A stretch of DNA of 64,000 nucleotides from positions 1,757,655-1,821,654 of the forward strand of contig NZ_CP100448.1 of the NCBI RefSeq assembly GCF_024227715.1. The letters are read 5' to 3'. This document shows positions 1 to 64,000 of the stretch, one piece after another (within the stretch, counting starts at the first letter, position 1; the number at the start of each line of letters is the position of its first letter). Source of the stretch: Halomarina litorea (GTDB taxonomy: Archaea; Halobacteriota; Halobacteria; Halobacteriales; Haloarculaceae). The position numbers and the translations under genes were made by a program. Below the pieces are notes generated by a model that worked only from the letters and a program-made list of their open reading frames with translations, made no database searches and was not told the DNA's origin.

Positions 1-1
1 G

Positions 2-1345
2 CGGGGGTTCGGCGAGTCGGGCGGGGGCGTCGGCGTCGACGGGCCGAACGAGGTGGGCGACGCCCGGGCGCTCGTCTCGTGGCTCGCCGAGTACGACTCG
101 GTGGCGAACGACGGCCCCGACGACCCGAAGGTGGGCATGGACAACGTCTCCTACGCGGGCGGCATCCAGTTGAACACCGCCGCCGTCGATGACCGCATCG
201 ACGCCATCGTCCCGCGGTGGGCGTGGAACGACCTCCCCTACGCGCTGGCACCCAACGGCGTCATCAAGGCCGGGTGGGACACCCTCCTGTTTGCCACCGG
301 CGTCACCGGAGCGCGCGGGGTCACCTCCGGCGACGGCTACCCGCAGGAGGAGGACATCCTGAACGGCCTCGACCTCGAAGTGTACGAGGCGAACCTGCTC
401 GGGTCCGCGACGAACGAGTTCCCCGAGGAATCGACCGAGTACTACCGCGCCCGGTCGCCCTCGACGAAACTCGACGGCGTCGACACCCCGACGCTGGTGA
501 TTTCGGGGTGGCCCGACACGTTGTTCGTCCCGAACGAGGCCCTGTGGAACTACGGTGGCCTCAGAGAGCGGGGCGTCGAGACGCGCCTCGTCCTCTTCGA
601 GGGAGGTCACACGCTGACCGACGCCGCCGGTTCCGACCAGCGTTCCGTCCTCGACGACGCCGCCCTCGCGTGGGTGGACGAACACGTCGCGGGGCGGGGA
701 CCGGCGGACCTCCCGCCGGTGACGTTCTACGAGGTGCAGTCGGGCGAGTGGCGAACGACGAGCGACGTCCCGCCGGGGAACGCCGGGGCGGAGACGTTCG
801 ACCTCGCGGACGCTGGTTCGGGCGTCTCGCTCGGCGACTCGACGCTCGTGGCGAACAGCGTCGCGCCCACCTCCACGAGTCAACTCTCGCTGGAGAACGG
901 CGACCACGTCCCCGGTACGGCGGCGGACTTCGACTTTACCCTCGACTCCGAGACGGAGGTGTTCGGCGCGCCGGCCCTCTCGCTCACCCTCGACGCCGTC
1001 GGGACGGAGGCGCACCTCTACGCCAAGGTGTACCGGGTGGTCGACGGCGAGGCCACCCTGATAGACAACCAGGTGACGCCTCTCCGGTTCGACGGCCCCG
1101 GCCGTCACGAGGTGGACGTGGAGATGACGGCCTTCCAGCGGCGGTTCGCGGCCGGCGAGACCCTCCGGGTGACGCTGGCGACGACTGACGGCGGGTTCTA
1201 CAACTCGCGGGAGTGTGCGGGGGTCAACGTCCGCCACGCGCCGGGCGAGTCCACGGTCACGTTCCCCGTCGTCGGCGCGACGGGAGACCCTCCCGACGTG
1301 CCGGGGATGACGCCGGAGACGCCCGGCGGTCGCCCGTCCGGGTAG
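2..1345 (+). CDS. S15/CocE-type X-Pro dipeptidyl-peptidase family hydrolase (5' end outside window)
   Basis: Partial gene: the frame is open to the left edge, so the N-terminus lies outside the window. An alpha/beta-hydrolase part is followed by a beta-rich C-terminal domain typical of the CocE/NonD (peptidase S15) family, which cleaves ester or X-Pro bonds. The visible start includes RGFGESGG, the motif that normally precedes the nucleophile elbow. VSYAGG probably carries the catalytic Ser, GWPDTLF the Asp and EGGHT the His, so the triad looks complete. The jelly-roll-like C-terminal part begins near position 720. The tail is Pro/Gly-rich and ends close to the convergent surE. The substrate cannot be told, and a secretion signal, if any, is out of view. 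Confidence 0.85.
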   Translation, partial: RGFGESGGGVGVDGPNEVGDARALVSWLAEYDSVANDGPDDPKVGMDNVSYAGGIQLNTAAVDDRIDAIVPRWAWNDLPYALAPNGVIKAGWDTLLFATGVTGARGVTSGDGYPQEEDILNGLDLEVYEANLLGSATNEFPEESTEYYRARSPSTKLDGVDTPTLVISGWPDTLFVPNEALWNYGGLRERGVETRLVLFEGGHTLTDAAGSDQRSVLDDAALAWVDEHVAGRGPADLPPVTFYEVQSGEWRTTSDVPPGNAGAETFDLADAGSGVSLGDSTLVANSVAPTSTSQLSLENGDHVPGTAADFDFTLDSETEVFGAPALSLTLDAVGTEAHLYAKVYRVVDGEATLIDNQVTPLRFDGPGRHEVDVEMTAFQRRFAAGETLRVTLATTDGGFYNSRECAGVNVRHAPGESTVTFPVVGATGDPPDVPGMTPETPGGRPSG

Positions 1346-1362
1346 GGGTCGGGGAGGCAGGC

Positions 1363-2139
1363 TCAGAACTCGCTCGCCAGTGCGTCCAGCGCCTCGTGGT
1401 GGCGAATCGTGTGCGGGGCGGTCAGCGGCGAGACGCTGATCCGACCCTCGAAGACCGCCCGACGGTCGGTGCCGTCGGGGTCCGGGATGGTCCCCTCGGC
1501 CATGCGCTCCCAGATGCGGTCGTGGAGCGTCACCTCGCCGTCGTCGTACTCGGCGTCCATCTCGTACACCGTCGAGGGGTCCGTCACCTCCATCGCGCTC
1601 TCGGTCCCGTCGCGGGCCAGCGGGGCGTTCACGTTCAGGTAGTCGGCCTCCTCGAAGACGCCCGCCTCGAACGCCTCGCCGACGAGAAAGCGGGTCGCGC
1701 GGGCGGCCTCGCGGTAGTCGTCCTCGTCGGGCGAGTACGACCAGAACTCCTCGTCGCCCGTCGGGATGTACATGGAGACGGCGATGGCGGGACGCCCGAA
1801 GAAGGCCGCCTCGACGGCGGCGCTGACGGTTCCCGACCGGCCGAGGGTGTACTGGCCGAGGTTCGCCCCCCGGTTGCACCCCGAGACGACGAGGTCCACG
1901 TCGGGGACGAGCGACTGGATGCCGGCGACGACGCAGTCGGCGGGCGTCCCGTGGACGGCGTAGCCGAGTTCGGCCTCGTCGACGGCGACGCGAGAGGAGA
2001 GCGACCGGCCGACGGCGCTCTGGTCGTCGGCGGGGGCGACGACGGTCACCTCCACGTCGGGGAGGTCGGAGAGTGCGGCGTGCAGCGCCAGCAGACCCGT
2101 CTCCTCGATGCCGTCGTCGTTCGTGAGCAGGACGTGCAT
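1363..2139 (-). CDS. surE: 5'/3'-nucleotidase SurE
   Basis: 258 aa, the usual SurE length. It dephosphorylates nucleoside monophosphates with a divalent metal. The N-terminus MHVLLTNDDGIEETG carries the Asp-Asp metal ligands, and SGCNRGANLG has the conserved Asn. SVSPLTAPH near the C-terminus fits the family. The ATG at 2139 is chosen because the NDDG motif must lie within the first ten residues; upstream in-frame starts would add about 60 unrelated residues. It diverges from the gene at 2246 and converges with the S15 hydrolase. Confidence 0.95.
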   Translation of the reverse strand: MHVLLTNDDGIEETGLLALHAALSDLPDVEVTVVAPADDQSAVGRSLSSRVAVDEAELGYAVHGTPADCVVAGIQSLVPDVDLVVSGCNRGANLGQYTLGRSGTVSAAVEAAFFGRPAIAVSMYIPTGDEEFWSYSPDEDDYREAARATRFLVGEAFEAGVFEEADYLNVNAPLARDGTESAMEVTDPSTVYEMDAEYDDGEVTLHDRIWERMAEGTIPDPDGTDRRAVFEGRISVSPLTAPHTIRHHEALDALASEF

Positions 2140-2200
2140 GGCGGCGGTGCGGCCCCTGCGGACTAAAACCCCGCCGCCCCTCACCCGTGTTGCCGCCAGA

Positions 2201-2210
2201 AATATAAGTA
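2201..2210 (+). promoter_or_regulatory. TATA box of the 2246 gene
   Basis: The AT-rich element aatataagta stands out in GC-rich sequence. It lies about 36-45 nt before the ATG at 2246, which predicts a short leader. Confidence 0.6.
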
Positions 2211-2245
2211 TCCGTGACTGAATCCACGTCGGACTAGAACACACG

Positions 2246-2758
2246 ATGACAGGAAAACGCATACTGGCGGTGTTCGCCCTCGTCGTGGGCGTCTCCCTCC
2301 TCGGGACGGGACTCGTCTTCGCCACCGACGTGGGCGACAGCGTGGCCGACGCGGCCCTCGGCGAGGAACAGGTGGCCCCCTACGAACCGGCACCCGGCGA
2401 ACGCGGCAACAGCGAGACGGCGGCCAACCGGACGTACGACTTCTCCATCGAGTCCATCGAGGAGTGCGGCACCACCTGCCGCGACGTGACGGCGGCGCTC
2501 ACCAACACGGGAGACGTCGCTCGCTCCGACGTGGTCGTGGAGACGCGCATCTACGCGGACGACGACCTGCTCTGGCGGGGGAACGCGACGGCGGGGTCGC
2601 TCGCCGTGAACGAGACCTACGAGAGCAGCGCGCGGGTCGACCTCGGCTACCGCGACAGCGCGACCGTCAAGCGCAACGATGGCTACGTCACGATCCAGAC
2701 CATCGTCCACTCGGCGGAGGGACGGAAACTGTACGAGGAGCGACGACAGGTCGCCTGA
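2246..2758 (+). CDS. Secreted or membrane-anchored protein of unknown function
   Basis: 170 aa. An N-terminal hydrophobic segment (about residues 5-27, ending LVFATD) could be a signal peptide or anchor. It is followed by an acidic linker and a domain from about residue 50. That domain has a Cys pair (ECGTTC) and a pattern (VTAALTNTGDVARSDVVVETRIY) resembling CARDB/FxLYD-like beta-sandwich domains of cell-surface proteins. No catalytic motif is visible. It stands alone with its own TATA box and ends just before an 11-bp tandem repeat. Probably an extracytoplasmic protein; function unknown. Confidence 0.75.
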   Translation: MTGKRILAVFALVVGVSLLGTGLVFATDVGDSVADAALGEEQVAPYEPAPGERGNSETAANRTYDFSIESIEECGTTCRDVTAALTNTGDVARSDVVVETRIYADDDLLWRGNATAGSLAVNETYESSARVDLGYRDSATVKRNDGYVTIQTIVHSAEGRKLYEERRQVA

Positions 2759-2773
2759 GTCGGACACTCCCTC

Positions 2774-2878
2774 GATTCGTTCTCGATTCGTTCTCGGTTC
2801 GTTCTCGGTTCGTTCTCGGTTCGTTCTCGGTTCGTTCTCGGTTCGTTCTCGGTTCGTTCTCGGTTCGTTCTCGATTCG
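2774..2878. repeat. 11-bp minisatellite, nine full copies plus a partial
   Basis: The unit is GRTTCGTTCTC. Copies 1-2 read GATTCGTTCTC, copies 3-9 read GGTTCGTTCTC, and a partial GATTCG copy follows at 2873. Full copies run 2774-2872 without interruption. It lies between two convergent genes (stops at 2758 and 2904). Because 11 is not a multiple of 3 and the unit has no stop triplet in any phase on either strand, it creates spurious ORFs with 11-residue protein repeats; I do not regard these as genes. Confidence 0.95.
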
Positions 2879-2903
2879 CGCACTCTCGACCGCAGTGGCC
2901 ACG

Positions 2904-4313
2904 CTACGTCGGCACGCGGTCCACGACGGTTTCGGCGTCCACGACGAGGTTGTACGCCGCCTCGTCGTCGTTCCACAGGAGGAGGGCGTTCTCGAAGGTC
3001 AGCAGGTCGCCGTAGTCCGCCTCGCGCAGGTCGCGGTTGAGCGCCGACTCGCGCGTACAGACCGCGTAGTGGTCGAGGGCCTCGCTCCCGTCGCCGACCT
3101 TGTACAGCGGGTTGCCCTCCTCGCCCGAGAGGTCGTGGCTCAGTTTCACGGCGAGGACGTCGATGCGTTCGGTGACGTTCGACTCCGCGTCGGCCATCCG
3201 CGCGAACCGCCCCGGGTCGGGGGTGAATTCGACGGCCCGCCTGTCGTCGTGCCGGAGGAGCGAGGAGGCGTACTGCACGTCGACGTTGACGAACTCGCCG
3301 AGGGCGTGGTCGGGGTCCGTCGCCGCCTCGTCCAGTCTGTGCTGGAACTCGGGGACCGCGAGGTCGGGTTTCACGTCGAACGACCACCCCCGGTCGGTCG
3401 GCGTCTCGCCCGGCCAGAGGCGCACCGCGGGGCCGTACACCGTCATCCCGTCGGCCTCAAGCGAGCGTTCGACCTCGCGCAGACCCGTCGCCGTGTTGCG
3501 GTCGGCGGGGGCGAGTGCGACGAGGGTCCCCTCGGGCGCGAGGTGGTCGGCGTAGCGCCGGGCCACCGCCTCGGGGTCGTCGAGTTCCGAGAGGACGTTC
3601 GCGAACAGGACGATGTCGTACTCCCCCTCGGGGGTGAAGTCCTCCGCGGTCTCGCGGTGGACGGTCACCCGCCGGTTGCGACCGACCTCGACCAGCGACT
3701 CGAAGACGTCCGCGGCGGCGCTGGGTTCGACGGCGTGGTAGTCCACGAGGCAGTTGTCGGGCAGGCAGTCGAGGAGTCCCAGGGCGGGGCCGCCGACGCC
3801 CGCGCCGACGTCGAGGACGCGGAGGCGGTGGGGGAGCAGGCCGTCGGAAGCGAGGTCCGCGAGGACGTACCCCGCCACGGCGTAGTAGTCGGGGAGGTGG
3901 TAGAGCGCGTAGGCGAGAGCCGTCTCCGCGTCGTACTCGACGGGGTGCTGACGGTAGTAGTCGTCCTTGACCCGGCGGATGACCGCCCTGAGTCGGTCGC
4001 CGGAGTCACCCTCGTGCCAGTCCAGTCCGTAGCGCTCCACGAGGAGGTCCTCCAGTCGGCCGGCGTGGTCGCGGGGGAACTCGGTCACGCCCTCGAAGGC
4101 GAGTTCGACCGGTCCCTCGTCGACGGGGGTGAAGGTGCCGTCGTCGCGTTCGACGACGCCCAGTTCGACGGACTCCTCGCGGAGCACCTGCCGGACGACG
4201 GCGGGGTGGGGCGTCCCCTCGACGTAGTCGGTCAGTTCCTCCGGGTCGAGGGGACGCACCTCCCGGAGGTACCGCGCGCTGTCGAGCACCGCCCGCCGCT
4301 GGTCGGCGTTCAT
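2904..4313 (-). CDS. Rsm22-like SAM-dependent methyltransferase
   Basis: 469 aa. The N-terminal 130 residues are helical, then a class I methyltransferase fold starts with motif I VLDVGAGVGG (about residues 166-175). An acidic motif in the next strand (YHAVEPS) and a motif-IV region (YDIVLFANVLSELDD) follow. The layout matches the Rsm22 family (Pfam Rsm22), whose mitochondrial members act on small-subunit ribosome assembly. A C-terminal portion of about 150 residues follows. It overlaps the upstream prephenate dehydrogenase by 4 nt (ATGA), so the two are probably translationally coupled although functionally unrelated. The target RNA or protein is not deducible. Confidence 0.75.
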   Translation of the reverse strand: MNADQRRAVLDSARYLREVRPLDPEELTDYVEGTPHPAVVRQVLREESVELGVVERDDGTFTPVDEGPVELAFEGVTEFPRDHAGRLEDLLVERYGLDWHEGDSGDRLRAVIRRVKDDYYRQHPVEYDAETALAYALYHLPDYYAVAGYVLADLASDGLLPHRLRVLDVGAGVGGPALGLLDCLPDNCLVDYHAVEPSAAADVFESLVEVGRNRRVTVHRETAEDFTPEGEYDIVLFANVLSELDDPEAVARRYADHLAPEGTLVALAPADRNTATGLREVERSLEADGMTVYGPAVRLWPGETPTDRGWSFDVKPDLAVPEFQHRLDEAATDPDHALGEFVNVDVQYASSLLRHDDRRAVEFTPDPGRFARMADAESNVTERIDVLAVKLSHDLSGEEGNPLYKVGDGSEALDHYAVCTRESALNRDLREADYGDLLTFENALLLWNDDEAAYNLVVDAETVVDRVPT

Positions 4314-5095
4314 CGTCCCTCACCTGCGTCGTCCGGGCGGTCGGGGTGGTCGGATAGTCCCGGACGCGCCTCGCGGTAGAGGGCGGCGAAGGCTTCGTCG
4401 TCGGCGTCGGCGACCCGACGTGCGGCCTCGGCGACGTCCTCTGCCCCGTCGAACGTCGACTGGATGTCGGCGTAGACCCGCGCGGTCCCGCCCGTGACGC
4501 GGTCCACGAGGTCACCCAGCGCACGCGAGACGGGCGTCTGGAACTCCTCGCGGACGGGTTCGGCGGCGAGTCCGTAGGCGAGGACGGCGGCGTGGGCACG
4601 TGCCTGTACGGTCCGCATCGCCCGGTCGTGTTCCTCGGCGGTGGTCTCGAAGAGGTCGTTCCCCCGGTCGGTCAGTGTCGTCCGCACGCGGTCCGTGACG
4701 AGGCCGGGTTCGTCGGCGACGACGGCGACGTTCCCGGGCGCGGCGTCCGGCGCGAACAGGGGGTGGAGACTGACCCGTTCCCTGTCGGGGGCGTGTTCCC
4801 GCATCGCGCGTACCGCGGGGTCCATGACGCCGGAGACGTCGAGGAGGGCACGGTCGGCCCGCCCCGCGTGCTCTGCGACGGCGTCGGCCACCGCCGGGAG
4901 GGGGACGGCGAGGCAGACGGCGTCGAAGCGTTCGTCGGTGTCGAGTGGGACGGTCCGACCGCCGGTGGCCGACGCCGCCCGGTCGGCGGCCGACGGGTCC
5001 GCGTCGGCGAAGGCCACGTCGGCGTCCGTGTCGGCGGCGAGCGCACCCCCCAGCCAGGTGCCCATGTCGCCCGCGCCGACGACGAGGAAGTTCAT
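4310..5095 (-). CDS. tyrA: Prephenate dehydrogenase
   Basis: 261 aa. An N-terminal Rossmann fold carries GAGDMG at residues 7-12 and is followed by a helical C-terminal domain, as in archaeal TyrA. It oxidatively decarboxylates prephenate to 4-hydroxyphenylpyruvate in tyrosine synthesis. SLHPLFAPDA fits the substrate-binding segment conserved in prephenate dehydrogenases. The ATG at 5095 sits directly before the dinucleotide-binding strand; earlier in-frame codons would add an unrelated leader. It is the first gene of a two-gene unit with the Rsm22-like methyltransferase. Confidence 0.85.
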   Translation of the reverse strand: MNFLVVGAGDMGTWLGGALAADTDADVAFADADPSAADRAASATGGRTVPLDTDERFDAVCLAVPLPAVADAVAEHAGRADRALLDVSGVMDPAVRAMREHAPDRERVSLHPLFAPDAAPGNVAVVADEPGLVTDRVRTTLTDRGNDLFETTAEEHDRAMRTVQARAHAAVLAYGLAAEPVREEFQTPVSRALGDLVDRVTGGTARVYADIQSTFDGAEDVAEAARRVADADDEAFAALYREARPGLSDHPDRPDDAGEGR

Positions 5096-5261
5096 ACCGG
5101 TGAGTGTCCGCCGCCGTCTAAAAGCCTGTCCGACCGCGTTCCGGGGCCACGAGGGGATTCGTCGGGCTCCCGCCGGGCTATCGGTGTAGCTCCCCGGTCG
5201 GGTCGGCGGAACACAGCTAGCGACCGACGTTACCCCCGGGGAGTCGATAGCCGGAACGACG

Positions 5262-5423
5262 ATGGCCACCTGTGATTACTGCGACGCGCACGTCTCGCGC
5301 CAGTTCCGGTCGGTGTTCGCCGACCCGGACGGACGGATACTGGCGTGCCCGAACTGCTCTTCGACCACCGGCATCGCCGAGACGACGCGAGAACGGATGC
5401 GCTCCGCTCGGAGCGGGGGGTAG
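5262..5423 (+). CDS. 53-aa zinc-ribbon microprotein (DUF7563-like)
   Basis: A short gene encoding MATCDYCDAHVSRQF followed by a second knuckle CPNCSS. The two CxxC pairs (residues about 4-7 and 29-32) predict a zinc ribbon of the kind abundant in haloarchaea, where such proteins are thought to bind nucleic acid or protein partners. The spacing and the xRVFxDPDG-like centre resemble the DUF7563 family. The stop TAG at 5421 lies 3 nt before the end of the convergent M24 peptidase gene. Function unknown. Confidence 0.7.
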   Translation: MATCDYCDAHVSRQFRSVFADPDGRILACPNCSSTTGIAETTRERMRSARSGG

Positions 5424-5425
5424 GG

Positions 5426-6598
5426 TCAGTCGACGACCAGTTCCTTCGGGTAGCCCGTGAGGTTCACGAAACCGTCCTCGGTGACGACGACGAGGTCCTC
5501 GATACGGACGCCGCCGTGGTCCGGGTCGTAGAGGCCGGGTTCGACGGTGACGACGTGGCCCGGTTCGAGTTCGTCGCCGCCGGGGGCGACCGACGGACGC
5601 TCGTGGATGTCGAGGCCGACGCCGTGACCCGTCGAGTGGATGAACCCCGTCTCCGTCGCCTCGTCGCTCCGCAGGGTGGATTCGCCCGCCGCCTCGTAGA
5701 CGTCGCAGACGGCGTTGTGGACGTCCTCGCCCGTCGCGCCGGGTTCGATGGCGTCGAAGGCGGCGTCCATCGCCTCCAGCGTGAGGTCGTACCACTCCTC
5801 GATGACCTCGCTCGGTTCGCCCTTCACGAACGTCCGGGTCATGTCGGCGTAGTACTTCGAGTCCTTCCCGCGCGGGAAGATGTCGACGATTATCGGCTGG
5901 TCGGGTCGGAGCGGACCGCTCCCCCGGTCGTGGGGATCGGCGGCGTCCGCCCCGCAGGCGACGATGGTCTCGTCCAGCGCGTGGTCGTGTCTGAGGAGTT
6001 CCATCTCTATCTCGCGGCGCACCCGCTCGCTCGTCAGGTCCTCGCCGTCGTGTGCGAGGACGCCGTCCCGGACCACCGATTCGCGAATCAACTGCTCGGC
6101 GCGGGCCATCGCCTGCTCGTTCGCTCGCTGGGCGACGCGGACGTGTTCGACCTCCTCGTCGGTCTTGGTGGCGCGAATCTCCGTCACCACGTCGTCGGTG
6201 TCGGCGGTCACCTCGACGTCCTGTTCGCGGATGCCGTCGGCGGTGGCGAGGGGGAACCGCGCGGGGGTGTAGACGGACGCCACGTCGTGGTCGTCGAGGA
6301 ACGCGGCGAGGACCCGGTTGCTCGCCTCGCGGGGGCCGTGCTCCGCCCGGAGTTTGCCGTAGCCGTAGTCGACGGTCCGTGCGACGCTCGCGGCACCGCT
6401 CTCCTTTCTGGCCCGGCCGTACTCCAGACTGGAGACCAGCAGGTGGACGTCGCCGTCGTACAGCGTCACGAACGGGTCGGGGGCGTCGAACCCCGAGAGG
6501 TAGCGCTGGTCTGAGCTCTCGGCGTCGGCGTCCACGAGGTAGCCGTCGGCGTCGTGGTCGTCGAGGAAGGTGTCGAGTCGCGAGAGGTCGGGTCGCAT
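5426..6598 (-). CDS. M24 family Xaa-Pro aminopeptidase/dipeptidase
   Basis: 390 aa with the creatinase/prolidase layout: an N-terminal domain (about 1-145) and a C-terminal pita-bread domain. The five metal ligands are visible as D239 (IIVDIF), D252 (ADMTRTF), H325 (STGHGVG), E353 (VEPGLYD) and E367 (IEDLV), so it should be an active dinuclear metallopeptidase releasing an N-terminal residue next to proline. PepQ-like by length; whether aminopeptidase or dipeptidase cannot be decided. Cytoplasmic, with no signal peptide. Confidence 0.9.
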   Translation of the reverse strand: MRPDLSRLDTFLDDHDADGYLVDADAESSDQRYLSGFDAPDPFVTLYDGDVHLLVSSLEYGRARKESGAASVARTVDYGYGKLRAEHGPREASNRVLAAFLDDHDVASVYTPARFPLATADGIREQDVEVTADTDDVVTEIRATKTDEEVEHVRVAQRANEQAMARAEQLIRESVVRDGVLAHDGEDLTSERVRREIEMELLRHDHALDETIVACGADAADPHDRGSGPLRPDQPIIVDIFPRGKDSKYYADMTRTFVKGEPSEVIEEWYDLTLEAMDAAFDAIEPGATGEDVHNAVCDVYEAAGESTLRSDEATETGFIHSTGHGVGLDIHERPSVAPGGDELEPGHVVTVEPGLYDPDHGGVRIEDLVVVTEDGFVNLTGYPKELVVD

Positions 6599-6685
6599 AG
6601 CGAAGGGTGTCGCGCGCCCAGCAAAACACTACCGGGGTGGCCCGTCACGGGCGACTCGAACCGCCCGGCGCGGACGGGGCGAGCG

Positions 6686-7033
6686 TCAGCCGAGCGCCCG
6701 AACGCTCGCCGCGAGCGTCGGCACCGCCAAGGCGATGACGAGACTCAGGACGGCCAGCTCTCCCGAGGCGAGGAACTGCGTCAGCGCGCCGAACAGCGCG
6801 AGGTAGGCGGCGAACGCCACGGCGACGGCGATACCGAGGTAGAGGCCGAACCACAGCGCCCGCGTGAACGTCGGCGCGAGCAGTCCCACCAGCGCCCCGC
6901 CGACGGCGAGGCCGGCCCAGTGGACCGAGGCGAGGGCGACGCCGACGACGAACGCGACGAGGAGGGCGAGGTCGGCGTGCGGTCCCGTCCGGAGGCGGGC
7001 GCGCAGACTCGACTGCTCCGTGGCGCTACGCAT
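6686..7033 (-). CDS. Small multi-pass membrane protein
   Basis: 115 aa, mostly hydrophobic, with about four predicted membrane segments after a charged N-terminus of about 20 residues (MRSATEQSSLRARLRTGPHA). It overlaps the 3' end of the upstream penicillin-acylase gene by 8 nt, suggesting co-translation. The ATG at 7033 is preferred because longer in-frame extensions would lie fully inside the acylase gene and give low-complexity Arg/Thr/Ser sequence. No family recognised. Confidence 0.7.
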   Translation of the reverse strand: MRSATEQSSLRARLRTGPHADLALLVAFVVGVALASVHWAGLAVGGALVGLLAPTFTRALWFGLYLGIAVAVAFAAYLALFGALTQFLASGELAVLSLVIALAVPTLAASVRALG

Positions 7034-9554
7034 CGCCCACCCCCCGACCTGCGGCCACGCTCGCGGACCCGTTCGCTCCGTCGGTCGTGAACCTGATGTC
7101 CACGGCGCCGGGGTCGTCGAACGAGAGCGGCTTGTAGTCCGCCGTCGCCCACAGGCCCAACTGGTCGTGGTAGTGCGAGGAGAACGGGTTTCCCGACTGG
7201 CCGCCGGGGATGACCCCCAGCGAGTCGCCGTCGAAGGTCGCAATCATCCGCCAACTGCTCCCCGCCTGAATCGACCGGTCGGCCCGGAAGTTGTTCACCG
7301 TGAACGGCGACCCGTCCATCGGGCGCTCGGGGTAGTCGAGGAAGGCGAGGCCGAACGGGTGGGTCAGGCGCAGGCGGTTGTAGTCGCCGTACGTCCCGTA
7401 GCCCTCGCGGTCGGCCTCCTCGATGGCCTCCCGGAGCGCCCGCGCGACGATGTCTGCGCGCGTCTCGCGTTCGGGCGTGCGCGTGTCGTCGAACCACTCG
7501 CTGTCGGCGGGGAGCGTCCCCAGCGTGTAGTGGTGGGGGTAGTAGCCCGGGTCGAGGCCCGCCGGGTGGTACTCGTCGTAGAAGGTGGCGTTCACGAACC
7601 GGTCGCGGAACAGCGCGAACAGCAGGGCGGCCTCCGAGTCCTGTGTCATCCGGCCGTCCCAGTCCTCGAACTGTCGGGCGGCCCGCCGCGTCTCGGCGAC
7701 CATCGCGTCCCGCGCGTCCAGAATCTGCGGGACGAACAGGGTGGCGGCCCGTGAGCGCACGTCGGCCTGCATCTCCTCGACGTACGCCCGGTCTATCGGG
7801 TCGCCGGACTCGACGCGTTCGTCCAGCATCTCGTAGATGCGCGCCCCGCGGAACGGGTCGGCGTAGCCCACGCTCGTCGAGAGGTAGAAGCCGGGGTCGT
7901 CGACGACTCGCTGGTTCGCGCTGGCGAGGAGTGGGGGGTCGTCGACGTGGGGGACGTCCTCGTAGGCGACGAACCCCTCCCACGTCGAGTTCCCATAGGG
8001 GGTGAACCCGCGCCACTCGCCCTCGCCGGCGGAGCCGTCGAACGGCCGGTCTCCCCGGACGACCTCTCCGTCCGTGTAGCGATAGGGGTACTTCCCGGTC
8101 GCGCGGTAGTAGGTCTCGCCGTCGCTCGCTCGCGGGGCCCGCCCGCTCGCGTTTTCGGCGGAACGCGGTTCCGCCCTCGCTGCCGCGACGAGGTTCTGCG
8201 TCGGCGAGTCGAAGAACCGCGCGCCCTCGCGGACGTCGTCCATCGTCCGGGCGCGGTTGAACAGGTAGAGTGCCCGCGCCTCGCGGGTGGCCGTGAGGCC
8301 GGTCCACGCGACGGCCACCTCGCTCGTGCCGTTCGGCCCCTCCCGCGAGAGCAGGGGGCCGTGGACCGTCTTCTCGACCGTGACGGTGACGTCCTCGCCG
8401 CCCTTGACCCGGATGGTCTCGGTGGTCCGGTCGAGTTCGCGGACCTCGCCGTCGTAGACGTAGGTGTCGTTCGAGGGCCGGTCGTAGGTGTAGAGGTCGG
8501 TCACGTCCGCGCCGACGTTCGTGAGGCCCCACGCCACGTCCCGGTTCTGGCCGATGATCACCGTCGGAATACCGGGGAAGGTGACGCCGCGCACGTCGTA
8601 GCCGTCTTCACCCAACAGGGTGAGTCGCTGTTCGTACCAGATGGGAGGGACCGTGAGCTGGAGGTGCGGGTCGTTGGCGACGATGGGTCGCCCCGAGGCG
8701 GTGTGCTCGCCGGAGACGACCCAGTTGTTCGACCCGATGCCGGGCTCCGACTGGTAGGTCGAGAGCCAGTCGTACAGCGCGCCGGGGGCTGCGAGGTTCC
8801 CGGTCCCCGACGCCCCGGTCGCGTTCGGGTCCCACCCCTCGCGAATCACGGGCGAGTCGTGGGCCAACTGGTCGGGGTACAGCGACCGCGCCTCGGGGAG
8901 ACGGGCGTCCACCGTCGCACCCTGCAGGTCGCGGAAGCTTCCCGTCAGGGACCACGATATCTGCTTGCCGACGAGGAGGGTGGCGACGGGCGTCCAGCGC
9001 TGTGGGCGGTAGTCGTTCAGGCGGAACTCGGTGGGCAGGTCGCCGTCGTCGATGTAGCGGTTGACGCCGGCGGTGTACGCCTCGACCAGCCCGCCGTACT
9101 CGGTGCCCGCCATGGCGCGCCACGACGCCTCGGCCGCGCCCGTAAAGTCCATCTTCCGGTGGAAGGTGTCGGACTCGACGGCGACGCTCCCGACGGCCGC
9201 CGAGAGGTTCCCCGAGATGAGCCGACGCTGGAGGTCCATCTCGAAGAGGCGGTCGCGCGCCTGGACGTAACCGGCCGCGTAGTACAGCGCCGCCTCGTTC
9301 TCCGCCTCGACGTGGGGGACGCCCCACCGGTCGTAGCTGACCGTCGCCGCGCCGTGGGGGTTCTCCACCTCGGTCGGACCGGCCATCCCGCGCAGGCCGC
9401 CCCCGAGGGAGTCCGGGTCGTCGTCGGCCGCCGCCCACGCCCCGCCGCTGAACGGCGCCGCGAGCGTGAGGTAGGTCCCCCCGAACGCTCCTGCCGCGAC
9501 GAGGCCGGCGACGGAGAGGAGGGCGAAGAGCACCTGTCTGGGGTCGCGTGACAT
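7026..9554 (-). CDS. Penicillin acylase family Ntn-hydrolase, exported
   Basis: 842 aa. An N-terminal hydrophobic segment (about residues 7-30) is a signal or anchor, followed by a penicillin-amidase fold. The self-cleavage site and nucleophile are Ser about 275 in GIGSNNWVVSG, the hallmark of the family; the beta-chain then continues with SGRPIVANDPHL and PGIPTVIIGQNRDVAWGLTN. The proenzyme would be cut into alpha and beta chains outside the cell. Members hydrolyse amide bonds of penicillins, acyl-homoserine lactones or other N-acyl compounds; the true substrate is unknown. The start at 9554 is supported by a TATA-like element at 9572-9581 on this strand. Confidence 0.9.
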   Translation of the reverse strand: MSRDPRQVLFALLSVAGLVAAGAFGGTYLTLAAPFSGGAWAAADDDPDSLGGGLRGMAGPTEVENPHGAATVSYDRWGVPHVEAENEAALYYAAGYVQARDRLFEMDLQRRLISGNLSAAVGSVAVESDTFHRKMDFTGAAEASWRAMAGTEYGGLVEAYTAGVNRYIDDGDLPTEFRLNDYRPQRWTPVATLLVGKQISWSLTGSFRDLQGATVDARLPEARSLYPDQLAHDSPVIREGWDPNATGASGTGNLAAPGALYDWLSTYQSEPGIGSNNWVVSGEHTASGRPIVANDPHLQLTVPPIWYEQRLTLLGEDGYDVRGVTFPGIPTVIIGQNRDVAWGLTNVGADVTDLYTYDRPSNDTYVYDGEVRELDRTTETIRVKGGEDVTVTVEKTVHGPLLSREGPNGTSEVAVAWTGLTATREARALYLFNRARTMDDVREGARFFDSPTQNLVAAARAEPRSAENASGRAPRASDGETYYRATGKYPYRYTDGEVVRGDRPFDGSAGEGEWRGFTPYGNSTWEGFVAYEDVPHVDDPPLLASANQRVVDDPGFYLSTSVGYADPFRGARIYEMLDERVESGDPIDRAYVEEMQADVRSRAATLFVPQILDARDAMVAETRRAARQFEDWDGRMTQDSEAALLFALFRDRFVNATFYDEYHPAGLDPGYYPHHYTLGTLPADSEWFDDTRTPERETRADIVARALREAIEEADREGYGTYGDYNRLRLTHPFGLAFLDYPERPMDGSPFTVNNFRADRSIQAGSSWRMIATFDGDSLGVIPGGQSGNPFSSHYHDQLGLWATADYKPLSFDDPGAVDIRFTTDGANGSASVAAGRGVGDA

Positions 9555-9642
9555 ACCACACGGGCGACAGGAGGTGCGATAAGGCTTGCGTCGCACGAAG
9601 TCCGGCCCGCGCGGGCGGTATCGGGGCTCGATTCAGCCGGTA

Positions 9643-9652
9643 GCTATTTGTT
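9643..9652 (+). promoter_or_regulatory. TATA box for the flavin amine oxidase gene
   Basis: agctatttgt lies 25-34 nt before the ATG at 9677, consistent with a near-leaderless transcript. The opposite-strand element gcgataaggc (9571-9580) serves the divergent penicillin-acylase gene, so this intergenic space holds two back-to-back promoters. Confidence 0.5.
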
Positions 9653-9676
9653 GGCTGCCACACACCTCGCGGTCCG

Positions 9677-11047
9677 ATGAGCGACGTGGACGCGGCCGCC
9701 GACCGGGAGACGGACGTAGTGGTCGTCGGGGCCGGGCTGGCGGGCCTCACCGCCGCCCGGTGGCTCGACGGCAGGGACGTGGACGTCCGGGTCCTCGATG
9801 CGCGCCCGCAGGTCGGCGGCCGCCTCCGGTCGCGCGAGGTGGACGGCGTCGTCGTCGACCTCGGGACACAGTGGGTCGGGCCGGGCCAGCGACACCTCAG
9901 ACGGCTGGCGGCGGACCTCGGCTGCGAGCAGGTGCGCCAGCGAGCCGAGGGAGACGCCCTCCGCTACGACGGCAACGGGACACATCGCGGGAAGACGGCG
10001 ATCGACTCGCTCCCGCTCCCGGCCCGCCTCAACCTCGGGGCCGCGGTTCGCCTGCTCGACCGCCGGTCGGGGGAAGTCCCCCTCGAAGCCCCGCACCGTG
10101 CGCCCGACGCGACGGCGTGGGACGAGACCACCCTCGCGACGTGGCGCGACGGCGCACTCCGGACGCGTCGGGCGCGTGCCCTGTTCGACGCCGCCGTCCG
10201 GTCGTCCTTCGGGTCGGAACCCGCCGACCTCTCGTACCTCTCGGTCCTGTTCGCCGTCCGCGCGGCTGGCGGGTTCGAACGACTGACGGGGCTCGACGGT
10301 CGGCCCCGAACGCGCATCGCGGGGGGCGTCCAGACCCTCGCAGACCGGATGGCCGCCGACCTCTCGGGGAGGGTCCACACCGACTCGCCGGTCCGGGCCA
10401 TCGCCCACGACGAGGACGGCGTCGTCGTCCGCACGGACGACGAGTCCGTCGCCGCTCGCCACGTCGTCGTGGCGACGGCCGCCTCGCGGGTGGCCTGTCT
10501 CGACTTCGACCCGCACCTCCCCGCCCGGCGGGCCGCGCTCTCGCGTCGCCCGCCACACGGGGCCGTCGTCACCTGCGTCGCCACCTACGAGGTGCCGTTC
10601 TGGCGGCCCGACCTCTCGGGCGACGTCCTCGACGAGGAAGGACCGGTGTGCCGCACCCGCGACGTCTCCCCGCTGGACGGGGAGCGCGGTGTCCTCGTCG
10701 GGCAACTGTTCGGGAACGCGGCCCGGCGGTGGAGCGAGCGGACCCGGAGCGAGCGCCGGTCGATGGTCCTCGACCGGTTCGCCGAGTACTTCGGCGACCG
10801 GGCGGTGGAGGCGACGGGCTACACAGACGTGGCGTGGCCGAACGTCCCGTGGTCCGGGGGGTGCTGCGGAGCGGCGTTCCCGCCGGGCATCCTCACGACG
10901 GTGGGGGAGGCGCTCCGGGAGCCCGTCGGACGCGTCCACTGGGCGGGCGCGGAGACGGCGACGCGGTGGCCGGGCCACATGGACGGCGGCGTGCAGGCGG
11001 GCAAGCGCGCCGCCGCGGAACTGGTGGGCCGTCTGCGAACCGACTGA
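9677..11047 (+). CDS. Flavin monoamine oxidase family FAD-dependent oxidoreductase
   Basis: 456 aa. The N-terminal FAD-binding Rossmann motif VVVVGAGLAGLTAARWL is followed by the amine-oxidase signature RPQVGGRLRS. The C-terminal FAD-contact segment VHWAGAETATRWPGHMDGG is also present, so the fold is complete. Family members oxidise primary or polyamines, or desaturate carotenoid-like substrates; the overall sequence looks like the monoamine-oxidase branch. Cytoplasmic. The substrate is not predictable. The K+ channel gene follows 74 nt downstream on the same strand. Confidence 0.85.
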   Translation: MSDVDAAADRETDVVVVGAGLAGLTAARWLDGRDVDVRVLDARPQVGGRLRSREVDGVVVDLGTQWVGPGQRHLRRLAADLGCEQVRQRAEGDALRYDGNGTHRGKTAIDSLPLPARLNLGAAVRLLDRRSGEVPLEAPHRAPDATAWDETTLATWRDGALRTRRARALFDAAVRSSFGSEPADLSYLSVLFAVRAAGGFERLTGLDGRPRTRIAGGVQTLADRMAADLSGRVHTDSPVRAIAHDEDGVVVRTDDESVAARHVVVATAASRVACLDFDPHLPARRAALSRRPPHGAVVTCVATYEVPFWRPDLSGDVLDEEGPVCRTRDVSPLDGERGVLVGQLFGNAARRWSERTRSERRSMVLDRFAEYFGDRAVEATGYTDVAWPNVPWSGGCCGAAFPPGILTTVGEALREPVGRVHWAGAETATRWPGHMDGGVQAGKRAAAELVGRLRTD

Positions 11048-11121
11048 ACGGACGACTCGACCGGCCGAACCGGCGACAGTGGACCGAACGATTCTCCACG
11101 GAGGCGTGCGTTCGTCCGCCG

Positions 11122-12765
11122 ATGAGCAACTGGTGGCGCCGGACCGGAGAGTACCTCGTCGGCCTGTTCGTCATCATGCTGGCGTACACCGTCGTCTACC
11201 ACTTCGGGATGGCCGCCTTCGAGCGCGACCCGATCTCGTGGCTCCACTCGCTGCAGGTCGTCGTCGAGACGTTCACCACCACGGGGTACGGCTCGGACGC
11301 GCCGTGGCAGAGCTGGCAGATGAACGTCATCGTCATCGTCATGGACCTGACGGGGGTGCTCCTCATCTTCCTCGCTCTGCCCGCCCTCATCTTCCCCCTG
11401 TTCGAGGAGGCGCTCAAGACGACGGCACCGACGGCCGTCGACGGGTTCGAGGACCACGTCGTCATCGCCGGCTACACCCCGCGCGGGGTAGCCCTCGTCG
11501 CGGAACTGGAGGGCCGCGACATCCCGTACGTCGTCGTCGAACCCGACCGGGACGCCGCCGCCGACATCTACGAGGAGGGGACGACCGTCGTCCACAGCGA
11601 CCCGGAGGAACTGCGGACGTACACGGAGGGGACGAACCTCGCGGACGCGCGCGCCCTCGTCGCGGACGTCGACGACGCCACGAACGCATCCATCGCGCTC
11701 ACCGCCACGCAGGTGTGTGACGCGCCGGTCATCACGTTCGTCGAGGAGTCCAACCTGGAGGAGTACCACCGGCTGGCCGGCGCGAGCAACGTCTTCTCGC
11801 CCCGTCAGCTCATCGGCGAGAGCCTCGCGACGAAGGTCACCTCCGGCGTGTCGATGGACCTCGGTGACGCCATCGAGATATCCGAGGACTTCGACATCGT
11901 CGAACTGCCCGTGCAGGCCGGGAGCGACCTGACGGGGACGCGAATCGAGGAGAGCCGCATCCGCGAGCGGACCGGCGCGAACATCATCGGCGCGTGGTTC
12001 CGCGGCGAGTTCGTCTCCCCGCCCTCGCCGGACGCGCTCATCGACGAACAGACCATTCTGCTGGTCGCCGGGCACGAACACCAACTCGAACGGCTAAAGG
12101 AGCTGACGCTCTCCGAACAGCGACGAAAGCGCCACGGCCACGCCATCGTCGTCGGCTACGGCGTCGTCGGCTCGACGGTCCGGCGGGCCATCGACGAGGC
12201 CGGGGTGGACGTCGAGACGGTCACGGTCGACCGACAGGCGATGGACGAGGTGGACGTCGTCGGCGACGTGACCGACATCGAGACGCTCCGCGAGGCGGAC
12301 ATCGAGGACGCGGGGACGGTCATCCTCGCGCTTCCCGACGACACGACGACGGTGTTCGCCACGCTCGTCATCCGCGAACTCTCGCCGGACGTGGAGATCG
12401 TCGCCCGCGCTGAGGCCACCGAGAGCGTCAGGAAGCTCTACCGGGCGGGGGCGGACTACGTCCTCTCGCTGGCCGTCGTCAGCGGGCGGATGCTCGCGTC
12501 CACCATCCTCGAGGAGGAGGTCATCACGTTCGACCAGCAGGTCGAGGTCATCCGCACCGACCCGGGGTCGTTCGCCGGCCGGACGCTCGCCGAGGCGGAC
12601 ATCCGCGCCCGGACCGGGTGTACCGTCGTCGCCGTCGAACGGGGCGACGACGTGGTCGCGGACCTCGGGCCGGACTTCCGCCTGCTCCCCGACGACGAAC
12701 TGGTCGTCACCGGCACCGACGCCGACATCAACGAGTTCTCCCGCCTCGCCGAGGGGCGGGGCTGA
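11122..12765 (+). CDS. Two-TM potassium channel with tandem RCK (TrkA-N/TrkA-C) domains
   Basis: 547 aa. Membrane helix 1 (about 10-30), a pore helix with selectivity filter TTTGYGSD (about 52-59), then membrane helix 2 (about 70-92). Two complete cytoplasmic regulator-of-K-conductance units follow: NAD-binding-type strands start at HVVIAGYTPRG (about residue 112) and HAIVVGYGVVGS (about 337), each followed by a TrkA-C domain. The design matches gated archaeal K+ channels of the MthK/GsuK class, but with both RCK repeats in one chain. Relevant to K+ balance in a salt-in halophile. The ATG at 11122 starts directly before helix 1. Confidence 0.9.
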   Translation: MSNWWRRTGEYLVGLFVIMLAYTVVYHFGMAAFERDPISWLHSLQVVVETFTTTGYGSDAPWQSWQMNVIVIVMDLTGVLLIFLALPALIFPLFEEALKTTAPTAVDGFEDHVVIAGYTPRGVALVAELEGRDIPYVVVEPDRDAAADIYEEGTTVVHSDPEELRTYTEGTNLADARALVADVDDATNASIALTATQVCDAPVITFVEESNLEEYHRLAGASNVFSPRQLIGESLATKVTSGVSMDLGDAIEISEDFDIVELPVQAGSDLTGTRIEESRIRERTGANIIGAWFRGEFVSPPSPDALIDEQTILLVAGHEHQLERLKELTLSEQRRKRHGHAIVVGYGVVGSTVRRAIDEAGVDVETVTVDRQAMDEVDVVGDVTDIETLREADIEDAGTVILALPDDTTTVFATLVIRELSPDVEIVARAEATESVRKLYRAGADYVLSLAVVSGRMLASTILEEEVITFDQQVEVIRTDPGSFAGRTLAEADIRARTGCTVVAVERGDDVVADLGPDFRLLPDDELVVTGTDADINEFSRLAEGRG

Positions 12766-12833
12766 GCGCCCGCCCGAACCCCCCTCACTCGTCTTCTGGC
12801 TCGGACGCTTCCCCCGCTGTCCGACTCGGACGC

Positions 12834-13442
12834 TCACCCCGTCGGTCCGACTCGGAGGGCCGTCCCCGCCGTCCACACGCCGAGTGCGAGCGCCCCGACC
12901 GTCTCCGGAATCGCGAGCGAGAGTCCCGTCTCCGCGAAGACGGCGACGTACACCGCCCACGTGACGACGTTGAGCGTCCCGAGGGCGATCGCCGCAGCGC
13001 CAACCCACCGGCGGGCCTCGCCGACCCGGAGGGCCCCCGCCCCGTGGACCCAGAGGGTGAGCGAGAGCAGGAGGTAGAACGCCACCGCGACGGGGAAGTG
13101 CGGGTCGGTCCCCATCGGGAAGACGCCGACGAGGCCCATGGCGAGGCCCGTGAGCGCGAACAGGACGCCGCCCGACCGCTGGAGGCGGTCCCGCCCCGTC
13201 GTCGAGAGGTAGTGGCCGAACGGGAGCGAGAGCAGGCCGCCCGCGACGAGACCGTAGTTGAACAGCGGGCGCGTCGGTTGGCCGTCGCTCCCGAGGAAGG
13301 ACAGCGGGTCGCCCGTCCACGTGAACGTCGGCGAGAGGAGCGTCGCGAGGAAGATGGCACCGAGGGCGACGGCGGGCGCGAGGACGCCCGCGGCGCGTTC
13401 GACCCGTGCTACGCCATCGTCGGGGGACTGCGGGGGAGTCAC
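12834..13442 (-). CDS. DUF998-like integral membrane protein
   Basis: 202 aa with about six membrane segments. The motif SPTFTWTGDPLSFLG after helix 1, followed by an LPFGHYL region and a VGVFPMGTD segment, is characteristic of the DUF998 family of archaeal and bacterial membrane proteins of unknown function. A GTG at 13442 is taken as start; upstream extension would give an Arg/Pro-rich non-hydrophobic leader overlapping the divergent gene at 13529. It converges with the channel gene. Confidence 0.7.
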   Translation of the reverse strand: MTPPQSPDDGVARVERAAGVLAPAVALGAIFLATLLSPTFTWTGDPLSFLGSDGQPTRPLFNYGLVAGGLLSLPFGHYLSTTGRDRLQRSGGVLFALTGLAMGLVGVFPMGTDPHFPVAVAFYLLLSLTLWVHGAGALRVGEARRWVGAAAIALGTLNVVTWAVYVAVFAETGLSLAIPETVGALALGVWTAGTALRVGPTG

Positions 13443-13528
13443 GTCCCGAGGTGGGGTCGCCGTCCGACAAGAACGTTCGCCTCCCGGGTCCCCGCAAGCG
13501 CTTTCGCGGCGGCCCGCGCCCACCCCGC

Positions 13529-13866
13529 ATGGGTCTGGTCTTCCTCCGGACGGCGGCGCTCGACGACGTCCTCGCGTTCTACACCGATACGGTCGGCGCG
13601 TCGGTGTGGCTCGAACAGCCCGACTGCACGGTTCTCGAACACGGCGAGTTCCGCCTCGGCTCTGTGCCGGCGACGAGGTGGAGACCTGCGGGACCGTCAC
13701 CTTCGTCTACGAGGACAGAGCGGGCGTCGACGCGGCACACGAGCGACTCGCCGACGTGGCCGACGGTGCCCCGCGCTACAACGAGCGCGACGAGAGATAC
13801 CAGTTCTTCGCGGAGGACCCCGAGGACCGGACCGTCGAGTGCCAGACCTTCGAACACGACGAGTGA
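13529..13866 (+). pseudogene. VOC (glyoxalase-like) family gene with a 1-nt frameshift
   Basis: Two adjacent frames together make one small vicinal-oxygen-chelate protein. The first, from ATG 13529, reads MGLVFLRTAALDDVLAFYTD ... EHGEFRLG. The second takes over near 13661 with CAGDEVETCGTVTFVYEDRAG and ends at the TGA at 13864. At the junction the DNA reads ggctctgtgcc; one extra t (ggc ttc tgt gcc) would restore a continuous frame of about 112 aa, the usual length of a single VOC domain. As written, the first frame runs on past the domain into Arg/Ser-rich nonsense. Either a recent inactivation or a sequencing or assembly error. Confidence 0.8.
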
Positions 13867-13890
13867 GCGTCCGGGCGGGCGCGCGGCGGG

Positions 13891-14835
13891 TCAGTCGCCG
13901 TTCGGGGCGCTCCCGGTAGTTCGGCACCGACCCGGGACGGACGGCCCGGTGGCCCGACGCCCGACCGTCGAGTCCGGCCGGGGGCGTGGCTCCTCGACGT
14001 CCCGGTCGACCCCGCGCCACGCCGCGAAGTCCTCCCTGACGAGCCGCCAGATCGACCGGGGGTCGTCCCGGTCGCGGGGGGCGAGCGCCGTCGCGTCGAG
14101 GACTCGCCACCCCCCGTCAGCGTCCGGGCGAACCGTCCGACACATGAGGGGGCCGTCGGTCAGCGCGTAGTCGCGGCGCTCGTCCCGCGCGTCGTCGACC
14201 CCCCGGATGCCGTAGCCCTCGCGCGGGGCCCGGGTGGCGGTGAGCGTCCACGTCTCCTCGCTCCCGACCCACGCCGCGGTCGGTTTGGCGAGGACGAGCC
14301 AGCCGCCTTTCTCGAGGAGCGTCCGACACCGGTGTTCGTACTCCGATTCGATGCGCTCCGCGAACCTCTCGCCGAACGTGGCGTGGACCTGTCGGTAGCT
14401 CGCCTCGCGCGCCAGCGTCCAGTACGGACCGGTGACGGCCGCCGGCGCGTCGGGAGCCACGCCGTAGTAGACGACGAACCGTTCGGACTCGGCGACGGGG
14501 ACTGCGGGCGGGGCGGTGGACCCGGCGTCCGCGCGTTCCAGCGACTGGCTCAGGTGGACGGCGGCGAGTGCCTCGACGATGTCCTCGGAGGGGTCGACGA
14601 TACCGCGGCGGACGACGGTCCGGGCGAGATGGTCCACGTCGTAGGCGGACCGCACCCGCCGTCGGAACGCGGGGAGGTGGTCGGCGCGCGCGTCGCGGCG
14701 GCGCAACCACTCGCCGACCACCGGTAGCCGATAGCGGCCCCGCCGGTCGACCCCTTCGGTGGGAGCGACACCCGCGTCTGCGTCCGGTCCGGACGGCGGG
14801 TCACGCCGGTCCCCCCGGCCCCGATAATCACTCAT
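13891..14835 (-). CDS. Uncharacterised 314-aa protein
   Basis: I do not recognise this protein. It is soluble, Arg- and Asp-rich, with a central part (about residues 60-240) that looks like a folded alpha/beta domain: RFVVYYGVAPDAPAAVTGPYWTL and KGGWLVLAKPTAAWVG have strand-like periodicity. The last 60 residues are Arg/Pro-rich and probably disordered. No signal peptide, membrane segment or catalytic motif is seen. Synonymous positions are strongly G/C and the frame is open with sensible composition, so it is likely real. Located 51 nt upstream of the PH-domain operon, also on the minus strand but read away from it. Confidence 0.6.
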   Translation of the reverse strand: MSDYRGRGDRRDPPSGPDADAGVAPTEGVDRRGRYRLPVVGEWLRRRDARADHLPAFRRRVRSAYDVDHLARTVVRRGIVDPSEDIVEALAAVHLSQSLERADAGSTAPPAVPVAESERFVVYYGVAPDAPAAVTGPYWTLAREASYRQVHATFGERFAERIESEYEHRCRTLLEKGGWLVLAKPTAAWVGSEETWTLTATRAPREGYGIRGVDDARDERRDYALTDGPLMCRTVRPDADGGWRVLDATALAPRDRDDPRSIWRLVREDFAAWRGVDRDVEEPRPRPDSTVGRRATGPSVPGRCRTTGSAPNGD

Positions 14836-14886
14836 TAAGAACAGTCACAACTCCATACTATTTGACTGTTGGCCTCGTGTCGGGAC

Positions 14887-16419
14887 TCAAACCGCGGGGT
14901 CGGAACTCTCGCCGAGACGACCGCTCCCCGCCTCCGGACGGTCTGCGGGGCGACGGCGCGCCCGACGGGCACGCTCGTCGTCGAGTGCCTCGTAGAGCCG
15001 GGACTCCACCTCGTCGCGGAGGCGGTCCGCGGTGGTGGCGTCGATGTCGACCGCCCGGGGGTCGCGACCGGTCAGCGAGCGCGACCCGGCGGTGTCGACG
15101 ACGAGCGTGGCGAGGTCCCGGCGGCGTTGGAACGGGGACTGCGAGACGAGCACCGTCTGGACGCGGTAGTACGGCACGACCTTCACCGTCTGGACGAGGT
15201 AGCCGTTGCGCGTGATGACGTGTCCGTCCTGCAGGGCGTACCCGCGTGCGCTCCACTTCGCGTGGGCGGCCAGCGGGACGACGGGCAGGAGCACGAGCGT
15301 TCCCCACCACGCGCCCGAGAGCGGCGTGAACCGGACGACGAGGTACGAGCCGAGGATCACCCCCAGCGCGACGGTGCCGTACCGGACGAGATAGCGCGTC
15401 CGGGCGCGCTTCGGCGGGCGCTCGAAGTCGGGGTCCTCGAAGGGTTCTACGGAGCGGGCGAGGCGGAACACGCGGTTGCGTTCGGCGAACGGCACGGCCG
15501 ACTGCGACCCGTTGTCGTCGCCGGGGGCGTAGCCCGCCGTCTCGACGGCCAGCGACGCGTGGTCGATGACCCGCGCGAGGAGGTTCGCCCGGACGGTGAG
15601 CGTCTGCACCTTCGCGAGCGGGATGGTCCCGCTGAAGCGCTGGACGAGGCCCCGTTCGTACCGGAGTTCGTCGCCCTCGCGGGTGAGGCGGAAGCCGTAG
15701 TAGTTCGTCCCCGCGACGACGGCCCCGACGAGCACCGAGGCGAGGTAGAGCGTCAGCACGCCAAGCGGCGCGAGGAGGATCGGCGAGAGCACCTGCAGGC
15801 CGGGCGGGGCAAAGGGCGCGAACAGGTCGGCGAACGTCGGCCAGAACACCGGCGCCGCCACCGAGAGAAACGAGACGAGACGGAAGTCGACGGACACCGC
15901 ACCCAACAGGAGCAATTCGCGGGGCGTGATGGCGTAGAGCGGTTCGGCGGCTGGGGGCGTCTCCTCCTCCGGCGCGTCCCCCCCGCGTTTCAGTCGTCCG
16001 AGATCGTTCTGGAGGCGGGTCGCTTCCCCGGCCGAGACGAACCGGAGGTGCGCCTCGGTGTCGCTCCCGCCGGCCGTCTCGATGCGCACCTCCGCCACGC
16101 CGAGCAGTCGCTGGAAGACGTTCCGGCTGATGTCGACGTTCTGGACGCGCTTGTAGGGTATCTCGCGGGTCCGCCGGGAGAGGACGCCCGAGCGGATGTC
16201 GAACGTGTCGGCGGTGAGGTCGTACTCGAAGCGCTGCCAGTAGGCGAACTGGTAGCCCGCCGCGACGGCCAGCACCGCGAGCACCCCGAGGACGACTATC
16301 GGGACGCCGAACGCCGGGTCGACCCCCGAGGAGGTGACGGAGAAGATGACGACGACCCAGACGAGTCGCGCCACCGTCTCCGCCGCCCGGTAGGGGACCG
16401 AGCGGGGGTCGAGTTTCAT
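14887..16419 (-). CDS. Membrane protein with two bacterial PH (bPH2/YdbT-type) domains
   Basis: 510 aa. Pairs of membrane helices (about 12-50, 170-240, 350-380) alternate with two bPH2 modules. The first carries FDIRSGVLSRRTREIPYKRVQNVDISRN and the second RVQTVLVSQSPFQRRRDLAT. The recurring pattern VLSRRxxxIPYxRVQNVD is the signature of the YdbS/YdbT pair in bacteria. The C-terminal 40 residues are Arg-rich. It overlaps the preceding 16416-16925 gene by 4 nt, so the two presumably form one membrane complex. Function in archaea unknown. Confidence 0.85.
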   Translation of the reverse strand: MKLDPRSVPYRAAETVARLVWVVVIFSVTSSGVDPAFGVPIVVLGVLAVLAVAAGYQFAYWQRFEYDLTADTFDIRSGVLSRRTREIPYKRVQNVDISRNVFQRLLGVAEVRIETAGGSDTEAHLRFVSAGEATRLQNDLGRLKRGGDAPEEETPPAAEPLYAITPRELLLLGAVSVDFRLVSFLSVAAPVFWPTFADLFAPFAPPGLQVLSPILLAPLGVLTLYLASVLVGAVVAGTNYYGFRLTREGDELRYERGLVQRFSGTIPLAKVQTLTVRANLLARVIDHASLAVETAGYAPGDDNGSQSAVPFAERNRVFRLARSVEPFEDPDFERPPKRARTRYLVRYGTVALGVILGSYLVVRFTPLSGAWWGTLVLLPVVPLAAHAKWSARGYALQDGHVITRNGYLVQTVKVVPYYRVQTVLVSQSPFQRRRDLATLVVDTAGSRSLTGRDPRAVDIDATTADRLRDEVESRLYEALDDERARRARRRPADRPEAGSGRLGESSDPAV

Positions 16420-16925
16420 ACGGCGTCCTCGCCCTCGGCGGCGATGGCGAGGCGCTTCAGGCGGTCCTGTAGCGCCTCCGCGTCCTCGGGGATCAGGCCC
16501 GGAATCGTCACGTCGGCCCCGCGCGACCCCGCGGTGTACACCACCGCGGAGGCGAGGCCGACTGCCCGCTCGAGGGGGCCGCGACTGGAGTCGACGTGCT
16601 GGATGCGGACGTACGGGACGACGGTCTTCGTGCGGGTGAACACGCCCCGTTCGAGGAAGAGGGAGTCCTCGCGGACCTGGTAGCGCCACACCCGATAGCG
16701 GGCCACCGAGAGCGCGACTCCCAGCGCCCCGAGGAGGGCGAACGCGGCCGGCCCGGCCCAGAGCGGCCCCCTCACGATCGACGAGGCGATGCCGACGACG
16801 ACGCCGGCGACCAGCGCGCTCACCAGGGCCTGCGCCGCCCACACGACCCGCACGTTCGGGTCCAGCGTCCGTACCGTCCCCGCCGGTGGTTCGACGTCGA
16901 GCCGTTCTCCCTCGACCGCTGTCAT
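16416..16925 (-). CDS. bPH2 (YdbS-type) PH-domain membrane protein
   Basis: 169 aa. Two N-terminal membrane helices (about 28-75) are followed by one bPH2 domain carrying FTRTKTVVPYVRIQHVDSS, the same signature as in its downstream partner. In bacteria ydbS and ydbT are adjacent just as here, and the ATGA overlap suggests fixed stoichiometry. The ATG at 16925 is used; a GTG one codon upstream is equally possible. Confidence 0.85.
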   Translation of the reverse strand: MTAVEGERLDVEPPAGTVRTLDPNVRVVWAAQALVSALVAGVVVGIASSIVRGPLWAGPAAFALLGALGVALSVARYRVWRYQVREDSLFLERGVFTRTKTVVPYVRIQHVDSSRGPLERAVGLASAVVYTAGSRGADVTIPGLIPEDAEALQDRLKRLAIAAEGEDAV

Positions 16926-16974
16926 CACCGGAACCTCATCGCCGGAGGGTAAATAGCCGGGGGACGGGCGCGGG

Positions 16975-17652
16975 TCATAGCTTCGCCAGTCGCCGGGCCG
17001 TCACGTCCACCGTCGGGCTGTAGTGGACCAGCGGATTGCCCGGCGGGTGATCGAACCCGTTGGCCCGGAAGCAGTCGTTGCGCCGGAACTCGACGCGCCC
17101 CGGCCGGAGGGGCCAGCGCGGGTGGGTCACGTCGCCCGCGTACACCTGCCCGTCGTCGCTGGCGGTGTAGAAGCGGTAGCGCTCGGTGAGGAAGTCCGCC
17201 CGCTCGCGGTCCCCGATTCGCCCCGACGCGGGACCGTACGTCGCGTCGAAGGCCATCGGCGGCTGGCCGCGGTGGGTCCGACGGCTGCTGAAGTGGACGC
17301 CGGTCCCCTCGCGGTCGGCGCGCATCGACGCCCGGTAGTAGGGCAGTCGGAACCCACGCCGAGCGATGGCGACGCCGAGGGGATCGGCGGCGTCGAGGTT
17401 GAAGAAGTAGATGCCCGGTTTTCCCGACTCGTGGGTCACGTAGGTCCTGAGGTTGAGTTCGGGGAAGGTGAGCCCGCGCGGGAGGACGGAGGGGCGGATG
17501 TCCTCCATGACGAACGCGACGACGCCGAGCCACGCCCGCCCGTCGTGGGTGTCCACGTCCACGCCGTCCGGGAGCCGCGGCTGGACGAGTCCCGGGTCGA
17601 CCGGCCAGTGGGCGAACAGCACGTCGCGCCACGTCATCGAGAGCGGCGACAT
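16975..17652 (-). CDS. YqjF/DUF2071 family protein
   Basis: 225 aa. MTWRDVLFAHWPVDPGLVQP at the N-terminus and LPRGLTFPELNLRTYV are characteristic of the DUF2071 (YqjF) family, a beta-barrel acetoacetate-decarboxylase-like fold of uncertain function. Next come GKPGIYFFNLDA and a tail rich in Arg and aromatic residues. Complete at the usual length. Start at 17652, with an internal Met six codons later as alternative. Upstream, two tandem cctatcga units (17676-17691) overlap the expected TATA position. Confidence 0.8.
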   Translation of the reverse strand: MSPLSMTWRDVLFAHWPVDPGLVQPRLPDGVDVDTHDGRAWLGVVAFVMEDIRPSVLPRGLTFPELNLRTYVTHESGKPGIYFFNLDAADPLGVAIARRGFRLPYYRASMRADREGTGVHFSSRRTHRGQPPMAFDATYGPASGRIGDRERADFLTERYRFYTASDDGQVYAGDVTHPRWPLRPGRVEFRRNDCFRANGFDHPPGNPLVHYSPTVDVTARRLAKL

Positions 17653-17747
17653 CGGCCCGAACTACGGCCGCCGCGCCTATCGACCTATCGACGGGTCGGC
17701 GGGTGGCGTACAGAGGTTCGCCCGTACGGGCGTCCCCTCGTCAGGCC

Positions 17748-17945
17748 GTGCCGTCCCCCGAGGACACCCCGGAGCGCCGTCCCGTCTGTGCGACCGCGTA
17801 CGACTCCGTCTCGGTCCACGACGTGGAGGTGCTGGTGGACCTGCTGGACGAGGCACGCTACCGCCGGGTCTGCTTCGAACCCGTCGTCGGCCCCCCCGTC
17901 CGCTTCTTCCATCACACCCACGAGCAGGTCCGAGCGCGGGACTGA
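17748..17945 (+). CDS. Small uncharacterised protein (about 65 aa)
   Basis: From GTG 17748 the frame encodes 65 residues. The core, SVSVHDVEVLVDLLDEARYR followed by RVCFEPVVGPPVRFFHH, looks like a helix plus strands, whereas the opposite strand gives only low-complexity sequence. No family recognised. An upstream in-frame GTG at 17703 would add an unconvincing Arg/Ser leader. It might be a small regulatory protein, but nothing proves expression. Confidence 0.45.
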   Translation: MPSPEDTPERRPVCATAYDSVSVHDVEVLVDLLDEARYRRVCFEPVVGPPVRFFHHTHEQVRARD

Positions 17946-18151
17946 CGCCGACCACCAACTGTCAGATAGAAGTGACGGCAGAACGGTTATTCCCGTCAGT
18001 CACCATTCGACCGACGAGACGTGACGCGGCCGTCGCGCCGTGTCGAGGACCAACTCGTGCAGGAGGAGACACCGACGAGGGTCGGACGGCGGGTGGGACG
18101 CGGACGGGACCGACCGACCCGTTCGTCGCGGCGTCGGCGTGGCCCGTCTGG
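17946..18151. promoter_or_regulatory. Intergenic region with an imperfect inverted repeat and AT-rich block
   Basis: About 206 nt without a convincing gene. tgacgg (17973-17978) and ccgtca (17993-17998) form 6-bp inverted arms around an AT-rich centre containing cggttattc, a possible promoter or operator for whatever is transcribed rightward. The remainder is GC-rich; its frame fuses with the next small ORF but offers no start codon. Confidence 0.3.
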
Positions 18152-18424
18152 ATGGCCGACCGGGGGCGGCAGTCGGCGGTAGAGGAGTCCTACCAACTCG
18201 GGAGCGCTAGTGTGGACCTACTACGCAGGTCGGCAGCGCTCTCGCTTCGCGGGATGGACCCGTTCGTGAACGCCGACCTCCCCGCGGTCCCGCCGGTTCG
18301 GATTCCGCTCGCCCCGGCGGGCGTTGCCGGCCCGACGACCGCGCCCCCAGTAGGGGACGCCTTCGACGCCTTCCTCGCGGCCTTCGAGGTCGAACTGTCG
18401 ACGCACCCCGCCGCGATGGAGTGA
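18152..18424 (+). CDS. Small uncharacterised protein, possibly 5'-degraded
   Basis: From ATG 18152 the frame encodes 90 aa: an amphipathic helical part (SAVEESYQLGSASVDLLRRS) followed by a Pro/Ala-rich stretch and a final helix. The protein-like sequence seems to begin earlier (TDPFVAASAWPVW just upstream in frame), yet no ATG, GTG or TTG lies in frame there, which would fit loss of the original start. No family recognised. It converges with the aldo/keto reductase, whose stop is 2 nt away. Confidence 0.35.
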   Translation: MADRGRQSAVEESYQLGSASVDLLRRSAALSLRGMDPFVNADLPAVPPVRIPLAPAGVAGPTTAPPVGDAFDAFLAAFEVELSTHPAAME

Positions 18425-18425
18425 G

Positions 18426-19400
18426 TTACTCGTGGCCGGAGACGCGGACCGGTTCGTACGGCTCTTCGAGGTACTCCACGTCGCTGTCGGAGAGGTCGAT
18501 GTCGAGGGCCTCGACGGCCTCCTCCAGGTGTTCGATGCTCGTCGTCCCGACGATGGGGGCGTCGACCCACTCCTTCGAGAGCACCCACGCGAGACCGATC
18601 TGAGCCATCGTCGCGTCCTCCTCGGCCGCGAGTTCCTCGACGCGTTCGTTTATCTCGACGCCGCCGCCCTCGAAGTACGGGTGGCGCTGAGCGTGGCTGT
18701 CGGACTTTCCGCGGGTCGTCGCCTCCACCTCCTCGTGGGGACGGGTGAGGTACCCGCGTGCGAGCGGCGACCACGGGATGACGCCGACGCCCTCCTGCTC
18801 GCAGTAGGGGAGCATCTCCCGTTCCTCCTCGCGGTAGAGCAGGTTGTAGTGGTTCTGCATCGTGACGAACCGGTCGAGACCGAGTCGGTCGCTCGTGTGC
18901 AGGGCGTCGGCGAACTGGTGGACCCACATCGAGGAGGCGCCGAGGTAGCGAACCTTCTCGCGGCGGACGGCGTCGTCGAGGGCGCGCATCGTCACCTCGA
19001 TGGGGGTGTCGTAATCCCAGCGGTGAATCTGGTAGAGGTCGATGGTGTCCATCCCGAGGCGCTCCCGGGAGGCGTCCAGTTGGTGTTCGATGGCTTTCCG
19101 CGAGAGTCCCCCGGAGTTCGGGTCGTCCTCGTCCATCCGGAAGAAGCCCTTCGTGGCGACGACCTGTTCCTCGCGGCGACCGTCCAGTGCCTCCCCGAGG
19201 ACGCGTTCGGACTCGCCGCGCGAGTACATGTTCGCCGTGTCGAAGAAGTTGATACCGAGGTCGATGGCCCGGTCGACGAGTTCCATGCCCGCCTCCTCGT
19301 CTAAGACCCAGTCGCGCCAGTCGCTGGTCCCGAAGCTCATACAGCCGAGACAGATGCGGCTGACCTCCATCCCGGTGTCACCGAGCGTGGTGTACTCCAT
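18426..19400 (-). CDS. Aldo/keto reductase
   Basis: 324 aa TIM-barrel oxidoreductase, NADPH-dependent. The start MEYTTLGDTGMEVSRICLGC and FFDTANMYSRGESERVLGEAL (catalytic Asp and Tyr) are classic for the family, as is VATKGFF with the catalytic Lys. The catalytic His lies in YQIHRWD. The C-terminal cofactor segment is APIVGTTSIEHLEEAVEAL. Closest in style to the YajO/AKR group. A TATA-like element at 19421-19430 on this strand predicts a leaderless start at 19400. Substrate not known. Confidence 0.93.
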   Translation of the reverse strand: MEYTTLGDTGMEVSRICLGCMSFGTSDWRDWVLDEEAGMELVDRAIDLGINFFDTANMYSRGESERVLGEALDGRREEQVVATKGFFRMDEDDPNSGGLSRKAIEHQLDASRERLGMDTIDLYQIHRWDYDTPIEVTMRALDDAVRREKVRYLGASSMWVHQFADALHTSDRLGLDRFVTMQNHYNLLYREEEREMLPYCEQEGVGVIPWSPLARGYLTRPHEEVEATTRGKSDSHAQRHPYFEGGGVEINERVEELAAEEDATMAQIGLAWVLSKEWVDAPIVGTTSIEHLEEAVEALDIDLSDSDVEYLEEPYEPVRVSGHE

Positions 19401-19512
19401 GCGGGGTGCTCACGCGGTGGGTACATAATCCCGCCGAGCGATGGACGGCGGGCGGCGGTGCGACCGTCCGGTGGCCGGTCGACCCAAGTGCCGGTCGCCC
19501 GTAGTTCCCGAC

Positions 19513-19995
19513 ATGAGTACGACGCTCGCACGGACGCCGGACGGGTATCGAATCGAGGTGGGGCGTCGCGTTGGCGCGTCCACCGAAGCGTGCTGGGAGG
19601 TCCTCATCGACACCCACCGGTGGCCCGAGTGGGGCCCGAGCGTCCGCGCCGTCGAGTGCGACGACGGGGAGCGATACATCCAGTACGGGACCCGAGGGCG
19701 CGTCCAGTTGGCCCTCACGGGGGGGCCGTGGGCACCGTTCGAGGTCACGGCCTGTGCCGACTACCGGTGGACGTGGCGGGTGGGCGTGCCCGCGGGCGAC
19801 GCGATGCGGAACGTCCTCGACGCGGCTCCCCGCGTTCCGGCGACGGGTCACCGGGTCGAACCGCTCGGAGCGAACGCCTGTCGGGTCGTCTTCGAGGTGC
19901 CGCCGCTGGCGGCCGGGTACGTCCCCGTCTGTCGGCGCGCGCTGGACCGAATCGAGGAACTGGCCGTCGGCGCACAGGCCGGAGACGAGAGGTGA
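19513..19995 (+). CDS. SRPBCC (START-like) family protein
   Basis: 160 aa. A strand-helix pattern (IEVGRRVGASTEACWEVLID, then TGHRVEPLGANACRVVFEVP) is typical of the SRPBCC/polyketide-cyclase-like superfamily, which binds hydrophobic ligands in a deep pocket. The conserved HRWPEWGPSVRAVEC follows the first helix. The ATG at 19513 is chosen because upstream sequence is low-complexity. It stands alone and diverges from the aldo/keto reductase. The ligand is unknown. Confidence 0.8.
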   Translation: MSTTLARTPDGYRIEVGRRVGASTEACWEVLIDTHRWPEWGPSVRAVECDDGERYIQYGTRGRVQLALTGGPWAPFEVTACADYRWTWRVGVPAGDAMRNVLDAAPRVPATGHRVEPLGANACRVVFEVPPLAAGYVPVCRRALDRIEELAVGAQAGDER

Positions 19996-20052
19996 TCGCG
20001 AGCCACCCATGGCGCCTGCAGGAACGAACCGCAGAACAGTCGGCGTCGGGCG

Positions 20053-20289
20053 CTATCGGGCGACAGTGAGCGCGTCGCGTACCTGCCGGAGGTCCTCGCC
20101 GAGGCCCGCGCCGTCGCAGTCCTCGTTCGGGCACTCGAAGTGCCACCCGTCGCGGGTCGCCCGTCGCTCCGCGAAGCGGTCGCCGCACTTGTCGCAGAAC
20201 AACTGCGCGTCGGAACAGGTGTCCTGGTGGAGTTCGAGGTCGAGTTTCGAACTGAACGTCCGTTTGCAGTTCCTGCAGGTGTGCGTCAT
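20053..20289 (-). CDS. Small zinc-finger protein (78 aa)
   Basis: Three Cys/His clusters: CRNCKRTFSSKLDLELHQDTC (residues about 5-25, C2H2/C2HC-like), CDKCGDRF (about 32-39) and HFECPNEDCDG (about 49-59). A multi-finger zinc protein of a type common in haloarchaea; possible roles are RNA or DNA binding or regulation. The ATG at 20289 is supported by TATA-like cattatatcc (20311-20320 read on this strand), giving a leaderless mRNA. Confidence 0.8.
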   Translation of the reverse strand: MTHTCRNCKRTFSSKLDLELHQDTCSDAQLFCDKCGDRFAERRATRDGWHFECPNEDCDGAGLGEDLRQVRDALTVAR

Positions 20290-20442
20290 ACATACGTCGT
20301 ACGTCTCCGGGGATATAATGATATCGCAAACTGCCGTGTGAAGGCCTGACAACCCCGCACACGGGGGATTAGCGTGCGAGAATCCGCTGCCGTCTGTCGG
20401 TTTCGATGGCGGCGGGAGAACAGGGTTCCCGTCAGACGGGTT

Positions 20443-20877
20443 TCACAACAGGCCGAGGCCGAGCGAGTAGGGCCACTCCACGCCCGCGAGGGCGAGGAAG
20501 ACCAGCGACCCGCCGAGCAGCGAGACGTTCTTGAGGAACTGCGTCATCTCGGTCTGCTGTTGCTCCTCGGGGGCGTTCCAGAAGTCGTGCATCAGGGGCG
20601 TCGAGACGAGCAGGAACAGCGCCAGCGCGCCCGCCCCGACGATGGGGTAGACGCCGAGGACGATGGCGAGGCCGCCGACGACGAGCATCCCGCCCGTGAA
20701 CGGGACCATGAGGCCCGCGGCGGGAACGCCCTTGGCCTCGGCGTAGCCCGCCATCTGCTCTGTCTGCATGAAGTGGTTGATACCCGTGAACGCCAGGATG
20801 CCGCCGAACAGCACCCGGCCGAGCAACAGGACGATGCCGGCGAAGGCCGTGTCGAACGGGGTCGTCTGGAGTATCAC
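20443..20877 (-). CDS. DoxX family membrane protein
   Basis: 144 aa with four membrane helices. GRVLFGGILAFTGINHFMQ near the N-terminus and GGMLVVGGLAIVLGVYP are DoxX/DoxD-type signatures. Homologues are linked to thiosulfate:quinone oxidoreductase or redox-linked membrane complexes, though many are uncharacterised. The start is a GTG at 20877. A TATA-like gatatattgg (20933-20942 on this strand) lies upstream and implies a leader of about 30 nt. Confidence 0.85.
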   Translation of the reverse strand: MILQTTPFDTAFAGIVLLLGRVLFGGILAFTGINHFMQTEQMAGYAEAKGVPAAGLMVPFTGGMLVVGGLAIVLGVYPIVGAGALALFLLVSTPLMHDFWNAPEEQQQTEMTQFLKNVSLLGGSLVFLALAGVEWPYSLGLGLL

Positions 20878-20988
20878 GCGTCCACCTCGACGTCGCGTCG
20901 TAGTTGCGTCACGTTATCTGGTACGAGGCGGAACCAATATATCAGTTTCCGGACATTGGTGTCACCGGGTGGCGTCCGTGCCACCCGG

Positions 20989-21648
20989 TTACCGGTCGGA
21001 CAGTGGGCCGACGAGGAGCGCCTCCTCGACCAGTACCTCCGTTCCCCTCCTGATACGTTCCGAGAGCGCCTGGTGCGAGATGTCCAGGTCGGCGGCGAGT
21101 TCGTCGAGGTCGGTCCGGCGCGGCACCGAGAAGTACCCCTCCTGGCAGGCCAGCGTGAGCGCCTCGAATTGTTCGTCGGTCAGGCCGAACCGGCCGGAGG
21201 GCTCGCCCTCCATCTCCCGGACGTGGGTCACCTCGAAGCTGAGGCCGTGGCTCTCGCAGAACTCGTTGGTCCGCGAGAGGGCGTCGTGGTCGGGGTAGAA
21301 GACGCGCAGCGTCCACGTCGCCCCGTCGCAGGAGGCGTCCATCACCGTCGCGTGGAGCGTCGTCACCATCTCCAGGACGAGGTGGACCTGTTCGACCCAC
21401 GTCATCCGGTAGAGCAGGTCGTCGTCGAAGTCGGCGAGCAACGAGAACTCCCGGACGCTCGGGTCGTCCGACAGCGCCCCCTCCAATTCCTCCCGCGTCG
21501 CCCCGCGCGCCCACACGAGAGGCATCACCAGTTCGCTCCCGCTCTCGACGATGCGCTCGCAGTCGAACGTGACCTCGGGTACCGACCGGAGCGTCTCTAG
21601 AAGGGCGAACTCCTCCGCTGGAATCTCTGCTCGCGTGATGGTCGCCAT
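20989..21648 (-). CDS. Bacterio-opsin activator (Bat)-type HTH regulator
   Basis: 219 aa. The N-terminal part (about 1-150) resembles the Bat-associated GAF/HTH sensory region. The C-terminal HTH-10 domain begins at FGLTDEQFEALTLACQEGYF and carries LDELAADLDISHQALSERIRRG, the standard recognition helix. Probable transcription factor responding to oxygen, redox or another small signal, as other haloarchaeal HTH-10 proteins do. The ATG at 21648 is preferred over a GTG two codons earlier. An AT-rich element (21673-21682) sits at TATA distance. DoxX follows and could be a target. Confidence 0.88.
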   Translation of the reverse strand: MATITRAEIPAEEFALLETLRSVPEVTFDCERIVESGSELVMPLVWARGATREELEGALSDDPSVREFSLLADFDDDLLYRMTWVEQVHLVLEMVTTLHATVMDASCDGATWTLRVFYPDHDALSRTNEFCESHGLSFEVTHVREMEGEPSGRFGLTDEQFEALTLACQEGYFSVPRRTDLDELAADLDISHQALSERIRRGTEVLVEEALLVGPLSDR

Positions 21649-21735
21649 CTCCACACGTCCGGATGGGGGTGGCCGTAGTAAACGTGTCTCAACTCGGACG
21701 CCGTGGGACAGGCGGCAGTCGGGGGCCCCGGCGGG

Positions 21736-22554
21736 TCACTCGCGGGTCGAGAGCCAGTCGAGGAACGACGCCACCCCGTCCGGGTCCGGCACGCGGAACG
21801 TCGCGGCGGTGTCACGACCGTCTCCGACGTGGACGCCGATTCCGTCGGCGGCGACGGCCTCGAAGGCGGACTCGTCGGTGCTGTCGTCGCCGACGTACAT
21901 CGGGAGGTAGTCCTCGGACACCCGTTCGCGGAACGTCCGCACCGCGTCGCCCTTCCCCCAGTCGAGGTCCGGGCGGAGTTCGATTGCGGCCTTCGCGGGC
22001 GTCAGGCGGAGGGCGTCCCCGCCCACCTCCTCGACCGTCGAGCGGACGAGCGCGCGGATGCGGGCGGTGCGCTCGTCCGGCGCGAGGCGGTGGTGGACCG
22101 TCGCGGTCACGCCCTTGTCCTCGACGTGACAGCCGGGTTCGTCGACGAGGCGGTCCGAGAGCGCCTCGCAGGCCGCCCGCACCGTCGGGCGGTGTTTCTC
22201 GGCGACGGGGTGGACGACGGTGTCGCCCACCTCGTCGAGTTCGAGGCCGTGGTTGCCCGCGTAGTAGATGCCGTCCAGTCCGACGCGGTCGCGCACGTCG
22301 TCCAGCGCGCGCCCGCTGATGACGGCCACGCGCACGTCCTCACGGTCGGCGAGGTCGACGAGCGCCCGGCGGCACTCCGCCGTCGGGGCGACCGTGGTCG
22401 GGTCCTCCGCGATGTGTGCGAGGGTCCCGTCGAAGTCGAGACAGAGGAGGAGGCCGCCGGCGGCGTGGAGGTGGTCGTCGATGCGGGACAGCCAGTTCCC
22501 GACCAGCGGGGCGCGGTCGTCGCTCGCGGACCCCGGACGGGTGGCATCGGGCAT
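21736..22554 (-). CDS. otsB: Trehalose-6-phosphate phosphatase
   Basis: 272 aa HAD-superfamily enzyme. Motif I LDFDGTLAHI (nucleophile Asp40, acid/base Asp42), then VAVISGRALDDV (motif II), YAGNHGLELDE and the terminal MYVGDDSTDESAF motif are those of trehalose phosphatases. It would release trehalose, a compatible solute. No trehalose-6-phosphate synthase lies in this window. ATGs at 22554 and 22563 both fit. Confidence 0.9.
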   Translation of the reverse strand: MPDATRPGSASDDRAPLVGNWLSRIDDHLHAAGGLLLCLDFDGTLAHIAEDPTTVAPTAECRRALVDLADREDVRVAVISGRALDDVRDRVGLDGIYYAGNHGLELDEVGDTVVHPVAEKHRPTVRAACEALSDRLVDEPGCHVEDKGVTATVHHRLAPDERTARIRALVRSTVEEVGGDALRLTPAKAAIELRPDLDWGKGDAVRTFRERVSEDYLPMYVGDDSTDESAFEAVAADGIGVHVGDGRDTAATFRVPDPDGVASFLDWLSTRE

Positions 22555-22684
22555 ATGGCGCATATCTCGGCGTCCGGCATGGTAGTTTCGTCGCCTGCCT
22601 CTGCCGGTGGCCGTCGTCGGGGACGGTGCGGTCGCTCGGGGGCGCAGACAGGTACAGAAAGGGGGCCGGGCCGACGTCCGGTCG

Positions 22685-23155
22685 TCAGCCGCGGAGTCGG
22701 TTCCGCAGGCCGCGCAGGAGGCCGCCGTCCTCCTCGGAGGACTCCGAGAGGGGGTCCAGGTGGAGGTAGGGGTAGACCTGCGCCGCGGTCTCGGGCACGA
22801 GGACGACCGTTCCCCGGTGCTTGTCGAAGTCGACGATACCCATCTCGTCGAGCTTCGGGAGGTGACACTGGTAGAGACCGATGTACACCCGCTTGCGCTG
22901 GGCCGAGTTCAGCTCCAGCTCCGAGATGCCGTTCTCGTCGGCCGCGATGTGCTCCGCGAGGTCCCCGATGTTCGCCTCGCCGTCGTTGGCCTCGAGGTAG
23001 TGGAGGGTCGCTCGGCGGCGGCTGTTCGTCAGCGCCTCGAAGACGGTGTCCTTCGACAGGCGGGCCGTCCCCTGCTCCGAAGTCGCCTCCGTGGTCGTCT
23101 CGCGTGCGCCCTCGCGCGTGGTCGTCTCCTCGGAGACACCCACGTCGACGCTCAT
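22685..23155 (-). CDS. DUF7344-type winged-helix regulator
   Basis: 156 aa. A Thr/Glu-rich flexible N-terminus (about 1-32) precedes a winged helix: VFEALTNSRRRATLHYLEAN, IGDLAEHIAADE, then RVYIGLYQCHLPKLDEMGIV. This pattern is shared by many haloarchaeal paralogues of the DUF7344 family, thought to be DNA-binding. The C-terminal 20 residues are acidic then basic. The 279-nt upstream space is long for this genome and may hold operators. Target genes are unknown. Confidence 0.8.
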   Translation of the reverse strand: MSVDVGVSEETTTREGARETTTEATSEQGTARLSKDTVFEALTNSRRRATLHYLEANDGEANIGDLAEHIAADENGISELELNSAQRKRVYIGLYQCHLPKLDEMGIVDFDKHRGTVVLVPETAAQVYPYLHLDPLSESSEEDGGLLRGLRNRLRG

Positions 23156-23434
23156 GCGAGGACACCCCCGACGTTCTGTCGTGCCTGTCGCGCCGCGGTT
23201 CGGCCGCCGTCAGCAGTGGTTCCAACCATACCTATACATCGGAGACAGACATGATAGCTAATCATTCCGTAATCTGAAACTGTCTGGCGTAGTGACCCTG
23301 TACCCGTTCCGTCCGGCCTAATCGGCTCCGAACGGGTTCAGCCCCTCGTGAACGGACGGATAGCCGGTCGTTAACGGGCGGTTGACCGGACGAAACGACA
23401 CCATACCGAGGAAGGAATCGCCGCTACCGGAGGG
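23156..23434. promoter_or_regulatory. Upstream region of the DUF7344 regulator gene
   Basis: Intergenic. A lower-GC block at 23226-23280 contains cctatacatcg and gatagctaatcattcc and is the likely promoter for the leftward regulator gene, implying a leader of several tens of nt. Around 23333-23400 the sequence repeats short cggac/gttaacgggcggttgacc elements. I see no open frame worth calling. Confidence 0.4.
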
Positions 23435-24469
23435 TCACTCCTCGCGGTCGGGGTACGCCGTGGCGAGCAGGTCCGGGTCGTCGAGGAGTCGCTCGCGCAC
23501 GGGCGCGAGGAGGTCCGCGAGGTGGTCGGCCGTCGCGTTCTTCAGGTCCTGCGGGTGGAGGTCCTCGCTGACGAAATCGGCTTCGAGGGACTCGTAGTCC
23601 TCGTAGGTCAGGTCGCCGCCGAACTTCTCGGGGCGCTCGACGACGAACGTCTCCCCGCGCTCGTCGAGGAGCGGGAAGACGAGGAAGCGGACGTACTCGA
23701 GGACGCCGTTGTCCTCCACCTCGCCCATCGGGCAGTACGCGCTCTGGAGTTTCTCCGCGACCTGCTCGCGGGTGTCGGTGAGGTTGACCTTCGAGGCGGC
23801 GTCGCTCGCGCTCATCTTCCCGCCGGTCAGCCCCGACAGGAGGGGGGCGAACACGCAGACGGGCTTGGCGTAGCCGTAGTCCGGCAGGAGTTCGCGGGCG
23901 AGCATGTAGATGCCCCGCTGGTCGATGCCGCCGTAGGCGATGTCGGCGTCGAGGGCGGCGACGTCGAGGCTCTGCATCAGCGTGTAGACGAGCCCCCCGA
24001 GTTTCGGGTTCTCCGACTGGCGCACCACCTCGCTTCCGGCGCGCTGCGCCCGCGAGATGGTCGTGTCGGCCATCATGCGATAGAGTTCGAGCGTGTAGGG
24101 CTGGTCGAGTTCGAAGTCCGTCCCGCGGACGAACTCGATGCGCTCGGGGTCCGCGCCCGCCGCCTCGACCATCGCCTCGATGGCGACCTGATAGTAGTCC
24201 GCCCGGGCTTCCAGCAGGTCGAAGGGGCTCTTCTCGTCGTCGAGGTGGGCGTGGAGGTCCGCGACGAGCACCGTCACCTCGACGCCTGCCCGGAGGAAGT
24301 CCGCGAGTTTGCGAAGCGTCGTGAAGTGGCCGATGTGCATCTCGCCGGTGGGCGCGTAGCCGATGTACGCCCGGGGCTCATCGCGTGCGAGTACGTCCTC
24401 GAGTTCCTCCTCGGTGACGACCTCGTCCGTGTAGCGGGTGAGTAGCTCCCGCCGCTCGGCCGTGTCCAT
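23435..24469 (-). CDS. tyrS: Tyrosyl-tRNA synthetase
   Basis: 344 aa, class I aminoacyl-tRNA synthetase of archaeal/eukaryotic type. The HIGH motif is at 45-48 in GYAPTGEMHIGHF, and GGKMSASD near residue 217 is the KMSKS equivalent. The tyrosine-binding motif lies in DIAYGGIDQRGIYMLARELL. It ends about 330 residues after the catalytic start without an S4 domain, as usual in archaea. The ATG at 24469 has a TATA-like gcttaagc at 24490-24497 on this strand. Confidence 0.96.
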   Translation of the reverse strand: MDTAERRELLTRYTDEVVTEEELEDVLARDEPRAYIGYAPTGEMHIGHFTTLRKLADFLRAGVEVTVLVADLHAHLDDEKSPFDLLEARADYYQVAIEAMVEAAGADPERIEFVRGTDFELDQPYTLELYRMMADTTISRAQRAGSEVVRQSENPKLGGLVYTLMQSLDVAALDADIAYGGIDQRGIYMLARELLPDYGYAKPVCVFAPLLSGLTGGKMSASDAASKVNLTDTREQVAEKLQSAYCPMGEVEDNGVLEYVRFLVFPLLDERGETFVVERPEKFGGDLTYEDYESLEADFVSEDLHPQDLKNATADHLADLLAPVRERLLDDPDLLATAYPDREE

Positions 24470-24690
24470 ACGCTCGGTTCCGGTGTCCCGCGCTTAAGCC
24501 ATTCGGGATGGTGGGCGACCCCGACGACGCCCGACGGCGGACACCTCCCGGCCGATTCCCCGCAACGAACGGAACTGCGCTGGATCAATCTTCCGAGACG
24601 AATTTCCCACATTCGACCAGAAGAGGAGCCAGTAGTGAGTAACTACCACTAGTCGTTCTAGTACTTCGTACGGATACGTACGGAACGTTG

Positions 24691-24986
24691 ATGTGCGGTC
24701 GGGGGGCTCTCCGGGACGTGATTCCGACGCCCGTCGAAACCGTACTCTCGCGGACGCCGAACACCCTGCCGTCGACCGCGCGTGCGAGCGGGGCGGCCCG
24801 CCTCCTGCGCAACCCGGCCGTCCCCGCGGAGGTCGTCACCGACGGCTCCCGCGTCGTGAGCGTCGTGACCCGCGACGGCCGCGCCGCGCGCCGCACGTCT
24901 CCCGCCACCGCCTCGACGTGGACTGGCGCGGCGACCCCCTGTCCGTCGACGGGTCGAACGCACCCGAGGTACCGGCCGCGGAGTAG
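24691..24986 (+). pseudogene. Small gene with a probable 1-nt frameshift
   Basis: From ATG 24691 (or GTG 24718) the frame gives protein-like sequence ending VVTDGSRVVSVVTRDGRAAR, then turns to Ser/Thr/Pro-rich nonsense that runs through the next gene. In a neighbouring frame, sensible sequence resumes at about 24893 with HVSRHRLDVDWRGDPLSVDG and stops at TAG 24984. Joining the two by adding one base around 24883-24895 (a GCGC-rich run) yields one coherent protein of about 90-98 aa. No family recognised. A second candidate for either true decay or a homopolymer/GC-run sequence error. Confidence 0.6.
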
Positions 24987-25061
24987 TCCCCCGCCGACGG
25001 CACCCGGGGGCCGGACCGCCGCGAACGCCAGGTCCAAAGCGTTCCCTCCCCTACTTCGCCC

Positions 25062-25523
25062 ATGTACACGGGCAAGACGGAGATGCCCTGCTGTCTCTGT
25101 GGCGACGCCGACACCGTCGCCCGCCTCGACATCCCGCCGCGGGCGGTGCAGTTGCTCCGCAACTCCGGGCCCATCGCGTGGCGCGACATCGTCGGCGAGG
25201 TGTCCATCCACTTCTGCGAGTCGGACTGGGCGGTGGTGACCGACCTCGTCCTCGAGACGGGGATGTCCCCGCTCCCCCGGTGCAACGCCGCCCGCGCCGA
25301 CCTCGACATCCGCGAGGACTTCGAGGCGTTGCTCAACGACGTGCGCGAGGAACCGGACCAGACGCCGACCGAACGCCGGATGCTCGCCGAATCGCGCGAG
25401 CGCATCGCGACCGCGGAACGGGAGGGTCGCGAGACCGTGAACACGCGCGCCCTCGTGGAGGCGTACGTCCGCGTCTGGGCGATGGCGGACGTAGATGCCG
25501 CGGCGACGCCCGCCGACGACTGA
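25062..25523 (+). CDS. Uncharacterised 153-aa protein with N-terminal CxxC
   Basis: Encodes a small soluble protein. MPCCLCGDADTV at the N-terminus and an additional HFCESDW and PRCNAARAD suggest a metal-binding or redox Cys cluster. The rest is helical with many Glu and Arg (DFEALLNDVREEPDQTPTER). The final 40 residues are a helix ending in an acidic Ala-rich tail. Typical haloarchaeal hypothetical; I cannot name a family. It converges with the isopentenyl phosphate kinase gene 8 nt away. Confidence 0.7.
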   Translation: MYTGKTEMPCCLCGDADTVARLDIPPRAVQLLRNSGPIAWRDIVGEVSIHFCESDWAVVTDLVLETGMSPLPRCNAARADLDIREDFEALLNDVREEPDQTPTERRMLAESRERIATAEREGRETVNTRALVEAYVRVWAMADVDAAATPADD

Positions 25524-25531
25524 GACCCGAA

Positions 25532-26275
25532 TCAGTCGATGCGCGTCCCGACGGCGTCGCCCGCGAGGAACGGCCCGAGGTCGTCGACCGCGAAGATGGA
25601 GGCGGGCATCTCCAGGTCGAGCAGTTCCTGCACCTTGGCGGCCATCCCGCCGGTCACGTCCGTCGACTCGCTGGCCCCGAGGACGGACTCGACGTCCTCG
25701 AACGCCTGAATCCGGCGGACGACCGACCCCGCCTCGTCGAGGACGCCTGGCACCGCAGAACAGAGGCCGACCCGGTCGGCGTCCAGCCCCCGGGCGAGTT
25801 CGACGACGAGTTCGTCACCGGAGAGGATGGTCGCACCGGCCCCCTCGTGGACGACGACGTCGCCGTGGAGGACGGGAACGAACCCCTCCTCGACCATCGT
25901 CGCCGTCGTCTCCAGGGGGAGCGAGAGGTCCCCCTCCGCCGAGCGACGGGCCGCCGAGAGCGGGTGGACCGGGAGCGCGGGGACCTTCTCGTCGGCCAGC
26001 GCACCCACGACGGCCTCGTTGAGTTCCTGCATCGCCTCGTGGATGGCGAGGACCGCGGCCCCGTCGCGGGACCCCTCCGTGGGGGTGACGTCGTGTTCGC
26101 TGGCGTGGAAGTGCCCGAAACTCCCGCCGCCGTGGACGAGGACGAGGTCGTTGTCGGCCTCCGCCTCGACGTACCCCGCGATGGCCATCGCCGCGTGCGC
26201 GATGGCGTGTTTCGCCAGCGTCTCCGGGGAGTCCTTGTCGGTGACGATGCTCCCGCCGAGTTTGAGGACAGTCAT
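25532..26275 (-). CDS. ipk: Isopentenyl phosphate kinase
   Basis: 247 aa amino-acid-kinase fold. The start MTVLKLGGSIVTDKDSPETL, the glycine-rich VLVHGGGSFGHFHA with the catalytic His, and GDELVVELARGLDADR are hallmarks of archaeal IPK, which phosphorylates isopentenyl phosphate to IPP in the archaeal mevalonate pathway. VTGGMAAKVQE is the nucleotide-side loop. Its start overlaps the mevalonate kinase stop (the junction reads ATGATGA; ATG at 26275 or 26278), so the two consecutive pathway-branch genes are translationally coupled. Confidence 0.93.
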   Translation of the reverse strand: MTVLKLGGSIVTDKDSPETLAKHAIAHAAMAIAGYVEAEADNDLVLVHGGGSFGHFHASEHDVTPTEGSRDGAAVLAIHEAMQELNEAVVGALADEKVPALPVHPLSAARRSAEGDLSLPLETTATMVEEGFVPVLHGDVVVHEGAGATILSGDELVVELARGLDADRVGLCSAVPGVLDEAGSVVRRIQAFEDVESVLGASESTDVTGGMAAKVQELLDLEMPASIFAVDDLGPFLAGDAVGTRID

Positions 26276-27261
26276 CATTCGGCGCGCACCCCCTTGCGGT
26301 CGAGTTCGGCGCGGAAGGCGTCCTCGCACCCCGGCGTGTAACTGAGCGCCGTCTCCGCGGCCGGCGTCTCGTCCAGCGCGACGATACACCCCCCGCCGCC
26401 CGCCCCGGTGAGTTTCGCGCCGAGGGCGTCCGCCTCCCGCGCGGCCCACACCATCGCGTCGAGCGACCGCGAGGAGACGCCGAGCGCCGACAGCAGGCCG
26501 TGGTTGAAGTTCATCAGGCGGCCCACCTCCTCGACGTCGTCCTCCTCCAGTGCCCCCTCCCCGCGACGGACGATGTCCCCGATTGCCCGGACGGTGTCCG
26601 CGGCGAAGTCGTACTCCTCGCGGAGTTCGCGGACGCCGGCGACCAGTTCCCCGGTGTCGCCCGCCCCGCCGTCGTACCCGACGACGAACGGGAGGTTCGG
26701 GGCGTCCTCGATGCGCCGGCAGTCGTCGCCCTCGACGCGGACGGCCCCGCCCATCGCCGAGCAGAAGGTGTCCGCGCGCGATGCCTGCCCGTCCTGTACC
26801 TCGTGTTCGACCCGGTAGGCCCGGTCGGCGACGTCGTCGGGGGCCAGTTCGACGCCCAGTTCGCGCGCCGCGGCGTCGATGCCGGCGACGACGACGGCCG
26901 CCGAGGAGCCGAGGCCCGCCCCCAACGGGATGGTGCTCTCGACGACCATGTCGAAACCCGCGTCGGGGGCGTCCGCCGCCTCCCGTGCTTGCTCGACGGC
27001 CCCGTCGATGTAGCCCATCGCGGCCTCCACGAGCGGCGTCGGGACGTTCACGTCGGGCCGGTCGGCCGATCCGCCGCTGTACTCCACGGTGAAGCCGTCG
27101 AGGGTAAGGTCCCTCGCCTCGACGCGCAGTCGGTCGTCGTCGCGTCGCTCGACGGACACCGTGGCGCGGCGCTCGATGGCACACGGCACCGCCGGTTCCC
27201 CGTAGACGACGGCGTGCTCGCCGAAGAGGTAGACCTTCCCCGGCGCGCTCGAAACGGTCAT
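26275..27261 (-). CDS. mvk: Mevalonate kinase
   Basis: 328 aa GHMP kinase. It starts with APGKVYLFGEHAVVYGEPA (motif 1), then the ATP loop PLGAGLGSSAAVVVA (motif 2) and C-terminal KLTGAGGGGCIVAL (motif 3). Phosphorylates mevalonate for isoprenoid (archaeal lipid and carotenoid) synthesis. First gene of the mvk-ipk pair. A TATA-like cacttaacc (27286-27294 on this strand) predicts a leaderless ATG at 27261. Confidence 0.95.
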   Translation of the reverse strand: MTVSSAPGKVYLFGEHAVVYGEPAVPCAIERRATVSVERRDDDRLRVEARDLTLDGFTVEYSGGSADRPDVNVPTPLVEAAMGYIDGAVEQAREAADAPDAGFDMVVESTIPLGAGLGSSAAVVVAGIDAAARELGVELAPDDVADRAYRVEHEVQDGQASRADTFCSAMGGAVRVEGDDCRRIEDAPNLPFVVGYDGGAGDTGELVAGVRELREEYDFAADTVRAIGDIVRRGEGALEEDDVEEVGRLMNFNHGLLSALGVSSRSLDAMVWAAREADALGAKLTGAGGGGCIVALDETPAAETALSYTPGCEDAFRAELDRKGVRAE

Positions 27262-27349
27262 ACCGGCTAATGCCCCACCGCTCGGTTAAGTGTATTCGAA
27301 CCGCTCCCGGGCAGCCACGCGTCCGGCGCCCGGCGCCCGCCGGGCGACG

Positions 27350-27361
27350 TACATTAATGTG
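27350..27361 (+). promoter_or_regulatory. Palindromic TATA/operator of the HTH gene
   Basis: acattaatgt (27351-27360) is a perfect 10-bp palindrome lying 26-35 nt before the ATG at 27386, exactly where the TATA box should be. A dimeric winged-helix protein binding here could block TBP, so autoregulation is plausible. Confidence 0.5.
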
Positions 27362-27385
27362 TCCGCTCCGACAACGTGCGACGCG

Positions 27386-27667
27386 ATGGAGGGCGTCCTC
27401 TGGTACATGCTCACCGGGGCGCGGGGTGGCCCCAACCGGATTCGCATCCTTCGGGCACTCGTCGAGCGCCCGCGGAACGCGAACCAGCTAGCAGAGGACC
27501 TCGACCTGGACTACACCACCGTCCGTCACCACCTCGACGTGCTCAAGAAGCACAACGCCATCTACGACAGCGGCGGGGGGTACGGGACGGTGTACCTGCT
27601 GACCGACGAGGTGGAACGACACTGGGGGACCGTCGAACGAATCATCGAGACGATGGAGGAAGCATGA
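27386..27667 (+). CDS. Winged-helix (ArsR-like) transcriptional regulator
   Basis: 93 aa. The winged helix begins with GGPNRIRILRALVERPRNAN, followed by QLAEDLDLDYTTVRHHLDVL (recognition helix), and the wing is YDSGGGYGTVYLLTD. It fits the haloarchaeal HTH that is often paired with a DUF7521 membrane protein, as here. The stop overlaps a 13-codon ORF (ATGA at 27664). The ATG at 27386 follows a palindromic TATA region and gives a leaderless transcript; the longer upstream reading would cross that promoter. Confidence 0.85.
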   Translation: MEGVLWYMLTGARGGPNRIRILRALVERPRNANQLAEDLDLDYTTVRHHLDVLKKHNAIYDSGGGYGTVYLLTDEVERHWGTVERIIETMEEA

Positions 27668-27705
27668 CCGACACGACAGCCGACCGGTACGGGGGGGACG
27701 ACTGA
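27664..27705 (+). CDS. 13-codon mini-ORF bridging two genes
   Basis: ATG at 27664 overlaps the regulator stop (ATGA) and encodes MTDTTADRYGGDD. Its TGA (27703-27705) overlaps the ATG of the membrane gene (TGATG). It thus forms a translational relay between the two. It might be a genuine micropeptide, a pure coupling device, or the start of a gene shortened at the seven-G run 27691-27697. Confidence 0.4.
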   Translation: MTDTTADRYGGDD

Positions 27706-28007
27706 TGGAGCTCTGGTTTACGGTGACGCGCGTCGCCACGCTGGTCAACCTGGTGGTCCTCGGGGGCCTCAGCTACGTCTGGTTGCGCAACTACCTCCGG
27801 TTGCGCGCGACGTTCGCGCTCGGCCTCCTCGTGTTCGGGGGCCTGTTGCTCGTCCAGAACGGGTTCGCGACGTACATCTACCTCGTCGACCCCTCCACGA
27901 GTCGGTGGTACGCCGGCATCCCCGAACGGTACAACATCGCCATCATGGTCCTCACGGTGTTGCAGACCAGCGCGCTCGCCGCCCTCGTCCGCATCACCCT
28001 CGAGTAG
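27705..28007 (+). CDS. DUF7521-like small membrane protein
   Basis: 100 aa with three predicted membrane helices (about 8-27, 33-55, 75-97). The segments RNYLRLRATFALGLLVFGGL and LLVQNGFATYIY between helices are typical of the family associated with an upstream winged-helix regulator in haloarchaea. Role unknown; the pairing suggests the regulator controls, or senses through, this membrane protein. Confidence 0.75.
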   Translation: MELWFTVTRVATLVNLVVLGGLSYVWLRNYLRLRATFALGLLVFGGLLLVQNGFATYIYLVDPSTSRWYAGIPERYNIAIMVLTVLQTSALAALVRITLE

Positions 28008-28063
28008 CCGACGCACGCCAGTTCGGAGAGATTTTGGAGAGAGTCCGGAGAGATGTCGGACAA

Positions 28064-28073
28064 TCGATATAAT
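28064..28073 (+). promoter_or_regulatory. TATA box of the lipoprotein gene
   Basis: tcgatataat in the spacer is the only strong TATA-like element. It lies about 25-34 nt before the ATG at 28098, favouring that start and a leaderless mRNA over the ATG at 28053, which lies upstream of the box. Confidence 0.6.
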
Positions 28074-28097
28074 TCGAGTACGCCTAGCTCGGCCGTT

Positions 28098-28751
28098 ATG
28101 CGACGACGAAGTTTCCTCGCCGTTTCGGCAACGGGCATCGCGGCGCTCGCGGGATGCGCCGATAGCGGCCCCGGCGAGAACGGCACCAATACCACGACGA
28201 CGAGCGGTGGCGGCACCACGACCACCGACGGCACCACGACCACCGACGGCACCGCGACTACTGACGAACCGACGACCACCGACGGGACGACGGAACCGAC
28301 CACCACCGGCGGGAACACCACGACGACGGACGGGGCCGCCGGCGACGTGACCGTCGCCCTCCGAACCGTCGAACCCTACGGCGACATCCTCGTCGACGGC
28401 GAGGGGATGACCCTCTACCTGTTCACGCGCGACGAGGACGGCGAGAGCGTCTGCTACGACGACTGCGCCGAGGCGTGGCCGCCCCTCGTCGTCGACGGCG
28501 ACCCGACTGCCGGCGAGGGCGTCACCGCCGACCTCGGCACCGTCGAACGCCGCGACGGGTCGATGCAGGTCACGGCCGGCCAGTGGCCGCTGTACTACTT
28601 CACCCCCGACGAACAACCGGGCGACGTGAAGGGACAGGACGTCGGCGGCGTCTGGTACGTCCTCGGGCCGGACGGCAGCATGATCGAGACGAAACCCCCC
28701 GCGGAGGGCGAGAACGGCAGCAACGACTCGAACGGCTCGAACGACTCCTGA
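28098..28751 (+). CDS. Secreted-repeat lipoprotein (COG4315-like)
   Basis: 217 aa. The N-terminus MRRRSFLAVSATGIAALAGC has a Tat-type double Arg and a lipobox ending in Cys20. A Thr/Gly/Asp low-complexity linker (about 30-90) leads to a C-terminal domain: GEGMTLYLFTRDEDGESVCYDDC, then AEAWPPLVV and WPLYYFTPDEQPGDVKGQ, YVLGPDGSMI. These are the short repeats of the secreted-repeat lipoprotein family, whose function is unknown (sometimes near redox proteins). Anchored on the outside of the membrane. The two Cys could form a disulfide. Confidence 0.85.
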   Translation: MRRRSFLAVSATGIAALAGCADSGPGENGTNTTTTSGGGTTTTDGTTTTDGTATTDEPTTTDGTTEPTTTGGNTTTTDGAAGDVTVALRTVEPYGDILVDGEGMTLYLFTRDEDGESVCYDDCAEAWPPLVVDGDPTAGEGVTADLGTVERRDGSMQVTAGQWPLYYFTPDEQPGDVKGQDVGGVWYVLGPDGSMIETKPPAEGENGSNDSNGSNDS

Positions 28752-28901
28752 GACGGCCACACGGCCGTTCCGCTCCCGAAGACGGTCGGACCGTCGGGAC
28801 CGACCGGACGACGTACGCGCCGTGAGCCCGCGACGCCGTCGTCGGGGAGCGTCGCCACTCGGGACGGGAGACCGTGGAAAACTGCGCGTCGTCGCGTCGC
28901 C
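28752..28901. other. 150-nt convergent intergenic region
   Basis: Between convergent stops of the lipoprotein and S2 genes. GC-rich, with short inverted segments (for example gacggtcggaccgtc at 28780-28794, a perfect 7-bp-arm palindrome around a single base). Transcripts from both sides probably end here. No gene seen. Confidence 0.4.
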
Positions 28902-29705
28902 TCAGATTCCCTCTTCGAAGTCCTCCAGCGCGTAGGAGGGCTCCGCACCGCGGTTGTCGAGCGTCTCGTTGGCCAGCAGCCAGTAGACGACCGACAGGGC
29001 CTTGCGACCCTTGTTGTTCGTCGGGACGACGAGGTCGACGTTGCTCGTCGAGTTGTTGGAGTCGCACATCGCCACGACAGGGATGCCGACAGTGATGGCC
29101 TCCTTGACGGCCTGTGCGTCGCCGATGGGGTCGGTGACGACCACGACGTCGGGTTCGATGTAACCGTCGTACTTGGGGTTCGTCAGGGTGCCCGGGATGA
29201 ACCGACCGGTCCGGGCGCGTGCCCCGACGGCGTCCGCGAACTTCTCGGCGGGGAACCGCCCGTACTGGCGCGAGGACGCGACCAGAATCTGCTCGGGCGT
29301 GTAGTTCGAGAGGAACTGCGCCGCCGTCCGGATGCGGTCGTCCGTCTGGGAGACGTCCAGCACGTACAGACCGTCGGTCCGGACGCGGTGGATGAACCGC
29401 TCCATGTCCTTGGTCTTCTGCTGGGTCCCGATGTGGACACCCGCGGCGAGGTAGTCCTCGACGGGGATGAGGAGGTCTGCCTCGTCGTCGGGCATGACGT
29501 CCTCGTCCAGTACGGGTTCAGTCTCCTCCTCGGCCGCCTCGCCCGCCTCCTCGGCGGGGGCGGCGTCGGCGTTGACCTCGCCGGGTTCTACTTCGGCCGC
29601 CTCGTCGGCGGCCGGCGCTTCCACGTCTGTGGACTCGTCGGCGTCCGCCGCGGCCTCCTCGGCCTCGGCGTCGACCTCTTCGAGTCCCTCCTCGTTGTCG
29701 CTCAT
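28902..29705 (-). CDS. rps2: 30S ribosomal protein S2 (uS2) with acidic N-terminal extension
   Basis: 267 aa. The core from about residue 80 ([20 protein letters not shown]) to the end is a normal archaeal S2, including [20 protein letters not shown] and [12 protein letters not shown]. The first about 78 residues are almost all Asp, Glu and Ala and have no fold signature. It is the last gene of the ribosomal/RNA-polymerase cluster and overlaps enolase by 4 nt. Confidence 0.96.
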
Positions 29706-30898
29706 GCGTTTTCCTCGATTCTGATGAGTTCGTTGAGTTTCGCGGTTCGCTCGCCGCCGACGGCCCCGGTCTTGATGAACGGGGCACCGGTCGCCACGGC
29801 CAGGTGTGCAATCGTCGTGTCCTCCGTCTCGCCGCTCCGGTGGGAGACGACGGGGTCGTAGCCGTTCCGCACGGCCAGTTCGATGGCGTCGAACGCCTGC
29901 GACAGGGTTCCGATCTGGTTGGGCTTGACGAGGATACTGTTCGCCGCACCCCGGTCGATACCCTCCTGCAGTCGGTCGACGTTGGTCACGAAGAGGTCGT
30001 CGCCGCAGACGAGACAGTCCTCGCCGACGCGGTCGGTGAGGGTGGCGAAGCCCTCGTAGTCGTCCTCCTCCAGCGGGTCCTCGACGTAGACCAGCCCGTA
30101 GTCCTCGACCAGACCGGCGACGTACTCAACCTGCTCGTCGGGGGTGCGCTCCCCGTCGCTGTAGTGGTACGCGCCGCCCTCGAACATCTCGGAGGCGGCG
30201 ACGTCCAGTCCGAAGCGGACCTCGAAGCCGACCGCGTCCTCGACGCGCTCGCAAGCCTCCTGAACGATGTCGAACGCCTCGCCGTCGTCGACGGACGGCG
30301 CCCACGCGCCCTCGTCGCCCTTGCCCGCGGCGATGCCGCGGTCGGCGAGGATGTCGTGGACCTCGCCGTGAACCTGCGCGTTGGCGAACACGGCGTCCGC
30401 GACGCTCGGCGCGCCGACGGGTGCCGCGAGGAACTCCTGGATGTCCGTCGCGTCGGCGGCGTGTTCGCCGCCGCCGACGACGTTGCCGAGCGGCGTCGGG
30501 AAGTCGTTGCCTCGGAACGCCCCGCCGAGGTGCTGGTACAGGGGCGCGCCGAGCATGTCGGCGCCCGCCTTCGCGGCCGCCATCGAGATGGCGACGGCCG
30601 CGTTCGCACCCAGTTCGGAGAAGTCGTTCGTGCCGTCGGCCTCCCGGAGGACGTGGTCCACGGAGCGCTGGTCGCCCGCGTACACCTGTCCCTCCAGTCG
30701 GGGGACGGCCAGTTCGCGCGCCTTCGTGACGGCCTCCTCGGCCGGCAGTTCGATGGCCTCGTACTCGCCCGTGGACGCCCCCGAGGGGGCCGCCGCACGG
30801 CCGAATCCGCCGCTCTCCGTCGAGACGTCGGCCTCGACGGTCGGGTTCCCCCGTGAGTCGAGCACGCGGCGCAGGCGGATGTCGGTGATGAGCGTCAT
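29702..30898 (-). CDS. eno: Enolase
   Basis: 398 aa, interconverting 2-phosphoglycerate and phosphoenolpyruvate. It begins with [20 protein letters not shown]. Its metal ligands are in EDPLEEDD and CGDDLFVTN, the catalytic Lys in [10 protein letters not shown], and the phosphate-site loop in [10 protein letters not shown]. Enolase embedded between RpoK and S2 is the normal archaeal arrangement. It overlaps both neighbours by 4 nt. Confidence 0.97.
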
Positions 30899-31074
30899 CG
30901 CTCACCTCGCAGCACCGTGAAGGGGAGCACGCCCGCGTCGTACTCCTCGGCCGCGATGAGGATGGGTTCGGTCTGCTCGCTCTCGACGAGGACCGGCGCA
31001 CCGTAGGACACCTGCAGCGCTCGCGCACCGATGATGCGGGCCTTCTCGTAGCGGTTGTGTTCCTGTTGTGCCAT
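30895..31074 (-). CDS. rpoK: RNA polymerase subunit K (Rpb6-like)
   Basis: 59 aa, with [20 protein letters not shown] followed by acidic [18 protein letters not shown]: the conserved Rpb6/omega core that helps assemble the polymerase clamp. The ATG at 31074 is the only start leaving the normal length; its codon overlaps the rpoN stop (TGATG). Confidence 0.95.
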
Positions 31075-31268
31075 CACTGGTAGGGGGAGACGATGTCCAC
31101 GAGGTCCTTGTGCGAGACGAGCATCCGCCGGCAGCACGCCCGCTCGATGCCGAGGTCGTCGAGGACCGCCGCCGGGTTCTCGTCGTCCTCTTGCGTACGC
31201 CGCTTGAACTCCTCCCAGTGCTCGCCGACGACCTTACCGCACGTGAAACACCGGACGGGTATCATCAT
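31074..31268 (-). CDS. rpoN: RNA polymerase subunit N (Rpb10-like)
   Basis: 64 aa. [17 protein letters not shown] plus [12 protein letters not shown] gives the atypical CxxC...CC zinc site of Rpb10. A polymerase platform subunit. Two ATGs in tandem (31265, 31268); either gives a normal N-terminus. Confidence 0.96.
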
Positions 31269-31280
31269 GGACGGATCACC

Positions 31281-31679
31281 TCAGCGGTAGGACTTCTGGT
31301 AGCGGGCCCGCGCGCCGGGGCCGCCCCACTTCTTCGGTTCGGTCTGCCGGACGTCGTTGACCAGCAGCGACCGGTCGAAACTCATGAACGCGTCGCGGAG
31401 TTCGGCGTCGTTGCTGAACTCCACGAGTCCGCGCGCGATGGCGGTGCGGACGGCGTCTGCCTGTCCGCTGATGCCGCCGCCGCTGACGCTGACCTCGACG
31501 TCGACGTCGTCGCGGAGGTCCTCCTGTGCGATGCGGAACGGCTCCAGCATCTTCAGGCGGGCCATCTCCGGTTCGACCAGTTCGACGGGCTGTGCGTTGA
31601 TTCGCACGCGACCGGTGCCCTCTCGGACGGTGGCGCGGGCGATTGCCGTCTTCTTCTTGCCGCTCGTGTTGGTTACCAT
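31281..31679 (-). CDS. rps9: 30S ribosomal protein S9 (uS9)
   Basis: 132 aa. [20 protein letters not shown] at the N-terminus and the basic C-terminal tail [16 protein letters not shown], which reaches the P-site tRNA, are diagnostic. It overlaps the L13 stop. Confidence 0.97.
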
Positions 31680-32113
31680 GTGACGTTCGCCCCCAGCTGT
31701 TCGCTGATCTCGCCGAGCGAGACGAATCGGATGTTCGAGAGCCGGTCCAGCGACGTGTCCTCGAGGACCTCCGCCTCCACGTCGTCGTAGGGGTTGCCGA
31801 CGTAGGTGCGGACGTTCTCGAACGCCTCGCGGCCGCGGGGCTTCTTGTACGGAAGCATCCCGCGGATGGCGCGCTTGAAGATGCGGTCCGGCCGCTTGGG
31901 GTAGTACGGACCCCGGTCGGAGCCGACGTCGACGCGCTTGCGGTAGACGGACATGATGTCGTCCTCGTCGCCCGTGATGACCGCCTGCTCGGCGTTCACC
32001 ACGGCGACGCGGTCGCCGTTCATCGCTCGCTGGGACACCTCGCTGGCGACCCGGCCGAGGATGCAGTCGCGGGCGTCGATGACGACGTCCGCTTCGAACT
32101 CGGCGACGCTCAT
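31673..32113 (-). CDS. rpl13: 50S ribosomal protein L13 (uL13)
   Basis: 146 aa. [20 protein letters not shown] and [18 protein letters not shown] are the family core. The start overlaps the L18e stop by 4 nt and the end overlaps S9 by 7 nt. Confidence 0.96.
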
Positions 32114-32460
32114 CGCATCACCCGCACGTTCGTGCCTTCGGGGTTCTGTTCGAGTGCCTGTTCCAGGTCGATGGCCTCACCCACCTGACTGATCTTGGTC
32201 CGGGCCGTCCCGGAGAAGTCGACGGCGGCGACGGTCACGTCCTTGCGGAGTGCCCCGCTGCCGAGGACCTTGCCGGGGACGATGACCGTCTCGTCCTCGC
32301 GAGCGTACCGTTCGATACGCCCGAGGTTGACCTCGGCGTGGGTGCGCCGGGGCTTCTCCAGCCGTTCGGCGACGTCGCCCCACACCGCGGCCCCGCTCCG
32401 TGCGGCGACCTTGCAGTCGGCGATGAGACTCTGCAGTCTCGGGTTGGTCTTCTGACTCAT
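32110..32460 (-). CDS. rpl18e: 50S ribosomal protein L18e (eL18)
   Basis: 116 aa, archaeal/eukaryotic-type large-subunit protein, with [18 protein letters not shown] at the start and the basic middle [18 protein letters not shown], then [20 protein letters not shown]. First protein gene after the embedded tRNA-Leu. Confidence 0.96.
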
Positions 32461-32481
32461 GATTCTGAATTCGGTGAGAAG

Positions 32482-32566
32482 TGCAGGGAGCAGGATTTGA
32501 ACCTGCGGACCCCTATGGGACGGCGCCCTGAACGCCGCGCCGTTGGCCTGACTTGGCTATCCCTGC
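32482..32566 (-). tRNA. tRNA-Leu (anticodon CAG)
   Basis: 85 nt, class II. Acceptor GCAGGGA pairs with TCCCTGC. The D arm uses GCC/GGC, the anticodon stem CGGCG/CGCCG encloses the loop TTCAGGG, giving anticodon CAG. A long variable arm and T arm GCAGG-TTCAAAT-CCTGC follow. The discriminator is A and CCA is not encoded. It sits inside the operon between rpoD and rpl18e. Confidence 0.95.
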
Positions 32567-32668
32567 TCGCAGTACCGTGTTTCGTACGTCCACTAAAACC
32601 CCTTTCGGTCCGCTGGCTCGGCGGGGTCGGCGTCATCACCGGCGGATGAGGGGTTCGGGACATTGGCG

Positions 32669-33412
32669 TTACAGTTGGACCGCTTCTTCGAGTTCGTCAG
32701 CGCGGTCGTACAGCGAGTCGACCGCTTCGAGTACGAGTTCCTCGACGGTCATCGAACCGTCAGTCTCGACGTGGAAGACGAACGCGTTGGGGACGTCGTG
32801 GACGACGACCTCCTGGTCCGGGTACCGGTTTCGGAGGTCGTTGCCGAACTCCTCGGTCGGGACGAGTTCGCCGTCCTCCTCGATGACGCCCCGGACGATC
32901 TGGACTTCCTCCTCGGCGAACTCGTCGCGGTCGCCGACGACCTCGACGGTCTGGAGGTTGCGGTAGCCCACCGCCACACCACCCTGGTGCTTGGCGTGGG
33001 CCTTCCCGCGGTCGAGTTTCGCGACGGCCTCGACCTCCAGTCGCTGGTTCTCCTTGAGGTCGATGATGGGCACGTTCTGCTCGGCCGGCTCGACCATGCC
33101 GTCGGCCGAGACGAGGTCGCCGGAGTAGGCCGTCGCCGGCCCCTCGACGTCGAGCGCCAGCGTGACCTCGTCGCCCATCTCGAACTCGCCCGGGGGCGTC
33201 GAGAGCGGGACCAGACCGAGGCGCAGGCTGATCTGCTCGTCGAACATGACCGACGAGTTCTCCACGACACGCACGGTGTCGATGGAGAGCGTCGGCACGT
33301 CGGCGAGCATCGCCCGGCGGATGCCGTTGGCGAACGCCGGCGTCACTCCTCGGACGAGGAACAGCGCCTTGCGGTCGCCGCGTTCGATGAACTCCACTTC
33401 GAAGTCGCTCAT
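32669..33412 (-). CDS. rpoD: RNA polymerase subunit D (Rpb3-like)
   Basis: 247 aa. [20 protein letters not shown] is the alpha-like dimerisation motif and [13 protein letters not shown] follows. The insertion domain (about 150-200) has no Cys at all, so this D subunit cannot carry the Fe-S clusters present in some archaea. The ATG at 33412 is 4 nt from the S11 stop. Confidence 0.96.
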
Positions 33413-33416
33413 CGTG

Positions 33417-33806
33417 TTAGAACCCGGAGTTCTTCGGTGCTCGCGTCCCGTCGTGCGGGATGGGCGTGACGTCCTCGATGCGGCCGATTTCGAGCCCGGC
33501 GCGAGCCAGCGCGCGGATGGTCGCCTGCGCGCCCGGCCCGGGGTTCTTCTGGAGGTTGCCGCCCGGCCCGCGGACGCGGACGTGGACGCCCTCGATACCC
33601 TGCGCGAGGACGTCCTCGGCGACGGTCTCCGCCATCTGCATCGCCGCATAGGGCGACGCCTCGTCGCGGTTCTGCTTCACGACGGTCCCACCGGAGGACT
33701 TCGCGAGCGTCTCTGCGCCCGTCTCGTCGGTGATGGTGATGATGGTGTTGTTGAACGATGCGTGGACGTGTGCGACGGCCCAGCGGCCCTCGTTGTTCTG
33801 ACTCAT
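33417..33806 (-). CDS. rps11: 30S ribosomal protein S11 (uS11)
   Basis: 129 aa. [20 protein letters not shown] at the start and [18 protein letters not shown] near the C-terminus are conserved; the tail [17 protein letters not shown] is the normal end. Located between S4 and RpoD, as in other archaea. Confidence 0.97.
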
Positions 33807-33809
33807 GGG

Positions 33810-34337
33810 TTACTCCTGTCCCTCCGCCCGTGCCGGGTGGAGGTCGTCGGCCAGCGGACTGGTCTCGTCGAAGCCGATGGTGTCCTCCTCGTCGACCGTG
33901 ACGGTGTACGACGGGATGGTGACGCGCCCGCCGTCGACGAGGACGTGGCCGTGCGTGATGAACTGTCGCGCCTGCTTGGGCGTGCTCGCGAGACCCTTGC
34001 GGTAGGCGACGGTCTGGAGGCGACGTTCGAGGACGTCCGTGACGTCCAGACTCAGGATGTCGTCGAGGCCGTCTTGGTCGCCCAGGATGCCCGTCCGACG
34101 GAGGCTCTGGAGGAACTCCTGGCCCTCCTGTTCTGCGGCCTCGGCGTCACCCTGCGCGCGACCGAGGAGCTTTCGTGCCTCGCGTCGGTAGCTGCGCAGT
34201 TCGGACTGTGCGCGCCACAGTTCCTCCTTGTTCTTGAGACCGTAGCGGCCGACCAGCCCACCCTCCTCGGCGATACGCTCGCCCTGGAAGGGGTGGTTGG
34301 GCGTCTCGTAGAACTTGGTGTTCTGTCCGAGCGTCAT
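33810..34337 (-). CDS. rps4: 30S ribosomal protein S4 (uS4)
   Basis: 175 aa. The S4 RNA-binding domain is near residues 105-150 ([15 protein letters not shown], then [19 protein letters not shown]). Primary 16S rRNA binder. It overlaps the end of S13 by 4 nt. Confidence 0.97.
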
Positions 34338-34837
34338 TCGTCCTCAGCCTCCTCTTTGATGGCCTCGACGTTGACGCCGATGGTGCCCTCCGTCCGACCG
34401 GTGGACTTGGTGCGCTGGCCGCGGACCTTCTGGCCGCGCTTGTGGCGCACGCCCTTGTAGGAGTTGATCATCTGCATCCGGTTGATGTCCTGACGGCGCA
34501 TCATCTCGAGGTCGTTGCCGACCTTGTGGGTGGTCTCGCCGTCGTAGTACCCGTTCTGGTGGTTCGTCAGCCACTCGGGCACCTCGTCGGCGTACTGCTC
34601 GACCTTCTCGGTGACGGCCTCGATGAGGTCCTCCTCGAGACGGCCGAAGGTGGCCTTGCGGTCGACGCCGGCCTTGTCGCAGATGATGCGAGCCGTTCGG
34701 TTGCCGATTCCGTTCATGTCGGTGAGCGAACGCTCGACGCTCTTCGTCCCGTCGAGGTCCGTCTGTCCAATGCGGACGAAGTAGCGGATGTCGTCTTCCG
34801 CTTCCTCCTCCTCTGGCTCTGGTTCTTCCGTGCTCAT
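34334..34837 (-). CDS. rps13: 30S ribosomal protein S13 (uS13)
   Basis: 167 aa. After a strongly acidic start ([16 protein letters not shown]) the core [20 protein letters not shown] and [18 protein letters not shown] fits archaeal S13, with the basic [18 protein letters not shown] tail. The ATG at 34837 excludes the upstream tRNA. First protein gene of the cluster. Confidence 0.96.
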
Positions 34838-34860
34838 AGCGGTGTGTGGGTGGTTACGGA

Positions 34861-34945
34861 CGTTGTGGCGGGGATTCGAACCCCGGGGGCTTGACGCCAC
34901 TGAGTTAGCAACCCAGCGCCTTGGGCCAGGCTTGGCTACCACAAC
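34861..34945 (-). tRNA. tRNA-Ser (anticodon GCT)
   Basis: 85 nt class II tRNA. Acceptor GTTGTGG/CCACAAC, anticodon stem CTGGG/CTCAG around loop TTGCTAA (anticodon GCT, for AGC/AGU), long variable arm, T arm CGGGG-TTCGAAT-CCCCG. Discriminator G, CCA not encoded. It stands 23 nt upstream of rps13 and probably heads the same transcript. Confidence 0.95.
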
Positions 34946-35038
34946 TCGCGTGTGTACTCGCGCCCTGTGAGCCGACTCGGCTCCGGACTCGGGACCCGAC
35001 GCCCCTGCACTGATTGCATACGACAAAACCCAGTGGCC

Positions 35039-35050
35039 GTACTTAAACAC
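35039..35050 (-). promoter_or_regulatory. Promoter of the tRNA-Ser/rps13 cluster
   Basis: Read on the minus strand the sequence gtgtttaagtac carries a TTTAAGTA TATA-like core at about 95-105 nt upstream of the tRNA 5' end. It is the only AT-rich candidate in the 180-nt spacer apart from ttttgtcg (35022-35029). The long distance suggests a leader processed before the tRNA. Confidence 0.45.
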
Positions 35051-35125
35051 ACCGAATCGCCGAACGCGTGTGAGATGGTTACAGTCTGTCGACAGTGACC
35101 GTGTCGGGGGCGACGGTCCGTCCCC

Positions 35126-36085
35126 TCAGGCGCCGATGTACTCCTCGTTGACGACCCAGTCGCCGTCGCCGTCTCGAACCATGTACTCGCCGTAGTACGG
35201 CACGCGGTTGTGGACCACCTCGCGGAACGCCTCGCGAATCTCCCCGCGCGTCATCTCGCCCATCGTGCGCAGGTCGTCGTTGCGGTTGAGACAGCCCTTC
35301 AGGTACCCCTCGTGCGTGACGCGCACGCGATGGCAGTTCGCACAGAAGTCCTCGTTGCCCACGGGGTCGACGACTTCGACCATCCCGCCGTCAATCCAGT
35401 AGCGCCGCCGGTCGTGCATGTCGCGGAACTCGACGCGGTCCGCCTGTTCCTCCAGCCAGCCGTGGACTCGCTCGATGTCCACCGCCCACTCCGGCCTGCC
35501 CGCGAGTTCGGGCATGTACTCGATGAGCTGGAGCTGGAGGCCGTCGTTCTCGGCGACGTGCTCGACCATCTCGGGGACGTAGCCCGCCGTCGCCTCGAAG
35601 ACGACCATGTTCAGCTTTACGGGCGTCAGCCCGGCGTCGACGGCGGCGAGGACCCCCTCGATGACGTCGTCGTATGCGCCGGACTTCGTCACCTCGCGGA
35701 ACGCCTTCGGGTCGAGGGCGTCCTGCGAGACGTTGACGCGGTCGAGGCCGGCTTCGACGAGCCCCTCGGCACGCCCCGGGAGGAACGTCCCGTTGGTCGT
35801 CAGCGAGGTCTCCATCGAGTCGGGCGTACGGCGGATGATCTCCTCTAGGTCGTCGCGGAGCATCGGCTCCCCGCCGGTGAACTTCACCTTCCTGACGTCG
35901 AACTCCGCGGCCACCTCGAGGAAGCGGACGACGTCGTCGGTGGACATCTCGCCGTCCTGCGGGTCCATCGGACCGCGAGTGTCCCCGAGCCCCTCGTTGT
36001 GACAGTAGACGCAGTCGAAGTTACAGCGGTCGGTCAGCGAGACGCGGACCCCGGACACCTCACGACCGAACCCATCCACAAGCAT
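35126..36085 (-). CDS. moaA: GTP 3',8-cyclase MoaA (molybdopterin synthesis)
   Basis: 319 aa radical-SAM enzyme. The N-terminal Fe-S cluster ligands are C21, C25 and C28 in [11 protein letters not shown]; the SAM-binding [16 protein letters not shown] follows. The C-terminal cluster ligands are in [18 protein letters not shown]. It makes the first intermediate of the molybdenum cofactor. The start ATG at 36085 is strongly supported by a TATA box (36106-36116, tttatatct on this strand) predicting a leaderless mRNA. Upstream in-frame extension is rejected because it crosses the divergent promoter. Confidence 0.93.
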
Positions 36086-36105
36086 ACACGTGCCTGCCAC
36101 CGCGC

Positions 36106-36116
36106 AGATATAAACT
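36106..36116 (-). promoter_or_regulatory. TATA box of moaA
   Basis: gagtttatatc read on the minus strand sits 21-31 nt upstream of the MoaA ATG. The divergent cccttatcgg at 36229-36238 plays the same role for the Mrp gene (ATG 36260). Confidence 0.65.
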
Positions 36117-36259
36117 CGTGGGCGAGACTTCCCCGCCCGAAACCGAAGTCGGTTACCTGCCGACGGATGTCGGGGGAAACGCAACGTGCCGGGACTACCA
36201 GTCACCCCGGCTGCCCCCACGTTCACAACCCTTATCGGCCGAACGCGACGAGGGGAGAT

Positions 36260-37300
36260 ATGGACACGGACGCGATTCTCGACCGCCTCCGGACGGTCGA
36301 GGACCCCGACCTCGGGGACGACATCGTCTCGCTCGGCCTCGTCAACGGCGTCGACGTCGACGACGAGACGGTACACGTCTCGCTCGCCCTCGGCGCACCC
36401 TACTCACCCCACGAGACCGACATCGCCGAGGCGGTCCGGGACGCCCTCTCGGACCTGGACCTGGACCTCGACCTCTCGGCCGACGTCGAGACCGGCCTCT
36501 CCCCGCAAGAGCAGGTCCTCCCGGGGGTCAAGAACATCATCGCCGTCGCCTCCGGCAAGGGTGGCGTCGGCAAGAGCACCGTCGCCGTGAACCTCGCCGC
36601 CGGTCTCGCCGACCGCGGGGCACGCGTCGGTCTCTTCGACGCGGACATCTACGGGCCGAACGTCCCCCGGATGGTCGCCGCCGAGGAGCGCCCCGAGGCG
36701 ACCGCTCAGGAGACCATCGTCCCGCCCGAGCGCTTCGGCGTGAAGCTGATGAGCATGGCCTTCCTCGTCGGCGAGGACGACCCCGTCATCTGGCGGGGGC
36801 CGATGGTCCACAAGATCATCACGCAACTGTGGGACGACGTGGAGTGGGGTGACCTCGACTACCTCGTCGTGGACCTCCCGCCGGGCACCGGCGACACGCA
36901 ACTCACGCTCCTCCAGAGCGTCCCCCTCGCGGGCGCGGTCATCGTCACGACGCCACAGGAGGTCGCCCTCGACGACGCCCGCAAGGCCCTCCGGATGTTC
37001 GGTAAGCACGACACGCCCGTCCTCGGAATCGTCGAGAACATGTCGACGTTCCGCTGTCCCGACTGCGGCGGCGAACACGCCATCTTCGGCGAGGGCGGCG
37101 GCCGACGCTTCGCCGACGAGGTCGAGATGCCCTTCCTCGGCGAGATCCCCCTCGACCCCGCGGTCCGACAGGGGGGAGACGAGGGCACCCCGGTCGTCCT
37201 CGACGATGAGAGCGCCACCGGCGACGCCTTCCGGGAGTTCGTCGGCCGTGCCGCGAACAACGTCGGCGTCGTCCGCCGCCGTCAGCACTCCCGACGCTGA
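36260..37300 (+). CDS. Mrp/NBP35-type P-loop ATPase (Fe-S carrier)
   Basis: 346 aa. An N-terminal MIP18/DUF59 domain (about 1-80) precedes a deviant Walker [12 protein letters not shown] (about 98-107). The ATPase has [13 protein letters not shown] and [11 protein letters not shown]. The C-terminal half contains a CxxC pair in [10 protein letters not shown], the likely bridging-cluster site. Known members assemble and transfer 4Fe-4S clusters, here possibly to MoaA, with which it shares an intergenic region. The ATG at 36260 is leaderless. The following 70-aa gene starts at its last base. Confidence 0.92.
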
Positions 37301-37512
37301 TGGGAGTCGAGAAGGATCCCGACCGGGCCGCACTCCTCCGGGAGATCGCGGAGGACGTCCGCGAGGAGAGCTCCGAGAGCAAGCATGTCTCCGCGATTCT
37401 GTATCGCGTGAGCGACCTCTACGACCCCGACGAGGAGACCTCCCCCGGGGAGATCTACCTCAACGTGAAGTATATCCTCGGCATCAAGGAACAGGGCGGA
37501 ATCGACCGGTAA
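37300..37512 (+). CDS. Small helical protein downstream of Mrp
   Basis: 70 aa. Starts on the last base of the Mrp stop (TGATG) and is therefore coupled to it. Glu/Asp/Arg-rich helices (LLREIAEDVREESSESKHVS), then ILYRVSDLYDPDEETSPGEI and VKYILGIKEQGGIDR. No Cys, so it is not itself a cluster carrier. I believe it is a conserved haloarchaeal hypothetical, possibly a partner of the Mrp ATPase. Confidence 0.8.
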   Translation: MGVEKDPDRAALLREIAEDVREESSESKHVSAILYRVSDLYDPDEETSPGEIYLNVKYILGIKEQGGIDR

Positions 37513-37513
37513 G

Positions 37514-38449
37514 TCAGCGGAGACGAGTGGCCAACAGGGCGACGCCGACGAGTGCGAGGATCGGATAGACGACCGGGACGCCGCCGACGTCGTGGCCACC
37601 GCTCGCGCGGTCCGCGATACTCTGCCCGTCGTCGACGCTCGCGTTCACGTACTGGTACGGGTCGTCGCTCCACGGCGCCGCGACCGGTTCGAACGACTCG
37701 TTCCACTGCGCGGTCTCCTCACCTGCTCGCCCGACGAACCCGACCTGGTCGAGTCCACCCTCGCGCTCGTCGAAGTCGCCGGCGTACAGTCGTGCCTCTC
37801 CCGCGATGGTGGCGTCGCGAGCGTCGAGCAGTTCGACGGTGATCGTCTCTGATTCGCCGGGGGGGACTACTGCTGCATAGAAGCTCCCGTCCGTTCCGCG
37901 CGTGTGCACCATCAGTTTGGTCGGATACGTCTGGATGGACGGGTTGGCGATCGTCACGTTGACGACGGAGGACGGTTCCCCGTCGATCTGTGCGGTACCG
38001 ACGCTGACGTCGGTGATGCGAGGAATCGCCACGCCGTGGGGACTCTCGGGATCGACGGTGTATTCGAAGTCGAACGTCTCGTGTGCCCCGTACGTGGAAA
38101 TCGCAACCGAGTGATTGCTTCTGAGAGCGTCGAGCGACGATCGTAGCTTGATACTCTTGCTCCATGTCTCGCTGGGACGCAGCCTGGACTCGATTTCGAA
38201 CTCTCTCTTGCCGTCGACAGACACGATCGAACTGGCTTCGAGGTGCCCGTCTGTCGGATTCCGGGCGTGCACTTCGAGAACGTGTGTCTCCGTGTCGAGC
38301 GTCGCGACGTACTCGATGCCGAACTCGGAGGTGAACTCCCGCTCGATGGTGCCGTCCTCGGAGGACAGTCCGCCGACGGGGGCTGCCGGCACCGCGACGA
38401 GAGTGCAGGCGACGACGAGGACGACGGCGAGACGCAGGGACTGGCGCAT
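37514..38449 (-). CDS. Exported membrane-anchored protein, companion of the PKD protein
   Basis: 311 aa. An N-terminal signal peptide (about 5-27, RLAVVLVVACTLVAVPAA), a long beta-rich ectodomain, and a C-terminal membrane helix (about 288-308, VVYPILALVGVALLATRLR) with a short basic cytoplasmic end. The ectodomain contains two or three strand-rich modules (FDFEYTVDPESPHGVAIPRI; VVNVTIANPSIQTYPTKL). No enzyme motif. It follows the 1039-aa PKD gene by 52 nt on the same strand. The first Met may be five codons earlier (38464). Function unknown. Confidence 0.7.
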   Translation of the reverse strand: MRQSLRLAVVLVVACTLVAVPAAPVGGLSSEDGTIEREFTSEFGIEYVATLDTETHVLEVHARNPTDGHLEASSIVSVDGKREFEIESRLRPSETWSKSIKLRSSLDALRSNHSVAISTYGAHETFDFEYTVDPESPHGVAIPRITDVSVGTAQIDGEPSSVVNVTIANPSIQTYPTKLMVHTRGTDGSFYAAVVPPGESETITVELLDARDATIAGEARLYAGDFDEREGGLDQVGFVGRAGEETAQWNESFEPVAAPWSDDPYQYVNASVDDGQSIADRASGGHDVGGVPVVYPILALVGVALLATRLR

Positions 38450-38501
38450 ATGTGATTCCGACATTTGCTGTTGTAAATTTCTTTTGTTCGTGTTTTTCTT
38501 T

Positions 38502-41500
38502 CTAGTTCTTATCTCGTGTCGCGTCGCGAATTTCGTCTCTGGTGACGAACCCGTCACCGACGAACGCCTCTTCGAAGGACCCGAGTGTGTCACGGTGCAT
38601 CTCCTCCGACGGCCCCTCGGTGTGGTACCGCACCGTGTCACCGCGAACCGTCGCCCGGGTTTCGACCACGTCGAAGTCGTTCTCGTATGCGGGGCGAACG
38701 ACGACTTCCCTGTCCTCCCGGACCATCGTCCAGACACGCTCGGTCCGCTCGTCGCCGACGCGGAGGTCGGGATTGTCACTCGCCATCCGGAACGCGACCC
38801 GTTGGTCCGAGACGGTGTCGTAGTGGCGCCAGTCGTACTCGGCCTGCTGGGTCTGCTCGGTCCACTCGGCCTCGTAGGTGCGGGTGATCTCGACGTCCCA
38901 CGAGACGTACTCGTGTTCGTACTCGGTGGTGTACCGTGCGGGATGAACCAGTTCACGACGCGTCCGTCCGGTCGCGTCGTGAGAACTGTGGTAGCGCGAA
39001 CTCGCCCAGTAGGAGTGAGTGACGGGTTCACGGACCGTCTTCTCGTAGGTGAAGGTGTAACAGCCGAAGCTGTAGCACTGGCGGCTCTCCACCTCTCGCG
39101 TGTACGTCTCCCAGCCCGTGTACTCGTACTCCCGCTCCGTGTGGTACTCCGCGGGTTCGTCGAGGACGCGGCGCGTTCGGCCGGTGAACGCCGACCCTCG
39201 TGAGGATTTCCAGTCCGTCGTGGTGCGCTGGATGCGCCTGACGTCCCGGTCCACTCCGGCGCTTCGCCATCGCGGATTGTGCTTGAGGAACGTCCGTCGG
39301 TTCCACGACGTGGAGAACTCCCGGGAGTGGTGGACGTACTCCGCTTTCTGCGTCTGGACGTGCTTCTCGATGTCGTAACCGGTCGTCCGGAGGTGTGTCT
39401 CCTCGACCGTGAACCCGTTCGACTGTCGGAGGTTCATCTCGGCTCGACTGTCGACCTGGACTCGCGTCTCGACGGGTTTCCGTATCGCGTAGCGGACGTC
39501 GGTGATCTCGATGTTCTCGCGGACCGTCTCGTCGACCTCGGAGACGGTCACCGACGGCAGTTCGGTGCGCTCCCTAGTGTGGTCTGGCCGCGCCTCGTTG
39601 AACAGCACGAGGTCCGGTCGGACGCTCTCAGCCGCGAGTGCGCCGGCCCGAATCTGGACGGTGCCTTCGTAGTAGACCGCGTTGCTTCCACCCGGGTGAT
39701 CACCGGCCGCGCGACGTTCGGGTTCGACCTCACGCCACTCGACGAGTTCCCCGGAGGGACCGTCGAGTGTCGCGCCGATCGAGATGTCCGCGGTCTCACG
39801 TCTGAATCGGACGACATCGGTGGTTATACTGATACGTACCGTCTGGTCGGGTGAGTACGTCTCACCGTCGTCGGCACTTCCATACCGGCTCTGTGGGGAG
39901 CTTTCGATTGTCTGCTCGGCAACGTCGGGGACGAACCCTACAGTAGTCTTCCAGTACTGTTTGGTGACCTGCCCCTGACCATCCTCGAGAATGAGCAAAC
40001 CGTTGTCCCATCCGGACAGTCTCGCCGTTTCGTTGTCTGCCGAAATCGGATCGGCTCCGTTCTCCCAAATGAAGGTCAAGTCACTCCCGTCTGGGTCGAA
40101 GGATTCCCCCGCTTCAACTGTTATCGGCTCAGAAAAGTCGATCACCTTCTGGCCAGTTCCGTTGGGGTTCCCCACGTACCGTGTACCGTCGTTCAACATC
40201 CGGAGGCGGAGCTCCGGGGGGCTCGGGTTGACGTCGAATGCGGATACCGTCGTGCGAGATGCCCAGGTATCTCCGCCGTCATCGACGGTTGACACGCTGT
40301 ACCGAACCTCGTGACCCGAAGCATTCGTGGGAGCTCTTCCCGCCCAGTACGAATGTACGATCAACTCCCCTCCAGTCTGCTCGATACGCTTTTGGGTTAG
40401 TTCCAAGGTCGTAGTCGCACTTCGGGGAGCCGCAGTAATCTCGACGTTCTCCCGCTGGACACCGTTCAAATCCACCTTCAGGACGTGATGTGCAGTGTAT
40501 CGCTCGGCTGCGATTCGCCGATGGTAGGAGTCCACGGGATCGTTGACGAACTCCGCAGAAGTGATCTCGGGTGCCGTTCGGGGGACGACCGTTCGGGAGA
40601 CGGTCGTCTCCTGTCCCCGGGTGTCCACGGCGCTCACCGTGAGCGTGAACGTCCGTCCGACGTCGAGGTTGTACCAGTCGAAATCGAGCGAGAGCGAGTC
40701 GCTCTGACGAGCGCCGATCCTGCTGGAGTCCCCTCTGCGCGTCTCCGTCCGAATCCCGTCTATCGAGACGGTGACCGTCTCGAGGTTGCCGAACCCGTCC
40801 TCGGAATTCGCGAGCCCCGACACAGACCCCCTGCCCGAGAGGTTCCCGAGCGAGAGGGTGGGTTTCGGGTCCGCCTCGACAGTGGTCGACCCGTCGGCGA
40901 ACCGGACTACGTCGCTGGTCCCGTTTCGGTAGGTAACGACTGCGTGGAGTTCGTGGACGCCCGCGCGCCAGTCGATGGTAGTTCGTGTCCCGGTGTCGCG
41001 AGCCGAACCGTCGGCCATCCATCGAACCGTGTCGACGTTCGGGCCGCCGCCGACGAGGGCGTAGGTCCCGCGAAGCGGTTTCGACCCGGTGACCAACTGC
41101 GGTCCGCGAACCGTGGGACTCGTACCGGTCAGGTTCGTCGAGACGGGGGGTGTCGGTGTGGGAGTCGGCGTCGGCGTCGGAGTCGGTGGCGTCGACGTGG
41201 GCGTCGACCGCGTGGAGGGTCCGCGGGGGGACGAGGGAGTCGCGGTCGGCGTGGGCGTCGGGGTCGGTGTCGACGGTCGTGAGACGTCCACGTAGAGGGT
41301 GTCCGCCGCGGTCTGGCCGTCGTCGTCGGTGACGACCAGCGTGACCTCGTAGCGCCCGGTCTCGCCCGCGACGAAGCGAGTCCGAGGCTTCGACGCGTCT
41401 CGCGGTCGCTCGGTCGCTCCCGAAGGCGTCTCGATGCGCCACTCGTAGGCGACGATGGTGCCGTCGGGGTCACGCGACCCAGTCCCGTCGAGGAGGACCG

Positions 41501-41621
41501 TCGCCCCTCGTTCGACCTCCTGGTCCAGTCCAGCCTCCGCCAGCGGGGTGCCGTCGCCCGTGAGCGCCCCCGCAGGGAGGACGACCGACAGGACGACGAA
41601 CACGACTACGATGTGTTTCAT
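38502..41621 (-). CDS. Very large secreted PKD-domain protein with Tyr/Arg-rich repeat C-terminus
   Basis: 1039 aa. A signal peptide (about 1-20, ending PAGALTG) leads to a PKD/Ig-like domain (about 25-115, with GSRDPDGTIVAYEWR) and a Thr-Pro repeat linker (about 115-160), probably glycosylated. A long beta-rich middle follows with PKD-like features (SFDPDGSDLTFIWENGAD). The C-terminal third is unusual: two copies of a 71-residue repeat (about 814 and 885) starting GRTRR, with dense Tyr, Trp, Thr, Arg and Glu (for example EYHTEREYEYTGWETYTRE). It has no obvious C-terminal anchor. The middle (39.85-40.55 kb) has lower GC than its surroundings. Likely a surface adhesin or structural protein. 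Confidence 0.85.
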   Translation of the reverse strand: MKHIVVVFVVLSVVLPAGALTGDGTPLAEAGLDQEVERGATVLLDGTGSRDPDGTIVAYEWRIETPSGATERPRDASKPRTRFVAGETGRYEVTLVVTDDDGQTAADTLYVDVSRPSTPTPTPTPTATPSSPRGPSTRSTPTSTPPTPTPTPTPTPTPPVSTNLTGTSPTVRGPQLVTGSKPLRGTYALVGGGPNVDTVRWMADGSARDTGTRTTIDWRAGVHELHAVVTYRNGTSDVVRFADGSTTVEADPKPTLSLGNLSGRGSVSGLANSEDGFGNLETVTVSIDGIRTETRRGDSSRIGARQSDSLSLDFDWYNLDVGRTFTLTVSAVDTRGQETTVSRTVVPRTAPEITSAEFVNDPVDSYHRRIAAERYTAHHVLKVDLNGVQRENVEITAAPRSATTTLELTQKRIEQTGGELIVHSYWAGRAPTNASGHEVRYSVSTVDDGGDTWASRTTVSAFDVNPSPPELRLRMLNDGTRYVGNPNGTGQKVIDFSEPITVEAGESFDPDGSDLTFIWENGADPISADNETARLSGWDNGLLILEDGQGQVTKQYWKTTVGFVPDVAEQTIESSPQSRYGSADDGETYSPDQTVRISITTDVVRFRRETADISIGATLDGPSGELVEWREVEPERRAAGDHPGGSNAVYYEGTVQIRAGALAAESVRPDLVLFNEARPDHTRERTELPSVTVSEVDETVRENIEITDVRYAIRKPVETRVQVDSRAEMNLRQSNGFTVEETHLRTTGYDIEKHVQTQKAEYVHHSREFSTSWNRRTFLKHNPRWRSAGVDRDVRRIQRTTTDWKSSRGSAFTGRTRRVLDEPAEYHTEREYEYTGWETYTREVESRQCYSFGCYTFTYEKTVREPVTHSYWASSRYHSSHDATGRTRRELVHPARYTTEYEHEYVSWDVEITRTYEAEWTEQTQQAEYDWRHYDTVSDQRVAFRMASDNPDLRVGDERTERVWTMVREDREVVVRPAYENDFDVVETRATVRGDTVRYHTEGPSEEMHRDTLGSFEEAFVGDGFVTRDEIRDATRDKN

Positions 41622-41761
41622 TCTCGTCGTGGCGGTGTTAATCTGATTTTCTGTTAAATAAGTTCGGAAATCAAGATAGTAAAGTTCAGACGATTATTCC
41701 GTAGCGGCGTCAACTCGGCCCCTTTGGCCGGTTCCGACGAGGTGTCGAACCGAAGCCACTC

Positions 41762-41771
41762 CATTTTTAAC
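41762..41771 (+). promoter_or_regulatory. TATA box of the RNase J operon
   Basis: catttttaac is the clearest TATA-like element in the region, 200 nt before the ATG at 41972; it predicts a transcript start near 41790-41796 and hence a leader of about 180 nt. Confidence 0.55.
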
Positions 41772-41792
41772 CCCACGGTCGAAAGGCTTCGG

Positions 41793-41971
41793 TAACCGAG
41801 CGTACGGTCGCCCCCGGGGCGTTGGGCGGCGACCGGCGGGGCCCGTCCCGGACCGCACCGCCGTGGTGTGGTCGGCCGCGGGCCACGTAGGCACCGAGCC
41901 ATCAGTGAACCGACTCGCCGGTCGTACGCACGAACCACGCCCCCCGGGCGACTCCACTCGGAGTCAACACT
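41793..41971 (+). ncRNA. Structured 5' leader of the RNase J/GGPPS operon
   Basis: The predicted leader contains cggtcgcc (41801-41808) and its exact reverse complement ggcgaccg (41827-41834), an 8-bp stem closing a further ccc/ggg pair. A second hairpin is formed by gacc-caccg and ggtg-ggtc between about 41850 and 41872. Hairpins in a row upstream of an RNA-degrading exonuclease suggest autoregulation or an independent small RNA. In a genome with mostly leaderless mRNAs this length is exceptional. Confidence 0.5.
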
Positions 41972-43324
41972 ATGGAAGTCGAAATCGCGACAATCGGCGG
42001 CTACGAAGAGGTCGGCCGGCAGATGACGGCCGTCCGTGCCGGGGATGACGTTGTCATCTTCGACATGGGTCTCAACCTCTCACAGGTACTGATTCACGAC
42101 AACGTCGAGACCGAGCGGATGCACTCGCTCGACCTCATCGACATGGGTGCCATCCCGGACGACCGGGTCATGTCGGACCTCGAGGGCGACGTGCAGGCCA
42201 TCGTCCCGACCCACGGCCACCTCGACCACATCGGGGCGATCTCGAAACTGGCCCACCGCTACGACGCGCCCGTCGTCGCGACACCCTTCACCATCGAACT
42301 GGTCAAACAGCAGATCCAGTCCGAGGAGAAGTTCGGCGTCCAGAACGATCTGCAGAAGATGAGCGCGGGCGAGACGATGGAGATCGGCGACTCGGGCAAC
42401 GTCCAGCTAGAGTTCGTCAACGTCACCCACTCCATCATCGACGCCATCAACCCCGTCCTCCACACGCCGGAGGGCGCGGTCGTCTACGGTCTCGACAAGC
42501 GCATGGACCACACGCCGGTCATCGGCGACCCCATCGACATGAAGCGGTTCCGCGAGATCGGCCGCGAGGGGCCGGGCGTCCTCGCGTACATCGAGGACTG
42601 TACGAACGCCGGGCGCAAGGGCCGGACGCCCTCCGAGAACGTCGCCCGCACGCACCTGCGCGACGCGCTCTACTCGATGGAGGACTACGACGGCGGCATC
42701 GTCGCCACCACGTTCTCCAGTCACATCGCCCGCGTGAAGTCGCTCGTCGAGTTCGCCGACGATATCGGCCGCCAGCCCGTTCTGCTGGGTCGCTCGATGG
42801 AGAAGTACTCGGGCACCGCGGAGCGCCTGAACTTCGTCGACTTCCCCGACGACCTCGGGATGTTCGGCCACCGCAAGAGCGTCGACCGGACGTTCAAGCG
42901 CATCATGAACGAGGGCAAGGAGAAGTTCCTGCCCATCGTGACGGGGCACCAGGGCGAACCCCGCGCCATGCTCACCCGCATGGGTCGCGGCGAGACGCCC
43001 TACGAGCTGAACGACGGCGACAAGGTCGTCTTCTCGGCCCGGGTCATCCCCGAGCCGACCAACGAGGGCCAGCGCTACCAGTCCGAGAAGCTCCTGAAGA
43101 TGCAGGGTGCGCGCATCTACGACGACATCCACGTCTCGGGTCACCTCCGCGAGGAGGGCCACTACGAGATGCTGCAGGCGCTCCAGCCCCAGCACGTCAT
43201 CCCGGCCCACCAGGACATGAAGGGCTTCGCACCGTACACGAGTCTCGCTGCGAGTCAGGGGTACACCCTCGGGCGTGACCTCCACGTCACTCGCAACGGG
43301 AACATGATCCAGCTGACGGAATGA
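41972..43324 (+). CDS. rnj: Ribonuclease J (beta-CASP 5'-3' exoribonuclease)
   Basis: 450 aa. The metallo-beta-lactamase motif [11 protein letters not shown] (about 80-90) and the beta-CASP domain with [17 protein letters not shown], then [16 protein letters not shown] and a final PAHQDMKGF, match archaeal RNase J. It has 5'-3' exonuclease activity on RNA with 5' monophosphate in characterised relatives. The C-terminal extension of bacterial RNase J is absent, as in archaea. It starts at 41972 after a long leader; the GGPP synthase gene starts inside its stop (ATGA). Confidence 0.92.
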
Positions 43325-44352
43325 GCGCCGGTCCCGAACGCGTCGAGCGGGCCATCCGCGAGCGCCGTGACGAGGTCAACGAGGCCATCGTCGAGGCGCT
43401 CCCCATCAAGCGTCCCGAGCGCCTCTACGAGGCCTCGCGCTACCTGCTGGACGCGGGCGGCAAGCGCCTCCGACCGACGGTGCTGTTGCTGACGGCGGAG
43501 GCTATCACCGACACCGACCCGCTGGCCGGCGACTACCGCGCGTTCGGGCCGGAAGCGATAGACGTCCTGACGGCGGCGGTGAGCGTCGAGGTCATCCAGT
43601 CGTTCACGCTCATCCACGACGACATCATGGACGACGACGACGTCCGCCGAGGCGTCCCGGCCGTCCACCGCGAGTACGACCTCGAGACGGCCATCCTCGC
43701 TGGCGACACGCTCTACTCGAAGGCCTTCGAGTTGATGCTCGATACCGGCGCGCCCGCCGACCGCTCGGTGCGCGCGCTCGACCAGTTGGCGACGACGTGT
43801 ACGAAGATTTGCGAGGGCCAGGCCCTCGACGTGGAGTTCGAGGGGCGGGACGCGGTGACGCCCGCCGAGTACCTCGAGATGGTGGAGTCGAAGACGGCGG
43901 TGCTGTACGCCGCGGCGGCGTCGATTCCGGCGGTCCTGCTGGGTGCCGACGACGAGGTTGTACAGGCGCTCAACGGCTACGGCCTCGACGTCGGGAGGGC
44001 CTTCCAGATTCAGGACGACCTGCTCGACCTGACGGTGCCGAGCGACGTCCTCGGCAAGCAGCGGGGGAGCGACCTCATCGAGGGGAAACGGACCATCGTC
44101 ACCCTCCACGCCAAGCGACAGGGCGTCGACGTCGACGACCTCGTGTCGACCGACACGCACATGGAGGTGTCTGAGGCGGACATCGACCGTGCGGTCGGTG
44201 AACTGGAGGACGCCGGGAGCATCGAGTACGCTCGCGAGATGGCCCACGAGTACATCGAGACGGGCAAGGACCGTCTGCAGGTCCTCCCCGACAACGAGGC
44301 CCGCCACACGCTGGAGGGCATCGCGGACTACCTCGTCGAGCGGGAGTACTGA
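43321..44352 (+). CDS. idsA: Geranylgeranyl/farnesyl diphosphate synthase
   Basis: 343 aa trans-prenyltransferase. First Asp-rich motif [11 protein letters not shown] (about 98-106) and second [10 protein letters not shown] (about 227-236); [12 protein letters not shown] near residue 47 is the family start. Makes the C20 precursor of archaeal core lipids. Coupled by 4 nt to RNase J. Other isoprenoid enzymes, mvk and ipk, are 16 kb away on the opposite strand. Confidence 0.94.
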
Positions 44353-44490
44353 CCCCCGACGCGGCTACGCCTCTCGCCGCCCGGCCAGGCGGCGACTGGC
44401 ACTGTCCTCAGCACGGACAGTCATGGCTGCGTAGCGACTGTAGACCGCCGGGTAAGGGCTTATCCGTCGTCCCCGAGTCGAGACCAGTAG

Positions 44491-44688
44491 ATGGGTTCCG
44501 AACAGCAGCGATGGGAGTACGAGACCCTCCGACCCGACCGGGAGGCGACCATGCACGAGGCAGCCGACCCGAAGACGGAGTTGAACGAACTCGGCGCCGA
44601 CGGGTGGGAACTCGTCACCACCGTCGAGTACTCCGGCGGGGGCACGAAGTACCTGGTCCTCAAGCGACCCGTCGACGATGACGAGTGA
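44491..44688 (+). CDS. DUF4177 family small protein
   Basis: 65 aa. WEYETLRPDREATMHEAADP followed by LNELGADGWELVTTVEY and YLVLKRP is the DUF4177 pattern (one beta-strand-helix-strand unit of unknown function). A gcttatcc TATA element (44458-44465) predicts a leaderless or short-leader mRNA. It overlaps the next gene by 11 nt and so probably belongs to a three-gene operon. Confidence 0.85.
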   Translation: MGSEQQRWEYETLRPDREATMHEAADPKTELNELGADGWELVTTVEYSGGGTKYLVLKRPVDDDE

Positions 44689-45766
44689 GCAGGAGGGCGG
44701 TGGGAGCGATGAGACGCGCGCCCGCACCGCCGTGGACGTCGAGATGTCCGGCGACGACCCCTCCTCCATCGGGACGGAGAACACCATGCGCGAGCGTGCC
44801 GGCGAGAGCCGTCTCAAACTGTGGGTGCTCCTGAAGGCGAACCGCCTCGTGCTCACGGGCGTGCTCGCGTCCCTGATGTTCGTCGCGTTCGTCGTCAGCG
44901 GGGCGGTGCTCTTCCCGCCGTTCCGCCAGACGGCCATCACCACCGACGTCCTCGACACCATCTTCACGACGATGACCAGCGCCGTCCTCACCGGGGTGAC
45001 GCTCATCGTCTCCATCAACCAGCTGGTCATCTCACAGGAGAACGGGCCGCTGGGCGACCAGCGCCAGCGGATGAGCGCGACCCTCGACTACCGCGACTAC
45101 GCGAGCGAACTGCTCGGGACGACGACGCCCGCGGACCCCTCGATGTTCCTCCGGGCGCTCGTCAGCGCCACCGGCCAGCGCGCCCGGACGTTCCGCGAGT
45201 CCATCGAGGACTCGGACAACGAGGACCTGAAAGAGGAGGTCGACGCGTTCGTCGACAGCCTCATCGAGAACGCAGAGGAGGTCAGAGACGAACTCGACGG
45301 AGCGACGTTCGGCACGTTCGACGTGCTGTTCGCCGCGCTCAACTACAACTACGCGTGGAAGATATTCCAGACGGACCGCATCAGCGACGAGTACGACTCG
45401 GCCCTCTCCGACGAACAGCAGGGCGACCTGTACCAACTGCGGTCGTCGCTGGCGATGTTCGGCCCCGCGCGCGAGCACATCAAGACGCTGTACTTCCAGT
45501 GGGCGCTCACGAGCCTCTCACAGCTCATCATCTACGCCGCCCTCCCCGCGCTCGTCGTCTCCGGCATCATGATGTCGTTCGTCGACGGGACGACGTTCAC
45601 CGGGTCGACGCTCGGTATCAGCGACATCCTCTGGGTCACCGCCGGGGCGCTCACCCTCACGCTCGTCCCGTTCCTCCTGTTCGTCTCGTACATCAGTCGC
45701 ATCGCCACGGTCGCAAAGCGCACCCTCGCCATCGGGCCGCTCATTCTGAGGGACTCCCAGCGATGA
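44678..45766 (+). CDS. Four-helix integral membrane protein with large central domain
   Basis: 362 aa. The first 45 residues are hydrophilic and acidic. Two membrane helices (about 57-77 and 92-112) are followed by a soluble, helical central domain of about 160 residues (YRDYASELLGTTTPADPSMF through DGATFGTFDVLFAALNYNY), then two more helices (about 275-295 and 310-335) and a short basic end. No recognised catalytic motif. It overlaps both neighbours (11 nt upstream, 4 nt downstream). I do not recognise a family. Confidence 0.7.
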   Translation: MTSEQEGGGSDETRARTAVDVEMSGDDPSSIGTENTMRERAGESRLKLWVLLKANRLVLTGVLASLMFVAFVVSGAVLFPPFRQTAITTDVLDTIFTTMTSAVLTGVTLIVSINQLVISQENGPLGDQRQRMSATLDYRDYASELLGTTTPADPSMFLRALVSATGQRARTFRESIEDSDNEDLKEEVDAFVDSLIENAEEVRDELDGATFGTFDVLFAALNYNYAWKIFQTDRISDEYDSALSDEQQGDLYQLRSSLAMFGPAREHIKTLYFQWALTSLSQLIIYAALPALVVSGIMMSFVDGTTFTGSTLGISDILWVTAGALTLTLVPFLLFVSYISRIATVAKRTLAIGPLILRDSQR

Positions 45767-46158
45767 GGGGAGACGGACAGCGCACGACGACCCGCCGGCG
45801 ACTGCTCGCCGGTCTCGCCGCCGGCACGACCCTCGGTCTCTCGGGGTGTGTGACGCTCTCGCCGTCGTTCGAGCGGTCGTTCCCCGACTCGCAGGTGTTC
45901 GTGCGGGTGTCCGCCAGCGAGCCGTGGGCAGTGAATCGCGTCCGTGCGACGGTCACGCTGACCGAGCGGGCGACCACCGAACTCGGCGTCCGGACGCTCG
46001 TCGTCGTCACCGCGTCCGGCTCGACGTACACCACGGCGACGGTCAGCGGCGGACAGACGAGCGTCACTACCTACGTACCGCTCGGGACGCGGGTGAAACT
46101 CGTCGCGGTGGACAACGCGGGCGCGTTCGTCGAACAGGTGACCGTCCAGACGCCCTGA
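45763..46158 (+). CDS. Small Tat-type lipoprotein
   Basis: 131 aa. The signal TTTRRRLLAGLAAGTTLGLS ends in a lipobox Cys (about residue 29). The mature part of about 100 residues is beta-rich (VNRVRATVTLTERATTELGV; TVSGGQTSVTTYV). Coupled by ATGA to the membrane protein, so it probably sits beside it on the outer face of the membrane. No family identified. Confidence 0.7.
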   Translation: MRGDGQRTTTRRRLLAGLAAGTTLGLSGCVTLSPSFERSFPDSQVFVRVSASEPWAVNRVRATVTLTERATTELGVRTLVVVTASGSTYTTATVSGGQTSVTTYVPLGTRVKLVAVDNAGAFVEQVTVQTP

Positions 46159-46171
46159 TCGCGGACCGGGG

Positions 46172-46423
46172 TCAGAACTCGCTGGGACAGACGACGTCCT
46201 CCCCACGGGTGGTCCGGTGGATCGCCACGCTCGTCTCCTCGGTGAAGAACGTGACCAGCACGACGGCGTCCTGAAACCCGACGGACGACGAGTCGACGGG
46301 GTCGTCGGTGTTGAAGTCGAACAGGTAGATGGCCTGATTCTCCCGGAGCGCTATCGTGCCGTCCTCGACGTACGGCTGGAGGTACCGCCGGGAAGGACTG
46401 CTCGCTCGCCGAGAAAATAGCAT
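46172..46423 (-). CDS. Small uncharacterised protein (83 aa)
   Basis: MLFSRRASSPSRRYLQPYVE, then GTIALRENQAIYLFDFNTDD and VGFQDAVVLVTFFTEETSVA: a compact alpha/beta or beta-strand protein. The basic N-terminus is followed by a well-ordered core and one Cys near the C-terminus. The sense strand has much better protein-like composition than the alternatives. It ends 14 nt from the lipoprotein stop and diverges from gltX. Function unknown. Confidence 0.65.
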   Translation of the reverse strand: MLFSRRASSPSRRYLQPYVEDGTIALRENQAIYLFDFNTDDPVDSSSVGFQDAVVLVTFFTEETSVAIHRTTRGEDVVCPSEF

Positions 46424-46528
46424 ATTCTGATGAATTCCCCCACTCGTGTATGTGAGTTCGCGGTACGTGTGTTGCTCGTCGGCGACGAATCCCGGAGGTT
46501 TTGACCCCACTCGCGGAAGGGTCACCCA

Positions 46529-48244
46529 ATGGACGACGACCTCCGCGAGCGTGTCGAACGAGCGGCCGAACGAAACGCGTTGTTCAACGCGCTCAAACAC
46601 GACTCCGACGCACAGGTCGGCCCCATCATGGGGCCGCTGATGGGCGAGAACCCCGAGTTCCGCGAACACGGCGACCAGATAGCGGGCGTCGTCGCCCCCG
46701 TCGTCGAGCGGGTCAACGGCCTCTCGACCGAGGAGCAGCGCGAGCGACTGGTGGAACTCGACCCGGAGGCGGTCGAGGAACTCGACGCCGAGGACGAGGA
46801 GGACGACCAGGTGCTCCCGGACCTGCCGAACGTCGAGGAGTACGACGAGGTGCGGATGCGCCTCGCGCCCAACCCGAACGGCCCGTGGCACCTCGGGAAC
46901 GCCCGGATGCCCGCCGTCATCGGGACGTACAAGGACCTCTACGACGGCTGGATGCTCTGTCGGTTCGACGACACCGATCCCGAGACGAAGCGCCCGGACC
47001 TCGACGCCTACGACGCCATCCTCGGCGCCATCGACTATCTGGGGTTCGAACCCGACGAGGTGGTCAAGGCCAGCGACCGCGTGGAGACGTACTACGACCA
47101 CGCGCGCGACCTCATCGAGATGGGCGGGGCCTACACCTGTTCCTGTTCCGGCGAGGCGTTCTCCGAGTTGAAGAACGCCGGGGAGGCCTGCCCGCACCGC
47201 GAGAAGGACCCCGAGACCACGATGGCGGAGTTCGAGGCGATGGTCGACGGCGAGTTCGCCTCCGGCGAGATGGTCCTCCGGGTGAAGACCGACATCGAGC
47301 ACAAGAACCCCGCGCTGCGCGACTGGGTGGCGTTCCGCGTCGTGGACACCCCCCACCCCCGCGAGGCGGCCAGCGAGTACCGCGCGTGGCCGATGCTCGA
47401 CTTCCAGTCCGGTATCGACGACCACCTGATGGGCATCACGCACATCATCCGGGGCATCGACCTGCAGGACTCGGCCAAACGACAGCGCTTCGTCTACGAC
47501 TACTTCGGCTGGGAGTACCCCGAGGTGGTCCACTGGGGGAAGATACAGATCGACGCCTACGACGTGAAGATGTCCACCTCGACGATCAGGGCCCTCGTGG
47601 AGGCCGGCGACCTGGAGGGGTGGGACGACCCCCGCGCGCCCACCCTCGCGAGCGTCCGCCGTCGGGGCATCCGTGGGCAGGCCATCGTGGACGCCATCGT
47701 CGAACTCGGCACCTCCACCAGCGACGTGGACCTGCCGATGTCGAACATCTACGCGAAGAACCGCGACCTCGTGGACGACGAGTCCGACCGCGCGTTCCTC
47801 GTCCGTGACGGCGAGGAACTGGCGCTCGACGGCGGGCCCGACGCCGCCCACCCGCCGGTCCACCCCGACCACGAGGAACGGGGGGCCCGCGACATCCCCG
47901 TCGGCGACGCGGTCCTCCTCGAATCCGAGGACGTCCCCGAGGAGGGCGAGCGGGTCTGGCTGAAGGGTCTCGGCTGCACCCGCCGGACCGCGGAGGGACT
48001 GGCGTTCCTCGACGCGGACATCGACGTGGTCCGCGAGGAGGGCGTCCCCGTCGTCCACTGGGTGCCCGCCGGCGAGGGCGTCCCCGTCCAGTTGCGCACC
48101 ATGGAGGGCGACGTGACGGGCACCGCCGAACCCGGCCTGCGCGAGTACGAGGCCGACGACGTGGTGCAGTTCGAGCGAATCGGCTTCGCCCGCATCGACG
48201 ACGTGGCGGGCGTTCGGGTCGTCGCGTACTACGCGCACCCCTGA
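46529..48244 (+). CDS. gltX: Glutamyl-tRNA synthetase (archaeal type)
   Basis: 571 aa. Class I synthetase of the archaeal GluRS/GlnRS branch: RLAPNPNGPWHLGNARM (HIGH-like, about 111-127), a helical insertion, then YDVKMSTSTIRALV (KMSKS-like, about 346). The beta-barrel anticodon domain follows. An archaeal N-terminal helical extension (about 1-100) is present. Leaderless start at 46529 following ggttttgacc at TATA distance. Confidence 0.95.
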   Translation: MDDDLRERVERAAERNALFNALKHDSDAQVGPIMGPLMGENPEFREHGDQIAGVVAPVVERVNGLSTEEQRERLVELDPEAVEELDAEDEEDDQVLPDLPNVEEYDEVRMRLAPNPNGPWHLGNARMPAVIGTYKDLYDGWMLCRFDDTDPETKRPDLDAYDAILGAIDYLGFEPDEVVKASDRVETYYDHARDLIEMGGAYTCSCSGEAFSELKNAGEACPHREKDPETTMAEFEAMVDGEFASGEMVLRVKTDIEHKNPALRDWVAFRVVDTPHPREAASEYRAWPMLDFQSGIDDHLMGITHIIRGIDLQDSAKRQRFVYDYFGWEYPEVVHWGKIQIDAYDVKMSTSTIRALVEAGDLEGWDDPRAPTLASVRRRGIRGQAIVDAIVELGTSTSDVDLPMSNIYAKNRDLVDDESDRAFLVRDGEELALDGGPDAAHPPVHPDHEERGARDIPVGDAVLLESEDVPEEGERVWLKGLGCTRRTAEGLAFLDADIDVVREEGVPVVHWVPAGEGVPVQLRTMEGDVTGTAEPGLREYEADDVVQFERIGFARIDDVAGVRVVAYYAHP

Positions 48245-49192
<948 letters not shown>

Positions 49193-49252
49193 GACCTCCA
49201 CCCTCCCCGCCGCCGCAACAATTGCCGGTTCTCGGGAGGGTCCGTCCGTCGT

Positions 49253-49270
49253 GAAAAAAGCTATTTTTCG
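49253..49270 (+). promoter_or_regulatory. Inverted A/T tract overlapping the etf promoter
   Basis: gaaaaaagctatttttcg: gaaaaa and tttttc form inverted arms around agcta. The second arm, ctatttttcg, is also at TATA distance (35-45 nt) from etfB (49306). It might be an operator, or a terminator of the ferredoxin mRNA, or both. Confidence 0.45.
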
Positions 49271-49305
49271 TGGTATGACGGACTGCTTCACGGTGTTAGC
49301 TACCG

Positions 49306-50187
49306 ATGCACACAGTCGTCCTGACGAAAGGCGTCCCCGACTTCCGCGAGGGGCAGGTGTCCTTCGACGAGGAGGGCCACCTCGAACGGGGGAAGACCCC
49401 GACGGTCATGAACCCGAACGACCGGTTCGCGCTAGAGGCGGCCCTCCAGACCAAGGTCCGCCACGGCGGGCGCGTCTCGCTGATGAGCATGGGGCCGCCG
49501 GGGTACGGTGAAGTCTTACAGGAGGGGATGCGGTCGGTGTACGCCGACGACTGCTACCTGCTCTCGGACCGCGAGATGGCCGCCGCCGACACGTGGGCTA
49601 CCTCCATCACCATCGCCACCGCGCTGGAGAAACTGGGCGTGCCGGACCTCGTCGTGGCGGGGTTCAAGACGGCCGACGGCGAGACGGGGCACACTGGCCT
49701 GCAGACGGCGTGGTGTCTCGGGATGCCCATCGTCACCCACGTCGTCGCCCTCGACGTCGACGAGGACGCGGGCACCCTCCGGGCCAAGCGACTCGTCGAG
49801 GGTGACGTCACCGAGATAGAGACCGTCGAGACCTCGCTCCCCGCGTTCGTCGTGACCGACCCCGAGTTCGACGCGTCCTACCGGACGGCGGGCGAACGAC
49901 TCGTCCTGAAGGACCTCCGGGCGGAGACGCGGGACCGCGCCGAGCGATACGAGGCGGTCATGACGACGTGGGACCACGCGGACCTCAACCTCGACCCGGA
50001 CTACATCGGCCTCGACGGGTCGCCCACCATCGTCTCCTCCGTCGATCCCATCCCGAAGGCCCCCGCGGAACGCGAGGCGACGATGGTCGACCCGGGGGAC
50101 GCGGCGGCCATGGACGAGGTTCTGGAGGTGCTCCGCCCGTTCGCGGGCGGAGACGGGAGTCCGACCGCGGAGGCGGGGGGTGACTGA
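49306..50187 (+). CDS. etfB: Electron transfer flavoprotein beta subunit (FixA-like)
   Basis: 293 aa. TKGVPDFREGQVSFDEEGHL at the start and MNPNDRFALEAALQTK match the EtfB/FixA adenine-nucleotide-binding alpha/beta domain; VAGFKTADGETGHTGLQTAW is the EtfB signature segment. Longer than the usual 250-260 aa by a C-terminal tail. In group II (Fix-type) ETFs it would help bifurcate electrons. It ends 1 nt before the EtfA ATG. Confidence 0.9.
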   Translation: MHTVVLTKGVPDFREGQVSFDEEGHLERGKTPTVMNPNDRFALEAALQTKVRHGGRVSLMSMGPPGYGEVLQEGMRSVYADDCYLLSDREMAAADTWATSITIATALEKLGVPDLVVAGFKTADGETGHTGLQTAWCLGMPIVTHVVALDVDEDAGTLRAKRLVEGDVTEIETVETSLPAFVVTDPEFDASYRTAGERLVLKDLRAETRDRAERYEAVMTTWDHADLNLDPDYIGLDGSPTIVSSVDPIPKAPAEREATMVDPGDAAAMDEVLEVLRPFAGGDGSPTAEAGGD

Positions 50188-50188
50188 G

Positions 50189-51856
50189 ATGTCCATCGAC
50201 CCCGCGGACTACGACATCGCCGACCTCACGGCGCGAATCAAGGACGTAGAGGACGTGGCGGAACTGCGAGCCATCCTCGAAGCGGAGGAAGACGGGAAGA
50301 ATCGCGACCCCGTCAAGAAGGTCATCGAGAGCCGTATCGGGAAGTTCTCCGGGGACGAGGAGGCGTCGGACGGCGAGGTGGACCCGACGGAGATGAGCCT
50401 CGCCGAACTCGGTAACGCGGTGCAGGACATCGACGACCCGGAGCGTCTGGACGCCATCCTCGCGGCCGAGGAGGCCGGCGAGAACCGCGACGGCGCGAAG
50501 CGCCTCGTCCAGAGCCGCATCGACTCCATCCGCGGGAGCGAGGAGGACGAGGGCGGGGACGTCGAGGAGGAGCCACAGACACCGGAGGAGCGCCACCCGG
50601 ACCTCGACCACCCCACGGCGGACAAGCGCCACGTTCGGGCGCTGACGGACGCCACCTACGGCGACATGTGGGTCTACTGCGAGACGCAGGCGGGCGACCT
50701 GCTCGACGTCTCCCGCGAGATGCTCGGGAAGGCCCGCGAGCTGATGGACGGCTACAACGCCGACTACGACCGGTCGGAGCGAGTCGTCGCCGTCCTCATC
50801 GGGAGCGACGTCGAACGCTTCGCCGACGAGTGTATCGACTGCGGCGCGGACGCCGTCGTCGTCCACGAGGACGACCGACTCGACCGGTTCGTCCACCGCG
50901 CGTACACCGAGGTGTTCTGCGACATGGCGCGGTGGGGCGGGGAGCCGGGGGAGAAGGGTCCCGACCCCGCCGAGTGGCGCGACTACGACGAACCGCGCTA
51001 CGTCCTCTTCCCGGCGACGAACAACGGGCGTGACCTCTCGGCGCAGGTGCAGGCTGAACTCGACTCCGGCCTCGCGAGCGACTGCTCCGGCCTCTACATC
51101 GAGGACACCGTCATCTCCAATCCCGCCAAGGTGGGGCGGGCGGGCGAGAAGAAAGAGTTCCGAGGCGTCCTCCACATGAAGCGCCCGGACTTCTCGGGGT
51201 TCGAGTACTCGACCATCCTCTGTCTGGACAACCCGGGGCGGGAGTTCCACCCGCAGGGGGCCTCCGTGATTCCGGGGAGCTTCGACGTCCCCGACCCGGA
51301 CCCCGAGCGAGAGGGCCTCGTCGTCACCCACGACCTCGAACTGGACGAGGACTGGTTGAGCGTGCGCGTGACCGAGTTCGACCAGCTAGACGAGGGCGTC
51401 GACCTCACCGGGCGGGACGTCGTCGTCGCCGTCGGGCGGGGCATCGGCGACGACCCGACGCGAGGGATGGAACTCGCCCTCGAACTGGCGAACGCCTTCG
51501 AGGACGCCGACGTGGGCGTCTCGCGGGGTATCGTCACCGGCTCCTACGAGTTCGGGGGCCACGTCGAGGAGTACACCCGCGAGGAACGCCAGATCGGGGA
51601 GACGGGACAGGTCGTCGCTCCGAAACTGTACATCGCGGCGGGCATCTCGGGGGCCGTCCAGCACAAGGTGGGGATGGACGAGTCCGACACCATCCTCGCC
51701 ATCAACACCGACCCCGACGCCCGCATCCGTGACTTCTCCGACTACTTCGTCGAGGGGGACCTGTTCGAGGTGCTCCCGATGCTCACCGAGGCGGTGAAGT
51801 CGGGGACGCTGGACGTACAGGCCGTCGCCGACGGCAGCGGGGGTGAGCGCCAATGA
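50189..51856 (+). CDS. etfA: Electron transfer flavoprotein alpha subunit (FixB-like) with N-terminal repeat domain
   Basis: 555 aa, about 200 more than usual. A normal EtfA core (about 150-545) contains the FAD-binding C-terminal domain with VAVGRGIGDDPTRG, IVTGSYEFGG and AAGISGAVQHKVGMDESDTI. The first 115 residues hold two copies of a 40-residue helical repeat (about 10-51 and 70-111; LTARIKDVEDVAELRAILEA and LGNAVQDIDDPERLDAILAA), followed by an acidic linker. The ATG at 50189 is used; a GTG three codons upstream also exists. The core overlaps in sequence with FixB proteins. Confidence 0.92.
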   Translation: MSIDPADYDIADLTARIKDVEDVAELRAILEAEEDGKNRDPVKKVIESRIGKFSGDEEASDGEVDPTEMSLAELGNAVQDIDDPERLDAILAAEEAGENRDGAKRLVQSRIDSIRGSEEDEGGDVEEEPQTPEERHPDLDHPTADKRHVRALTDATYGDMWVYCETQAGDLLDVSREMLGKARELMDGYNADYDRSERVVAVLIGSDVERFADECIDCGADAVVVHEDDRLDRFVHRAYTEVFCDMARWGGEPGEKGPDPAEWRDYDEPRYVLFPATNNGRDLSAQVQAELDSGLASDCSGLYIEDTVISNPAKVGRAGEKKEFRGVLHMKRPDFSGFEYSTILCLDNPGREFHPQGASVIPGSFDVPDPDPEREGLVVTHDLELDEDWLSVRVTEFDQLDEGVDLTGRDVVVAVGRGIGDDPTRGMELALELANAFEDADVGVSRGIVTGSYEFGGHVEEYTREERQIGETGQVVAPKLYIAAGISGAVQHKVGMDESDTILAINTDPDARIRDFSDYFVEGDLFEVLPMLTEAVKSGTLDVQAVADGSGGERQ

Positions 51857-53511
51857 CCGAGCACGAACACTACGAGGCGGTCGTGGTGGGTGCCGGCCCC
51901 GGCGGGGCCGCCGCCGCCGCCAAACTCGCCGCCGAGGGGGTCGAGACGCTCGTCCTCGAACGCGGCGTCGACGCCGGGTCGAAGAACGTCTCGGGGGGAC
52001 TCCTCTACGCCGAGTCCTCCGCGCCGTACACCATCGACGACCTCTTCCCCGACTTCCGCGAGGAGGCCGCGGAGCGACCCGTCACGGAGTACTACCTGCA
52101 CAACGTCGCCGGGCGCAAGGTGCGCTCGTTCGACATCACCGCGCTCCACGAACACGACACGGAGTGGTCCGACGCCGTCCTCAGGCGGCCGATGGACTCG
52201 TGGCTGGCCGACCGGGTCCACGAGATGACCCGCGAGACGGGCGGTGGACTCCTGACCGGCGTGCGGGTGAACGGCCTCCTGCGCGAACACGGGGAGATAG
52301 TCGGCGTCACCTGCGACGAGATAGACCCCATCCGCGCCGACGTCGTCGTCGCCGCCGACGGGGTGAACAGCGAACTCGCCCGCGACGCGGGCCTGATGGA
52401 CTGGGAGCACCCCGACCAGTGGTTCCAGGGCGTCAAGGCAGTCGTGGACGCCCCGGACGTCGACGACCGGTTCGACATCGACCCCGGGGAGGGTGTCGCC
52501 CACCTGTTCTCGGGCGACCTCTTCGAGGACGTTCGGGGCGGCGGGTTCCTCTACACCAACCGCGAGACGCTCTCCATCGGCACCGTCTTCCACCTCGACA
52601 GCCTCGTCGCGGAGCGGGCCGAACCGCACGAACTGCTCGACAACCTGCTCACCCACCCGCTCCTCGCGGACTGGCTGGGCGACGACTACCGGGAACTGGA
52701 GTACTCGGCGAAGCTCGTCCCGGACTCGAAGAAGGTGGCCCACCCGGACCCCCACGAGGGAAGACTCGTTCTCGTCGGGGACGCGGGCGGGCAGATGCAG
52801 GCGCAGGGGCCCATCATCAAGGGGATGAACCACGCCGTCACGGCGGGCGCGCTGGCCGCCGAGGCGTTCGTGGAGGCCCGCAACCGAGGGAACACCGACG
52901 AGGCGGGCCGGCGCTACGCCGAGAAACTGCGCGACTCGGGGACGATGCGGAAGCTCCGACCGCCGGGCTACCGCGTCTCGCGGGCGCTGGGCGAACGCGA
53001 CCGGGTCGCCTCGCTGACAGACGCCGTCCTCACCTCCCGCGTCGGGCGGTTGGGAGTCAGGGCGCTGGGCGGGCGTCTCGAATCGCTGTACAGTTCGCCG
53101 GGCCTCGCGGCCATCGTGCCCGACACGGCGACGCCCTACGTGACGCTCCCGTCGGTCATCGCGGAGGAACTCGGTGCCGACGTCACCGCCGAGAGCCGGG
53201 TCGAACCCCCCAGCCTCGCGGACCGCATCGGGGCGCTCACCTACGACACCGACGTGGGCAACCCGCACATCCGCGTGCTGGACAACTCGTGGGCGGCCAG
53301 TGGTGCCGCCGTCACGGCCTGTCCCGTGAGCGCGCTGGACTTCGGCGGCGGCTGTTACCGCGAGGAGGAGGTGAAGACGAACGGTCACACCGAACGCGTC
53401 GTCAGCCTCGACACGCAACCCTGCGTGGAGTGCGGGACGTGCGCCATCGTCGCCGACACGGAGTGGACCCACCCGCGCGGGGGCAAGGGCGTGGAGTTCG
53501 AGCAGGGATGA
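51853..53511 (+). CDS. FixC-FixX fusion: ETF-quinone oxidoreductase-like flavoprotein with C-terminal ferredoxin
   Basis: 552 aa. The N-terminal FAD domain has VVVGAGPGGAAAAAKLA (about 10-26) and APYTIDDLFPDFREEA, like FixC; a later segment GDAGGQMQAQGPIIKGMNHA is the FAD/quinone side. From about residue 470, a ferredoxin-like domain carries CPVSALDF and CVECGTCAIV: this is FixX, normally a separate protein. It should pass electrons from ETF to the membrane quinone pool, with Fe-S in the fused tail. It starts 4 nt before the EtfA stop and ends 4 nt into the next gene. Confidence 0.9.
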   Translation: MTEHEHYEAVVVGAGPGGAAAAAKLAAEGVETLVLERGVDAGSKNVSGGLLYAESSAPYTIDDLFPDFREEAAERPVTEYYLHNVAGRKVRSFDITALHEHDTEWSDAVLRRPMDSWLADRVHEMTRETGGGLLTGVRVNGLLREHGEIVGVTCDEIDPIRADVVVAADGVNSELARDAGLMDWEHPDQWFQGVKAVVDAPDVDDRFDIDPGEGVAHLFSGDLFEDVRGGGFLYTNRETLSIGTVFHLDSLVAERAEPHELLDNLLTHPLLADWLGDDYRELEYSAKLVPDSKKVAHPDPHEGRLVLVGDAGGQMQAQGPIIKGMNHAVTAGALAAEAFVEARNRGNTDEAGRRYAEKLRDSGTMRKLRPPGYRVSRALGERDRVASLTDAVLTSRVGRLGVRALGGRLESLYSSPGLAAIVPDTATPYVTLPSVIAEELGADVTAESRVEPPSLADRIGALTYDTDVGNPHIRVLDNSWAASGAAVTACPVSALDFGGGCYREEEVKTNGHTERVVSLDTQPCVECGTCAIVADTEWTHPRGGKGVEFEQG

Positions 53512-53924
53512 CGGGGGCCGACGAGACGGCGTCCGCGGCGCGAATCGAACGACTCGCGCGGCGGGCCACGCTGGCCTGCGAGTGGTTCGTCCCGCCGGCG
53601 AATCCGCCCGACGAAGCGCGGGCGCTCGACTACCTGCGGGAGGGTCTCGGGCCGACCGTCTGGTGCTACGTCGAGGGGCGGACGGGGGGCCGTCGGGTCG
53701 CGTTCTCCCCCGCGGAGTTCGCCCGCCTGGAACGGACGATGAACGACTGGCTCGACCTGTACGCCGCCTGCTACGGGGTGGACCTCGACGCCGAGTTCTC
53801 CCTGCGGACGGCCGCGGAGTTACTCGTCGAGACGCGCGACGTGCGCGACACGGCGGCGCTCCTCACCCACGTCCCGGACCGCCACGGACGCGGTCCGCGG
53901 GGACGACCACACGCCGCCGAGTGA
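53508..53924 (+). CDS. Uncharacterised protein terminating the ETF operon
   Basis: 138 aa. Helical, with ARIERLARRATLACEWFVPP, YLREGLGPTVWCYVEGRTGG and LERTMNDWLDLYAACYGVDL. It has three Cys in the N-terminal half (no CxxC) and no transmembrane segment. ATGA overlap with the FixCX gene makes it part of the operon, so a chaperone or accessory role for ETF is a fair guess, not more. Confidence 0.7.
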   Translation: MTGADETASAARIERLARRATLACEWFVPPANPPDEARALDYLREGLGPTVWCYVEGRTGGRRVAFSPAEFARLERTMNDWLDLYAACYGVDLDAEFSLRTAAELLVETRDVRDTAALLTHVPDRHGRGPRGRPHAAE

Positions 53925-53987
53925 CCGCTCGCCCCCGAGAACCCGTCAGGCGTCTTTGTAATTCTGGATGAGTGTCCCGGGAAGCGG

Positions 53988-53997
53988 CAATATATGT
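53988..53997 (+). promoter_or_regulatory. TATA box of the HTH-GNAT gene
   Basis: caatatatgt lies 29-38 nt upstream of the ATG at 54026; it predicts an almost leaderless transcript and disfavours upstream start codons. Confidence 0.6.
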
Positions 53998-54025
53998 TAA
54001 GTCTTTTGCATTGGTATCACGTGCC

Positions 54026-54757
54026 ATGCAGTTCTCCGACTCACTCGACTTCGGCCACACCGACCGGAAGGACGTCTACGAGTACGTCGAGCGCTACGGG
54101 TCCGTGGACTACCACGAGGCACACCGGACGCTCGGGATGGACGAGACGGCGTTCGGCCACCACGTCGCCATCCTCAAGCGCGACGGCGTCCTCGAACGCG
54201 AGGGCGACACGCTCCGGGTCGCGTTCGAACCGGGCACGCAGGAACTGTTCACCGAGGGCGAGGTGGAGTTCGCCATCCGACAGGCCCGCGAGGACGACCT
54301 GACGGGGCTCGTCGGGGCGATGCGGAGCGCCCTCTCCGAGCGGTCGGACATCGTCGCCGAGACGGTGGCCGACATCGTGGACCACGAGCGAGTCCTCCTG
54401 CGCCACAACGACCTCGAGTCGCGCGTGTTCTTCGTCGCGACGGTCAGCGACGACGTTGTCGGGTGGGTCCACCTCAGCGCGCCCGAAATCGAGAAGCTCT
54501 CGCACACCGCCGAACTCACCGTCGGCGTCCTCCCCGAGTACCGCGGGAAGGGAATCGGGAGCCACCTCCTCCAGCGCGGGCTGGAGTGGACCAAGCAGAA
54601 CGGCTTCGAGAAGGTGTACAACTCCGTCCCCTCGACCAACGAGCGCGCAATCGAGTGGCTGAAGAGTCGCGGGTGGGAGACGGAGGCCGTCCGCGAGAAG
54701 CACTACCGCATCGGGGGCGACTACGTCGACGAAGTGATGATGGCCGTCTGGCCCTGA
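54026..54757 (+). CDS. HTH-GNAT fusion (DNA-binding acetyltransferase-like)
   Basis: 243 aa. The N-terminal winged helix (about 1-75, DRKDVYEYVERYGSVDYHEA and HHVAILKRDGVLEREGDTLR) is joined to a C-terminal GNAT domain (about 90-240) with acetyl-CoA motif LPEYRGKGIGSHLLQRGLEW. An enzyme with its own DNA-binding domain could acetylate a substrate and regulate its gene. The ATG at 54026 is chosen from the TATA position. Confidence 0.85.
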   Translation: MQFSDSLDFGHTDRKDVYEYVERYGSVDYHEAHRTLGMDETAFGHHVAILKRDGVLEREGDTLRVAFEPGTQELFTEGEVEFAIRQAREDDLTGLVGAMRSALSERSDIVAETVADIVDHERVLLRHNDLESRVFFVATVSDDVVGWVHLSAPEIEKLSHTAELTVGVLPEYRGKGIGSHLLQRGLEWTKQNGFEKVYNSVPSTNERAIEWLKSRGWETEAVREKHYRIGGDYVDEVMMAVWP

Positions 54758-54758
54758 G

Positions 54759-54920
54759 TCATCGCCAGTTCTCCTCGCTCCCCTCGATGGGTTCGGCGAC
54801 CACGCCGTCCCGCTGGACCAGCGCCCGCCCGTGAGCCGTACAGACCACGCGGTCCTCGGCCCACGGGACGTACAGGCGCACCGCCGCCTCGTTCTCACAA
54901 CCCGGTTTCGAACACTCCAT
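54759..54920 (-). CDS. 53-aa Cys-rich microprotein
   Basis: Starts MECSKPGCENEAAVRLYVPW and ends EGSEENWR. The Cys/His pattern C3, C8, C27, H30 predicts one zinc knuckle; the rest is a small alpha/beta unit. Short and strongly protein-like on this strand. It converges with the HTH-GNAT gene (1-nt gap). Haloarchaea encode many such small zinc proteins. Confidence 0.65.
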   Translation of the reverse strand: MECSKPGCENEAAVRLYVPWAEDRVVCTAHGRALVQRDGVVAEPIEGSEENWR

Positions 54921-54978
54921 GGCTTCCTGTCGCACGGCGCGGGCAAAGCCCCTGCGGGCGGAGCGGGATACGGTCGTC

Positions 54979-55461
54979 TCAGAGGAACGCGACGAGGAGC
55001 ATCGCCACGAGCATCGAGAGCGTCAGGAGCGCCTGCACCACCGTCGAGGCGAGGACGCCGACTGCGGCGTACACCGCGGCGCGACCGCTCTGCCGGGCGT
55101 CCTGATTGCGGGCGAACTCGACGACGAACACCGTCCCCGCCACGCCGACGACGAGTCCGACGGGTCCCGCGACGAACAGGAGGACGATGCCCACCGCAGC
55201 GGCGACGGCCGTCGTCAGCGTGGACGCACCGCCCACCTTCGCGGACACCGCGCCGCCGAAGTAGTCCACCGCGAGGGTGAGCAGTCCCACGAGGACGAGT
55301 ACCGCGAGGAGCACCGGTCCCGGTTCGGTGTACCCCGTCGAGTACCAGTAGAGGAGGACGCCCGCGAGCGACGAGAGCGCCCCCGGGAGGAGGGGGACCA
55401 CGGCGCCGACGACGCCGAGGACGAGCAGTCCGAGCGCAAGCCAGCCGAGTGGCTCAACCAT
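54979..55461 (-). CDS. DUF456 family membrane protein
   Basis: 160 aa, five or six membrane helices. LGVVGAVVPLLPGALSSLAG near the N-terminus and VDYFGGAVSAKVGGASTLTT followed by GVVGTV-like segments are the DUF456 signature. Function unknown. The start overlaps the end of tmcA by 8 nt, so it is probably co-translated. Confidence 0.85.
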   Translation of the reverse strand: MVEPLGWLALGLLVLGVVGAVVPLLPGALSSLAGVLLYWYSTGYTEPGPVLLAVLVLVGLLTLAVDYFGGAVSAKVGGASTLTTAVAAAVGIVLLFVAGPVGLVVGVAGTVFVVEFARNQDARQSGRAAVYAAVGVLASTVVQALLTLSMLVAMLLVAFL

Positions 55462-57712
55462 ACCGGTCCCGTTCGTCGCGGGCCGCCTTAGTGCCGTAGC
55501 CTGCGACGAGGGCGGCGAACGTCTGCCCGAGTTCGCGGCGGGCCCCGCTCTTGGAGTAGAAGTCGAGTTCGTCGGCGACCGACTCCCAGTCGTGGAACTG
55601 GAGGACGCGCCGGACGAGCAGTCGTTCCTGTCGCGGGTCGAGGTCGAACGCCGGGTCCGTGAGGGTACGGAGGGCGAGTCGGCGGAACGGGCCGGGGTGC
55701 ATGTCGAACTGGCCGGGGCCGAAGGCGGCGCTGGCGATCAGTCGCCACTCGCGGTCCGAGAGGTCCGTCACGACGGGCGAGTCGAACGCCGCGAGCGTAC
55801 CCCGGACCACGTCCGCGTCCACCTCCGAGAGGGTGTCGCCGAGTACGTCGCCTACCCGCTGGCGGAACCAGCGGGCGTGTCGGGCGGTGACGTGGTCCGG
55901 AGCGGGGGCCGGGGCCGCCGGCCGAAGCATCGCCACGCTGTGTTCTCCGCTGGTGGCGTTGCGCGTCGCCGAGAGGTGGACCGAGTGGTAGCCGTTCGCC
56001 CGCCAGAAGTCGAGCAGGCGGGGTGTCGCGCCGTAACTCGTCCCGAACCAGTCCACCTCGTCGCCGAACTCCCGGTGTATCGAATCGAGCAGTTCGGTCC
56101 CGAGTCCCGACGACTGCACGGATGGGTGGGTGGCGATGCGGACGACGCGGACCCCGAGTGGCCGACCCACGTCCGGGTCGCGCAGTTGCCCCGTCATCAG
56201 GTCGGGGAGCATGTTGCCCTGTACCCGACCCTCCCGGTAGATTCGCTCGCAGGTGTCGGCATCGAACCCGCCTTCGCGGGCGAGGAGGGCGACGCTCACG
56301 ACGTGGCCCCCGTGGACCAGACAGCGCGCCGAGAGGTTCGGGGCGTCCAGCAGTCTCGCCAAATCGTCCGGTTCGGTGCGGTAGTGCGCGAGGACCAGCA
56401 GGCCGAACAGCTCTCTGAGGAGGTGTTCGTCCGCCAGCAGGTCGTCCGGGGTTGGGCGGGCGTACTCGACGGAGTCGGGGGTGGCGTCGGCGACGAGGAG
56501 TTCCACGGCCGGACTCGCATCGAGGAGGAGCGCCCGGAACGCCCACGGTTCGACGGGGTCGGTCCCGGCGTAGCGGATTGGTTCAGCCATCGACACGTCG
56601 ACCACCTCGCAGTCGCTCTCCGCGAGGCGTTCGCGGAACCGGACCGCGAACCCGCGTCCGGCACCCTCGTAGCCGTGGACGGTCGTGGCGAACCCGACTG
56701 GGACTCGCCCGAGGAGCGAGGAGAGCAGCGAGACGGGGAGGCCAGCCGCCTCGTCCACGAGGACCACGTCCGGGTCGTCGGGAAACTCGCTGGCTTCGAG
56801 GGGCGGGACGAAGCGGACCCGGCCGCCCTCTGCGGCCCGGAGTTCGCCGTTCCCCTCGCCGACCTCGTCGCCTCGGTCGGCGAGGACGCCGAGGGCATCG
56901 AGCACCTCGCGTGCGCGGGCGAACAGTTCCCCGGCGCCGCGCCGGTCGGGTGCGGTGACGAGAACGTCCCGGCCCGCCGCGGCGAGTGATCCGGCGGCGA
57001 GGCCGGCGGCGCTCGACTTCCCGCGCCCCCGGTCGGCTTCGAGGACGACCGCGGTGCTCGGGTCGCGCAGACGCTCGAACGCCCGCAGCGCCGCAATCTG
57101 GTCGGCGGTCCGGCAGGCCTCGTAGGCGACGCGCGGGAAGGCGTGCGTCTCGGGGAGCGTCGGGGATGCCTGCGGGCGGGCGGGTGCGGGGTCGGTCAGT
57201 CCCTCGCGTTCGACGACTTCCGAATCGACGTCGACGATAGCGACCCCCCGATGGGCGCGCAGGAGCGAGACGAGTCGCTGGCGGAAGCGCCCGGAGACGT
57301 CCTCGACCGTCGCGGGCGGGGCGGCGAGCGTCTCGTCGAAGCGGTCTCTCCGACGGCTCCACTCGTCGAGGGGCGGCGCGAGGAGGACCAGCAGGCCTCC
57401 GCCGTCCACCGCGCCGACGGCCCGCCCGAGGGCGTTCGGACGACACTCCTCGTGGCCGTCGACGACGACGCACTCGCGGGTGGTGCCGAGGAGGGCGTCG
57501 GCTCGCCGGGGTTCGTGGCGTTCGACGCTCGCCGTGCCGGGGTCGCGGTGCCCCACGAGGACCGGGTCCGCGACGTCGCCAGCCTCGAAGACGTCGGGGA
57601 GGGCGTCGAGGCAGGCGTCGTGGCTCCCCGCGAGGACCAGCAGTCGGCGCTCGTTCGTCCGTCGCGCCTCCTCGCGGAGGGCGCGGACGGCGGCGTCGAC
57701 GCGTGGGTGCAT
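55454..57712 (-). CDS. tmcA: tRNA(Met) cytidine acetyltransferase TmcA
   Basis: 752 aa. An N-terminal DUF1726 domain is followed by an RNA helicase-like ATPase with Walker A LEADRGRGKSS (about 224-234) and Walker B DVVLVDEAAG. A GNAT domain follows (RIATHPSVQSSGLGTELLDS, about 515), and then the C-terminal tRNA-binding part. It acetylates N4 of C34 in elongator tRNA-Met or other RNAs in archaea. The downstream DUF456 gene overlaps. Confidence 0.95.
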   Translation of the reverse strand: MHPRVDAAVRALREEARRTNERRLLVLAGSHDACLDALPDVFEAGDVADPVLVGHRDPGTASVERHEPRRADALLGTTRECVVVDGHEECRPNALGRAVGAVDGGGLLVLLAPPLDEWSRRRDRFDETLAAPPATVEDVSGRFRQRLVSLLRAHRGVAIVDVDSEVVEREGLTDPAPARPQASPTLPETHAFPRVAYEACRTADQIAALRAFERLRDPSTAVVLEADRGRGKSSAAGLAAGSLAAAGRDVLVTAPDRRGAGELFARAREVLDALGVLADRGDEVGEGNGELRAAEGGRVRFVPPLEASEFPDDPDVVLVDEAAGLPVSLLSSLLGRVPVGFATTVHGYEGAGRGFAVRFRERLAESDCEVVDVSMAEPIRYAGTDPVEPWAFRALLLDASPAVELLVADATPDSVEYARPTPDDLLADEHLLRELFGLLVLAHYRTEPDDLARLLDAPNLSARCLVHGGHVVSVALLAREGGFDADTCERIYREGRVQGNMLPDLMTGQLRDPDVGRPLGVRVVRIATHPSVQSSGLGTELLDSIHREFGDEVDWFGTSYGATPRLLDFWRANGYHSVHLSATRNATSGEHSVAMLRPAAPAPAPDHVTARHARWFRQRVGDVLGDTLSEVDADVVRGTLAAFDSPVVTDLSDREWRLIASAAFGPGQFDMHPGPFRRLALRTLTDPAFDLDPRQERLLVRRVLQFHDWESVADELDFYSKSGARRELGQTFAALVAGYGTKAARDERDRYG

Positions 57713-57802
57713 ACGGGGAGGTGGCTGGGGGCGGCTATCCGTCCTGCGGTCCTCGGAGTCCCGCGGGCGAACTATAACTACCCCCGCGTCCGTTCGGCGT
57801 GC

Positions 57803-58825
57803 ATGGCCGAGACAAACCGCGTCTGGCTGCTCGCACAGCGCCCCGACGGTCGACCCGACATGGACTGCTTCGAATTCGCCGAGCGACAGCGACCCGTCCC
57901 CGGGGACGGGGAAGTGCTGGTACGGACGCTGTACATGTCAGTCGACCCGTACATGCGCGGGCGGATGCGCGACGCCGAGTCCTACGCCGAACCGTGGACC
58001 GTCGGCGAACCGATGCAGGCGGGCGTCGTCGGCGAGATCGTCGCCTCGAACCACCACGCCTGGGAGGAGGGCGACGTCGTCAACGGGAACCTGCGGTGGG
58101 CGGACTACGCCATCGCGAAGGGCCACGAACTCGTCGGCGTGAACCCCGACCTCGCGCCCGTCTCGACGGCGCTCGGCGTCCTCGGGATGCCCGCCCGGAC
58201 CGCGTACTTCGGCTTGCTGGACGTGGGCGACCCGAAGCCGGGCGACACCGTCGTCGTCTCGGGGGCGGCGGGGGCGGTCGGCTCGGTCGTGGGGCAGATC
58301 GCCCGCCATGCCGGCTGTCGAGTCGTCGGCGTCGCGGGGAGCGAGGAGAAGATCAGCTGGCTGACCGACGAACTCGGCTTCGACGCGGCCATCAACTACA
58401 AGGACGACGACGTGCGCGCGAGGGTGCGCGAGGCGTGTCCCGACGGCGTCGACGTCTACTTCGACAACGTCGGCGGTCCCGTCACCGACGCCGTGATGGA
58501 CAACCTCTCGGTGCGCGCGCGGGTCGTCATCTGCGGGCAGATATCCCTCTACAACGCGCAGGAGCGCCCGACCGGGCCGCGGCACTTCGGGACGCTCATC
58601 CAGAAGCGCGCCCGCGTCGAGGGCATCCTCGTCCGTGACTACGAGGACCGCTACGAGGAGGCCAACGAGCGACTCGCCCGGTGGGTGAACGACGGCACGG
58701 TCCAGTACCGCGAGACGGTCACGGACGGACTGGAGCGCGCACCGGAGGCGTTCCTCGGCCTGTTCGACGGGGAGAACATCGGCAAGCAACTGGTTCAGGT
58801 CGCCGAGTACGGGGACGAGGAGTAG
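57803..58825 (+). CDS. NADP-dependent oxidoreductase (MDR, prostaglandin-reductase-like)
   Basis: 340 aa. The N-terminal quinone-oxidoreductase-like part has YMSVDPYMRGRMRDAESYAE, a signature of the MDR/leukotriene-B4-dehydrogenase type. The cofactor motif GAAGAVGSVVGQIARHAGCR is in a Rossmann fold, and VDVYFDNVGGPVTDAVMDNL follows. No Zn ligands are visible. It reduces double bonds of enones or aldehydes; physiological substrate unknown. Leaderless start at 57803, with actataacta at TATA distance. Confidence 0.92.
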   Translation: MAETNRVWLLAQRPDGRPDMDCFEFAERQRPVPGDGEVLVRTLYMSVDPYMRGRMRDAESYAEPWTVGEPMQAGVVGEIVASNHHAWEEGDVVNGNLRWADYAIAKGHELVGVNPDLAPVSTALGVLGMPARTAYFGLLDVGDPKPGDTVVVSGAAGAVGSVVGQIARHAGCRVVGVAGSEEKISWLTDELGFDAAINYKDDDVRARVREACPDGVDVYFDNVGGPVTDAVMDNLSVRARVVICGQISLYNAQERPTGPRHFGTLIQKRARVEGILVRDYEDRYEEANERLARWVNDGTVQYRETVTDGLERAPEAFLGLFDGENIGKQLVQVAEYGDEE

Positions 58826-58904
58826 GCGCAGAAATTTCGGAACGCTGAACCGTCACGATGCGGCGTGTGGCGGTGGCACACGCACAGGGACGTTCGGAAG
58901 CGCT

Positions 58905-58914
58905 TTTATGCAGG
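58905..58914 (+). promoter_or_regulatory. TATA box of the L7Ae operon
   Basis: ttttatgcag (58905-58914) is the single TATA-like element in the spacer, placing the transcript start near 58930 and a leader of about 140 nt before the ATG at 59073. Confidence 0.6.
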
Positions 58915-58929
58915 GCAGAATTATGACGG

Positions 58930-59072
58930 GGTACAACCCGCGTGGGGTTGATGATGCTCCCAGCCAGGGACTCTCGCCGACCCTCGGGTCGGCAGTGCGC
59001 GACAGGTCGCTCACGTGACCGTCGGGCACGAGGCGGAGGGAGCGCGAGCCACCACGTGGGACGCCAATAACC
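58930..59072 (+). ncRNA. Structured leader or small RNA upstream of rpl7ae
   Basis: The sequence after the promoter contains gccgacc-ctcg-ggtcggc (58976-58993), a perfect 7-bp stem with tetraloop. Another hairpin, gtgcgcga-cagg-tcgctcac (about 58996-59015), follows. A closing stem gctccc (58957-58962) to gggagc (59039-59044) encloses both. ttgatgatg (58948-58956) resembles a box C of archaeal C/D-type RNAs. Since L7Ae binds K-turns, and is known to regulate its own mRNA by such elements in some archaea, this might be an autoregulatory leader. It could also be a guide RNA, but no clear box D or ACA pair was confirmed. Confidence 0.55.
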
Positions 59073-59435
59073 ATGCCAGTATACGTTGATTTCGACGTTC
59101 CGGCCGACCTCGAAGACGACGCCATCGAGGCGCTCCAGGTCGCACGGGACACCGGCTCCGTAAAGAAAGGTACCAACGAGACGACCAAGGCCATCGAGCG
59201 AGGCAACGCCCAGCTCGTCTACATCGCCGAAGACGTCACGCCCGAGGAGGTCGTGATGCACCTCCCCGAACTCTGCGAGGAGAAGGACATCGCGTACCTC
59301 TTCGTCGAGACGCAAGACGACATCGGGCACGCCGCCGGTCTGGAAGTCGGCAGCGCCGCCGCTGCCATCGTCGACGCCGGCGAGGCCGGTGACGACGTCG
59401 AGGACATCTCGGACAAGCTCGCGGAACTCAAGTAA
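59073..59435 (+). CDS. rpl7ae: 50S ribosomal protein L7Ae (K-turn-binding protein)
   Basis: 120 aa. [20 protein letters not shown] at the start and [20 protein letters not shown] are the L7Ae core with the RNA-binding loop; [20 protein letters not shown] follows. It is a component of the large subunit, box C/D and H/ACA RNPs and archaeal RNase P. First gene of the L7Ae-S28e-L24e-Ndk operon. Confidence 0.97.
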
Positions 59436-59657
59436 ATGAGCGCAGAAGAGGAATCCGATGCGACGTCCGCCGAAGTGGTCGAAATCGTCGGCAAGACCGG
59501 TATGCACGGCGAGGCCATGCAGGTGAAGTGTCGCATCCGAGAGGGCGAGAACCAGGGCCGCATCATCGCGCGAAACGTCCTCGGGCCGGTCCGCGTCGGC
59601 GACGTCATCCAGCTGCGCGAGACCGCCCGCGAGGCCGATTCCATCGGAGGTCGCTAG
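59436..59657 (+). CDS. rps28e: 30S ribosomal protein S28e (eS28)
   Basis: 73 aa OB-fold protein. [20 protein letters not shown] followed by [20 protein letters not shown] is the conserved core. Immediately follows rpl7ae (no gap) and abuts L24e. Confidence 0.97.
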
Positions 59658-60212
59658 ATGCCCCGGACACGCACCTGCGACTTCAGCGGCGACGACATCG
59701 AGCCCGGCACGGGCATCATGTTCATCCGCAACGACGGCACCGTCCTCCACTTCAAGAACTCGAAGGCGGAGAAGAACTACTTCATGGGCCGCGAGGCTCG
59801 TGAACTCGAGTGGACCGAGGCCGGCCGCCGCAACAAGGGCCAGACCGTCGGTTCGCAAGACGAAGTCGAGGAGGTCGCCGAGGAGGGGTCGACCGACATG
59901 GACGAACCCGAACCGACCTCGGACGTCGCCACGCCCGACGAGGAGACGGCGACCGGCGACGAGGACACGCAGGCCGACGTCGGCGACTCCGCGACGCCCG
60001 ACGCCCAGAGCGTCTCCGAGACAAAGCCGGAGGGGACCACCGGCGAGGAGACGCCTGGCGCGACGGACGCGACCGAGGGCGTCGAGGCCGAGACCCCCGA
60101 CGAGGAGGCTCGCGGTGACGAGGACGAGGAACCCGTCGAGGACACGGACGGGAACACGCCAGACCTCGAATCCGCGGAGGACGAAGTCGACGACGAGGAG
60201 GACGAGGAATGA
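59658..60212 (+). CDS. rpl24e: 50S ribosomal protein L24e (eL24) with a very long acidic C-terminal tail
   Basis: 184 aa versus about 60-65 in most archaea. The core (about 1-62) is normal: [20 protein letters not shown] (first half of the zinc ribbon), then [19 protein letters not shown]. From about residue 63 a tail of 120 residues is dominated by Glu, Asp, Thr, Gly and Pro ([34 protein letters not shown]) without any fold signature. Only a single Cys is seen, so the C4 zinc finger of other L24e proteins is incomplete. ndk starts inside its last codon. Confidence 0.93.
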
Positions 60213-60670
60213 GCGATCACGAGCGAACCTTCGTGATGGTCAAGCCCGACGGCGTCCAGCGCGGACTCATCGGCGACATCGTCGGTCGCTTCGAGGACCG
60301 CGGTCTGAAGCTCGTCGGCGCGAAGTTCATGCAGATCAGTCAGGACCTCGCCGAGGAGCACTACGGCGAGCACGCCGACAAGCCGTTCTTCGAGGACCTC
60401 ACGGACTTCATCACCAGCGGTCCGGTGATGGCGATGGTCTGGGAGGGTCAGGACGCGGTGGCGCAGGTCCGCACCATGATGGGCGAGACCGACCCCGCAG
60501 AGAGCGCGCCCGGCACCGTCCGCGGCGACTTCGGTCTCGACCTCGGCCGGAACGTCATCCACGGTTCGGACACCGAGGAGGGCTCCGCCGAGCGAGAGAT
60601 CGACCTGTTCTTCGACGAGTCGGAACTCGTCGACTACGACCGCGCGGACGAGCAGTGGCTCTACGAGTAA
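60209..60670 (+). CDS. ndk: Nucleoside diphosphate kinase
   Basis: 153 aa. [20 protein letters not shown] at the start, catalytic His in [20 protein letters not shown]. Equilibrates NTP pools. The ATGA overlap with L24e is typical of this archaeal operon. Confidence 0.97.
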
Positions 60671-60766
60671 CGTAGCCCACCTCGCGGTTCTCACGTTCAC
60701 CAGCGCGCCCCGAGAGCGACTGCCGTCCTCGCGATGGCGGGCCGCGTTCGGGGGTCCGCCCGTAGC

Positions 60767-61455
60767 TCAGTCGTCGGCCGGAGCCGCCGGAACGTCGAGC
60801 CGTCGCGAGAGGAAGTCGTCCAGCGCCCGAAGCCAGCGAATCTTCTGGTCGATATCCGAGGAGCCGTGGCCCTCCTCGCCGAGTTCGACGTACTCGTAGT
60901 CCCCCGACTCACCCTCCTCGAAGCCGTTCTCGTCGAGGGCGTCCCGGAAGAGTCGGGACTGCGAGACGGGTACCCGGCGGTCGTTGACGCCGTGGAGGAC
61001 GAGGAGGGGCGCGGCGAGGTTCTCGGCGTAGTTCACCGGCGAGCGCTCGTCGTACAGGTCGGGGTTCTCCTCGGGGCGACCGAGGTACTTCTCCATGAGT
61101 TCGGTGCGGAAGTGGGGCATCGTGTTCTCGTACATGTCCCGGAGGTCGGTCACGCCAACGGGTCCAGCGTGATGGCGTGGACGTCGTTCTGTTCGTCGCC
61201 CGCCTCGTCGACGTGGAAGAACATCCGGTCGCTGTCGGCGCTCCACTCGACCGGCCACCGGGCGTTCCGGGGCACCTCCCCGACGCTCACCTGCCGCGTC
61301 TCGCTCGTCCCCACGTCGAGGACGTGCAGTTCGTTGCGGCCGGTGCCGTCGTAGTAGAACGCCACCCGCTCGCCGTCGGGCGAGACGGTCGGGTGTGCCA
61401 CCGTCGGGAGACTCGACAGTTCCTCCAGGACGTCCACGTCGTCGGGGACCTGCAT
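60767..61455 (-). pseudogene. Remnant of an S9 (prolyl oligopeptidase-like) peptidase, central part deleted
   Basis: The N-terminal 101 residues (ATG 61455; MQVPDDVDVLEELSSLPTVA, HPTVSPDGERVAFYYDGTGR) are the start of a beta-propeller S9 peptidase and stop at 61150. In another frame, beginning at 61159, the C-terminal catalytic domain follows: VGVTDLRDMYENTMPHFRTE, LVLHGVNDRRVPVSQ (catalytic Asp), ELGEEGHGS (catalytic His). The rest of the propeller and the GxSYGG nucleophile region are missing, an out-of-frame deletion of more than 1 kb judging from full-length family members (about 600 aa). Not functional. Confidence 0.85.
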
Positions 61456-61588
61456 GCTCGCGCCCTGTCACGGCAGCCTAATGAACGCTTGCAGCATCGC
61501 GTTTCGATAATCGTTCTTACACGTCGTCCGCGCGCACTCTGCCCGACGGCAAGACGTATGCCCCGCCTTCGACTAGCCTCGCCAGTAC

Positions 61589-63058
61589 ATGGCCGAGGAG
61601 TCGACGGATGGCGGGGTGACGGGGAGTCTCGGCACCCGGGTCCGCCGGGCGCTGGCCGTCCGACTCGGTATCGACCGCCGGGCGCTCGCGGCCCTCCGCG
61701 TCTCGCTCGGAGTCCTCCTGCTCGTCGACCTCCTCGCTCGCTCGCGTCACCTCGTCGCGTTCCACGCCGACGCGGGCGTCCTGCCCCACGCCGTCCTCCG
61801 GGCGCAGTACCCGGCGTTCTCCGACCTCTCGATTCACCTCCTGTTCGGGGCGGCGTGGGCGCAGGCGGCCCTGTTCGCTCTCGCGGGGGCGTTCGCCCTC
61901 GCACTCCTCGCGGGCTACCGGACCAGAGTGGCGACGCTCGGGTCGCTCTGCCTGCTCGTCTCGCTGCACGCGGCAAACCCTCTCGTGCTGAACGCGGGCG
62001 ACCGACTCCTGCGGCGACTGCTCTTCTGGGGGCTGTTCCTCCCGCTCGGGGATCGGTGGTCGGTCGGCGCGGTTCGCCGCGGTGCGGACCGCGAGCGCGG
62101 GCGCGTCACGACGCTGGCTTCGGCCGCGTTGCTCGCGCAGGTCGTCGCCGTCTACGCGACGAACGCCGTCTTCAAACTCCGCGGCGGGGAGTGGACCGGC
62201 GGCGACGCCCTCCGGTACGCCCTCGCACTCGACGCCTACGCCACCCCGCTCGGGGACGTGCTGGTCGGCTTCCCCGACCTGCTCGCGGTCCTCGGGTGGA
62301 CGTGGCTCGCGATGGTCGTCGCCTCGCCGCTCCTCCTCGTCCTGACGGGCATCGCCCGCGCCCTGTTCGTCGGGGCGTTCCTCGCCGATCACCTCGGGAT
62401 GCTCGGCACGATGAGCCTCGGCCTCTTCCCCCTCGTCTCGGTCGCGTCGCTCCTCCCCTTCCTCCCCCCGCGAGTCTGGGACGCCACCGAACGGCGGGTC
62501 GTTGTACCGCTGGGAGCGCGCCCGCGGGCGAGGCGTGCGCGCGAACGGGTGTCAGGGGCACTCGCCCCGCACACGGGGTCGAGCGACCGGGTCACCCGGT
62601 GGGGCCGGCGGGCGGGGACCGCACTCGCGTTCGCCGGCCTGCTGGTCCTGCTGGTGTGGAACGCGGCCGCACTCGGCTACGTGGACGTGGCCGACGGCGA
62701 CTCGTCGGCGGACCTCTCGGACCGTCGGTGGGACATGTTCGCGAACCCGCCGACCGCGGAGCGGTGGTACGTCGCCGAGGGCCGCCTCGAATCGGGCGAA
62801 CGGGTGGAGGCGTTCCGGATGCCGCCGGGCGGGGACTACACGAACGCGCGCTGGCGAAAGTACGCCGGGTCGGCGTCGTGGGGGGACGCCTCCGTCCGCC
62901 GGCACATCGCGTCCTACGCCTGCGAGCGCTGGAACGCGGGCCACGAGTCCCGCGTCGAGGCGGTGACCCTGCGCGCCACGGAGCGAACTACGACCTTCGG
63001 CGGGCCGGACACGGTCGACCGCGCCGAACTCGGGACGTACCCCTGCCGTCCGTCCTGA
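61589..63058 (+). CDS. HTTM (VKG carboxylase-like) multi-pass membrane protein
   Basis: 489 aa. About eight membrane helices span residues 25-310, followed by one more near 343-362, then a soluble C-terminal domain (about 365-489). The part RVSLGVLLLVDLLARSRHLV, RLLFWGLFLPLGDRWSVGAV and YATNAVFKLRGGEWTGGDAL belongs to the HTTM family (horizontally transferred transmembrane domain), related to vitamin-K-dependent gamma-carboxylase. The C-terminal part has a WDMFANPP motif. Enzyme activity not established. Confidence 0.85.
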   Translation: MAEESTDGGVTGSLGTRVRRALAVRLGIDRRALAALRVSLGVLLLVDLLARSRHLVAFHADAGVLPHAVLRAQYPAFSDLSIHLLFGAAWAQAALFALAGAFALALLAGYRTRVATLGSLCLLVSLHAANPLVLNAGDRLLRRLLFWGLFLPLGDRWSVGAVRRGADRERGRVTTLASAALLAQVVAVYATNAVFKLRGGEWTGGDALRYALALDAYATPLGDVLVGFPDLLAVLGWTWLAMVVASPLLLVLTGIARALFVGAFLADHLGMLGTMSLGLFPLVSVASLLPFLPPRVWDATERRVVVPLGARPRARRARERVSGALAPHTGSSDRVTRWGRRAGTALAFAGLLVLLVWNAAALGYVDVADGDSSADLSDRRWDMFANPPTAERWYVAEGRLESGERVEAFRMPPGGDYTNARWRKYAGSASWGDASVRRHIASYACERWNAGHESRVEAVTLRATERTTTFGGPDTVDRAELGTYPCRPS

Positions 63059-63080
63059 CCTTCGGGCCTCGACTACCGGC

Positions 63081-63090
63081 AATATATTCC
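63081..63090 (+). promoter_or_regulatory. TATA box of the SBP56-like gene
   Basis: aatatattcc lies about 47-56 nt upstream of the ATG at 63137; it predicts a short leader of about 25 nt. Confidence 0.55.
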
Positions 63091-63136
63091 GCAATGCGCT
63101 ATGTGAGAAGTGTTGCCGCGAAACGACTTCTGTACC

Positions 63137-64000
63137 ATGAGTGATGCCGACGCACCTCACGACGAGCACGACGACCACGCGGGACACGACCACGACCACG
63201 GCGACCACGCGGGACCGGGCTACTCGACGCCGCAGGCGGCCATCGAGGAGTCCGAGCGCGAGCAGTTGGCCTACGTGATGGGACTCTACGTCGGAACGGA
63301 TGTGGACGCGCCCGACTTCCTCGGCGTAGTGGACGTCGACCCGGACTCGCCGACGTACTGCGAGATAGTGGACCGCGTCGAGATGCCCAACCGCGGCGAC
63401 GAGTTGCACCACTTCGGCTGGAACGCCTGTTCCTCGTCGTGTCACGTCGAGGGACTGGAGCGCCAGCACCTCGTGATTCCGGGCCAGCGCTCCTCGCGCA
63501 TCCACGTCGTCGACACGAAGGACCGCCGGAATCCGGAGATAATCGAGGTCATCGAACCGGAGGAGGTCTTCGAGTACGACCTCTCGGCACCGCACACCGT
63601 CCACTGCATCCCGGACGGCGAGATAATGCTCTCGATGCTGGGGGACGCGGACGGCGAACTCCCCGGGGGGTTCCTCCTCCTGAACGACGACTTCGAAATC
63701 GAGGGGCGCTGGGACCCGCCCGGCGAGGTGGAGATGAACTACGACTTCTGGTACCAGCCACGCCAGAACGTGATGATATCGAGCGAGTGGGCCGCCCCGC
63801 AGACCTACTACCCCGGCTTCGACCTCGATGACGTGGAGGCGGGCAAGTACGGCCGGAAACTCCACGTCTGGGACTGGGAGGAAAAGGAGATACGACAGAC
63901 CATCGACCTCGGCGAGGAAGGGATGATACCCCTCGAAGTGCGCTTCCTCCACTCGCCCGTCTCCACCCACGGATTCGTGGGCGCGGCGCTCTCCTCGAAC
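63137..64000 (+). CDS. Selenium-binding protein (SBP56) family, probable methanethiol oxidase; 3' end outside window
   Basis: 288 residues visible, no stop before the window end. A His/Asp-rich N-terminus (HDEHDDHAGHDHDHGDHAG, a plausible metal-binding tail) precedes a seven-bladed-propeller-type sequence: HHFGWNACSSSCH, with the conserved Cys, and LERQHLVIPGQRSSRIHVVD, then YDFWYQPRQNVMISSEWA. SBP56/methanethiol oxidase homologues oxidise methanethiol to formaldehyde, H2S and H2O2 with copper in bacteria. In archaea the role is unproven. Confidence 0.9.
   Translation, partial: MSDADAPHDEHDDHAGHDHDHGDHAGPGYSTPQAAIEESEREQLAYVMGLYVGTDVDAPDFLGVVDVDPDSPTYCEIVDRVEMPNRGDELHHFGWNACSSSCHVEGLERQHLVIPGQRSSRIHVVDTKDRRNPEIIEVIEPEEVFEYDLSAPHTVHCIPDGEIMLSMLGDADGELPGGFLLLNDDFEIEGRWDPPGEVEMNYDFWYQPRQNVMISSEWAAPQTYYPGFDLDDVEAGKYGRKLHVWDWEEKEIRQTIDLGEEGMIPLEVRFLHSPVSTHGFVGAALSSN

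Follow-up and report, generated by a model that had tools for sequence, protein, structure and literature searches.

Very probably, the leader ahead of the L7Ae gene (rpl7ae) in Halomarina litorea is an autoregulatory element at the 5′ end of the operon mRNA, through which bound L7Ae represses translation. From the sequence and its comparative analysis we put the probability of this reading at about 85%. The leader lies in the window, which is the whole stretch of 64,000 nucleotides analysed here, and its parts are listed below. The original prediction had proposed kink-turn (k-turn) autoregulation of L7Ae as one of two possibilities, and the comparative evidence, namely a k-turn core, covariation and the position of the leader, argues strongly for it.

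58904 to 58909, + strand: TATA-like promoter element TTTTAT, from the sequence and its constant spacing to the leader in relatives
58932 to 59072, + strand: 5′ leader of the L7Ae operon mRNA; the conserved block starts here in relatives, the transcript start being predicted
58937 to 58947, + strand: P1 5′ strand CCCGCGUGGGG, outer helix and putative C-helix of the k-turn; among 80 relatives, 9 of 11 P1 pairs vary on both sides
58948 to 58955, + strand: putative k-turn bulged strand UUGAUGAU; -1b U, bulge (U)GAU, 1b G58953, 2b A58954, 3b U58955
58956 to 58965, + strand: P2 5′ strand GCUCCC A GCC, putative NC-helix; compensatory changes
58967 to 58971, + strand: conserved RGG(A/G) motif, GGGAC in the window, just 3′ of the P2 5′ strand; present in 79 of 80 leaders
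58976 to 59029, + strand: variable apical region with hairpins 58976–58993 and 58995–59029; dispensable in other families
59032 to 59043, + strand: P2 3′ strand GGC GGA GGGAGC; compensatory changes
59044 to 59048, + strand: putative k-turn non-bulged strand GCGA-G; 2n G59046, 1n A59047, -1n G59048
59049 to 59060, + strand: P1 3′ strand, with A59051 bulged; in most relatives the Shine-Dalgarno site overlaps or adjoins it
59073 to 59435, + strand: L7Ae (eL8), predicted regulator and first target; NCBIfam TIGR03677 (179.9 bits) and PDB L7Ae relatives
59436 to 60670, + strand: S28e, L24e and nucleoside-diphosphate kinase (Ndk), downstream operon genes

Promoter, operon and neighbouring genes

The TATA box noted in the original prediction was recovered as the TATA-like TTTTAT upstream of the leader. 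In all 77 leaders where such a box was detected, it stood 27–29 nt before the first conserved bases (TACA), and this constant spacing places the predicted transcript start of the window at about 58930–58932. The leader is about 141 nt long and ends directly before the L7Ae start codon at 59073. The encoded protein is a clear member of the L7Ae family by its sequence matches, and the operon continues in the order L7Ae–S28e–L24e–Ndk. L24e (59658–60212) has 184 amino acids, composed of a normal domain of about 53 amino acids and a long, very acidic low-complexity tail.

Upstream of the leader and on the opposite strand, the window encodes the RNA cytidine acetyltransferase TmcA (55454–57712, − strand; Pfam NAT10/TmcA domains), with a zinc-type dehydrogenase (57803–58825) between TmcA and the L7Ae leader. 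HVO_2736 is the ac4C enzyme of Haloferax volcanii (PMC2584109), and the numbering HVO_2737 (L7Ae) and HVO_2736 suggests that the genes of L7Ae and the ac4C enzyme are adjacent in that species too.

Fold of the leader

The minimum free energy predicted for the leader was −82.5 kcal/mol, compared with −60.1 ± 3.8 kcal/mol in shuffled sequences (z −6.0; none of 200 shuffles as low). In the predicted architecture a long outer helix, P1, is followed inwards by an asymmetric loop (UUGAUGAU/GCGA) and then by an inner helix, P2. The closed domain of about 140 nt described from gctccc and gggagc corresponds to P2, in which 58956–58961 pairs with 59038–59043, and the ugaugaug element was located at 58949–58956. 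The outer helix P1 (58937–58947 with 59049–59060) had been overlooked, and it encloses the loop that bears the ugaugaug element. The distant strands that P1 brings together lie about 90 nt apart in the window, with a large variable insert between them.

The two hairpins predicted inside the domain are present in the window, and neither is conserved in relatives; they are replaced or lost in other families, where the leader length ranges from 86 to 196 nt, and the apical region is missing altogether from leaders of about 95 nt (e.g. L023, L026 and L030). Leaders in which P2 and the apical hairpins are wholly rewritten still retain the RGG(A/G) motif. We also considered a hairpin UCCY...RGGA competing with P2. 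Many leaders can accommodate such a hairpin, in which the Y and R positions change together between two groups (CCC/GGG and CCU/AGG); however, RGG(A/G) persists in leaders from which the UCC is gone (L080 and L094), and a fold switch was not established.

Covariation of P1 and P2

The comparative set comprised 80 leaders spread over the order, in an alignment fitted to the covariance model described below. Paired cells made up 97.4% of P1 and P2, against 33–60% in controls with slid partners, and 17 of the 20 pairs were changed on both sides, which none of 500 shuffles reached. Since the fit to the model makes this alignment a less clean test, we also used the unfitted seed alignment, which gave 96.5% paired cells and 10 pairs changed on both sides, again matched by none of 500 shuffles. 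RNAalifold, to which the helices were not supplied, recovered both P1 and P2 and added a pair between -1b and -1n, which was U-G in 72 leaders and U-A in seven; in L090 the bases at these positions are C-G. The top couplings between alignment columns were mostly P1 and P2 pairs, and when the 80 leaders were folded singly to minimum energy, P1 was largely recovered in 76 and P2 in 67. The original prediction had named a lack of stem conservation in relatives as one ground for refuting it; across haloarchaea they are conserved with compensatory changes, so the objection of unconserved stems falls away.

The k-turn loop

Through the search for G-A and A-G pairs that had been suggested, we found an almost invariant core in the loop. 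Position 1b is G, 2b is A and 1n is A in all 80 leaders; position 2n is G in 73 and A in seven; and the L3 base directly before the GA core is U in all 80. At the level of sequence the loop thus has the tandem sheared G-A/A-G core between two helices that defines a k-turn. Of the 80 leaders, 54 have UUGAUGAU as the bulged strand; variants include UCAUGAC, UUGUGAA and CGGUGAU. The non-bulged strand is mostly GCGA, with variants CUGA, GUGA, GAGA and GCAA. GCAA replaces GCGA in seven leaders (L076, L082, L085, L086, L093, L095 and L098), giving an A-A pair at 2b-2n. An A-A pair at this position of a k-turn is a rare natural variant.

The bulge of the window would be GAU if U58949 pairs with G59048, and UGAU if U58948 does. 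Exact three-nucleotide bulges occur in some other families (CAU, UGU and GGU), and one leader, L111, reads as a fully standard k-turn (U-GGU-GA-G/C-GA-G). In the window and most relatives the bulged strand is longer by one U and the opposite strand by one base (G59044 in the window). With extra bases on both strands, the loop of the window is read as a variant geometry departing from the textbook k-turn with a three-nucleotide bulge, and this departure counts against L7Ae autoregulation.

Shine-Dalgarno site and proposed feedback

A sequence resembling a Shine-Dalgarno (SD) site was found at or near the 3′ end of P1 in 72 of 80 relatives, and in most of them it overlaps or directly follows the P1 3′ strand. 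In the predicted folds the SD positions were on average 39% unpaired and the start codon was free. The leader of the window has no recognisable SD, which also speaks against autoregulation by L7Ae. A recognisable SD beside P1 (59053–59072 in the window) is likewise absent in the congeners L007 and L008 and in a neighbouring genus (L009 and L010), whereas almost every other leader retains one.

Considering structure, position and precedent, we infer that feedback by L7Ae is the most economical reading. When L7Ae is in excess over its sites on rRNA, RNase P and guide RNAs, free L7Ae would bind the G-A/A-G core of the loop; its binding would lock the kinked fold together with P1, and the locked P1 would hinder access of the ribosome to the start of L7Ae's own mRNA. 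Synthesis of L7Ae would then drop, perhaps together with that of S28e, L24e and Ndk.

Distribution among haloarchaea

By DNA similarity the leader was detected in 33 of 59 relatives, with conserved blocks TACARCCYGCGYGGGGTTGATGATGCTCCYAGCC, where the transcript is predicted to start, and GGGGGAGC-GCGA-GCCCACGCGC, close to the start codon. We then used 30 leaders, those of the window and its relatives, to build a covariance model, which matched 133 of 146 haloarchaeal genomes and 120 of the 122 of good quality. There was one copy per genome, the sole second match (in G164) lying on another contig of a fragmented genome, and every copy with a downstream open reading frame that was read stands directly upstream of L7Ae. 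Outside the order the model gave a single weak match (G213), away from L7Ae and in apparent coding sequence.

The two good genomes that the model did not match (G042 and G044, leaders L128 and L126) have a compact standard k-turn hairpin in the same place. Such a hairpin stands beside the SD in two deep haloarchaeal families (L123 and L126–L129); that of L127 (CGU-AAU-GA-CGCGC-GAGA-GCGCG-GA-ACG-AGGUG) reads as a textbook k-turn stem-loop adjoining the SD site. A GAUGA-like strand near the SD was seen in most other Halobacteriota leaders that we read. No recognisable k-turn was found within 200 nt before L7Ae in L125, from a small-genome family of the same order (f2, about 1 Mb). In Rfam no family matched the leader at the gathering score, and at high E-value there were chance matches only.

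Alternative explanations

The operon could be regulated by another protein ligand, such as S28e or L24e, or the leader could serve as a thermosensor or salt sensor. Even with no protein bound, the helices are predicted to be very stable, in contrast to the leader of Archaeoglobus fulgidus; this point counts against autoregulation by L7Ae and agrees with these alternatives, as may the RGG(A/G) motif, which is conserved and lies outside the k-turn. However, the invariant nucleotides are precisely those of an L7Ae-binding k-turn core, and the motif is tied to L7Ae across archaea (PMC5539422, PMC6298567), so we consider another ligand or a sensor in place of L7Ae unlikely.

The other possibility raised by the original prediction, a co-located H/ACA- or C/D-like guide RNA, here taken as a free-standing RNA cut from the mRNA ahead of its protein partner, is very improbable. 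L7Ae is a core protein of both kinds of guide ribonucleoprotein, the loop strand UGAUGA resembles box C, and a study of Haloferax mediterranei reported small RNA reads (42 and 27 nt) in the rpl7AE/HFX_2747 intergenic region (PMC5852579); being short and derived from both strands, these reads do not decide the question. The check for rRNA complementarity proposed with the idea gave at most 9 contiguous base pairs against the organism's own 16S and 23S rRNA, the same as in shuffles. CUGA, the box D consensus, stands opposite the loop strand in only six of 80 relatives, and the stretch upstream of this "box D", which in a box C/D RNA should be a single-stranded guide of 8–12 nt, is P2 and covaries with its partner strand. 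Below the k-turn we see no pseudouridylation pocket: in 80 relatives P1 runs on unbroken except for a single bulge. The lack of an Rfam match at the gathering score and the constant abutment of the element on the L7Ae start also speak against a guide RNA.

A regulatory short peptide, encoded by an upstream frame from AUGAUG within UUGAUGAUG at 58951, is scarcely credible and a conserved leader peptide is ruled out by frame variability: the 40-codon frame of the window does end just before L7Ae, but among the 54 leaders with GATGATG the frame stops within the leader in 33 and runs into L7Ae in 21, it is broken by the variable apical inserts, and selection acts on base pairs.

Within autoregulation by L7Ae, we might speculate that the leader, instead of being a hairpin that folds upon binding, is a prefolded, clamped k-turn in which L7Ae merely re-angles a stable stem relative to the ribosome-binding site, while the apical domain and RGG(A/G) supply a second input. 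Such a two-input translational switch, of a kind not seen in other archaea, is a tentative idea to which we give a rather low probability.

Comparison with known systems

In Sulfolobus, L7Ae acts as a repressor via the leader of its own mRNA (Daume 2017, PMC5539422). The same study observed downregulation by Sulfolobus L7Ae in an Escherichia coli reporter for leaders of other archaea, a 50-bp fragment from H. volcanii among them, and the alignment showed H. volcanii with a distal, further-upstream Kt-b strand. The complex of L7Ae with the A. fulgidus leader has been solved, and that leader is unstructured until L7Ae binds (Huang 2019, PMC6298567). The haloarchaeal leader resembles these k-turn leaders (Sulfolobus acidocaldarius, A. 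fulgidus and others) in gene, position and presumed ligand, in the GAU-GA bulged strand opposite GA, and, for most relatives of the window, in an SD beside the motif. The known leaders are short weak hairpins, whereas the haloarchaeal form joins distant strands through a GC-rich outer helix of 11 pairs, with a large variable insert, extra loop nucleotides and a predicted prefolded state. In the expanded haloarchaeal leaders that we read, more than 50 nt separate the distal GAUGA strand from the start codon; therefore, we infer from these other haloarchaeal leaders that the 50-bp fragment of H. volcanii would lack the distal strand.

A survey of structured leaders described those of S15 in Halobacteria, eL15 in Euryarchaeota and L4 in Archaeoglobi (Eckert and Weinberg 2020, PMC7247131). 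They are likewise covariation-supported leaders of archaeal ribosomal-protein operons, but differ from the L7Ae leader in gene and structure, and the L7Ae leader is absent from the list in that survey. Archaeal box C/D and H/ACA guide RNAs share the L7Ae-binding type of k-turn, formed from UGAUGA-like and CUGA-like strands; the L7Ae leader differs by having neither guide nor pocket and by its cis position in the mRNA. Autoregulation through an L7Ae leader is thus already known from other archaea, and of the large haloarchaeal form only a partial map existed. New here are the order-wide architecture supported by covariation, the assignment of the distal strand, and a family absent from both Rfam and the 2020 survey.

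Few cis-regulatory RNAs are established in archaea, and the L7Ae leader occurs once per genome in nearly all haloarchaea examined. The strand that truly pairs in haloarchaea would be the distal UUGAUGA near the 5′ end of the transcript, and not one lying 50 bp or less from the start codon. For this reason the reporter experiment of 2017 on the Haloferax leader deserves repeating with the full leader.
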